DNA of 36,066 nucleotides from a virus: IMG/VR virus record IMGVR_UViG_3300001533_002684, positions 1 through 36,066 of that record. One strand, given 5' to 3'. Both the position numbers and the translations under genes were made by a program. Shown one piece after another: positions 1 through 36,066 of this stretch (within the stretch, counting starts at the first letter, position 1; the number at the start of each line of letters is the position of its first letter). Under the pieces are notes generated by a model. That model searched no databases. It was not told the DNA's origin and worked only from the letters and a program-made list of their open reading frames with translations.

Positions 1-2220
1 ACCTATATACTTTTCAGCAACTTCTCTTGCAAAACTCACCGCAAGGTATACAGTATCCCGGACAAACTGTCGGTCAAACTGACTTCGTCCAGAAGGTGCC
101 AGCGTCGGTGCATCTGCCCAGATAAATTCCTGTGCAGGATTCAGTACCGCAGCACTGTATCGCTTGGCGTTGAGCATATTGATAGTTTCCGCGTTGAATA
201 TCTTCACGCCGAGATCCTGTACAGATCCAGGTACATGCTGATGTACCGCCGCCTGGTCAAATGGCAATGCCCCTTTGAACGCGGTGTAGATCGTTGCAGG
301 GTTGGCGAAGTACGGACGACCGTTGTTCAGATTGGGATTTGATACGATGAAGGAACCAACCGGTGCTTCTGCCCTGAAGGACTGAATACCGTCTATAAGA
401 TTCGCAGATCTGTTCAAATCTGAATCTGAATTCACTGTCAGTTTAAGTATCCATTCGTTAATGCTGGCCTGAGAAAGATCAGTCAGCGGTCGAACTGGTA
501 TTGATACATCGCATTCATTGGCAAGATTTGAGGATCTCTCAATGTATGGAAGTACCATACCGTGAATCAGTACCGGTATATCTTCTGCAAGACCGGTTTC
601 CGCGTTGTATCCTGACTCGACGTCATCAAGGTACATGCCCATGATAATGTTGTGTCGTCTTGGATACAGGTCAACCGACTTGAGTGCGGCTTCGACTGCT
701 TTCTTATATGCTTTCTTGCTGTTGATTCTACCATCACTTCCGCCTGAAAGTGAGCCGGGCTGTACTACCGGACCGGACAATACACTGCCTGTTGCAGCAG
801 GAAGCTCCGGTTCGTATGCGATAGTAAGTGAGATCGTACCGCCAACCGATGGCATATTGGTAGTATTGAGAAACTCAATGATCGCATCATCCTTACTGAT
901 GATAGAGACCTCGGAAGAATCAAACTCAACGTCGGCACTATAGACAACAATCAGATCAGTAGGCTGTTCCCCGCCGAATATGATCTCATCACCGAATATG
1001 AAATACTGTCGGTCATTTCCGTCCTGTAACTGAGATCTTCGCTTTGCTTCAGTGTATGCTACCTTGTACCGGTATGATGCAAAGTACGCATCACCCACGG
1101 TCAGCGTTTCAAGGATAGTTATCGTACCGGTAGTTGTATTCACCGTGTAATCCGTATCCTTGGTAAGCTTGGCCATATTGGTAGACCCGCTTCTTCGTAC
1201 ATATACTTTTATTTCCCATGCACTGTCACCGGATCCGTCAATAGCATAGCTGTTGTCCCAGCCGGTAGTTGACGCACAGTAGAGATGTTTCTCTACACCG
1301 GAGGTACCTGCCTGTAATGGGGTAACAGTAAGAAATCCTTCCAGTGAAGAAACACGGTAGAAATCATCAAGGGTCGGTGACCCTTCGTCCATTACCTTTT
1401 CAGGGATGACTGGCAATTCTGCGGTTAAAGAACCACCGTCGATCTCGCCACTGATGGTCTGAGATACGTACGCTTTTCGTACTGAAACCAGCTTGTTGCC
1501 CCATGATTCATCATTGGGTGCAGTAAGCTGATACGTGGTATCTACAACACCAGATGCATTGGCAGTTACCGTCAGATCAGTGGTGACTGATAGTGGGGTA
1601 TACGATGCCTGTATCTTTCCTGCGAAGTTCTGATTAGAGTTGATTAATGCAACGAGATCAGAAACCCGGTTGATAACTCCTGGACCCTTGGAAGCAGGAG
1701 ATATGGTATATCCCACTTTCGTTCCATCGGGAAGTTCAACGCTGAGATAACTGGGAAATCCGTTGTCATCTGCTTCTACCTGTACCTTTGCTTTGTTATA
1801 CTCTGCACCTTCGGTAAGTGCCCGTATTGCCAGAGAATAAGAAGGTCTGGTAATACCGTCTTCGGTTACCAGAGTTGCCATGAGATTACCGGAAAGGTAT
1901 CCTTCATGTTCATACAGGTTAATAGTTGCAGCGTTTACATCACCAACCCGGATAAGTACAACTTCTGGGTTGTTACGTGACGCGTCTGCAAACTCATGGA
2001 ATCCTCGAACCAGCGAAGTATCAAAGCTGGAATCAAGGGGCGCGTAACCAAACACTTCATGTATCTGATCCCCACGTACTGGCACCGGGGTACCAACAGG
2101 ACCTTTAGTTGCAGTCCCGAATATGAACGTACTGTTTGGTGAAATGCCAGTTACTGGCGGATTGGTTCCCTTATCTACTATTGTAGAGTGAACACCGTTA
2201 AAATCGGAGAGACTGGCCAT
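1..2220 (-). CDS. Tail sheath protein (3' end outside the window)
   Basis: An open frame of 740 codons runs from ATG at 2220 off the left edge, so the C-terminus is missing. A clear ribosome site (GGGAGGT, 8 bases before ATG) fixes the start. The N-terminus has the usual sheath pattern: a short strand, then IFGTATKGP near residues 33-41, EVFGYA, SLVRGFHEFAD and VVLIRVGDVNA near 86-96. Near residues 671-680 it reads LGVKIFNAETI and the last visible residues are a helix-rich stretch, as in sheath C-terminal domains. Sheath subunits polymerise round the tail tube and contract at infection. It follows the neck genes, as in many myoviruses. The assignment rests on pattern and position; a related sheath-like structural protein is the main alternative. 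Confidence 0.8.
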   Translation of the reverse strand, partial: MASLSDFNGVHSTIVDKGTNPPVTGISPNSTFIFGTATKGPVGTPVPVRGDQIHEVFGYAPLDSSFDTSLVRGFHEFADASRNNPEVVLIRVGDVNAATINLYEHEGYLSGNLMATLVTEDGITRPSYSLAIRALTEGAEYNKAKVQVEADDNGFPSYLSVELPDGTKVGYTISPASKGPGVINRVSDLVALINSNQNFAGKIQASYTPLSVTTDLTVTANASGVVDTTYQLTAPNDESWGNKLVSVRKAYVSQTISGEIDGGSLTAELPVIPEKVMDEGSPTLDDFYRVSSLEGFLTVTPLQAGTSGVEKHLYCASTTGWDNSYAIDGSGDSAWEIKVYVRRSGSTNMAKLTKDTDYTVNTTTGTITILETLTVGDAYFASYRYKVAYTEAKRRSQLQDGNDRQYFIFGDEIIFGGEQPTDLIVVYSADVEFDSSEVSIISKDDAIIEFLNTTNMPSVGGTISLTIAYEPELPAATGSVLSGPVVQPGSLSGGSDGRINSKKAYKKAVEAALKSVDLYPRRHNIIMGMYLDDVESGYNAETGLAEDIPVLIHGMVLPYIERSSNLANECDVSIPVRPLTDLSQASINEWILKLTVNSDSDLNRSANLIDGIQSFRAEAPVGSFIVSNPNLNNGRPYFANPATIYTAFKGALPFDQAAVHQHVPGSVQDLGVKIFNAETINMLNAKRYSAAVLNPAQEFIWADAPTLAPSGRSQFDRQFVRDTVYLAVSFAREVAEKYIG

Positions 2221-2270
2221 GGAATCTTACCTCCCTTCGTCTACTTTCATTCATTTCGAACAGGTAATCC

Positions 2271-3008
2271 CTAGCCCAGTGAGTTCCCCTCAATTTCAAT
2301 AGTGCTCATTTCCTCGAGAGGTCCGACTGTAAGGAATTCCTGTGTCATGAACCAGTACAAGGTGATTCGGTGGTGCATTCCCGCGTTCTTCAGTGTTTCA
2401 TCCGGCTCTTCTGCTCGACCAAAGCCTGCCATCTTTTCAATACCAAGCTTCAGAAAGTCACCTTCACACAAATCCATGAAGTGTTCGAACATGTAGCAAA
2501 GCTTTTCAGCTTCACCTCCGGACCTTGCTGCTGCGGTAAACTTCACCAGTGATTCCCACTTTCGCATTCTTATCTGATAATGCTTTCCGTCTGCTCCCTT
2601 GACTTCTCCAGCGATTCGGTACTTCCACATTTTACGTGACCCGAACGGTGGATCATATGATCCAGGAGCCCGCTTTCGTACCATGTAGGTAATCAGCGGT
2701 GGAATAGCCACATGCGGGGAATCACTTGTTTCATCACCCGTCGGCTCATTGTTCGAGTATATGATATCAGGGTAAGCCGGACTAAACAGGATGTTTTCAC
2801 CAGCGTAATTGTTCAGCTCAAGAAAGTTCTTAAGCATGCCATTCAGCGAGAGAAGAAAGTCAAATATATGAATGTTACCCGGAAGTCGCATGTGTTCGGG
2901 TATGGTAGTCATGGTATCTGCCGGAATATCTGCGCCTAAGTATTGTTCCCGCTCCGCGATATATTCCGCATAGTTAAATACATCATTGGTATATGCAACA
3001 ATACCCAT
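2271..3008 (-). CDS. Putative tail-completion or tail-terminator protein
   Basis: This 245-residue protein has no motif I recognise. It lies between the head-completion-like gene and the tail sheath, the place where myoviruses usually encode the protein that caps the tail tube or joins it to the neck. Its ATG overlaps the upstream stop codon (TGATG), so translation is probably coupled. The protein is mixed alpha/beta and soluble, with no signal peptide or membrane segment, and includes an aromatic-rich stretch (HHRITLYWFMTQEF, about residues 212-225). The structural role is inferred from gene order only. Confidence 0.6.
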   Translation of the reverse strand: MGIVAYTNDVFNYAEYIAEREQYLGADIPADTMTTIPEHMRLPGNIHIFDFLLSLNGMLKNFLELNNYAGENILFSPAYPDIIYSNNEPTGDETSDSPHVAIPPLITYMVRKRAPGSYDPPFGSRKMWKYRIAGEVKGADGKHYQIRMRKWESLVKFTAAARSGGEAEKLCYMFEHFMDLCEGDFLKLGIEKMAGFGRAEEPDETLKNAGMHHRITLYWFMTQEFLTVGPLEEMSTIEIEGNSLG

Positions 3009-3505
3009 CAGCTCTCTCCCTGTATTCTCTCGGTAACAAAGAAAAGACCTTCGCTTCTCCCGTAATCCCCGGTGGCTTTCAATTTACCGACTATCTTGTA
3101 TCTGTCAGTTACCTGAAGTGGAGGCAACGGCCGTTCAAATGATGCGTATTTGTCTATCTCATATATAAGATCACCGTCAGTCGGTATACGTGTAAGCCTC
3201 GGCTCCCATGCAATTCCATATACCTGATACTCTACATCGTCTACCCCCGCGTTAAACACCGGATCAGCAAGCGCAGGAAATGCAGGAGTCACAGAAATAC
3301 TTCCGCCTGGTTTAACCAGCGCACGGACGGTGAAATCATCATACCGGTACTTTGGTCCACCGATTGCTTCCTGTCTGTCTTCATCCCAGTATTCACTGAG
3401 TTGATCATGACGAAATATCCGTATCACTACCCATCGTGCCTGGGGCAGTGTACGGGAATCGCCGTCAGTCAGGGCGGCAAAGTCTTTCCGTAGATCCGGC
3501 CACAT
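3008..3505 (-). CDS. Putative head-tail joining protein
   Basis: A 165-residue soluble protein in the neck cluster. It begins MWPDLRKDFAAL and contains several predicted beta strands (for example RWVVIRIFRH near 24-33 and DRYKIVGKLKATGDYG near the C-terminus), which suits a small beta-barrel head-tail joining or stopper protein. It overlaps neighbours on both sides by one or a few bases, showing it belongs to one translationally coupled unit. No family signature is recognised, so function is inferred from location, size and composition. Confidence 0.55.
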   Translation of the reverse strand: MWPDLRKDFAALTDGDSRTLPQARWVVIRIFRHDQLSEYWDEDRQEAIGGPKYRYDDFTVRALVKPGGSISVTPAFPALADPVFNAGVDDVEYQVYGIAWEPRLTRIPTDGDLIYEIDKYASFERPLPPLQVTDRYKIVGKLKATGDYGRSEGLFFVTERIQGES

Positions 3506-4758
3506 TATCGATATACCCCGTAATTCTTCCCTGATCTGCCAATATGTGCACCGGATTTAATACCGTGACGAACTCCGCCGCCGGTTGCATCATCCGGTAT
3601 GGATTCACTGATGCAGTCTTCCAGTGCTGATCTGAGATCCTTGAGATCATAGTTATCATATGTAACTGCGGTTAAAAGAACCGACCGTGATTTAACCGGG
3701 CCGGCAAACACCGCACCCATGGTCAGTATCTCTTTCAGCACAAGACATACCACCAGCCGGTTTACCTGTGCAGTATTTGCTGCGGTCATTGTAATACCGA
3801 GAGTATCCCGTACCCACAGAGACTTCTCATGTATCAGCTTATATAAATCGTAATCACTTGAACTGACATTGAGTTCAGATGACCATGCGGTCATTCTCTG
3901 TCGTATCTGTTCAGGAGATGCGTACAATGGAATGAGCTGACCCATGAAACGAATCGTGTGTTCTTCGATATCCGGTGCCTGGCGGTTTACCCCGCGTACA
4001 AATCCTCCGGTCACCCGGAACAGGTACTCCCTGTTATCTGTTTCAGTAAGGTCTTCAATATCAACGATAATCTGATTTCGGTAATATGATATACCGAGTA
4101 TTCCTAACTCTCTGTTGGCAAAGGGATCCTGGTCAAACGGAAGTCCGGTATATCTCCCGGTAATCGCGTTGACTGGAAGAGAACCTGATTCCACATCATC
4201 ATTGTAGACAAGGACCAGCTTATCCAGATTTCTTACTCCGATACTCCGTTCAGACGGGATAGTGCTCAGCAATGCAATAGGAGCTGACTCACCCGAAGGA
4301 GAGAACAGATCGGTTGATGGTCGCATCTGATCCAGAGGGGGCACATCCCCGTCACCATCTACGACGAATGACGGTTCCCCGCTTATAGTAATACTGTCGT
4401 CCGGTACGCTCACCCTTTCACTTTCACCGGTTGAAAACTTCAAAAGGTAGTTTGCCGTGAGGGTATTCCCGTTTATGTCTTGAATACCACTTGATCCGCC
4501 GATGACAATTACAAGGTAATAAGAAAGGGGATCAAAATCAACACTTGGTGTTAAAGAAACGGTTTGATCACTCTGAGTAATAGAAACAGAATGACGTTCG
4601 TAGAACTCAGACTGGTCTTCGTTCGTACGATATACCATGAAGTACTGACTGCTCAGATACGAGCCTTCAATTGGAAGACTGAAAGTGATGTGCACAGGGT
4701 CGTTGAGATATATACCCTGTGCACTATCAAGAGGGAACGTGGACTGGACGGTTATCAT
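3505..4758 (-). CDS. Neck/connector protein with two SbsA-like Ig domains
   Basis: The 417-residue product starts with what looks like an SbsA-type Ig-like domain (Pfam Big_5 pattern): STFPLDSAQGIYLNDPVHIT near residues 7-26, then SVDFDPLSYYLVIVIGG, GIQDINGNTL and LLKFSTGE. A second copy starts near residue 162 (LLSTIPSERSIGVRNLDKLV) and ends near TIRFMGQL. The last 140 residues are helical (QIRQRMTAW, YKLIHEKSLWVRDTLG), like a head-tail connector domain. The set is visible in the sequence; Ig domains in phage virions usually decorate or bind surfaces. Its start is three bases after the preceding stop. The exact position in the virion is unknown. Confidence 0.6.
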   Translation of the reverse strand: MITVQSTFPLDSAQGIYLNDPVHITFSLPIEGSYLSSQYFMVYRTNEDQSEFYERHSVSITQSDQTVSLTPSVDFDPLSYYLVIVIGGSSGIQDINGNTLTANYLLKFSTGESERVSVPDDSITISGEPSFVVDGDGDVPPLDQMRPSTDLFSPSGESAPIALLSTIPSERSIGVRNLDKLVLVYNDDVESGSLPVNAITGRYTGLPFDQDPFANRELGILGISYYRNQIIVDIEDLTETDNREYLFRVTGGFVRGVNRQAPDIEEHTIRFMGQLIPLYASPEQIRQRMTAWSSELNVSSSDYDLYKLIHEKSLWVRDTLGITMTAANTAQVNRLVVCLVLKEILTMGAVFAGPVKSRSVLLTAVTYDNYDLKDLRSALEDCISESIPDDATGGGVRHGIKSGAHIGRSGKNYGVYR

Positions 4759-4759
4759 A

Positions 4760-5407
4760 TTATCCTGTTATCTCCTTTGCCCGGGCGCGAAGCGCTTTGA
4801 GGAATGGCTCACGGTTCTTCTCCCGTTTCTCAAGATCAATACATCTGTAGATAAGTTCTTCCCTGTTAATATTGACGACCGCTTCTTTGAACTTCTCAAG
4901 TTTAAGTTCAGAGATAAACTTGCGGGCCTCTATACTGAGAGGATTCATAATATCGCTGGTATTCTTTACTGCCGGGTCTACTGATATTTCCTTCTCATAT
5001 ACCCGGATAGTACCAAGCTGCAGACTGGCAAGTATGGACTTCGCATATTCTTCATGAAGTTTGGCAGGAAGACGCTTGGTAATCTTCCCGGAGAATCTGT
5101 TTAGATCTACCACATACTCCCCGCTTTCTGGGTACGTCTCCATTCTCCACAGTGTATCGTTCGGGTTTAACCCGATAACAATACCGGGAACATCAGCAGG
5201 AGTCATTTCCATTACATCGATAGTATCAATGTGATCATTCCGCCTCTTGGGTTCCTGTGGATCATATACCGGTGTTTGTGCTGCATTTGAGTCTTTTGTC
5301 TCATCAGGTATATTCTCCCCTTCTCCTGAAGTATCCTGACCGTCTGATTCCACGTCGTTATCAACTGGTGGAATCTGTTCCTTATCATTCTTTACTTCTT
5401 CGCTCAT
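4760..5407 (-). CDS. Putative virion protein with acidic, disordered N-terminus
   Basis: The first gene after the capsid-gene terminator codes for 215 residues. Residues 1-50 are rich in Asp, Glu, Asn and Pro and look disordered; the rest is a mixed fold ending in charged helices (ELKLEKFKEAVVNINREEL and the following stretch). AGGAGG six bases before ATG supports the start. It heads the unit 5407 to at least 1, with a likely promoter at 5443-5470. I do not recognise the family; its place just after the capsid gene suggests a head or neck component. Confidence 0.5.
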   Translation of the reverse strand: MSEEVKNDKEQIPPVDNDVESDGQDTSGEGENIPDETKDSNAAQTPVYDPQEPKRRNDHIDTIDVMEMTPADVPGIVIGLNPNDTLWRMETYPESGEYVVDLNRFSGKITKRLPAKLHEEYAKSILASLQLGTIRVYEKEISVDPAVKNTSDIMNPLSIEARKFISELKLEKFKEAVVNINREELIYRCIDLEKREKNREPFLKALRARAKEITG

Positions 5408-5442
5408 ATGTGTCCTCCTGTATGTGCAGTTATATAAAGTGT

Positions 5443-5470
5443 ATCATATCCATATACTCACCTGCCACAA
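5443..5470 (-). promoter_or_regulatory. Candidate sigma-70 promoter for the neck-tail unit
   Basis: On the minus strand TTGTGG (5470-5465) and TATGAT (5448-5443) are separated by 16 bases. They lie between the capsid-gene terminator and the next gene start at 5407, a logical place to restart transcription. The -35 match is partial. Confidence 0.4.
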
Positions 5471-5482
5471 ATACATATAGAA

Positions 5483-5508
5483 AGAGCCAGTCCGTTTGGA
5501 CTGGCTCT
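5483..5508 (-). terminator. Intrinsic terminator after the capsid gene
   Basis: A perfect 11-bp stem (5483-5493 with 5498-5508) has a 4-base loop. On the minus strand it is followed by TTTCTATATG. It sits 26 bases past the major capsid stop codon and would separate abundant capsid mRNA from the neck-tail genes. Confidence 0.75.
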
Positions 5509-5533
5509 GTTAGTTACTTCATGATTCTTTAAC

Positions 5534-7012
5534 CTACATGTAGGTTTTTGAGCTGCTCAGAACTGCAAGAGTCTGGCTGTTTACATTATCAAAGTTGTAG
5601 TTCCTGTCAATGATAACGTTCTTTGCAACACCAAAGCCTCGGCCCTGATCCTGCAATGCCATACCATATCTCTCACGGATCTTTACCCACTGGATTTCAC
5701 GATCCATATCTTTCCATTCTTCCATAACGGGATTCTCTTTCTGGAGAATAAGACCGCCTTTGGTTGAATCAGCGAAGATAATATTGGATGCGTACTTGCC
5801 GTTTGCATCATGAATATCATTATCTGCTCCGGTTACAGAGTTTACCTGATAATACGGAACAAGAGGAGATACCACTATCTTCAGTGGTCGATCCACATGC
5901 TTGGGCTGAGTAAAGTAGGTTGCACCGAACGGAGTAAGATTAGGATATGCATAAGGTGCAATACCCAGCTTACCGAATATAGTGTCCGGTGTATTAAAGT
6001 CTGACAACGCAGTTGGTGAGCTGGCACCGGATGTAGTGGAACCAAACTTACCATATGGCTGTCCAAGCGCACCGAAAGGACTGTCGCCCCACCCTGGTGC
6101 GGCATTACCCTGTGGTGTATATGTTACGCCACCACCGATGATAACTTCACGGATCTCGGTGTCCCGAATCCATGTTGCCCATGCAAAGGGATGCATAACC
6201 AGTGTATCAACATTGTATCCACGCATCTGCATCCATGCCAGCATTTTCATGATGTCATCGATAGTCATGGTTCCGTTCTGTTTACCGTCGATTGCACGGC
6301 CAGTTGCAGAACCAAGCTGAGAATTGTCAGGATCTGCGTTGTCCATAAGGACCCAGCCTGCCAGTTCATTCAGCATTTCAATCGCGTTACGCTCTTTCTT
6401 ATTCATAAGCGCAAGTGCGAGATTTGCCACGGTGTATCCAAAGATACCCCAGTTATCTGTCTCCAGAAGTTCCCTGGTTGCCGGTATCTTAGCACCGAAC
6501 TTCCTGATCTCCAAGTTTACCCTGAATGCCTGGTCGCTTACGGCTGAACCAGTTTCAGGAAAAGGGGATCCTTCTGGTACTTCTTCTACTTCTATACCAC
6601 CAAGGGTACGAAGCGTAACACTTTCTCCGTTTCCGGAATACGGAATGGTCTGGAAAAGATTCTGAGTAACCACACGAGCCGGCTGAATAGCCTGCATCAT
6701 GAGGATTTCTGTAGCTGCGTAGAACAGCTTCGGATAATCCTTGGTACTCATAAGGTCTTTTACGGTGATAGATTCACCGGCCAGTTTCCCTGTTCGAAAC
6801 GCATCCAGTATTTCAGAAATATCTTCAGCGTCCTGTCTGATGGACTGCATAGCGAAGGTCTCGTCTATATTGCCTTCATCGTCAACAGGACTTGCTCCGC
6901 CGTTGCTTACGGCTATTTCGGCAGCTTCCCTTGCTTTCTCTTCTATCGAATTCCTTACGTCATAAGAATGAAGAGAGAAAAGAGAACTTGCCATTGGACT
7001 GAACTTACCCAT
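5534..7012 (-). CDS. Major capsid protein (HK97 fold)
   Basis: The 492-residue protein has the look of an HK97-fold capsid subunit. A helical N-terminal arm (about 1-75) comes first, then VVTQNLFQTIPYSGNGESVT and EVEEVPEGSPFPE near residues 113-148 (E-loop and start of the P-domain), IRKFGAKIPATRELLETDNW and a long helix LALALMNKKERNAIEMLN. A hydrophobic A-domain section DTLVMHPFAWATWIRD follows, and the end again forms P-domain strands. Its ribosome site is the best in the block (AGGAGGT, 7 bases before ATG) and it has its own terminator, both fitting very high expression. It lies downstream of protease and portal, as expected. Confidence 0.85.
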   Translation of the reverse strand: MGKFSPMASSLFSLHSYDVRNSIEEKAREAAEIAVSNGGASPVDDEGNIDETFAMQSIRQDAEDISEILDAFRTGKLAGESITVKDLMSTKDYPKLFYAATEILMMQAIQPARVVTQNLFQTIPYSGNGESVTLRTLGGIEVEEVPEGSPFPETGSAVSDQAFRVNLEIRKFGAKIPATRELLETDNWGIFGYTVANLALALMNKKERNAIEMLNELAGWVLMDNADPDNSQLGSATGRAIDGKQNGTMTIDDIMKMLAWMQMRGYNVDTLVMHPFAWATWIRDTEIREVIIGGGVTYTPQGNAAPGWGDSPFGALGQPYGKFGSTTSGASSPTALSDFNTPDTIFGKLGIAPYAYPNLTPFGATYFTQPKHVDRPLKIVVSPLVPYYQVNSVTGADNDIHDANGKYASNIIFADSTKGGLILQKENPVMEEWKDMDREIQWVKIRERYGMALQDQGRGFGVAKNVIIDRNYNFDNVNSQTLAVLSSSKTYM

Positions 7013-7027
7013 AGTTATTACCTCCTG

Positions 7028-8143
7028 TTAGACTCCAAACGCAATGTCAACTTGGCCAAATATCACAGACACGCTGCCTGTTGCAGTTGTAACAGGGGTA
7101 TGCAGTGCGTTTCTGATATTAGCTTTGGTTGCAGCATAAGATGAACCTCTTACTACAGCCGGTGCCAGGGCTGACTTCACAAAATTATACAACCGTGAAC
7201 TGAGACCTGCGGTATCAGTACCTTTCATCCCTGATCCAGGGAAGGAATCGACAATCGCGTTCATGTCATATGGTACACGGTTACGGATATTGAGAACCTT
7301 TCCGAACTGCTGATCTGAATCATCTGAATTAGAGTCGAAGACGGTAAACTTCGCATCATCGTCTGGCTTCAGTAATGTCCCAGGTGCAGTCATGTTGGCT
7401 TCAACATTAGTCAGGGATGACTGATCTGATGTGTAGAAATACTGATGCTTGGCATTCACCGCGGATTTAATCGCATCGATAACCTTTGTGTTCTCTTCCT
7501 CAGATCCGCCGTATACGGCAACGTAAGGTACAGTCATCACACCGTTGATGAGAATCGCGTTTCCTGACTGTCCAACTTCGTAGTTGAGATATCGAAGTCG
7601 CATATCAGCGTATACACGATGTGTTACGATACCAACAGGCTTGTTAGCCGGGTTGGTGTAGGTAAGAGAAGAATCTACTGCTTCTCCACTCATGTTGATG
7701 ATACCGTACGTACCGTCATTGTCAGTGTAATTGTACGTCTTTGCAGTACCGCCGTTTGCCCTGGTTATAAAACCAGCCATCGGTCGACTGTATACAAGGC
7801 CAATAGACTTCTTGTACGATGTTCCATCAACACCTTCAGTAACGTATACTTCGCCACTGGTAAGAATACCGGTCGCGTCGTCATCTGACGTATACGCGTT
7901 GGCATCCTTGATGTTCTTAATTGCTACGATATCCCCTGCGGCAAGGACAATCGGCCATTCTGCGTCCATGTCTATATACCGTGAAGGTAATAGACGAACG
8001 GGGTAGAAGTTACCGATTGACATATCACCGGTATACCGCATGCAGTCTTCAATAGAGTTGAGATAACTCAACTTATCGACAGACTTCATTGGTTGTACAC
8101 CGCTGAACGATCCACCTGTGGGATTAAAAATCATATCGCTCAT
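7028..8143 (-). CDS. Putative capsid-associated structural protein
   Basis: A 371-residue protein between the protease-scaffold and the capsid gene. It is rich in Gly, Ser, Thr and Asp and probably mostly beta strands (IVLAAGDIVAIKNI, GEVYVTEGVDG, ILINGVMTVPYVAVYGG). The C-terminus ends GSVSVIFGQVDIAFGV, a typical buried strand. Genes in this place often encode capsid decoration, minor capsid or vertex proteins; that is inference from order and composition. AGGAG six bases before ATG supports the start. No enzyme motif is seen. Confidence 0.5.
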   Translation of the reverse strand: MSDMIFNPTGGSFSGVQPMKSVDKLSYLNSIEDCMRYTGDMSIGNFYPVRLLPSRYIDMDAEWPIVLAAGDIVAIKNIKDANAYTSDDDATGILTSGEVYVTEGVDGTSYKKSIGLVYSRPMAGFITRANGGTAKTYNYTDNDGTYGIINMSGEAVDSSLTYTNPANKPVGIVTHRVYADMRLRYLNYEVGQSGNAILINGVMTVPYVAVYGGSEEENTKVIDAIKSAVNAKHQYFYTSDQSSLTNVEANMTAPGTLLKPDDDAKFTVFDSNSDDSDQQFGKVLNIRNRVPYDMNAIVDSFPGSGMKGTDTAGLSSRLYNFVKSALAPAVVRGSSYAATKANIRNALHTPVTTATGSVSVIFGQVDIAFGV

Positions 8144-8163
8144 AGTCTGCTCCTGTTATCTCC

Positions 8164-9642
8164 TTAGGATTTCCTCTTGATGACGTCAGCCGCTGAACGA
8201 AACTTAAACGGCTTGCCGTTTTTACCAACCGCTCGTTGTTTACGAAGCATGTTGGTACCCAGGGCTCGCTGCTTGAAAAACTGATTATAGTCTCTCATAT
8301 CAACATCGTCATCTTCATTGTCAGATGAATCATTAGTTTCTTCATGATCATCTGTACCTTCATTTTCACTATCTTCAGTGTCGGTATCAGACTCAGTTGA
8401 TTCACTGTCTTCCTGGTTGTCATCAATGTTTTCTTCGGAATCCCCAGCTTCTTCTGTGCTTTCGCTTTCACTCTCTTCACCAGTCTCATCGTTATCATCG
8501 CTGGTTTCTTCGCTGTTTGATTCCTCTGATTCGCCTGAATCATCTTCTGTAGAATCATCTTCTTGACTATCATCCGATGATTTATCATCGGTGTTTTCAG
8601 ATGTCTCATTGTCTTCTGCAGAATCCTCAGTATTATTATCATCCTCGGTGCTTAACTTCTCATCGAGAATAGTGCTGAGCTCATTTGAGAGTTCGTGTAC
8701 CACCTCTTGGAGGTTGGCAATAGCGTCTTCCTGGTTCTTGATGATAGTTCTGTACTGCTTAAGCAGCTTTGTCATCTCACCTAGGTTCAGATCTTCAATC
8801 TTCATGCTCTCTTCTCCCTTACTATTGGTATTGAAATCCATACCAACCCCGTATACTCCTGACGCGGTTTCATAAATAGACAGGTTACAGGCAGCTGCTG
8901 ATTGTTCCAGCAGCCATCCATCGTTATCTATTGCGTTTCCTTCAGCGTCAATAACGTCCATTCTTCGGACCAGTGCGCCCATATCGGCTGGACGGTACAC
9001 TGCGGAATATTCCCGGAATACTGGGTGGTACATAACCCCGTAACATATATTGTTATCGTAGCTTCCGCCACGTTCATGCTCACATTCTTCACTGTAGAGT
9101 TTCTCTTCACAGATAGAACAGTATACATTATCCTTTCTGAAAGAAGCACCCATAGAAACGGTTAACAGTCTGCGGGATTGTAACGCGCTGATAGCCGACG
9201 TTGAGTTTCCTATCATGGATTCATTTGGAACGAATGTTCCTACTTTCACGTACCCTGATGCTTTACCTGCAGGTGTTTCAGTTTCCTTATTGATAAACTT
9301 AGCGAGGAGATTTGTACCAACTGAGAGCAATTCCTTATCACCATCAGAAAGCAATCCACCTTCACCGTCAGCATGGTGCATGAGAAAGGGAGTAGGGTAC
9401 GGGGTATGAAATGTCTTTACCGCCTTATCCATTCCCTTCTTTGGGTATATTGCGTAGTTGAGATTCGGCAGATCAGTATGGGCGACTTCAGATACAATAA
9501 CTGCACCTTTGCCCATCTTCATTGATTCAACGATCTTGGTTACTTCCCGGATAATTGCACTGTCTTCTCTTGCTGCATGATCCGGAGCCTGAACGTTGAT
9601 ACCAACACCGTAATTTAAGATACTGAGTGTATCTGAATTCAT
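8164..9642 (-). CDS. Prohead protease fused to an acidic scaffold
   Basis: The start is placed at ATG 9642, preceded by AGGAG with a rather long gap; an in-frame GTG-ATG at 9669 would add nine residues but has no ribosome site. Residues 1-270 look like a phage prohead protease: PYPTPFLMHHADGEG (His89/His90 as the likely catalytic His) and RRLLTVSMGASF (Ser163 or Ser167 as nucleophile). A likely zinc site follows, CSIC and CEHERGG (Cys175, Cys178, Cys187, His189). A coiled coil spans about 290-330, then about 125 residues almost entirely Asp, Glu, Ser, Thr and Asn, then a basic tail. The acidic part plausibly acts as scaffold that the protease later destroys. Confidence 0.75.
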   Translation of the reverse strand: MNSDTLSILNYGVGINVQAPDHAAREDSAIIREVTKIVESMKMGKGAVIVSEVAHTDLPNLNYAIYPKKGMDKAVKTFHTPYPTPFLMHHADGEGGLLSDGDKELLSVGTNLLAKFINKETETPAGKASGYVKVGTFVPNESMIGNSTSAISALQSRRLLTVSMGASFRKDNVYCSICEEKLYSEECEHERGGSYDNNICYGVMYHPVFREYSAVYRPADMGALVRRMDVIDAEGNAIDNDGWLLEQSAAACNLSIYETASGVYGVGMDFNTNSKGEESMKIEDLNLGEMTKLLKQYRTIIKNQEDAIANLQEVVHELSNELSTILDEKLSTEDDNNTEDSAEDNETSENTDDKSSDDSQEDDSTEDDSGESEESNSEETSDDNDETGEESESESTEEAGDSEENIDDNQEDSESTESDTDTEDSENEGTDDHEETNDSSDNEDDDVDMRDYNQFFKQRALGTNMLRKQRAVGKNGKPFKFRSAADVIKRKS

Positions 9643-9756
9643 AATAAATGTACTCTCCTCTCGCATCACGACTATTCGAGTAGTCGCCCCGAACAGTTTA
9701 CAACAACATTCTACACCAAGGTAAGGTCACTATACAACACCTTTACCGCACGGTCG

Positions 9757-10212
9757 TTATTGCGAAGCACGCGATGCGTTTATAAGTGTGATGAGATGGG
9801 AAAACCCATCGTCAAGTGATACTTTAAACACATGATCCATAATAGACGTGACTTGCTGAAGATTTAAGCCTTCGGTATTACATGTATCTACTAAAAATAT
9901 CATGCCTTCTTCCTTCGAGAGCATTCCGTCTTTAACCATGCACCGTATATCCTCAAGCATTTCTGTCTGAATAAAGTCCTTGGAGTTCTTAGAACCGGGC
10001 CCGGATTTAAAACATCCCTTGGATCTGGCTTTCCTGTACAGACATGCCCGTATCTTTTCTTTACTTCCTGGTCCCTTATATCTTCCAAGCATTGACAACC
10101 CGGTCTTTATATGGCTGCAATCGTGCGCAGGAAACGATCGGTTCGGCCCACAGAATGCAGAATCAGGAAGTGATTTCCGTTTCTTAGTGGTCAATTTCTT
10201 ATCAGTTTCCAT
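9757..10212 (-). CDS. DUF6582-like phage head-associated protein
   Basis: ATG 10212 is chosen because AGAGGT lies just before it; the longer frame from 10278 would overlap most of the neighbouring small gene. The 151-residue product opens with a basic stretch (TDKKLTTKKRKS), then LPDSAFCGPNRSFPAHDCSH and IKTGLSMLGRYKGPGSKEKI. This arrangement resembles the DUF6582 motif found in phage capsid-morphogenesis proteins (LPDSAF...R.FP..D..H). The C-terminal 60 residues are helical. The family match is from memory of the motif. It sits between portal and protease genes, so a role in head assembly is likely. Confidence 0.6.
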   Translation of the reverse strand: METDKKLTTKKRKSLPDSAFCGPNRSFPAHDCSHIKTGLSMLGRYKGPGSKEKIRACLYRKARSKGCFKSGPGSKNSKDFIQTEMLEDIRCMVKDGMLSKEEGMIFLVDTCNTEGLNLQQVTSIMDHVFKVSLDDGFSHLITLINASRASQ

Positions 10213-10222
10213 GCGGGTACCT

Positions 10223-10393
10223 CTATTTCCGTCCTGTTCCCCGGCCCTGACCGTTACCTCTTCCGTATCCCGGGCCACCTTTTACACATGGACCTTTGTT
10301 TGCTCCACCGCGGGCGCCACCTGATCTACCCTGGCCTCTGCCTGAACCATTCTGTGGTCTCGGGTTTCCCCGTGGATTAACTCGATTACTCAT
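10223..10393 (-). CDS. Small Arg-Gly-rich basic protein
   Basis: A 56-codon gene. Its ATG overlaps the stop of the upstream gene (TAATG at 10391-10395) and AGGAG lies a few bases before it. Its stop lies 10 bases before the next start. The product is almost only Gly, Arg, Asn, Pro and Gln, with several RG and RGG units (GRGQGRSGGARGG, YGRGNGQGRGTGRK), one Cys and no predicted fold. Such RGG proteins usually bind nucleic acid. Its tight fit between stop and start codons supports it as real. Function in the head cluster is unknown. Confidence 0.6.
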   Translation of the reverse strand: MSNRVNPRGNPRPQNGSGRGQGRSGGARGGANKGPCVKGGPGYGRGNGQGRGTGRK

Positions 10394-10602
10394 TACTCCT
10401 CCTTGTGTATTTTCTGCAGCAGTGTGAGAATTTCAAAAGCCTTCGGCCAGTCAGTATCCGGTACGAATACCTCTGAACCTTCTGCATACACCGCGTAGAA
10501 ATACTCTATGAAATTAAATATATTCTTCCACTCCTCTTCAGTAAGAGCAGGGAGATTACGTCCTATTTGACCCAGGTATTCAACCAGTTCCCTGGGCTTC
10601 AT
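10393..10602 (-). CDS. Small acidic helical protein, unknown function
   Basis: A 69-residue, mostly helical and acidic protein between the portal gene and the RG-rich gene. Start and stop overlap its neighbours by one to a few bases, so it is part of a coupled unit. The sequence (LVEYLGQIGRNLPALTEEEW, FNFIEYFYAVYAEG) shows amphipathic helices and no catalytic motif. Small proteins in this place can be chaperones or head-completion factors, but nothing here proves it. Confidence 0.55.
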   Translation of the reverse strand: MKPRELVEYLGQIGRNLPALTEEEWKNIFNFIEYFYAVYAEGSEVFVPDTDWPKAFEILTLLQKIHKEE

Positions 10603-12254
10603 CAGTCTTTCCTCGAACCGGGCCCGGACTTTGTTCCGTGCTGATTCCTGGGTTGATTCTGCGACTTTACCTTATTGTTTACCGCAGACTCATCCCCCGC
10701 GCCGCCACCTTTTGACTTGGCAAGAGGGATTGACACCATGTTCACAAAGAGTTCCTTCTCATCTGCTTTTGACATGGGTCTGCGCTTAATGTCTTTTCTT
10801 GCTTCGCTTAATGTAATGAGATTACCTTCCCACTGGTTGATACTGGTATTAATCTTGGATATCATCTTCTCCAGGCTCATCTCATTGAACTGTAAACTAA
10901 TAATAGGATCGCCCCATTTATCAAACATCTGTTCAGATGTCATTCCTTTTGATGAGATAATGTCTGGTAATATATTGTAATTATACACGGAGGTTACTAT
11001 ACTGGATATATAGGTACACCGGTCAGCCAATGCATCGTCCAGTGATTCACTGGTTGATCGGTTCGCGGTATCCCCTTCCCCCACACTTACTCCTGAGGTA
11101 CCTGATCCAACATGTACCCTGTTTTTAAAATGTTCAATGTACGGCATGATGTTATCAATACCTGTCTGCAGATTAATCGAATCTATATCTACACGGTGGT
11201 GTGTCGTCACCATTCCGTTCGGTGCCATCTGCTGTATGTTATCGTGAACCCTGGTGACCTCCGCATCGTTTGCCGGTCGGTCATCTGAACCAACCTTTAT
11301 ATGTAACAGCGGAGATCCATACTGAAATGCCAGTAACTCCACCGTTTCTTCAAGTGATCTGAGTGTCAGAATATCATCAATAACCTGAAAGCATGGAGGC
11401 TCAGGAAAAATGTCATCACCTGCGTCCGTTATAAATCCTATGACAAGATCACGAGCCGGTATTCCTGGAATACCTTTCGCAATAGTCTTCTTATTATGCT
11501 GCGCAGCAAGGGTACGCTCAAGCATTTCCCGTACCCCTATAATTTCATTTGCTTCGTTTACAAAGAAATACAAGTTTCCTGGATTAAGGAATCGTATACT
11601 TCGTATGTGGTTGGTTACTGTGTTAGCTCCATCATACGGGTTATCTCCTGTCCACCTGATCTTTTGTCCGACAAACAAACCGTATTTTAAAATATCAGTT
11701 ACCATGCGGGATACATGTTGATTCATGTATTTACCACTGGTCATCTGCATGAATGCCAGTTCTTTCTTTACGTATGAGCTCAACACGTTTTCTTCTGAGA
11801 CAATATTAAACCCGTTACGCATCATGGTTTCAACCTGACGCATAATGGAACGGGAGAAGTAGGATTCCTTTGAGAAATAGGAATCTATTCGAGAGTAATC
11901 ATATGGTGATTTTACCATCTGATATTGCTTGTATCGTATTCTGGTAGGCACTTCCTTCCTTGCAGTAACATACTGGTACAGAGTACTCTTATCTTTTCTC
12001 TTCTCAAGGAATTTGCCGATGTGTGCACCTCCTGCCTGAGTTGCTGATCGTCCACTGGTTGCAACACTTCTTCTGTTCCTTCGCCGAAACATGCCACCCT
12101 TGCTTACTGCAACAGGGAAACCGACGGGTTCCTGTAATTCCTTCGCATATTCTTTCTTGAACTTGTCAATCTCCGCACGAGTACGTCGTTCAATTACCTT
12201 ACTATCAGTACGGAATCTATCAAAGAACTGGTGTAGGTGTTCAGATATTTTCAT
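10602..12254 (-). CDS. Portal protein
   Basis: The 550-residue product lies next in the terminase-to-capsid gene order and has portal features. A basic N-terminus is followed by helical segments, the wing (SIMRQVETMMRNGFNIVSEE near 137-156), strands with FLNPGNLYFFVNEANEIIGV, and EPPCFQVIDDILTLRSLEE leading into the long helix-rich core near residue 280. The clip and stem region follows (MPYIEHFKNRVHVGSG). Its C-terminal tail is disordered and basic and ends KSGPGSRKD, a motif echoed by KSGPGSKNSKD in the protein encoded at 9757-10212. GAGG overlapping the upstream stop supports the start. The portal ring is the DNA channel and terminase docking site. Confidence 0.75.
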   Translation of the reverse strand: MKISEHLHQFFDRFRTDSKVIERRTRAEIDKFKKEYAKELQEPVGFPVAVSKGGMFRRRNRRSVATSGRSATQAGGAHIGKFLEKRKDKSTLYQYVTARKEVPTRIRYKQYQMVKSPYDYSRIDSYFSKESYFSRSIMRQVETMMRNGFNIVSEENVLSSYVKKELAFMQMTSGKYMNQHVSRMVTDILKYGLFVGQKIRWTGDNPYDGANTVTNHIRSIRFLNPGNLYFFVNEANEIIGVREMLERTLAAQHNKKTIAKGIPGIPARDLVIGFITDAGDDIFPEPPCFQVIDDILTLRSLEETVELLAFQYGSPLLHIKVGSDDRPANDAEVTRVHDNIQQMAPNGMVTTHHRVDIDSINLQTGIDNIMPYIEHFKNRVHVGSGTSGVSVGEGDTANRSTSESLDDALADRCTYISSIVTSVYNYNILPDIISSKGMTSEQMFDKWGDPIISLQFNEMSLEKMISKINTSINQWEGNLITLSEARKDIKRRPMSKADEKELFVNMVSIPLAKSKGGGAGDESAVNNKVKSQNQPRNQHGTKSGPGSRKD

Positions 12255-12260
12255 CGGACA

Positions 12261-14834
12261 TTAACCTCGTCCCTGTAGTATATCAAATATATGCAACATG
12301 GACTCCCTGATTTCGGTAACCTGTACTCCGGTATCTTCTTCAAGTTTCATTACAAATTCACCGTATGGTAACGGATTACCGGCATCATCCATGTATTTAC
12401 TCATAGCTACGGTCTCTTCTCCAAACAGACCGTTTGTTACGATCTTCTCTGCTATACCTTTAAGATCTCCAAACCCCGAGGAAAGAGACGCCGGCATGTT
12501 ATCTACTTCGTCAATTTCATCAGCCGAGAGAGGAAACTCGTTGCCCAATAAAGACTCTGAAGCTTCATCCAATTGGGCAAGGCCGCCGGCACCCATAAGT
12601 TCATGCAGATCTCTATAGGTATTATACTGTGAATTCACCTGTGTTTGCACGATTTCATCCACCAGGGCTTTGGGTTCATAGCAGTCTTTCAGTCCCAGAA
12701 TAAGATCGATCATTGATTCAAGCAGCTTGGAAAGTGCTTCCAGAGATGCCAGCCTTGTTCTTGAAAGATAGATGTCGTTAATGATTGTGACATCAGAGAT
12801 AGTAAAATCTATGAACTGCATAACATAGTTTACCATGCTCCACTTGAGATTTCCCAGTTGGCAGGAAAGGAAATCGAATACCTCGCCTATTCCGAAGCAA
12901 TCGTTTGCCATCATCATTCGTATCTCCGGTATTCCCTTTATACTGGAGAGCATGATATCAAGAGGAGAGAAAAGTATATCGAGAAATTCAGACAATCCGT
13001 TTGCCAGGGTAAGTTTGATCATCTCCCACATCTCCTGGGTTGGAAGTTTTAACCCGGCAAGGAAAGTGTTTCTGCTCATTGAGCCGTTGAACACGTCAAC
13101 GATCTGTTTTATAACAGTGAGAAGTTCTACCAGCATCTGTACATCGGCGGATCCTTTGATATCAGATGCCCATCTTCCATACATCTCTTCACGTAAGTCT
13201 CTGGCAAACTTCTGTGAATCCTGTACTTCCCCGGTTCCCATACAGGTAGGACAGGTTGCCCCGTTTACCTCCCCCGTTCCGTTACACGTATAACACTCAA
13301 CCATATCATCATTACAGAACTGACCACCGGTAGATATAAACCGGTGCACCATGGACGCAAGGAATACCATCAGATATACCCAGCAGCATAACTGCTGAGA
13401 TGATCCCCACTTCGCGAGATTCGCGGTACCGATTGTCACCCGATCTGCCAGATTAAGCAGCCAGGTAATACCCCCATCCATCTTCTGCAGATAATCCATG
13501 AAGAATACCCCGGTGTTGGCAACAAATGGGTCGTCTGTAGGCAGAGACATCCATGATCCCGCCTGTTCGTTTACCGCGTTTATAATTCTGTTTTCTGCGG
13601 TAGCATCTGCAGAAAGTTTATATCCGAAGCAGTCAAAGGGTGAGGATTTCCCATCCCTGAAGTTATTATACTGATAATCCCTGGCACTGTTTACCGAACT
13701 CTTAACCTGCTGACTCATGTTAATCGCACCTGTTGCTGATTGAATCGCATGAGAAAGCGGCTTTACATTATCCTTTCCGTTGATCCCATATTTGGAATCA
13801 TTATGCATGAGATAATCAGCGATCAGTTTGGCTTTCTCAACTTCTTCAGCGGTAGGATTACGGTCAGAATCCAGGTTTTCTTTCGCGCATATTGTTCCTG
13901 ATCCGGTACCGTTCGGATCAAGTTCCATGCGCATCCAGTGTTTAAAGCAATGGGCAAGCTCCAGCTTCATGCCGGCGTAGGTATTGGGGTTGAAGAATAT
14001 AGGAGAGGTGGTACAACAACGTATAGACTTGAACCTGCTTTTTCTCTCCAGATCGTGTGCTTCAACAATACCACCACCGCATTCAAAATCACCCTGTTTG
14101 GATGTTGCGCATCTGTATCCTGCTAATTTAAGCAGAGCATTCTCAGCGGATCTAAGACCCTTAGATATTTTATCACCAAGGGAATATTTAGCCACCGGTA
14201 TCTTAAACTTACCCTTAAACCAGCCACAAAGATACCCAATGGTATAGTGAACTGTAATCACATATGACATTTTTAACACCAGGATAAGCAGGCGCACACC
14301 ATACATCATAAGGTTAAAGTAGGACATGTTGGCAATCGTGCTCTTTACTTCGTCCTGCAGTGCGTCTGCATCAAAGTTTTCGGCAGCTTCACGTATACGA
14401 TCCTGATCTTTGGTCGGATCAAAGTATCCGGCAATGCGGAATATACACTGCTTGGTATCGTCATCGAGAGTATACTCCGGTGCACTGGTATCCTCCGGGA
14501 ATATAATCCCGGTAAGATCTGTGGTGTATTCAAGAAGATACGGCGGTATCTCTCCGATGTAGCCATCTATATCGTCAATAGATTTCTCAAGGAGAAACCG
14601 TGATCGTATAAGCAGTGCTTCACCTATTGATTCGAGATAGTCAAACCGCTGATACATGGCAAGCAGGGGATCCGGCACATCCTCTATGAAGTCCACCATT
14701 TCTGGAACAGACATTCCCGCTTCTTCAATCTTTTCCTCTGCGTATTCCTGTACCCTCTTGGGAGGTTCTACTCCCGGCTGATACAGAAAATCATCATATA
14801 TGTCAGATCCGTCTCGACGGTCGTTCCCTGCCAT
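12261..14834 (-). CDS. Large virion-cluster protein with DnaJ-like Cys motif
   Basis: An 857-residue protein between terminase and portal that I do not recognise. It has a hydrophobic helix near residues 181-205 (YGVRLLILVLKMSYVITVHY), another near 487-502 (CWVYLMVFLASMVHRF), and near 513-537 a DnaJ-type zinc motif CYTCNGTG...CPTCMGTGEV with two CxxCxGxG units. The C-terminal 250 residues are helical. DnaJ Cys-rich repeats bind zinc and unfolded protein, so chaperone-like or structural use is possible. The start has GAGGGAC six bases upstream and overlaps the terminase end by 32 bases. Place and size suggest a virion or packaging-associated protein, perhaps membrane-interacting. Confidence 0.55.
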   Translation of the reverse strand: MAGNDRRDGSDIYDDFLYQPGVEPPKRVQEYAEEKIEEAGMSVPEMVDFIEDVPDPLLAMYQRFDYLESIGEALLIRSRFLLEKSIDDIDGYIGEIPPYLLEYTTDLTGIIFPEDTSAPEYTLDDDTKQCIFRIAGYFDPTKDQDRIREAAENFDADALQDEVKSTIANMSYFNLMMYGVRLLILVLKMSYVITVHYTIGYLCGWFKGKFKIPVAKYSLGDKISKGLRSAENALLKLAGYRCATSKQGDFECGGGIVEAHDLERKSRFKSIRCCTTSPIFFNPNTYAGMKLELAHCFKHWMRMELDPNGTGSGTICAKENLDSDRNPTAEEVEKAKLIADYLMHNDSKYGINGKDNVKPLSHAIQSATGAINMSQQVKSSVNSARDYQYNNFRDGKSSPFDCFGYKLSADATAENRIINAVNEQAGSWMSLPTDDPFVANTGVFFMDYLQKMDGGITWLLNLADRVTIGTANLAKWGSSQQLCCWVYLMVFLASMVHRFISTGGQFCNDDMVECYTCNGTGEVNGATCPTCMGTGEVQDSQKFARDLREEMYGRWASDIKGSADVQMLVELLTVIKQIVDVFNGSMSRNTFLAGLKLPTQEMWEMIKLTLANGLSEFLDILFSPLDIMLSSIKGIPEIRMMMANDCFGIGEVFDFLSCQLGNLKWSMVNYVMQFIDFTISDVTIINDIYLSRTRLASLEALSKLLESMIDLILGLKDCYEPKALVDEIVQTQVNSQYNTYRDLHELMGAGGLAQLDEASESLLGNEFPLSADEIDEVDNMPASLSSGFGDLKGIAEKIVTNGLFGEETVAMSKYMDDAGNPLPYGEFVMKLEEDTGVQVTEIRESMLHIFDILQGRG

Positions 14835-16509
14835 AGAGTCCCTCTGTCCTGGTATGTATAGTTCGTCTTGAAGGTGTATGTTCCATTGTATTCGCCATGC
14901 TGTTTTCCCGGCGGGATGTAACCATATCCTTCAGATTTGCTGCTTCCATTGTAGCAGATGAGTAGTCAAACTGCTGTCCCATGAGTTCACGAACAAACAT
15001 GTCATACCCGTGTATATTAATCTGCAGGGCAGATAGTGAATGTGAGTTCTCGCTGTAGATGAATCCACCTTCTCGTGTTGCTGATTTACGACGGAAGTTC
15101 CGTATCTCTTTACCAATCCCTTCCCTGTTCTCATCTTCTTCTTCAGGTATAACCAGCTCAGTCTCAAGGTATTTACCAAGGAGGCTGACGATACGTACTT
15201 TTGTTCGCACCTTCAGGTATTCCCTGCGTATAAATCCGGTATCAGGATCATCATATTCCAGTACAACTTCTTCCTTCTTCCCTGAATCAACAACGTTAAT
15301 AATCTTGGCAGGATCCTGTCCCAGGCTTAAAAGCTGGGATTGCATCAGTTCTACCTGTGTGTCTCCATATCCTGAGTCTACTGACATGCAGGTATACGGG
15401 TGTTTCTTATGCAGTTCCATTATGCGCTGTACTGCCGTCAGCTGCGTATAATCTTCGTATGCTATCTTTTCATTTCGGACAAGCCATGGCTTTCCCCACA
15501 TCTGTGCTATCTCTACAAGACGTACTCCGTTCTGTGGATTATTCCAGTCGACTCCCAGGAACTTATGCGCCTTGACATATTCAAGAGTTGATCGTAGATC
15601 TTCACACGTTGGCATGCTGTCACCAAGTCGGGCTCTACGAAACGCACTGTCTACAATCTCACGCTTGTATACCGCACCTTTCGGTTCAACAAATTCAGCC
15701 ATAACCTCAAGCTGCCAGGTTATATCATCATGTATAAGTTCACGAAGCCGGGGCTCAATGAGATGCCAGTTCTTTTCCATGGTGGTAGGCAGATGGTATT
15801 CTGACCCGTCAGTGTATTTAGGTGATGCACATCGTCCACAGAAGTTCCTGAACCATGTATCCTCAAGACCAGACGGGGTAGAAGACGCCCACAGGTGAAT
15901 GTCAGTATTACCTTTTACTATACCTGTGATAACCGGCCACGCTTTGTCCGGCATGTATTCCGCTTCATCAACATAGATATGGGTACCGCGTTGACCACGG
16001 GCTTTGTCCGGATTATTACTCATCAGGAAGAATCGTATGGCACCGCCACTGGCTGCGGTAATTGAATGATCATGTTGCGCTTCAAGACCCTTGGTCTTCT
16101 TCTTCTTCTTGCCTATAACAAATGCTTCTTCAATGTCTGAGTTTCTGAGAAGATTTCCCATGATCTCTATCATACGTTCCATAAGGTTCTTGTTAGGAAC
16201 AAATACCAGGATAACCGCGTTCTTGTCAAAGTGTGCAGTATGGAGAAGATCTATGCACAGATGTACCGTCTTACCAGACTGTCTTCCGACTCGTGCTGCT
16301 CTGTCCTTTGCGGGATCACGGAGCAGATTCTTAAACATGTTCTTGACTTCAAGTGGTTCTTCCCCGGTATCTGGATGGTGTAGATAACGTTCAGCCCATA
16401 TAACAGGGTCGTCCGCCTCTTCTATAAAATGAAGTACGGCACTGTCCCCTGATTTCCTGGCATCATCTTCTATGATTGCCCGTATTTTAGGATCTATTCT
16501 ATTTGCCAT
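14803..16509 (-). CDS. terL: Terminase large subunit
   Basis: The 568-residue protein has both terminase domains. ATPase: Walker A GRQSGKT (residues 75-81), Walker B HIYVDEAE with Asp181-Glu182, and coupling motif ASSTPSG near 208-214. Nuclease (RNase H-like): FLGVDWNNPQNG with Asp321, MSVDSGYGDTQ with Asp378, and a late acidic/His region (ENSHSLSALQ) near 510. It cuts concatemers and pumps DNA into the prohead through the portal. It is the first gene of the leftward morphogenesis block and its promoter probably lies at 16552-16560. No small terminase subunit is recognised beside it. Confidence 0.9.
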   Translation of the reverse strand: MANRIDPKIRAIIEDDARKSGDSAVLHFIEEADDPVIWAERYLHHPDTGEEPLEVKNMFKNLLRDPAKDRAARVGRQSGKTVHLCIDLLHTAHFDKNAVILVFVPNKNLMERMIEIMGNLLRNSDIEEAFVIGKKKKKTKGLEAQHDHSITAASGGAIRFFLMSNNPDKARGQRGTHIYVDEAEYMPDKAWPVITGIVKGNTDIHLWASSTPSGLEDTWFRNFCGRCASPKYTDGSEYHLPTTMEKNWHLIEPRLRELIHDDITWQLEVMAEFVEPKGAVYKREIVDSAFRRARLGDSMPTCEDLRSTLEYVKAHKFLGVDWNNPQNGVRLVEIAQMWGKPWLVRNEKIAYEDYTQLTAVQRIMELHKKHPYTCMSVDSGYGDTQVELMQSQLLSLGQDPAKIINVVDSGKKEEVVLEYDDPDTGFIRREYLKVRTKVRIVSLLGKYLETELVIPEEEDENREGIGKEIRNFRRKSATREGGFIYSENSHSLSALQINIHGYDMFVRELMGQQFDYSSATMEAANLKDMVTSRRENSMANTMEHTPSRRTIHTRTEGLYGRERPSRRI

Positions 16510-16533
16510 GTGATGTATTCAACCCTGTAAGAT

Positions 16534-16541
16534 GTTATAAT
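16534..16541 (+). promoter_or_regulatory. Extended -10 promoter for the rightward genes
   Basis: TGTTATAAT matches the extended -10 consensus TGnTATAAT exactly and lies 44 bases before the first rightward start codon. No good -35 is seen, which extended -10 promoters tolerate. Confidence 0.5.
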
Positions 16542-16551
16542 AACAAAGAAT

Positions 16552-16560
16552 AGTATACCA
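16552..16560 (-). promoter_or_regulatory. Extended -10 promoter for the leftward terminase block
   Basis: On the minus strand the bases read TGGTATACT, an extended -10 (TGn then TATACT). It faces the terminase start 43 bases away, back to back with the rightward promoter. The same TATACT variant recurs at 20301-20306 and 26111-26116. Confidence 0.45.
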
Positions 16561-16584
16561 TGTGTAACATATAAGGAGCCACGA

Positions 16585-16989
16585 ATGATATATAATCAGT
16601 TTTCAAACAATCAGAGAGGTTGGACAGATTTTGGCGGGCAGTTTGATATCCCAAAAATAAACAGACAGCCTATTGGTGGGGTTAGACCGATTTCAACCGC
16701 ACGGCATAATCCTTTCGTGACCAGACCCAGCCGGTATATCCGTGGTCCTGTAAACAAAGGTAATGTCCTTCTTACGAGAAGAGCAGTCAGTATAGGTTGG
16801 AAAGTTGCGGCGGGGGTTGGTACAGTTAGTCTGGCAAAGAAGGGTTTTGATGCACTTGATAACATCGCTAGGTCAATCCACCTTGGAAATGCAGCACCGG
16901 TTCAGGGACAGTTTGGATTCAGAAGTGGTTATAAATCACAACCGGCAGGGCTCTCAGGCTTACGATTCAGTTACCGAAGGAGAACATAA
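16585..16989 (+). CDS. Basic protein of unknown function
   Basis: A 134-residue, strongly basic protein with many Arg and Gly residues and a central hydrophobic helix (AVSIGWKVAAGVGTVSLAKK, about 71-90) that could cross or touch a membrane. AAGGAG six bases before ATG supports the start. It is followed at once by the 452-residue gene. No family is recognised. Basic, partly hydrophobic proteins next to terminase are often carried in the head and ejected with DNA; that is only a suggestion here. Confidence 0.5.
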   Translation: MIYNQFSNNQRGWTDFGGQFDIPKINRQPIGGVRPISTARHNPFVTRPSRYIRGPVNKGNVLLTRRAVSIGWKVAAGVGTVSLAKKGFDALDNIARSIHLGNAAPVQGQFGFRSGYKSQPAGLSGLRFSYRRRT

Positions 16990-18348
16990 ATGAACGGATA
17001 TACGTTCGGTCATGATATTCACAATCTAAGATACACTGAGCAGCAACCACTCTCCTTTGATCCCAGTGGTCTCGCTGACCCAATGGGGCTTATTGGTAAA
17101 GCAGCGAAGATTGAATTGTATGCAAATATATTCAGGTCAGGACGGGGTATGCTGGGGACCATGGGATTTGGAGTATTTGGTTCTAGCCCAATGCATCCGT
17201 ACAGTGGAAGATCTAAGTATGCATACCAGGCTAAATCATTGTGGCGGCCACAGCCGGCGTCAATGAATCCGTTTGGATTATTTCCAACTGCAATCGACGC
17301 ACTCAACATTCCAAGAAATCTTGAAGGTATACACTCAATGTACAAATCCACCAAGGGTTTGTTTCAAACTAAACCAGTGAGTGCAAATGTAATAAACAGT
17401 GTCTATCTCGGGGAAGACGCATTCCCCGATAGCCCACTTGCATGGAACACGTACAATACTTCCAAGAAAGGATCAGCACAGAAAAGCTGGTATCACCGGT
17501 TCTTTTCCTCGGATGAAGCAAAATCCAAGGCAATGTCTCGTACAAACTACATGGGTTTTCTTGACAGACGTCTAATCATGGAAGATGAATACCGCCAGAT
17601 GATGCGCAATATTCTCCCAAAGGATATATATCAGAAGATATCCAAAAAGGATATGTCTCAGGGATTTGTAAATAAACTTCGGGGGTTATACGATCAGTCA
17701 CCGACACCCTACATAAGTTCTGATGATTTCAGCAGCATATGGAATGCCCGCCACCGTTCAGTGTTTAGCATAGCTACTGGATCCGAAGAAGTAGGCCCAT
17801 GGGCATACCGTGTAAAAGATGCGGCATCTAAGACCGCATTATTTACAGATGAAGCAGCAAAGAAAACGGTATTACAGACAGGGTTTACTACTTCCCGTGC
17901 AAAGGAAGGAGGCATACTGGGAAAAGTATTCGGCAGAGGTAGGAAGTTCAGAGATACCAGTGTGGCAATGAAAGCAGCAATAGAAAACTACACTGAGTTT
18001 GCTTCAGGAACTCCGTTGACTAATGCAGCATATGATTCAATGGCAGACTACAGTACTATGTATGCTAAAAGATTAGCAAATGCCAGGATACTCAAAGCAA
18101 CTATGATAGGAACAATTGGAGTAGATATTCTTGCACACAGTGGAAGAAAAACATATGAGTTGATGAGAGATATTCCATCACAAATAGCTAGTACTATAAG
18201 TCGGTCAATGCGGACAGAGTTTGGTACTGGTGATGTTCTCTGGACATCCCGAATGGCAACGGAACGGCAAAGGGCAGTACATGCCATCCAGGATGCGCAG
18301 ATGAACGCGAGGTATTTGCTAGGGCAGGAAGCGTCCCTGTATCATTGA
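16990..18348 (+). CDS. Protein of unknown function, possible internal virion protein
   Basis: The 452-residue protein starts with AAGGAG at a good distance. Its first 120 residues are Gly, Pro and aromatic rich (PSGLADPMGLIGKAAK, GMLGTMGFGVFGSSPMHPYS). The middle is helical and charged, and a hydrophobic segment lies near residues 371-385 (ATMIGTIGVDILAHS). It lies directly after the small basic gene and shares with it a basic character and a hydrophobic stretch. No known domain is recognised. Large basic proteins of this type may be ejected proteins. Confidence 0.5.
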   Translation: MNGYTFGHDIHNLRYTEQQPLSFDPSGLADPMGLIGKAAKIELYANIFRSGRGMLGTMGFGVFGSSPMHPYSGRSKYAYQAKSLWRPQPASMNPFGLFPTAIDALNIPRNLEGIHSMYKSTKGLFQTKPVSANVINSVYLGEDAFPDSPLAWNTYNTSKKGSAQKSWYHRFFSSDEAKSKAMSRTNYMGFLDRRLIMEDEYRQMMRNILPKDIYQKISKKDMSQGFVNKLRGLYDQSPTPYISSDDFSSIWNARHRSVFSIATGSEEVGPWAYRVKDAASKTALFTDEAAKKTVLQTGFTTSRAKEGGILGKVFGRGRKFRDTSVAMKAAIENYTEFASGTPLTNAAYDSMADYSTMYAKRLANARILKATMIGTIGVDILAHSGRKTYELMRDIPSQIASTISRSMRTEFGTGDVLWTSRMATERQRAVHAIQDAQMNARYLLGQEASLYH

Positions 18349-18384
18349 TCTATGCCCTGATGCAAATTGAAGGGGGCCACCCGG

Positions 18385-18597
18385 TCAGTTTGATGATCCA
18401 TTTGTTGCCATAGCTGCCAGATCCTGTAATAAGTTTGCTTCCCAGAAATGTCGTACTCTCCTGATTGTTCTGTAGTCGGATCCTACCTGCGATGCGATAC
18501 TTCGGTCATCCCAGCCTGCATCAAATAGATTTACTAATTGTTTGAATCGTGGTCGTAACTCGGTGAGTCTTTCGGACACGGGCACAACGCTATGCAT
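18385..18597 (-). CDS. Small helix-turn-helix DNA-binding protein
   Basis: ATG 18597 is preferred: CGGAGGA lies just upstream, whereas the longer frame from 18663 has no ribosome site. The 70-residue product contains a likely helix-turn-helix, LVNLFDAGWDDRSIASQVG and SDYRTIRRVRHFWE, resembling the DNA-binding part of recombinases and small regulators. It is the only minus-strand gene within the rightward block and has its own sigma-70-type promoter at 18690-18717. A repressor-like role is plausible but not shown. Confidence 0.6.
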   Translation of the reverse strand: MHSVVPVSERLTELRPRFKQLVNLFDAGWDDRSIASQVGSDYRTIRRVRHFWEANLLQDLAAMATNGSSN

Positions 18598-18689
18598 ATG
18601 GTTCCTCCGTAAACTTAAAGAGTTAGAAGTATATGTCTCATCTGTGTTTCTGGAATACGGCAAGGGAGATTCTATTGAGACATATTCCT

Positions 18690-18717
18690 ATAATAGATAT
18701 ATCTACTTATTTGTCAA
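18690..18717 (-). promoter_or_regulatory. Sigma-70-type promoter for the HTH gene
   Basis: On the minus strand a perfect TTGACA (18717-18712) is 16 bases from TATTAT (18695-18690). This places the transcript start about 80 bases before the HTH gene. Confidence 0.6.
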
Positions 18718-18840
18718 GTAAAATCCAAGAAGAACTGAACGTTTTTAACAGGTATTGTCACTATTATAAACAAGTAGACATAATACTGTAATAGTGATTG
18801 TGCTTGACATATCCGTATATATAAATAGAAATGGGTAGGG

Positions 18841-18885
18841 TAGAATAAAAACAATCCCACCAAGTGACCAGCCCGGCAGGATTGT
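18841..18885 (-). terminator. Intrinsic terminator, minus strand
   Basis: ACAATCC (18885-18879 on the minus strand) pairs with GGATTGT (18857-18851), followed by TTTTATTCTA. The 21-base interior can form extra pairs. Confidence 0.5.
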
Positions 18886-18985
18886 GCAAGTCATTCTGCG
18901 AGAGGAGAGTACATTTGGTGTTCCTTTCACAGAGTACAGCGTGTGCCGTGTATTCATACTATATATGAACTATATACATATTGTC
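18841..18985 (-). ncRNA. Candidate short leader or small RNA
   Basis: A promoter-like pair, TTGACA (18985-18980) and TATATA 16 bases further, is followed about 70-100 bases later by a hairpin with 7-bp arms (851-857 with 879-885 of the 18000s) and TTTTATT. Together they define a minus-strand RNA of about 110 nt. Within it, AAGGAACACCAA ATG begins a six-codon frame (MYSPLAE minus one), a possible leader peptide. Confidence 0.4.
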
Positions 18986-19016
18986 AAGAACTATATTTAC
19001 ATAAAGAGGATGAGCG

Positions 19017-20030
19017 ATGGGAGTACCCGCCGAGAGAGCTGTTACTAATTTCGATTATAATTACAGCTTTGCCCCGCAGTTCCGAGTACTGAAACAATTA
19101 GGATATCCAAAGAGAGTAGGACCTACGGCCTGGGCTGTATTTGACATTATTCTACACTATACCGATAAGGAACTGCGATTCCCAAACGGGCCGCCACGGT
19201 TCAGTGATATCACCGATATGCTTGGCATCAATCGTAATACTCTCTCAAGAGCGTTGGAAACGCTGCAGAAGCATAACCTGATCGGCGGTCTGGAAAAGGG
19301 CAGAGGTACCCGTACCACCATGTATCATTTAACAATGGACATAGATCACTTTCAATCATCCAGTTGCCCGGTTCCCGGGTGGATAATGCGTAAATATTAC
19401 ACAGATTGTGCCAGGGTGTTAATCCCAAAGGGGGTTATCGAAGATAAACAGGAATCCCAACGCCACAATTTTGTGCGTCCAACGCCACAATTTGTGGCTA
19501 CGACTTATACTAATACATTGATTATTATACCAGAGAAAGGAGAAGATATGGAAAATACAGCGATTGGAGATAGTTTCAGGAGTAAGGTACTGGAGTTTCC
19601 CGATGAGGGTATTATACATCATGCGATCAAATGGGATGACACTACTATACATCTATGTGAGTCTTTCTTCTACTCCGTAGATGGACTGAAAAGAATACTG
19701 GATAGTGCAGAACTTTGTAATGCCTCCGTCGCTCACGTGAGAGACTCAATTCTCTTTATGCAAATGAAACAGAAGAATAACCTTACCTATCTTGAGAAGG
19801 TAGTACGTACCAGATCTGAGAAGAAGTATAAGCCAAATCCCCAGGATATAAGTAACCGGCTTGTTGAGTATTTCGATCCAATGGGGGTAAAATTCGGTTA
19901 CCGTCCGGTGACAAATTCCATTGTACTACGGGAGGAACAGCGGTATAATTTGCACCCTGAGCTCGAAAAGGTTATAATAGAAGACATGAGAAGACAGTTC
20001 GGAATAACTATTCAGGTAGCGGAGAAATAG
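19017..20030 (+). CDS. Winged-helix protein, likely replication initiator or regulator
   Basis: The 337-residue protein has a winged helix near residues 35-105: WAVFDIILHYTDKE, RFSDITDMLGINRNTLSRAL, ETLQKHNLIGGLEKGRGTRT. This is the arrangement of initiator N-terminal domains and of MarR/GntR-type regulators. The rest is mixed and ends in charged helices. A pair of 15-base repeats with dyad symmetry lies inside the gene (19457-19500) followed by AT-rich DNA, as in phage lambda O, which favours an initiator. AAAGAGG seven bases before ATG supports the start. A regulator role cannot be excluded. Confidence 0.6.
   Translation: MGVPAERAVTNFDYNYSFAPQFRVLKQLGYPKRVGPTAWAVFDIILHYTDKELRFPNGPPRFSDITDMLGINRNTLSRALETLQKHNLIGGLEKGRGTRTTMYHLTMDIDHFQSSSCPVPGWIMRKYYTDCARVLIPKGVIEDKQESQRHNFVRPTPQFVATTYTNTLIIIPEKGEDMENTAIGDSFRSKVLEFPDEGIIHHAIKWDDTTIHLCESFFYSVDGLKRILDSAELCNASVAHVRDSILFMQMKQKNNLTYLEKVVRTRSEKKYKPNPQDISNRLVEYFDPMGVKFGYRPVTNSIVLREEQRYNLHPELEKVIIEDMRRQFGITIQVAEK
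19457..19500 (+). repeat. Two iteron-like sites inside the initiator-like gene
   Basis: CCAACGCCACAATTT occurs twice (19457-19471 and 19479-19493) with a 22-base period. Each half-site continues into a dyad; the second is the perfect GCCACAATTTGTGGC. AT-rich DNA follows to about 19545. The two-turn spacing puts both on one DNA face. Confidence 0.55.
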
Positions 20031-20031
20031 T

Positions 20032-20274
20032 ATGGGAGCCAAAACTCCAGGGAAAGCAGGCCCGATTGAAAATATACGATTGAAAAAGGTATATGAGGAG
20101 TTAACTTCTCTGAGAGCGGAAGTTCAGATGCTTCGTAGTTTAGTACATGCAATGATAGCTCAGTCAGAAAAACAAGGTAACGATCATGACAGAGACAAGC
20201 ATTATATCTATACTACTGATAACTCATCAAAACCAGCTATTAAAATAACTAATAGTACAGGAACCAAGTTGTAA
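20032..20274 (+). CDS. Small coiled-coil protein
   Basis: An 80-residue protein starting two bases after the initiator-like gene. Residues 12-50 form a likely coiled coil (IENIRLKKVYEELTSLRAEV then QMLRSLVHAMIAQSEK); the C-terminus is polar and probably disordered. GGAG upstream lies within the preceding gene. The coupling suggests it works with that gene, for example as a partner subunit, but no family is recognised. Confidence 0.55.
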   Translation: MGAKTPGKAGPIENIRLKKVYEELTSLRAEVQMLRSLVHAMIAQSEKQGNDHDRDKHYIYTTDNSSKPAIKITNSTGTKL

Positions 20275-20298
20275 TCATGTGTACAATTGTTATCTAAA

Positions 20299-20308
20299 TG
20301 ATATACTA
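20299..20308 (+). promoter_or_regulatory. Extended -10 promoter
   Basis: TGATATACTA contains TGn-TATACT. The same ten bases occur before the membrane-protein gene at 26109-26118. It lies 35 bases before the next start. Confidence 0.45.
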
Positions 20309-20342
20309 TATTCTCTAACATACTTTACTTTGCGAGGTTTAC

Positions 20343-20645
20343 ATGGAATTAAAAAGGGTTGAAATGGTTGACTATGATCCGGTTAAAGAGATGGCACAGA
20401 TTACGTTCGTAGGATCTAAAAGTACACCCGTGACTATATGGATACACCGGGCAACCTTCGAGGCTTTGAACAGCAAGTGGGATGACAAGGCAATGGGTGG
20501 CCGACCGTTTCCACAACAGAAAGAGTTGAAAGATGCAATTGAACGCTCCAAAGAAATCAGCAAAGATCCAATGGGGTGGTTCAAAGGGGAGTCAAACGAG
20601 ATCATACGGAAGGCAGCACAGCGTGCCAAAGGCTTCAGCGAATGA
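20343..20645 (+). CDS. Small protein of unknown function
   Basis: A 100-residue protein with beta strands first (VEMVDYDPVKEMAQITFVG, TPVTIWIHRATFEAL) and charged helices later (KELKDAIERSKEISK, NEIIRKAAQRAKG). GAGGT five bases before ATG supports the start. No family is recognised. The end overlaps the longest form of the next gene by 113 bases, which makes the start of that gene doubtful rather than this one. Confidence 0.6.
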   Translation: MELKRVEMVDYDPVKEMAQITFVGSKSTPVTIWIHRATFEALNSKWDDKAMGGRPFPQQKELKDAIERSKEISKDPMGWFKGESNEIIRKAAQRAKGFSE

Positions 20646-21483
20646 TCTTCGGCCTCAGGAGTCAAAGGTTAAGGAGGTAAGGGATCTTGCTATCAATGAA
20701 GATTCCATTACCGTTGATGTAGAATCCGACTCCCCTGTATCGTTCCTTGATAACCCTGAGGAGATTATACCCCATGATAAGATACCACATCGCATTGCCA
20801 CTGCGATAATAGAAACATACGGAGAAACATACTTCCGTTCCAGGGACTGGGATCGCTCAACCTTGAAGCGGCTGCATAAGGCTATTACTCACCCCAGGGA
20901 AAACCTGACTAATACTATCGCTCAGATATGTAGTCCGGATTGTCCACTGAAAGACCGGTGTCCTCACGACATTGTTGGCCGTGCACCGGTAGGAGAGAGA
21001 TGTCCCATTGAACTGAAGATGGCACAGTGGACATATGAAGAATACGTAGTCGCAGTATCAGAGAGATTACAGAGAGACCCAGATGAGATCAAAGAGGATA
21101 TCATTCTTCATAATCTTATCTCCGGTCTTGTTGAATCAGATATGATCGAAAACAGACTAAACGGCTTTATAGCGCACGACGGGTTTATTACCGATGTTGC
21201 CACTGTTGTGAACGAAGAGACCGGTCAGGTTTATTACAAACAGGAAGAGTCCGCTATTGTTCGTATCAAGGAACGGGTATCTAAAAGGAAAGACCAACTG
21301 TATAGGCAACTTCTTGCTACTCCTGAAATGGCAGAGAGATATAAGAAATCAGATAAGGAGAACGCATACGCGAAAGCTGCAGAAGCTCTGGATAAGTTAC
21401 TGTCTACTGCACAGTTACGTATAAAAGCAGCAGACGCAGACTTTACCACAGACGATGATACAGAGAACAACGTAGATGGCTGA
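20533..21483 (+). CDS. Cys4 protein upstream of the nuclease gene
   Basis: The frame gives up to 316 residues, but the first 37 overlap the previous gene in another frame. No ATG, GTG or TTG follows in frame near the strong AAGGAGGT at 20671-20678, so 20533 is kept with doubt. A conserved-looking Cys cluster, CSPDCPLKDRC then RAPVGERCPIE (about residues 134-161), suggests a zinc or iron-sulfur site. The rest is helical and the end is acidic. Its stop overlaps the nuclease start by 8 bases (ATGGCTGA), so the two are coupled. I recall similar Cys motifs in phage packaging-related proteins but cannot name the family. Confidence 0.55.
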   Translation: MQLNAPKKSAKIQWGGSKGSQTRSYGRQHSVPKASANDLRPQESKVKEVRDLAINEDSITVDVESDSPVSFLDNPEEIIPHDKIPHRIATAIIETYGETYFRSRDWDRSTLKRLHKAITHPRENLTNTIAQICSPDCPLKDRCPHDIVGRAPVGERCPIELKMAQWTYEEYVVAVSERLQRDPDEIKEDIILHNLISGLVESDMIENRLNGFIAHDGFITDVATVVNEETGQVYYKQEESAIVRIKERVSKRKDQLYRQLLATPEMAERYKKSDKENAYAKAAEALDKLLSTAQLRIKAADADFTTDDDTENNVDG

Positions 21484-24400
21484 CCAGCAAAACCGTAGAA
21501 GAAAGTATCCGTACTCCAAGATAATATCTCCTTCAACCCTGAAGAAGTTTGAGAAATCTCTTCCCGGCGCGTTAGCTGAAGAGATGATATATAAATCAGG
21601 AACCAGCGGGGTTGTATCCGCATATGGGGCACCGACCGGCGCTATCCATAGCGCTCTGGAAGAATCATTTAACTATATCATAGCGAAGAAGAAAGAATAC
21701 GCCAGCAAATCAGCTATGCCCGGAACGGATGTAGTTGAAAAGATTGTAGCGAAAGCTGAATCTTTATCAAAAAAGAGACTTGCCTTCGGTGCCGGGGTAC
21801 ATCGAAGCCACTATGGATTCGCGAAGGATGTTATTCGAAATTATGGCAAACAGCTTCTTGAAGATCCCACACTTACAGGTTTTACTGAAAAGGAATTATC
21901 CAGCAATAAGTTCAGTCCAAATACCAGACTGTCCGGTAATATAGACCTTCTCCTGGTAAAGAATCTTCGTGAAGGTATTGATGGATTGATCGCCGACAGT
22001 CTCCTTATTGTTGACTGGAAAAGCTTTGCAGATATTCAATATACCAACTTCATGAATCTCCATAATGATATACAGCATAAAGCATATAGCGTTATGGGGA
22101 GAGAAACGTTTAACACGAATAACGTGCAGTCAGTATATGCAATAAACCGGTCGGCATACGATGATATAATGAGTCGTTCACAAGCCAATCGAATGGCTAT
22201 CAGCAAGTCTGAACGATTAGCAAAGAATGTATCAAAAACCATGAACACTGTGTATTTCTCACCACAATCAAATCTGGATGAGTTTGAGAATGAAATAGCG
22301 GTCAGGGTAGCAGAAGTAGAAACACAGAGAATGATCGCGTACGAAAAACAGAGATCATACGGGAAAGAAGGTCTTACCCGATACATTAATGACATATTGT
22401 GGAATAAAGGAAATGGTCCATCGTGTACCAGCGCATGCAGTCATTGTGTTCTCAGAGAGACTTGCCCATACAGCAATCTGGTAACTGAAGCAATGGAGCG
22501 GGGTATTACGGGAGAAGTCCAACCAAAATCACTGATACGTAAAGTCGACGATGTGGTGAAAGAGGGTACGACATATCAGGATCCTGAAGAATACACAAGA
22601 GCATTAGAAGATCGTACGGATATACGGGCCAGTAACCTTCGCAAGGAACGCAAACAGGAGCTTCTTTCCGAGGGTTATTCTAACAGTGTTGCTACCGCAA
22701 GAGCAAACGAAGAAGCACTCGCACTGCGTGAATCTATTCACAAAGTACATAAAGGTGCCATGTCATCATTCCAGGATACCAGTATTCGGGGAGCTATGGC
22801 CGCGAGAGGTAAACTTCCTTTCTCCCTTCTTGATAAGGAAATAGACCTGGGGTGGATGAGTCAGAGAACCAAGCAGGCGATAGAAGCAACATCTTACCGG
22901 AGGATAGATGAAGTAGCAGACGTACTGGGAGTAAAGCCCGGGATTATCCGTGAGCAGGTAATGGAAAATGTATTCCGTGATAAGGAAATGGCGGGAAAGC
23001 TGATAAACCATATATATTCTCGATCGGCTCATGAGTTATATAAAGCAAATCCTTTCAAATGGAAAACCGCGCTCGGTGGATTTGATATGCGTACCTTTAA
23101 TGTATATGAGAGAAAAGCATTGTTGGAAGAAACACATGCGGTGATTGATCGCTCTTTCGTAGATATTATAAATGCAAATATTGATCAGCAAACTGTGCTT
23201 ACCAGCCTTGCTATGGAAGAAGAAGCAATCAGTCGCCATATAGGTACTGACCAAGTTAGAGAACTCTTTGCTTCTGGTAAAGTAGAAGAACTGACCAAGG
23301 GTATTGATTTATCAAACCTTGAGACAAATGGTGAAAAGGTACTGGAGGAAATACATCATACGAGTAACAGACGGGGTATTATAGGCAGACTGCCCAGTTC
23401 TAAAAACAGGGTACCAATGAGCATGATGTTTGCATCTATGAGCCTGGTATGGATGATGAGTAATATTACATCATTCACTCAAGTAGCAAACAAAGTTAAA
23501 AAGATGACTGACTTTGTAACAACTACCGATGATCGCATAGAAGCATTACCACATCATTCAACCTATACCAGTGTTAGAAGAATATTACACAGCGACTTCG
23601 GTTCACCCTGGAGAAAGATATTTAATACTGCGTCGGGTATTGCCGCAAAGATATCGGTTTCATGGGACAAATACTTTCGCGGAATGAAAGACCTTACTTC
23701 AAGAACATCACCAAGAGGACCTTCTAAAATCCAGACCTTTCTTGTAGAACGAGCAAAGGATGGAAACACTGCAGAGAAAATGATTAACATACTCGATAAG
23801 TATCCCCTTGATAATCCTTATGTTATTGGTACCGGTGCGGCTATAGGTGGATTCATATCTACTGGATTTCTGGCACATATGTATTTGGACAGAAAGAATA
23901 TAGGATATGATATAGATCAGAGGAAGAAGAATCTCAAGTACCTCAAGATGGACACATGGAACAAAAGTTCACCAAGTCCAGAACCAGAATCGGATCTTCG
24001 CGAAGGTTATAAACTGCACACCCCGTTTGGTTCCGCAACATATATTGACGATATGTATTCATTCTTTGTTACTCAGATAAAGAAAGTAGACTTCGAGAAT
24101 CTGTACCCGGACCTTATAGATCGGTGGGATGATGCCCGTAAATATCTCAGCGAATCCAGTGGTAAAATCACAGGTATTCTTAAAGCTAGAAGCAAAGATA
24201 TTGCAAACGAAGCATCTAAGGAAACCACAGGCATTGGGGCAGCAGAGAAACTCAAAGCAAGGGTTAGACAGAAAATAGTTGCACCTCTGAAAGCTATAGC
24301 ACAGGAAGCAGAACAGAAAGGGTATGCTGCGGTAGCTCAGGAAAGAGGACGGAACATGTGGGAAGGAGCACAGTCTATAGCGGAATCTAAGAAACTTGAG

Positions 24401-25033
24401 ACTGCCGCGGTTACTATACTTCCAATAGCCGGCGGTATACCTGGTGCCGTGCTTGCTTCATCCAGGAAAAGCATTGATCCTGATACCATGCCTATTATTA
24501 AACGTGAGGGGAAAACTACTACTGAGTTACCATACGTGGTATCAAATCGTGGGGGAATAGATGATGTATCCCACTATGCCTCACCAATAAAGAAAGGATC
24601 GGAACCCAGACCATTTGTTGAAAGCTCTCCGGATATTGCCAGAGAAAGACACAAATTACCCCCGGGAATAGAGGATACAGCAGTTGGTAGAGACATGGAG
24701 CCCCGCAGGATGACAGCACCACCCGGACCAGAGGAAGGTCTTGCTCGAATGAAGTATGATAAACCGGGTAACCGTCTTGTCTCAAACATGCGAGGTGTTT
24801 CAGCTAACAGCACGGTGCCGGAAAAGAGAGTGACAGGTGTGGTACCTTACGCCCGTCGGGGTGTATACTATCCTTATAACATGGATGCATCGCTCCCGGG
24901 AAAGGGAATAGATACAAAGCGGGCATACGAACTTAGCAGTACGTTGGTACGACAGCATAAGAGGTTAGCCAATCACAGCTCCTACGCAGGAGCTGGGACC
25001 TACCGGTATGAACAAATGTTGTTTGGCCGATAA
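21476..25033 (+). CDS. Large protein with N-terminal Cas4/RecB-like nuclease domain
   Basis: The 1185-residue protein begins with a PD-(D/E)XK nuclease domain: GAIHSALEE (His58, Glu62), LSGNIDLLLV (Asp157), LLIVDWKSF (Asp180, Lys182), DIQHKAYSV (Gln200, Tyr204). Then four Cys, CTSACSHCVLRETC (317, 321, 324, 330), fit an iron-sulfur site as in Cas4 and AddB. Residues about 340-640 are charged helices. Hydrophobic stretches lie near 645-665, 782-800 and 975-995, and the C-terminus is basic and disordered. Usual phage Cas4-like nucleases have 200-350 residues, so the long tail is odd. Possibilities are a virion-carried, ejected nuclease or a packaging factor. Confidence 0.65.
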   Translation: MADQQNRRRKYPYSKIISPSTLKKFEKSLPGALAEEMIYKSGTSGVVSAYGAPTGAIHSALEESFNYIIAKKKEYASKSAMPGTDVVEKIVAKAESLSKKRLAFGAGVHRSHYGFAKDVIRNYGKQLLEDPTLTGFTEKELSSNKFSPNTRLSGNIDLLLVKNLREGIDGLIADSLLIVDWKSFADIQYTNFMNLHNDIQHKAYSVMGRETFNTNNVQSVYAINRSAYDDIMSRSQANRMAISKSERLAKNVSKTMNTVYFSPQSNLDEFENEIAVRVAEVETQRMIAYEKQRSYGKEGLTRYINDILWNKGNGPSCTSACSHCVLRETCPYSNLVTEAMERGITGEVQPKSLIRKVDDVVKEGTTYQDPEEYTRALEDRTDIRASNLRKERKQELLSEGYSNSVATARANEEALALRESIHKVHKGAMSSFQDTSIRGAMAARGKLPFSLLDKEIDLGWMSQRTKQAIEATSYRRIDEVADVLGVKPGIIREQVMENVFRDKEMAGKLINHIYSRSAHELYKANPFKWKTALGGFDMRTFNVYERKALLEETHAVIDRSFVDIINANIDQQTVLTSLAMEEEAISRHIGTDQVRELFASGKVEELTKGIDLSNLETNGEKVLEEIHHTSNRRGIIGRLPSSKNRVPMSMMFASMSLVWMMSNITSFTQVANKVKKMTDFVTTTDDRIEALPHHSTYTSVRRILHSDFGSPWRKIFNTASGIAAKISVSWDKYFRGMKDLTSRTSPRGPSKIQTFLVERAKDGNTAEKMINILDKYPLDNPYVIGTGAAIGGFISTGFLAHMYLDRKNIGYDIDQRKKNLKYLKMDTWNKSSPSPEPESDLREGYKLHTPFGSATYIDDMYSFFVTQIKKVDFENLYPDLIDRWDDARKYLSESSGKITGILKARSKDIANEASKETTGIGAAEKLKARVRQKIVAPLKAIAQEAEQKGYAAVAQERGRNMWEGAQSIAESKKLETAAVTILPIAGGIPGAVLASSRKSIDPDTMPIIKREGKTTTELPYVVSNRGGIDDVSHYASPIKKGSEPRPFVESSPDIARERHKLPPGIEDTAVGRDMEPRRMTAPPGPEEGLARMKYDKPGNRLVSNMRGVSANSTVPEKRVTGVVPYARRGVYYPYNMDASLPGKGIDTKRAYELSSTLVRQHKRLANHSSYAGAGTYRYEQMLFGR

Positions 25034-25058
25034 TCTCTTACGATGGAGGACGTATTTA

Positions 25059-25913
25059 ATGCAATCTAATCAAACCGGCTCAACTGTTTTAGCTATGGGA
25101 GATCCACACTGCGGACATCTCCTGGGTCTTACCCCGCCCGCTTACCAAAATCCAAACTGGGCTTTATCACATGTTACAGCAGAACACTGGAGATGGTTCG
25201 AGAGTAGAATACCTCAGAAGGTTGACGTTGCTATATGGAATGGTGATATGGTTGAAGGGGAAGGGAGGAGGGATCCAACATTTCATTTAACCACAGATAT
25301 GCGTCAACAAATCAACATGGCTATTGAAATAGTTGAGAAAGTCAATGCCAAGAAGAACATATTCGTATATGGTACCCCGTATCATACCGGATATGTTATG
25401 GATTACGAAGCTATGATTGCTGATCATTTTGAAGAAGATATACATCACCGGCAGCGTATAAGTGTGAATGGAGTAAGATTTGACTGTTCACATAAAGCGT
25501 CAAAGACTAACACGCCGGTTGGTGGTGATATAGGGTTGAGAAAACCCCTTATATGGAATATGCTGTATGATGCAATAGACGGAAGAGCTCTTGCGCACTA
25601 CGTACTCAGGAGTCACACCCATGAGTTCAGAGTTGTAGGAAATGAGCATGGTACCGCTATTAATCTACCGGCGATGAAACTGGGTGCAGCTGACTTTGAC
25701 CGGTATCCCAGGGGTATGGATGGATGGTACAGTCTCGGCTTTCTCGTATTCAACTGTGTAAACGAACAGGAACATAGCTGGCACAAGGAGATAATGAAAT
25801 TCAACATGGCAGGAGATTATAATGAACTCATCACACACGGAGACGATGGAGGTAGTGATACCACCGGAGTGGAAAGCCAAGATAAAAACACACCAGAAAC
25901 GGCTTTACGCTGA
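25059..25913 (+). CDS. Calcineurin-like metallophosphoesterase
   Basis: ATG 25059 is preferred because GGAGG lies eight bases upstream; the longer frame from 25008 would overlap the previous gene. The 284-residue product has GDPHCGH (Asp15, His17), NGDMVEG (Asp63), a loop GTPYHTG where most relatives have GNHD/E, then SHKASKT and RSHTHEF for the remaining metal ligands. These enzymes use two metal ions to cut phosphoesters, such as nucleic acid ends or nucleotides. It follows the nuclease gene closely, so joint DNA processing (as in SbcD-type pairs) is possible. Substrate is unknown. Confidence 0.75.
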   Translation: MQSNQTGSTVLAMGDPHCGHLLGLTPPAYQNPNWALSHVTAEHWRWFESRIPQKVDVAIWNGDMVEGEGRRDPTFHLTTDMRQQINMAIEIVEKVNAKKNIFVYGTPYHTGYVMDYEAMIADHFEEDIHHRQRISVNGVRFDCSHKASKTNTPVGGDIGLRKPLIWNMLYDAIDGRALAHYVLRSHTHEFRVVGNEHGTAINLPAMKLGAADFDRYPRGMDGWYSLGFLVFNCVNEQEHSWHKEIMKFNMAGDYNELITHGDDGGSDTTGVESQDKNTPETALR

Positions 25914-26064
25914 TCCTGAAAAGATAGCACAGCTTGAACAGTTCATTCTTGAATATTACGGGGATTATACTATCAAGTCAATATCAAAGGTGACCGGGTT
26001 TAAGCCAAGCTATGTGTACGGGGTTATGCAGCGACTGAGAGAGGAAGGGCACCTGAATAAATAA
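25822..26064 (+). CDS. Small helix-turn-helix protein
   Basis: The 80-residue gene overlaps the phosphoesterase end by 92 bases in another frame. AGGAG seven bases before ATG supports the start. A helix-turn-helix is likely near residues 39-76: FILEYYGDYTIKSISKVTGF and KPSYVYGVMQRLREEG. A basic helix precedes it. It probably binds DNA, as a small regulator or terminase-small-subunit-like protein; the sequence alone does not decide. Confidence 0.6.
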   Translation: MNSSHTETMEVVIPPEWKAKIKTHQKRLYADPEKIAQLEQFILEYYGDYTIKSISKVTGFKPSYVYGVMQRLREEGHLNK

Positions 26065-26108
26065 CAGGTTCGTACCGTAGAAATCACGGTGTTTGAACCA
26101 CAAATATC

Positions 26109-26118
26109 TGATATACTA
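26109..26118 (+). promoter_or_regulatory. Extended -10 promoter
   Basis: TGATATACTA is identical to the element at 20299-20308 and lies 45 bases before the membrane-protein start. Confidence 0.45.
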
Positions 26119-26162
26119 CGGACACATTGTGTACCAATACTCTTTCTCAAAGGACTAATCCC

Positions 26163-26879
26163 ATGTACGACGGCACTACTATCCACTCAGTTCTCCAGGA
26201 GCAAGAGATTGTAACAGAACTGGCAAGAAGCCAGTTGTTTATTAATATACTTGCTGTCAGTTTCGCGCTCTGGATTATAACTACTATCATCGTAAAGCTG
26301 TACAAAACATTCAAACCTGACATGACCAAGAGTTATCTCAATAATATAAGTGATCTCATGTATAACGTAAAGGAGATCATGCTCGGTGTACGAGGTCAGC
26401 AGGAATACATCGCCACATCAATACAGCGATTAAATGAAATCATGAGTGGCAGGGGAATTACCTTATCACAGAGGATATGGATAATTCAGCAGTGTAAACA
26501 CTCATATCCTTACGCGTTGATGAAGTCAGTACGTGACTTGCTCAGAGTTAATAATCTAAGTGATATGGAAACGGTACGGATAAAAGTACACTCTATTGTC
26601 ACCAATGTTACAGACGAGATGGTAACTCGGACCCGTAGTATACCTGCCGTTCCTATTAAGGGTGCGTTTATAAAGGTACAGCCAATCATCAATGAGGGGA
26701 TGGTAATACTGATCGAATTTATAGCCCATGAATTACAGGAGTATGTAGAATCAGAGAAGGATAAACAGCAGGTTCTCAACGCTATAGAGAACCGCATAAT
26801 TTCAATTACCACCGAGTTTATAAACAAGATATCGGATACTATGCAGAACCTTGCGTATATGGATGATTGTGTAGAATAA
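26163..26879 (+). CDS. Membrane-anchored helical protein
   Basis: ATG 26163 has AAGGA nine bases before it; the longer frame from 26127 has none. The 238-residue protein has one transmembrane helix near residues 25-46 (INILAVSFALWIITTIIVKL) and a long helical domain after it, with no catalytic motif seen. Topology is probably N-terminus out, domain in the cytoplasm. It is the last rightward gene before a convergent leftward block. Its 3' end holds a 36-base segment that is repeated inside the nearest leftward gene. Confidence 0.6.
   Translation: MYDGTTIHSVLQEQEIVTELARSQLFINILAVSFALWIITTIIVKLYKTFKPDMTKSYLNNISDLMYNVKEIMLGVRGQQEYIATSIQRLNEIMSGRGITLSQRIWIIQQCKHSYPYALMKSVRDLLRVNNLSDMETVRIKVHSIVTNVTDEMVTRTRSIPAVPIKGAFIKVQPIINEGMVILIEFIAHELQEYVESEKDKQQVLNAIENRIISITTEFINKISDTMQNLAYMDDCVE
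26807..26842 (+). repeat. 36-base direct repeat, copy 1
   Basis: A perfect 36-base match to 27117-27152, in the same orientation. Here it encodes TTEFINKISDT of the membrane protein on the plus strand. Confidence 0.95.
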
Positions 26880-26927
26880 GCAGACGCCGGCAGTTCGTCA
26901 CGTATAGTATCCCGTGTGTATCCATTT

Positions 26928-26955
26928 ATATATTCCCGTGAATATGGTTTGTTTA
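26928..26955 (+). terminator. Weak terminator-like hairpin between convergent genes
   Basis: ATATTC (26930-26935) pairs with GAATAT (26940-26945), followed by GGTTTGTTTA. The stem is short and AT-rich. Confidence 0.3.
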
Positions 26956-26964
26956 ATCGTATTC

Positions 26965-27381
26965 TCATTCATGGCTTATTATATTCCCATGGTAGTAATT
27001 GATTAATGATCTAGTACGCATGTTAAGTTTTATTATAAAGTCCTGTTGCTGTAATGTACGGAGTACTTCATTCAACCAGGATATCTCATCACTTTCAACT
27101 ATCCGGAAGTGGCTAGTACCACCGAGTTTATAAACAAGATATCGGATACTATTAGAATTATCCCGGATACTCTCAAGTTGTTCTGATATCGCTATCGCAA
27201 GATTCTGAATTTTCCGAGGTTTACCTTTTTCATGTGAAGTATCACCCCAGGTGAACCCGCTTGGCTGTCCGTCTTCTGGAACTCGCTGATCAAGTAACTC
27301 ATCATTAACCCATACCTGCCCGGTATTCCAGTGACCACGTATAGTAATTCTTTCCCGGTCTAACTTATCAAAAACTGTCAT
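26965..27381 (-). CDS. Tandem paralogue family, member 1
   Basis: The 138-residue protein belongs to a family of five neighbours. Shared plan: VFDKLDRERITIRGHWNTGQ, then VWVNDELL, then FTWGD, a helix with LAIAISEQLESI, and LQQQDFIIKL. The pattern of two strands, a WG motif, an LA-AI helix and a late LP-DF segment recalls DUF6166 of phages, though divergent. It overlaps the next gene by 14 bases. It carries copy 2 of the 36-base repeat in its helix region. Function unknown. Confidence 0.65.
   Translation of the reverse strand: MTVFDKLDRERITIRGHWNTGQVWVNDELLDQRVPEDGQPSGFTWGDTSHEKGKPRKIQNLAIAISEQLESIRDNSNSIRYLVYKLGGTSHFRIVESDEISWLNEVLRTLQQQDFIIKLNMRTRSLINYYHGNIISHE
27117..27152 (+). repeat. 36-base direct repeat, copy 2
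   Basis: This copy matches 26807-26842 base for base. Here the coding strand is the minus strand, giving SIRYLVYKLGG, so the same DNA is used in opposite senses. Confidence 0.95.
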
Positions 27382-27787
27382 CTACGCATATCTCCCGCAG
27401 TATGTGATAATCAAAACTTGTTATGTATGCACCTTCATCACTCGGTAATATTTGATAAGCATATTCTAAGATTATATTCTCTTTGAGAAATGCACGTTTG
27501 TTAAAGGTGAAGGAGAAATCTTCAAAGGGTAATGATATGAGATACCTTTCACAGAATTCATCCCGCATATGGTTTGCAACCTTCTCAGGTAATCTGCTGA
27601 GTTTCATAATACGGTACGCAAGATGACGAAGTATAAACAAATCAGCGGCAGGTCCCCATATCCAGGTATGCGGACGTTCAAATATATTCTCTATCTCTTC
27701 TTCATCAATGAAGACCCGTCTATCTTTAACTGTGCCAGATATCACGAACCGGTTGGAATCCAGCTTATCAAATACTGTTCGGTTCAT
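27368..27787 (-). CDS. Tandem paralogue family, member 2
   Basis: This 139-residue member has RTVFDKLDSNRFVISGTVKD, RRVFIDEEEIE, WIWGPAADLFILRHLAYRIM and LPFEDFSFTFNKRAFL. It is the most divergent in the second strand, with FIDEEE in place of WING. The gene overlaps member 1 by 14 bases and follows member 3 by three bases, so all are in one transcript. Function unknown. Confidence 0.65.
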   Translation of the reverse strand: MNRTVFDKLDSNRFVISGTVKDRRVFIDEEEIENIFERPHTWIWGPAADLFILRHLAYRIMKLSRLPEKVANHMRDEFCERYLISLPFEDFSFTFNKRAFLKENIILEYAYQILPSDEGAYITSFDYHILREICVDDSF

Positions 27788-27790
27788 ACT

Positions 27791-28150
27791 CTAATATCCC
27801 AATGGCGACGTATTCTTCACGATATACTCTCGCGTGTTTATTGCTATAGAGAAATCACTTAGCGGCAGGTTTCGAATCAGATCACTGTTTAACATAGTGT
27901 AGAACAACCTGAAGACGATAGGTATATTCAGTATCTTCTCCACATAATTGCATATATCACTACATAACCATTCTGCCCCCTCACTATGTGATCCCCAGTT
28001 GTAGAGTACAGGTTTAGTCTCACATCCCACATGACTTGTCTTAATCCTGGACGGCGTCAATTTTTCCCCGTTGATCCACACGTCTCTCGTTTTCCAATTT
28101 CCCTGTATACAAATCCGGTATTTATCCAACCGATCAAACAGTGTGCACAT
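27791..28150 (-). CDS. Tandem paralogue family, member 3
   Basis: A 119-residue member: TLFDRLDKYRICIQGNWKTR, DVWINGEKLT, YNWGSHSEGAEWLCSDICNY, LPLSDFSIAINTREYIV. AGGAG nine bases before ATG supports the start. It overlaps member 4 by 17 bases. It holds four Cys residues, more than the other members, but they do not form an obvious metal site. Confidence 0.65.
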   Translation of the reverse strand: MCTLFDRLDKYRICIQGNWKTRDVWINGEKLTPSRIKTSHVGCETKPVLYNWGSHSEGAEWLCSDICNYVEKILNIPIVFRLFYTMLNSDLIRNLPLSDFSIAINTREYIVKNTSPLGY

Positions 28151-28478
28151 TGCGTACTACTCCTGTCTCTGAATTAACAACTACGTCGAAATCTTTGGGG
28201 AGTGACTGAACCAGCCGGATTGCCCACATATTAGGGTCTACAATACGTGTCTCAACATTTGACCGGTTCTCGTTATAAATATAGTTGCTTATCGCCGTCG
28301 CCAGGTTAATTAATGACTCACCATACTCTGTTACCGTAGTAGTCCAGTAAAACCCGCCAACGTTATGCCATGATCTTTTCGGAGCCCGGAGTTCAACACC
28401 GTTTATCCACACCCTCTTTTCTTCCCATATACCACGTATACGAAACCGGTATGGATCTACCTTGTCAAATACCGTCAT
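28134..28478 (-). CDS. Tandem paralogue family, member 4
   Basis: A 114-residue member, the shortest: TVFDKVDPYRFRIRGIWEEK, RVWINGVEL, FYWTTTVTEYGESLINLATA, SLPKDFDVVVNSETG. The WG of the other members is WT here. A clear AGGAG lies seven bases before ATG and the start overlaps the upstream stop by 4 bases. Confidence 0.65.
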   Translation of the reverse strand: MTVFDKVDPYRFRIRGIWEEKRVWINGVELRAPKRSWHNVGGFYWTTTVTEYGESLINLATAISNYIYNENRSNVETRIVDPNMWAIRLVQSLPKDFDVVVNSETGVVRNVHTV

Positions 28479-28861
28479 GTAGTTTCTCCTGACTTTTTTA
28501 ATATAGGCAGACGAACCACCTTCTTGAAATCACTTTGTGGTAAACTATCTAATACATGATCAAGCTCACGGTTGGCACCTCTACTATTTGGTATAATCCC
28601 TCGCCCCTCAAAGAGTAGAGAACTGACAGTTTGAAGAAGATTGTACTTTAAGTTATACCTGGCAAGCTGGTTAAGATTATCCGGATAACTATCACGAGGA
28701 CCCCAGCAGTACTTAGTAGTATACGCGACGGTATCCTTGGAAGTACTTCCCACCTTTCTTCCATTGATCCACATCTCTTTGCTATTCCACCTGCCTTCTA
28801 TTTCAACCCGGAGGTAGGGATCCAATTGATCAAAAACTGACAGTCTTCTTCTCTTTGTCAT
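28475..28861 (-). CDS. Tandem paralogue family, member 5 (first of the array)
   Basis: This 128-residue gene is the 5'-most member: SVFDQLDPYLRVEIEGRWNS, EMWINGRKV, YCWGPRDSYPDNLNQLARYN, LPQSDFKKVVRLP. It begins with a basic leader (MTKRRR) not seen in the others. The ribosome site is weak. It follows the 150-residue gene by two bases, so the array seems to be transcribed from further upstream. Confidence 0.65.
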   Translation of the reverse strand: MTKRRRLSVFDQLDPYLRVEIEGRWNSKEMWINGRKVGSTSKDTVAYTTKYCWGPRDSYPDNLNQLARYNLKYNLLQTVSSLLFEGRGIIPNSRGANRELDHVLDSLPQSDFKKVVRLPILKKSGETT

Positions 28862-28863
28862 AA

Positions 28864-29316
28864 TTAATGTCTTTGCTGGGTATTAGCTTCTTTCTCTTCC
28901 AGCATCTTCTTATATACCTTCCTGGCATTATCAAGTATTTCTGTAGCGGCGGTAAGAGGATCTAACCAGACCCTGTCTACTCTATCATAGAAATGCCATT
29001 CGACGGGAGGTACGAGAAGAAAAAGATCTGCCTCTGTGGCCACCAGTATATCCTTGGGATCGTCTGCCGCCACCCTGGCAATTTTCATAAGGTCTTCTTC
29101 TGAGGTAAAGGTATGGAATTCTTTAGCTTCTTCTTCGTATACCGTGACGTTGCCGTATGTATCTAAGAGGACGTAGGAGGTAAAATATACCCTGCCGAAC
29201 TCGTCCTGGCCGTCCGGTATCATGACGGCACCTATACAGGCATATTCCTTGCCGGATGGGTCACGATACAGAGGATATCTGGTACTGTATAGGTCTACAC
29301 ATATTGATTTACTCAT
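28864..29316 (-). CDS. Unknown protein, paralogue of the next gene upstream
   Basis: A 150-residue, soluble, acidic protein. YPLYRDPSGKEYACIGAVMI near residues 14-33 matches YPVYRHVSGIVFASIVCIQT in the gene at 29397-29861; both then have a PDG turn, a strand rich middle, and a late segment with Pro and Trp (LVPPVEWHFYD, here; NLPGPGWEML, there). It is therefore a duplicate of that gene. AGGAG upstream of ATG has a rather long gap. Function unknown. Confidence 0.55.
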   Translation of the reverse strand: MSKSICVDLYSTRYPLYRDPSGKEYACIGAVMIPDGQDEFGRVYFTSYVLLDTYGNVTVYEEEAKEFHTFTSEEDLMKIARVAADDPKDILVATEADLFLLVPPVEWHFYDRVDRVWLDPLTAATEILDNARKVYKKMLEEKEANTQQRH

Positions 29317-29396
29317 AATAGGTAGCTCTCCTGTTTAATTGGATATGGACACACCGGCACCATTGTTCTAATTATTCCAGAAAAGCACCGGTCGGG

Positions 29397-29861
29397 CTAC
29401 TCGCCTTTGAAGCAATTATAAGGTTTCCATTCCTTGTCGTGAGTGTCAAGCATTTCCCAACCCGGTCCCGGGAGATTCATACGCATGAGATCCATGGGGT
29501 GAATGATGACGGTACACTGGAGATCTTCGTAATCGTGTAGTATGGAGGATATGACGAAATCTATTGGTAAGGGATCACCGCCGGGTCCTACGAAAAATCC
29601 TTCGAATACAGAGTGAAACGTATCGGAAACACTGTGACCGTTCATTATGTATTCTTTGATAGCCGCGCCGTAAAAGCTGCCGTCTGGTGTTTGAATACAC
29701 ACTATGGAAGCAAACACTATACCCGAGACGTGACGGTACACCGGATATGTTTGAATAACTTCTTCGGCACTCATAACCTTGCCGGCCGGTACTCCATCCA
29801 GTCCTTTGACTTTATCATGGTGTAATACCCTGCCTGTAGGAAACTCGTATACTGTAGCCAT
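29397..29861 (-). CDS. Unknown protein, paralogue of the next gene downstream
   Basis: ATG 29861 is chosen because GAGGGG lies just upstream; the frame extends to 29894 without support. The 154-residue product shares YPVYRHVSGIVF and a PDG-containing strand pair with the gene at 28864-29316. It begins with a short beta strand, MATVYEFPTGRVLHHDKVKG. No enzyme motif is seen. A run of tandem duplications (this pair plus the five-gene family) marks the whole leftward unit. Confidence 0.55.
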   Translation of the reverse strand: MATVYEFPTGRVLHHDKVKGLDGVPAGKVMSAEEVIQTYPVYRHVSGIVFASIVCIQTPDGSFYGAAIKEYIMNGHSVSDTFHSVFEGFFVGPGGDPLPIDFVISSILHDYEDLQCTVIIHPMDLMRMNLPGPGWEMLDTHDKEWKPYNCFKGE

Positions 29862-29890
29862 ATGTAACCCCTCTATACTATGGCGGGTTA

Positions 29891-30352
29891 TCAATCGTCT
29901 ACTACAAAATCACCGGGCAGGTAGAATGCTGCTGATGATAATTCCTCCCCGGTATTAAGAGCAGCGAAGAAGTTCCACACCGAATCTATCCTGACGTCGT
30001 GCATGGTCATAACCAGTCTGGGCTCTCCAGGTTGACGAATCAGGTTTACTCTACCTACAGGCATTCTACCATACCTGGGATAATTTTGCGAAGAACGGTA
30101 CTTGTATACATACCAGGAATGTAAACCGCCGTCCGTTTCATGAACGACTTTAAGTGACTCTATGGGAAGGGAATACTTCTTAACAGTATACCGGGCTGGG
30201 AGCTGATTAGAAGCCAGCATAGTAGCACCGACTATGAATGCGAACGTGATGAGAATCGTCCACATTTGACCAAATGAGGGAGATTCAACGTTCCGCCATA
30301 CGAATGAAACAATGAGAAACCCCAGGATAATACCGATTATAAGTATCTGCAT
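29891..30352 (-). CDS. Two-pass membrane protein, unknown function
   Basis: ATG 30352 has GAGGAGGT seven bases before it, better than the longer frame from 30412. The 153-residue protein begins with two transmembrane helices (MQILIIGIILGFLIVSFVWR, about 1-20, and MWTILITFAFIVGATMLA, about 29-46) followed by a soluble domain of about 100 residues with many beta strands (YSLPIESLKVVHETDGG, GEPRLVMTMHDVRIDS). The domain is probably outside the cytoplasmic membrane leaflet crossed twice, so cytosolic. It heads the leftward unit that ends near 26965. Confidence 0.55.
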   Translation of the reverse strand: MQILIIGIILGFLIVSFVWRNVESPSFGQMWTILITFAFIVGATMLASNQLPARYTVKKYSLPIESLKVVHETDGGLHSWYVYKYRSSQNYPRYGRMPVGRVNLIRQPGEPRLVMTMHDVRIDSVWNFFAALNTGEELSSAAFYLPGDFVVDD

Positions 30353-30444
30353 ATGATATACCTCCTCGTGTAATACGTGTACCAGTTCCAGAAGTACTGC
30401 CGAGTTTGTCAATAAATTAACCTATAGGAGATCAAAAACTGTCT

Positions 30445-30538
30445 CCGGTATAAAAGGGGTACCGGGATATCTGGGTTAGGAGTCGGGCATATGATTCGAC
30501 CCCCCGGGTACATTACCAAATCTAAAGGGGGTACTCAA
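30445..30538 (+). promoter_or_regulatory. Structured 5' leader with sequestered ribosome site
   Basis: CCGGTA (30445-30450) pairs with TACCGG (30460-30465). ACCCCC just after 30500 can pair with the ribosome site GGGGGT (near 30527-30532). GTACTC (30531-30536) pairs with GAGTAC (30541-30546), which puts the first bases of the start codon in the loop. These stems would compete and could switch translation. The promoter itself is not clear; TATAAA occurs near 30449. Confidence 0.5.
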
Positions 30539-30871
30539 ATGAGTACACTTAATAGTCGTTCAAACATTCAAAACGCTGGCATAATTGCCGGCCACGTTGT
30601 AGTAGAAAGCCTGAAGGGCACCAATCAGTTGGTGCTTCAGTCAGGTAAAGTCGTTAAGGTTACGGCTGTAACCTTAACAACTACGGCGTCGAGTATTGCG
30701 AATGAAGTATATTCGCAAAACAAGAGAATTTGGGTAGAGGGAGAGATCTTAGCCGATCTCTCATTCGGCTTAAAGAAAATCTTTAATGGCTTTAGCGCCA
30801 TTAAAGAAACATCTAAGTCCATTGCTGAGGCAATGGACAAAAAGGCTAGAGAGATAGAAAAGAAGCAGTAA
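30539..30871 (+). CDS. Small protein encoded by a chain of stem-loops
   Basis: AGGGGGT six bases before ATG 30539 supports this start over 30491. The 110-residue protein is amphipathic and Thr, Ser and Val rich in its first half (VVKVTAVTLTTTASSIANEV), with charged helices at the end. No family is recognised. The mRNA is the striking part: stems at 30575-30592 (7 bp), 30611-30640 (12 bp, 2-base bulge), 30653-30678 (11 bp perfect), 30696-30718 (8), 30741-30762 (8), 30781-30806 (10), 30817-30838 (9) and 30850-30881 (10) tile nearly the whole gene. Selection on RNA shape may dominate over protein sequence here. Confidence 0.6.
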   Translation: MSTLNSRSNIQNAGIIAGHVVVESLKGTNQLVLQSGKVVKVTAVTLTTTASSIANEVYSQNKRIWVEGEILADLSFGLKKIFNGFSAIKETSKSIAEAMDKKAREIEKKQ

Positions 30872-31256
30872 TTCTATCTCTATAGATAAGAGGAAGGGTA
30901 TATCCCTTCCTCTATCTATATAGACTTATATATATCTTATTATATATATAGGTCTATATAGATATATATCTATTTTGATAGATATATAGTTGGTATACCG
31001 GATTGTTATAACAGTACTGTTATGGCTGGTATACCAACGTAATATTCTATCCCGATCCGGAAGGACCGGGATTCAAGGAGGAGGAGTAGAGAGGAGGAGA
31101 CCGACGGACAGGGTCTCCTCTTCTCGTAGTAGCATGCGGCACTTGGAGGGAGGCCTCGGAGAAATCCGGGGCCTTCGTGTGTTCGAGTCACACTGTCGCG
31201 AATGGGCTGACCGGTTGCCTACCGGTCAAATATATGCCCAAGGAGGGGTGTGTTCT
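30872..31256 (+). ncRNA. Hyper-structured RNA between the two genes
   Basis: 385 bases without a gene are almost fully paired: 30881-30920 (17 bp, one bulge), 30917-30960 (19 bp, one G-U), 30963-30988 (10 bp), 30989-31038 (11-bp arms GTTGGTATACC enclosing the 16-base palindrome ATAACAGTACTGTTAT), 31049-31072 (GGAA loop), 31094-31120 (9 bp), 31151-31174 (10 bp, GAAA loop), 31204-31239 (nested GGGC and 8-bp stem), and 31248-31269 around the next start codon. GNRA-type loops indicate folded RNA rather than DNA cruciforms. None resembles a known riboswitch that I recognise. Confidence 0.6.
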
Positions 31257-31269
31257 ATGAAGAATACAC
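31248..31269 (+). promoter_or_regulatory. Start-codon hairpin of the polymerase-like gene
   Basis: A 9-bp stem (31248-31256 with 31261-31269, one G-U pair) closes a four-base loop AUGA that is the start codon plus one base. The ribosome site GGAGGGG lies at its 5' foot. Confidence 0.6.
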
Positions 31270-33755
31270 TGTTGTATTACGAACCCTGGCTGGATGCCAG
31301 GTGTTCGAAGGACTTCTCCCTCAGTGAGGGGGAAGTTGAGAGGGGTCAGCAGGCGCTCGCTGCTGCTCCCTCTGCTCCTTCCCGGGAAGTCGTAATGTAC
31401 GACTTGGACGGGAAGAAGACCCGTACGGAGGGTATCTACGGGGCGTATGCCACCGTGGAGTCCGTATGGATAGAGGCCAATGTCCCTCAACCAAGGGACA
31501 TGGCCGAGTGGAAGTCCATACTGGGTGCGGCCCTCAAGCGCATCAGGGTATGGCTTTCAGATGACTGGCGACTGTCCCCGGTGAATGCCGGGAGGCACAA
31601 GCTGGTCAGCGAGTATGGTGAGATGAAGGCACGGGTGACCTTCATCTTCACCCGGGGTCTGTTTGACCCCGCCAGAGAAGACGCCATGGCCGGCAGATAT
31701 GGCGGTCTTCTCGGGAAGCTCACTGCTGACTCACGTGAGATCAGCAGGGGAGCTTTGGTAGGTGGAGTCGATGACGACTCCAATGTCTACCGGGAGTGGG
31801 ACTCCTTCTATTTTATTAGAAGGAGTGCCCATACGCCCGTGGATAATCCTATCATCCCGTTGTACGGGGTGAAAGATATTCACGGCCTGGCCAGAAAGAT
31901 GGGAGAAGGCCAGCCCCAGCCTGTGGTATGGGGACTGGCCCTCTCGATTCCGGACAAGTACTGGCACCGTTGTATCGAGGGTGCCGGGCTTGATCCGGTA
32001 TTTCACAGGGACGCCGTGGTCCTGGCATGCAACCGGAAGCATGTCAAGTTCCTCGGCGCAGAACGCCAGGAAGGCCTGACATTTTGGAGGGTACGGCCAA
32101 CCCTTCAGGGTCGACGGGCACGAGTGACCTCAGAGGAACGGCAGTTTGATGCCCTTACCTCTGAGGGAATTCGGTGGCTAGCCGACCGGCGTCGTGAGAA
32201 CGCCGGAGTTATCCGGGATGCCTATGTGGCATTCGCCGAGGGTAACCGGCAGTCACTGGTGGACCTAGTGGCATCCGTCATGGAGGAAGCGGTAAAAGCC
32301 GATCCAGACGAGATGTCAGAGGAAGAGAGGGAAGAGCTGGAAGTCCTCTTCGCCTCTGTCTCGAGGAGCAGGGTGGCCATATGGGCCGGCCTGCCCCTCC
32401 CTGGGAGTGAAGTGGTTGACCTGCTCAAGCCACTTCTTACCCGCCGTATCAAGGGTATAGGAACCCGGGGGATGACGATGTTCTCTGCCCCCTCCAACGT
32501 GGTTGGGGAATGGGGAACTGGGATTAATAAGGCGGAGATGCTCCGCCTTAACCTGCAGGTAGGTGACTTTGTCACCGATATCAGATACCCGAACACCGGT
32601 ACGGGTATGATAAACCTACAGGTCACGAAGACCCATCATCTGGATGCGGTCTTCGGTCACCCGGTAACCGGGGCGACCTATCAGGCTGAGGACTATGACA
32701 CTGATGTGAGTGTCGTAGTGGTATCCCCGGTCCGCCTGGTGGATAATGCCAGGCTGGTAGCACCGGTTGCCAAGAATACTGATTCAGGGATGGTCACCCT
32801 GGCATCGGTATTCATGACGGCTTCCTTCGGGAAGCTGAATATTGGCATCACCGACCATTACCTGTCCCGTATAATCGGGACCGGACGGACACAGTTCCGT
32901 ACACTGGTCGGCAATCGGCTGCAGGCCCTGATCGACATGGCCAAGAAGAATGTCGATCCGGGAGAGGATATTGGCGAGATACTCAAGCGGGAACAGGTAC
33001 CCGCCGAGCCGAGATCCCTGCGCCTGCAGAAGGGGAGACTGGCAGAGCCGGTCTCCATGACCTACCTTCCACTGCTCCTTGACAGTTGGAAGGAGGAAAC
33101 CCCGGTAAGTGCCCTCTACCGGGATGCCCTGGCACTGCTGCCGGGCGTGGCTAGCAAGCGGAACTCTACGTATGTGAACCGCTGCAAGAAGGCCGCCTCT
33201 CATGCCGCTGTTGAGGATAATATCCTCGAACGGTATGAGACAGCATGCCGAAATATGGGTATGCCTGTCTATACCCATGCAAACCAGCGACAGTTCTATG
33301 AGTATCGTGACTTCGATGAATCGTGGTCACGTACCATGGATGAGACAATCGCTGAAAAACTGGCCAAGACCAGTAAGGATACCTGTATCCGTGCCTACTG
33401 GATAGCCGGCCAGTACTTCCGCTACCTTGACTTGCTCAAGGAGCGGGATACCGACACAGCCTATGAGGTACTGGGTAACCTCAAGAAGAAGCTGTCGGCT
33501 CACCCCGACCAGGCAGGGAAGGCTATGACCTACCTGTTCTGGATGCTGGCGGGACGGCATGGCCGTGCCACCCAGGCGGTGGTGGAACGACAGCGCAAGG
33601 CGGTCGGTGGCAGTACCAGGCTTACCAGGCTCAAGTCGGCCGGTATCCTGGCAACCCTGCCCCCTATCCTTGGCAGATACAATGTCAAGAAATTGGTGGA
33701 ACAGGCAGGGTATGCGCATGACTACGCCGTAGTAGTGCGCAGCAAACGGCAGTAG
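31257..33755 (+). CDS. Putative divergent single-subunit double-psi barrel RNA polymerase
   Basis: ATG 31257 follows GGAGGGG; the frame extends to 30990 across structured RNA, which I do not count. The 832-residue protein has at residues 443-483 R-Y-P-N...GM, then FGHPVTGATYQ and AEDYDTDVSVVVVSP, with Asp479, Asp481, Asp483. This resembles the beta-prime catalytic segment (R.P...HPL...NADFDGD...V.VPL) and the QDE-1/YonO family loop D-x-D-G-D. MTASFGKLNIGITDHYLSRI after it recalls the family's post-loop helix, and KHVKFLG...RVRPTLQ (261-283) could be the first barrel. Thr replaces the usual Gly in the loop. GC is higher than in the structural genes. Whether it copies DNA or RNA is unknown, and activity is unproven. 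Confidence 0.5.
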   Translation: MKNTLLYYEPWLDARCSKDFSLSEGEVERGQQALAAAPSAPSREVVMYDLDGKKTRTEGIYGAYATVESVWIEANVPQPRDMAEWKSILGAALKRIRVWLSDDWRLSPVNAGRHKLVSEYGEMKARVTFIFTRGLFDPAREDAMAGRYGGLLGKLTADSREISRGALVGGVDDDSNVYREWDSFYFIRRSAHTPVDNPIIPLYGVKDIHGLARKMGEGQPQPVVWGLALSIPDKYWHRCIEGAGLDPVFHRDAVVLACNRKHVKFLGAERQEGLTFWRVRPTLQGRRARVTSEERQFDALTSEGIRWLADRRRENAGVIRDAYVAFAEGNRQSLVDLVASVMEEAVKADPDEMSEEEREELEVLFASVSRSRVAIWAGLPLPGSEVVDLLKPLLTRRIKGIGTRGMTMFSAPSNVVGEWGTGINKAEMLRLNLQVGDFVTDIRYPNTGTGMINLQVTKTHHLDAVFGHPVTGATYQAEDYDTDVSVVVVSPVRLVDNARLVAPVAKNTDSGMVTLASVFMTASFGKLNIGITDHYLSRIIGTGRTQFRTLVGNRLQALIDMAKKNVDPGEDIGEILKREQVPAEPRSLRLQKGRLAEPVSMTYLPLLLDSWKEETPVSALYRDALALLPGVASKRNSTYVNRCKKAASHAAVEDNILERYETACRNMGMPVYTHANQRQFYEYRDFDESWSRTMDETIAEKLAKTSKDTCIRAYWIAGQYFRYLDLLKERDTDTAYEVLGNLKKKLSAHPDQAGKAMTYLFWMLAGRHGRATQAVVERQRKAVGGSTRLTRLKSAGILATLPPILGRYNVKKLVEQAGYAHDYAVVVRSKRQ

Positions 33756-33765
33756 TACTACTGCC
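33748..33765 (+). repeat. 18-base perfect palindrome over the polymerase stop codon
   Basis: GGCAGTAGT followed by its exact complement ACTACTGCC. The stop codon TAG (33753-33755) lies inside the left arm. As RNA it would be a hairpin at the gene end. Confidence 0.85.
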
Positions 33766-33809
33766 CGCCTGAGTTGGACAACCCGGGGGTTCGATTCCCC
33801 CGTCAGGCG
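33766..33809 (+). ncRNA. tRNA-like T-arm plus acceptor helix
   Basis: A stem GGGGG / CCCCC (33785-33789, 33797-33801) closes the seven-base loop TTCGATT, an exact T-loop. Extended by C33784-G33802, it stacks directly on a 7-bp helix CGCCTGA (33766-33772) with TCAGGCG (33803-33809). There is no D-arm, anticodon arm or CCA, and only 11 bases join the two 5' parts. It looks like a minimal tRNA-like structure rather than a whole tRNA gene. It begins 10 bases after the polymerase stop. Confidence 0.6.
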
Positions 33810-34101
33810 AATCTCAGGTAATCTTCACTGATTACTGATTGGGGGCGTTGGGTTGTTCCCAGGATCTGTAGATACACCTTACGTGACGAAGGATGAGGTT
33901 GTACTCCCTCTCAGGGTATATCTCTTTATACACGGAGGGGTAGTCCTCTTACTGCGGAATGTTCTTTAAGGATGGAGTGACCGAACCGGTCGCTCCCTCT
34001 GTGAGAAAGGTAACCCTGGGTACGGGTCACAGAGTATGGTGAGCCCAGGGGTAGAGGGCTGGTCCACCGGCTGGCCAGTCCTCTACACGTGAGTGCCGGA
34101 C

Positions 34102-34131
34102 TAGAGGGGGGACGCCCCTCTCTTTTCTTTA
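34102..34131 (+). terminator. Terminator-like hairpin with pyrimidine tail
   Basis: AGAGGGG pairs with CCCCTCT around a 5-base loop, followed by CTTTTCTTTA. The same element recurs at 34383-34412. It could stop transcription or be an RNA processing site. Confidence 0.55.
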
Positions 34132-34133
34132 TG

Positions 34134-34193
34134 GCCCCTCTCTTTTCTTTATGAAGGAGTGGTACGCCCACTCTGAAATTGAAATAGAGGAGG
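34134..34193 (+). repeat. 60-base leader repeat, copy 1
   Basis: Identical to 34395-34454. It carries the TTCTTTA element, a 6-bp hairpin GAGTGG/CCACTC and the ribosome site GAGGAGG of the following gene. Its first 20 bases (34134-34153) are a tandem copy of 34114-34133. Confidence 0.95.
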
Positions 34194-34199
34194 AACGTG

Positions 34200-34370
34200 A
34201 TGAAAGAAATGAAGGAAGAAGAGATATGGGAACCGTGGATGGAGGGGGAGTTGGAGTTTAGATGTGTGGAGCCGCCGGAGCCGCCCTCTTCAGTGAAAAA
34301 CTGTATTAGAAGAGTGAGGAGAAGATTCAGGAGGAGTCAAAAGAAGGCAGAAGACTCCCGGAATGGATAG
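34200..34370 (+). CDS. Small charged protein
   Basis: A 56-codon gene with GAGGAGG six bases before ATG, supplied by the repeated leader. The N-terminal half is acidic (MKEMKEEEIWEPWMEGELEF) and the C-terminal half very basic (KNCIRRVRRRFRRSQKK), so the protein is strongly two-faced. It may bind RNA or DNA through the basic part. It is not similar to the other small proteins nearby. The strong ribosome site and leader support it as real. Confidence 0.55.
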   Translation: MKEMKEEEIWEPWMEGELEFRCVEPPEPPSSVKNCIRRVRRRFRRSQKKAEDSRNG

Positions 34371-34382
34371 ACCGCAGGACGG

Positions 34383-34412
34383 TAGAGGGGGGACGCCCCT
34401 CTCTTTTCTTTA
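34383..34412 (+). terminator. Terminator-like hairpin with pyrimidine tail
   Basis: A second copy of the element at 34102: AGAGGGG/CCCCTCT and CTTTTCTTTA, 13 bases after the stop codon of the preceding small gene. Confidence 0.55.
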
Positions 34413-34454
34413 TGAAGGAGTGGTACGCCCACTCTGAAATTGAAATAGAGGAGG
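34395..34454 (+). repeat. 60-base leader repeat, copy 2
   Basis: Identical to 34134-34193; it supplies the ribosome site for the gene at 34463, so a 5' leader has been duplicated in front of two unrelated genes. Confidence 0.95.
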
Positions 34455-34462
34455 TTCTCATT

Positions 34463-34711
34463 ATGAGAATTGTTGTGAGTCTGGACGCACTCAAGTCCGT
34501 CGTTGAAGGGCTTGAAGACCTTGGTGTATGTACCAGGGAAGACGTGAAAGTCGGGTTGGCAGATGCCAACGTGGATGTTTTTGTCGGTAAGTACGGTGCT
34601 AAGATGATTAGCATCGATACCGGCTCTTCGAAAGCGGATATTGATGAATTGTTTGATGAGGATCCCGAAGAACAGGAAGTACCGTCTGATCCCTTCGAGG
34701 ATCAGGCGTAA
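34463..34711 (+). CDS. Small acidic protein, unknown function
   Basis: An 82-residue protein: an alpha/beta first part (MRIVVSLDALKSVVEGLEDL, VDVFVGKYGAKMISIDTG) and a strongly acidic tail (DELFDEDPEEQEVPSDPFED). GAGGAGG eight bases before ATG 34463 fixes the start. The start codon is at the tip of a hairpin (TTCTCA 34455-34460 with TGAGAA 34464-34469). More stems lie in the gene, for example GTTGGCA/TGCCAAC, TGCTAA/TTAGCA and TGATCC/GGATCA. No family is recognised. Confidence 0.6.
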   Translation: MRIVVSLDALKSVVEGLEDLGVCTREDVKVGLADANVDVFVGKYGAKMISIDTGSSKADIDELFDEDPEEQEVPSDPFEDQA

Positions 34712-34984
34712 GCCGTCACAGGGACGTGTCTGCCGCTCGCACGGGGCAGTACACGACCCATCCTTTTCTTTATTAATGGAGTGGCACCGTGGTGAAGGGT
34801 AAGTCCGCTCGTACCCCCAGGGGTCTCTCTTCTTTACTGACGGTATGGGAAGACGGGACAGCTGATAAGGCTGCCGTCCCCGGGTGTGCGCGTAAGGGCT
34901 CAAGGCCGGCGCTATCCCCATCGGTACCCCGGGGAGACCGGTCCGGTTCTCCCCTTTCTTTATAAAGAGTAAGGAGGTACAGGT
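34712..34984 (+). other. Structured region with three TTCTTTA elements
   Basis: No gene is supported in 273 bases. Two terminator-like hairpins are seen: CGTGTCTGCC with GGCAGTACACG (about 34724-34756) before the element at 34766-34772, and GGGGAGA with TCTCCCC (about 34931-34954) before the one at 34956-34962. A third element is at 34830-34836. A 57-codon frame from GTG 34792 lacks a well-placed ribosome site. Confidence 0.5.
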
Positions 34985-35167
34985 ATGTTGACCAGGAAAC
35001 ATTTATTGGAGGGCTTGTTGATCTACGCCGACCGGCAGATCGATATGCTCAAAGAGACTATCAGGAAGAGAGGCCTGGTTCACAGGTCCACTCACCTGAA
35101 GGATGAATTGATCCTGTGGGAATCCCACAGGGACGAATTGAAAGATGAGTACAGGAGGTTAGCATGA
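34985..35167 (+). CDS. Small helical charged protein
   Basis: A 60-residue, almost fully helical protein (LLEGLLIYADRQIDMLKETI, LKDELILWESHRDELKDEYR), possibly a coiled coil. AAGGAGGT seven bases before ATG fixes the start and the stop overlaps the next start by 4 bases (ATGA). A strong hairpin CCTGTGGGA/TCCCACAGG lies in the gene. Function unknown. Confidence 0.6.
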   Translation: MLTRKHLLEGLLIYADRQIDMLKETIRKRGLVHRSTHLKDELILWESHRDELKDEYRRLA

Positions 35168-35331
35168 AATTGAACAAAGTTCGGTCGTTTGAACAAATAG
35201 TCAAGTCAGCCGGCAGTTGTGCTGGGAAGGCGATAGGCTATGGTGCCCTGTTTTGTATTGAGGCATATAAGAGTATGAACCAGGTCGCCCACATAGAGAA
35301 GCAGAGTCAAGAGAAGGAGAGGAGAGACTAG
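35164..35331 (+). CDS. Small protein coupled to the preceding gene
   Basis: A 55-codon gene that begins with ATGA overlapping the previous stop. AGGAGG lies a few bases upstream, inside the previous gene. The product has a basic start (MKLNKVRSFEQIVKS), a small hydrophobic middle (CAGKAIGYGALFCIEAYKSM), and a charged end. The middle is too short and polar to call a membrane helix with certainty. Function unknown; coupling suggests a partner of the 60-residue protein. Confidence 0.55.
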   Translation: MKLNKVRSFEQIVKSAGSCAGKAIGYGALFCIEAYKSMNQVAHIEKQSQEKERRD

Positions 35332-35445
35332 TCCTCTCCCTCTTTTGCCGGCCAGGCCGTGGGCTAAGCCCCGGGTAAGCCTGGACGGAACCCCCCTATT
35401 GCGTCGTTAGAATCAGACAAAGTCTGTCTAACATCGCTCTAACTA

Positions 35446-35500
35446 GGATAAGTTAGGATAGGATAAGTTAGGATAAGTTAGGATAAGTTAGGATAGGATA
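35446..35500 (+). repeat. GGATAAGTTA / GGATA tandem array
   Basis: Four copies of the 10-mer GGATAAGTTA (35446, 35461, 35471, 35481) are mixed with 5-base GGATA units (35456, 35491, 35496). Units are adjacent with no spacers, so it is not a CRISPR array. It could be iterons of an origin, a binding array, or slippage product. Confidence 0.9.
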
Positions 35501-35620
35501 GGAGGGGTAGATCTAACTAGGAGAGGTAGATCCCTTCTAAGTAGCACAGGCATTATGAGATGGGTAGTCAGTAGACTAGCCATGGATAGTAGCTTCTTCT
35601 CCCTATATATATAGAATAAC

Positions 35621-35650
35621 TTGACTAAGTAGAATGTTATACCCTATATT
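35621..35650 (+). promoter_or_regulatory. Candidate promoter
   Basis: TTGACT (35621-35626) and TATATT (35645-35650) are 18 bases apart, upstream of the last small genes. Confidence 0.35.
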
Positions 35651-35784
35651 ATTAGGGGAACACCGGATTTTGGTGGGATATATAGAGGACGGAAGAGACG
35701 AGATGAAGAGAAGGAAAAACTGTTGTAGTAGAAGCATTGTTGTACCCCGGCGAGTGTGGAGTACACGAGAAGAACGCCGATTAT

Positions 35785-35958
35785 ATGGTAGTAGAGATGA
35801 CGAAGATATATAGAGAAGAGGAGTACCGGATGTTCGTAGACCGATGGAATATGATGAAAGAGGACGGAGGATTCCGGTTTACCGACGTGCACGCCTACCT
35901 CGTAGAGTACGAAAATCATGAGATTACCGACTGGTCTATATACCAGGAGGTATGCTGA
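35785..35958 (+). CDS. Small protein, start uncertain
   Basis: An in-frame TTG at 35737 would give 73 residues and ATG 35785 gives 57; neither has a good ribosome site, so the first ATG is used. The protein is acidic and aromatic rich (YREEEYRMFVDRWNMMKEDG, DVHAYLVEYENHEITDWSIY). No family is recognised. It is followed by a TTCTTTA element and then the next small gene. The call as a gene rests on frame and context. Confidence 0.45.
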   Translation: MVVEMTKIYREEEYRMFVDRWNMMKEDGGFRFTDVHAYLVEYENHEITDWSIYQEVC

Positions 35959-35968
35959 TCCCTCTCTT

Positions 35969-35975
35969 TTCTTTA
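35969..35975 (+). repeat. Last TTCTTTA element
   Basis: The element occurs at 33962, 34125, 34145, 34406, 34766, 34830, 34956 and 35969, always between genes and often after a GC-rich hairpin and before a GGAGTGG-like stretch or a ribosome site. Confidence 0.7.
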
Positions 35976-36000
35976 CTGTAGATTACAACAGGAGGAAAAG

Positions 36001-36066
36001 ATGATGATTATAGTACAGGATAGCCACGTGGATCATGACATACCACCCTCTGTGGTGGAGGATGTA
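36001..36066 (+). CDS. Start of a gene cut by the right edge
   Basis: ATG 36001 follows GGAGG by six bases and stays open for 22 codons to the end of the window (MMIIVQDSHVDHDIPPSVVE...). Too little is present to suggest a product. The spacing and ribosome site match the other small genes in this block. Confidence 0.5.
   Translation, partial: MMIIVQDSHVDHDIPPSVVEDV

Follow-up and report, generated by a model that had tools for sequence, protein, structure and literature searches.

The sequence analysed here is IMGVR_UViG_3300001533_002684, positions 1-36,066, and this whole stretch of 36,066 nt is referred to as the window. It carries the terminase, portal and capsid genes of a tailed phage. 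Near 30.4-31 kb the G+C content shifts from 0.41 to 0.57 together with the texture of the sequence, and a block of plus-strand genes and gaps begins (Table 1). Kin of this phage were retrieved from IMG/VR by terminase alignment, and two of them are long, G004 (101.9 kb) and G005 (150.5 kb). Alignment of the three leaders places the TTCGA-CCCCC element at the block start in both of these phages as well. The 110-aa gene gave no significant match in family searches.

The tail of the block contains repeated small units. An exact duplication of 60 nt (34134-34193 = 34395-34454) comprises a terminator-like tail, CTCTTTTCTTTATGAAGGAG and a ribosome site, each copy preceding a small ORF. The pyrimidine motif is found in six copies within 34112-35979. 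Small genes of G005 are preceded by comparable units of a terminator and CTTTTCCATA...ATG. Tandem repeats of the AGGATAAGTT type lie at 35438-35510, where the structured block ends. Sigma-70-like promoters were not enriched.

Table 1. Coordinates of the block and its parts in the window.
Feature	Position (strand)	Description	Basis
Core hyper-structured block	30445..33830 (+)	Leader, 110-aa gene, gap, 832-aa polymerase-like gene and tRNA-like elements	
Leader	30445..30538 (+)	Hairpin CCGGTATAAAAGGGGTACCGG and TTCGA-CCCCC element	Sequence, fold, three-leader alignment
110-aa gene	30539..30871 (+)	Unknown function; a hairpin loop holds the start codon	
Structured gap	30872..31134 (+)	AU-rich hairpin of 21-22 bp (30913-30964), plus several more with 9-14 bp	
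W1	31135..31201 (+)	tRNA-like element	
832-aa protein gene	31257..33755 (+)	Candidate single-chain double-psi-beta-barrel RNA polymerase	Motif
W2	33766..33810 (+)	tRNA-like element, beginning 11 nt past the stop of the polymerase-like gene	
Tail of block	33831..35440 (+)	Moderate structure; small genes accompanied by terminator-like hairpins and CTCTTTTCTTTATG motifs	
82-aa gene	34463..34711 (+)	Structure persists at the synonymous level	z -4.7
60-aa and 55-aa genes	34985..35331 (+)	Weak end of the block	60-aa gene, synonymous z -1.9

Strength and extent of the folding

Both strands were folded in 120-nt segments and compared with dinucleotide-preserving shuffles. Between 30440 and 34400 the mean z is -3.98 on the plus strand and -3.53 on the minus strand, with 82% and 76% of the segments below -2, whereas the rest of the window (structural genes, plus-strand genes and small minus-strand genes) has mean values of +0.14 to -0.88. 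The sense strand of the core (30445-33830) averages -3.83 over 28 segments and the tail (33.8-35.4 kb) -1.68 over 13. A first-pass annotation, made from the sequence alone, had described all of 30445-35432 as hyper-structured. This holds very strongly from 30445 to about 34.2 kb, but the structure between 33.8 and 35.4 kb is only moderate and fades past about 34.8 kb.

Perfect Watson-Crick stems of at least 8 bp with short loops can be counted independently of energy parameters. The core contains 22 of them, against 0.4 in shuffles, and 9 fall in the 832-codon gene (0.6 expected). Five lie in the 333-base gene of the 110-aa protein, where none is expected and where the annotation had claimed the same number. 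Control regions show at most a modest excess over their shuffles (5 vs 2.6; 3 vs 1.4). When 30445-35440 is folded locally, 68% of the bases are paired, and stems that had been named beforehand are recovered, with loops at 31322, 31394, 31810, 32537, 33043 and 33218.

Codons were also shuffled synonymously within genes, which leaves the protein and the codon usage unchanged. The 832-codon gene then gives a sense z of about -14 (-14.6), and its structure is therefore not a by-product of protein or codon usage. The 110-aa gene gives z -3.7 to -6.4, and of the controls, a 1185-aa gene has -0.3 and the terminase gene 0.1. Structure thus spans genes and gaps alike, as had been proposed, with an excess at synonymous sites in the coding parts and z -17 for 30440-31260 (821 nt) folded in one piece. 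Dinucleotide- and codon-preserving shuffles were the comparisons that the annotation had suggested, and both turned out in its favour. It had also stated that the texture is missing from the structural genes. By dinucleotide shuffling this is correct, but the major capsid gene (5534-7012, minus) shows a modest excess in the synonymous shuffle (z -4.6), so that synonymous-level structure elsewhere is not strictly zero.

The likeness that the annotation drew to single-stranded RNA phage genomes can be put in numbers. With identical method and segment size, MS2 has a mean z of -2.6 (-8.9 kcal per 120 nt) and the block -3.8 (-13.2), and the synonymous-shuffle excess per 100 nt is -9.1 kcal in the MS2 replicase gene and -10.4 kcal in the 832-codon gene. 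Like the genomes of MS2 and other Leviviricetes, the block has dense local stems in coding and non-coding parts; they persist at synonymous sites and are at least as strong. Unlike them, it is not a free RNA genome but one operon only of a dsDNA tailed phage, and none of its proteins is recognised as a replicase, coat or maturation protein of an RNA virus.

Start codons usually avoid structure. Those at 30539, 31257 and 34463 of the window and at 11458, 12034 and 7308 (minus) of L103, a locus of G005, lie in a hairpin directly after the Shine-Dalgarno sequence. In this placement the average of the block genes is not clearly different from controls.

Related phages and the strand under selection

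Folding scans covered 100 kb of G004 and the whole of G005, and each contains one clearly structured region, at 6-16 kb in G004 and at about 44-52 kb in G005; in each, the signal peaks on the sense strand of the resident genes. All three phages carry the block about 14-17 kb upstream of the terminase gene, and it runs opposite to that gene. These three are the only block-bearing phages known. Nothing comparable in structure was seen in Moorella phage MTATph1 (150 kb scanned) or in the yonO part of SPbeta. The one region per kin phage and its absence from these other phages are in agreement with the earlier statement that such density is unusual for a DNA phage. A distant relative, G007, has a weak plus-strand elevation at about 217-226 kb (L168-L169), in a similar position relative to the terminase and with a 661-aa gene of unknown function inside. 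It was rejected as a member, since the elevation is weak and a polymerase homolog is not recognisable.

The gene content of the relatives' blocks corresponds in part to that of the window. The 832-aa protein has a homolog in G004, to which it aligns over 817 aa with 35% identity (E 4e-134). The structured region of G005 holds an 814-aa gene, L103:9014-11458 (minus), with the DFVxxxRYPNTxxG stretch of the 832-aa protein. This gene came to light by synteny and by its place in the structured block rather than in a sequence search; a profile comparison of its product with the 832-aa family was not significant. Its homology is likely but not shown, and depends on that motif only. In the same protein DCDDH replaces D-x-D-x-D, so that catalysis may be lost or changed. 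A 104-aa gene in the structured region of G005 is homologous to the 110-aa gene that adjoins the polymerase-like gene of G004 (39% identity). RNase HI genes lie within both relatives' blocks, at L093:499-891 (minus) and L103:5409-5846 (minus); none was seen in the window, which may stop short of the gene. Together with a Macro-domain protein and a SLOG-family protein, these neighbours fit an accessory or counter-defence region.

By Wilcoxon test, folding is stronger on the sense than on the antisense strand in two parts of the G004 block (p 0.0017 and 0.009) and in that of G005 (p 0.0008), and the synonymous shuffle of the G004 polymerase-like gene gives z -9.4 for sense vs -3.4 for antisense. 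In the window block the two strands are nearly equal, the sense strand being slightly stronger (p = 0.06, not significant), and G.U and A.C mismatches within the stems are too few to settle the strand. The attribution of the structure to plus-sense RNA in the first-pass annotation is thus supported significantly by the relatives only, while the window itself folds on both strands. If the cause lay in the DNA alone, no sense bias would be predicted. Since the relatives show such a bias, the selected molecule is most likely RNA rather than DNA.

tRNA-like elements and the 832-aa protein

A strict descriptor was used for the tRNA-like elements: a T-arm with a TTCRANN loop, a gap of 0-1 base to a 7-bp acceptor stem, and GG in the linker. 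It matches twice in the window block and four times in the G004 block (0.02 and 0.06 in shuffles), and not at all in about 250 kb outside the blocks of the same phages. W1 and W2 bracket the 832-codon gene, and the four elements of G004 are each intergenic and in sense orientation. The acceptor stem of W1 has 6-7 bp, followed by UUGGAGG in the linker, a 12-bp arm and a T-arm with the loop UUCGAGU; a D-stem and an anticodon loop are absent. W2 has a 7-bp acceptor stem, UUGGA in the linker and a 6-bp T-arm with a UUCGAUU loop. The linker GG, which the descriptor requires, is present in every element as in the D-loop of tRNA, without a D-stem or an anticodon arm. Among the copies the acceptor and T-stem sequences vary with pairing preserved. 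No CCA is encoded in the elements, and most of the tRNA body is missing from them. ARAGORN called no tRNA or tmRNA at them, and Rfam gave only sub-threshold matches; the weak ones of W2, below gathering scores, include mascRNA and the tmRNA 3' end. Two imperfect elements in the G005 block both fail the strict descriptor, and four of the five descriptor matches in G007 are shaped like ordinary tRNA genes. Two paralogous genes of about 70 aa stand in tandem at L094:15301-15852 (minus), and a separate tRNA-like element follows each of them. A 17-nt complementarity between the leader and W2 was considered as the closure of an RNA genome and dropped, since by a rough estimate about one such pair is expected by chance.

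Known systems resemble these elements in part. As with mascRNA, menRNA and mitochondrial tRNA punctuation, tRNA-like folds adjoin message ends, and W2 is weakly mascRNA-like by Rfam; the block elements, however, are smaller (44-67 nt), have no cloverleaf, stand in a phage operon and have not been shown to be cut. With the tRNA-like domain of tmRNA they share the acceptor stem, the T-arm and a D-loop-like GG without a D-stem, and the long arm of W1 replaces the anticodon arm, but a tag reading frame, an ARAGORN call and an encoded CCA are lacking. Mauriceville-type retroplasmids and plant viruses with 3' tRNA-like structures likewise have such a structure directly after a polymerase gene. There the block differs in its DNA phage genome context and in its candidate polymerase, in which the searches made detect neither a reverse transcriptase nor a palm RdRp.

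The 832-aa protein carries RYP at residues 443-445 and DYDTD at 479-483 (RYP-36-DYDTD), and its G004 homolog RHP...DFDGD. An R-x-P about 36 residues ahead of D-x-D-x-D is the signature and spacing of the double-psi barrel in the beta-prime subunit of cellular RNA polymerase, and YonO has the same signature with a longer spacing. Among 1359 ORFs from all fetched loci, eight match the R.P...D.D.D pattern, namely five YonO-family proteins, the window and G004 proteins and a 2160-aa ORF from G007. The pattern has no match among reversed proteins. A further G004 protein of 2280 aa (L100:1292-8131, plus) has a DFDGD motif and no Pfam match, and by this motif may possibly be a second, giant RNA polymerase.

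Searches with the 832-aa protein in Pfam, NCBIfam, PHROGs and PDB gave no match, and no palm-type RNA replicase was recognised. Profile-profile comparison with YonO by hhalign, from merely 1-2 query sequences, gave probabilities below 1%, and AlphaFold2 models with the same depth of input reached a pLDDT of 31-32. Scanning genome contigs and viral contigs with the protein yielded no member beyond that of G004. The assignment of a polymerase fold therefore rests on motif and spacing. Nevertheless, YonO itself shares just a few residues with cellular enzymes (PMC5467207), and thus motif-level evidence is all that can be expected. Like YonO of SPbeta (PMC5467207), the protein has about 830 aa and an R-x-P followed by D-x-D-x-D at RNAP-like spacing. 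Unlike YonO, it has no detectable sequence similarity beyond the motif, its gene is structured where yonO-type genes are not, and the candidate G005 member has DCDDH. We regard it as probable that the 832-aa protein is a YonO-type double-psi-barrel RNA polymerase, although RNA synthesis by it has not been shown. Five YonO-family polymerase genes used as controls give synonymous-shuffle z values of +0.9 to -2.3, so the block structure is not general to polymerase genes.

A proposed folded accessory transcript and its alternatives

The observations establish that synonymous sites carry excess structure, that the structure, its place in the genome and, in the relatives, its sense bias are conserved, and that intergenic tRNA-like elements are present. 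They can be accommodated if large tailed DNA phages of this family have the block as an accessory operon, and if its sense transcript is strongly selected for folding in coding and non-coding parts. The tRNA-like element of MALAT1 is processed by RNase P on the 5' side and RNase Z on the 3' side. By inference, host enzymes could cleave the polycistronic RNA at its tRNA-like elements in the same manner. The products would be compact messages with bodies resistant to single-strand-specific nucleases and to RNA-guided or RNA-sensing defences, and might last through infection. One product, judged by its motif, would be a single-chain polymerase of the YonO kind, whose likely task is the transcription of other phage genes. 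This hyper-structured operon transcript, cut into persistent messages, is our best explanation but a tentative one that does not reach the level of the probable. Its function is inferred, and there are no expression, probing or processing data; cutting by RNase P and RNase Z is an inference too.

The change in G+C and texture near 30.4-31 kb could be taken for an assembly chimera, with RNA-virus sequence fused to a DNA-phage contig. Yet a homologous polymerase-like gene and a correspondingly placed structured block occur in a second contig, which is independent and shares the phage backbone, and no RNA-virus protein family is matched; the syntenic blocks of the relatives exclude a chimera in practice. 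The near-perfect stems of the window and the almost equal folding of its strands would suit quasi-palindromes made by template switching, or cruciforms serving replication or packaging. We consider such a cause in the DNA highly improbable, for both relatives show a significant sense bias, the structure is confined to co-oriented genes and pervades coding sequence at synonymous sites, and the tRNA-like folds are restricted to the sense strand. Only slightly less improbable is that a primitive single-chain polymerase transcribes the operon and is prone to leaving RNA-DNA hybrids (R-loops), which strong co-transcriptional folding and RNase HI then clear. The RNase HI genes in both relatives' blocks speak for it, and YonO lacks most domains of multi-subunit polymerases, including those that separate RNA from the template (PMC5467207). 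However, yonO-type genes lack such structure, and there is no evidence that the polymerase transcribes its own block.

The transcript could also be an RNA replicon, captured or domesticated, which is copied by its own double-psi-barrel polymerase with the tRNA-like elements as 3' tags. tRNA-like 3' tags are known from plant RNA viruses and the Mauriceville retroplasmid, and the eukaryotic QDE-1/RDR enzymes are double-psi-barrel relatives acting on RNA. Folding at or above the MS2 level on both strands, tRNA-like elements flanking the polymerase-like gene in the window and in G004, a family motif common to RNA-dependent relatives, and RNase HI within both relatives' blocks would be in agreement with it. 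Against this, the structure of G004 and G005 covers 6-10 kb and many small genes with terminator-like hairpins of their own, not a single unit, and their antisense strands are less structured. Conserved genome ends were not found, apart from the 17-nt complementarity attainable by chance, and YonO itself is DNA-dependent (PMC5467207). An RNA replicon phase is accordingly doubtful; if true, prokaryotes would have an RNA replicon that relies on the cellular RNA-polymerase fold instead of the palm fold. Somewhat less remote, but still unlikely, is that the fold serves evasion only. It would conceal the transcripts from Cas13, type III CRISPR and RNA-sensing nucleases, the tRNA-like elements being incidental remnants. 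Small accessory genes are structured, including those of the relatives' Macro and SLOG proteins, and the region resembles early or counter-defence genes. Nevertheless, the tRNA-like elements are sense-oriented, intergenic and absent elsewhere in these phages, and evasion alone gives no explanation why this operon alone needs hiding.

To our knowledge, the combination of an ordered RNA structure, mascRNA/tmRNA-like elements and a YonO-like protein has no parallel, though its parts do. In a limited literature search, no account turned up of a dsDNA phage operon with coding RNA folded as strongly as an ssRNA phage genome, and a survey of 650 dsDNA viruses concerns reduced structure near start codons (PMC3072339). 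Our preferred reading, a folded accessory transcript cut at its tRNA-like elements, suggests that these DNA viruses depend on specially shaped RNA. Should the fold and its punctuation by tRNA-like elements have a function, DNA phages would possess an RNA-level strategy, for processing, persistence, evasion or even copying, of a kind hitherto ascribed to RNA viruses.
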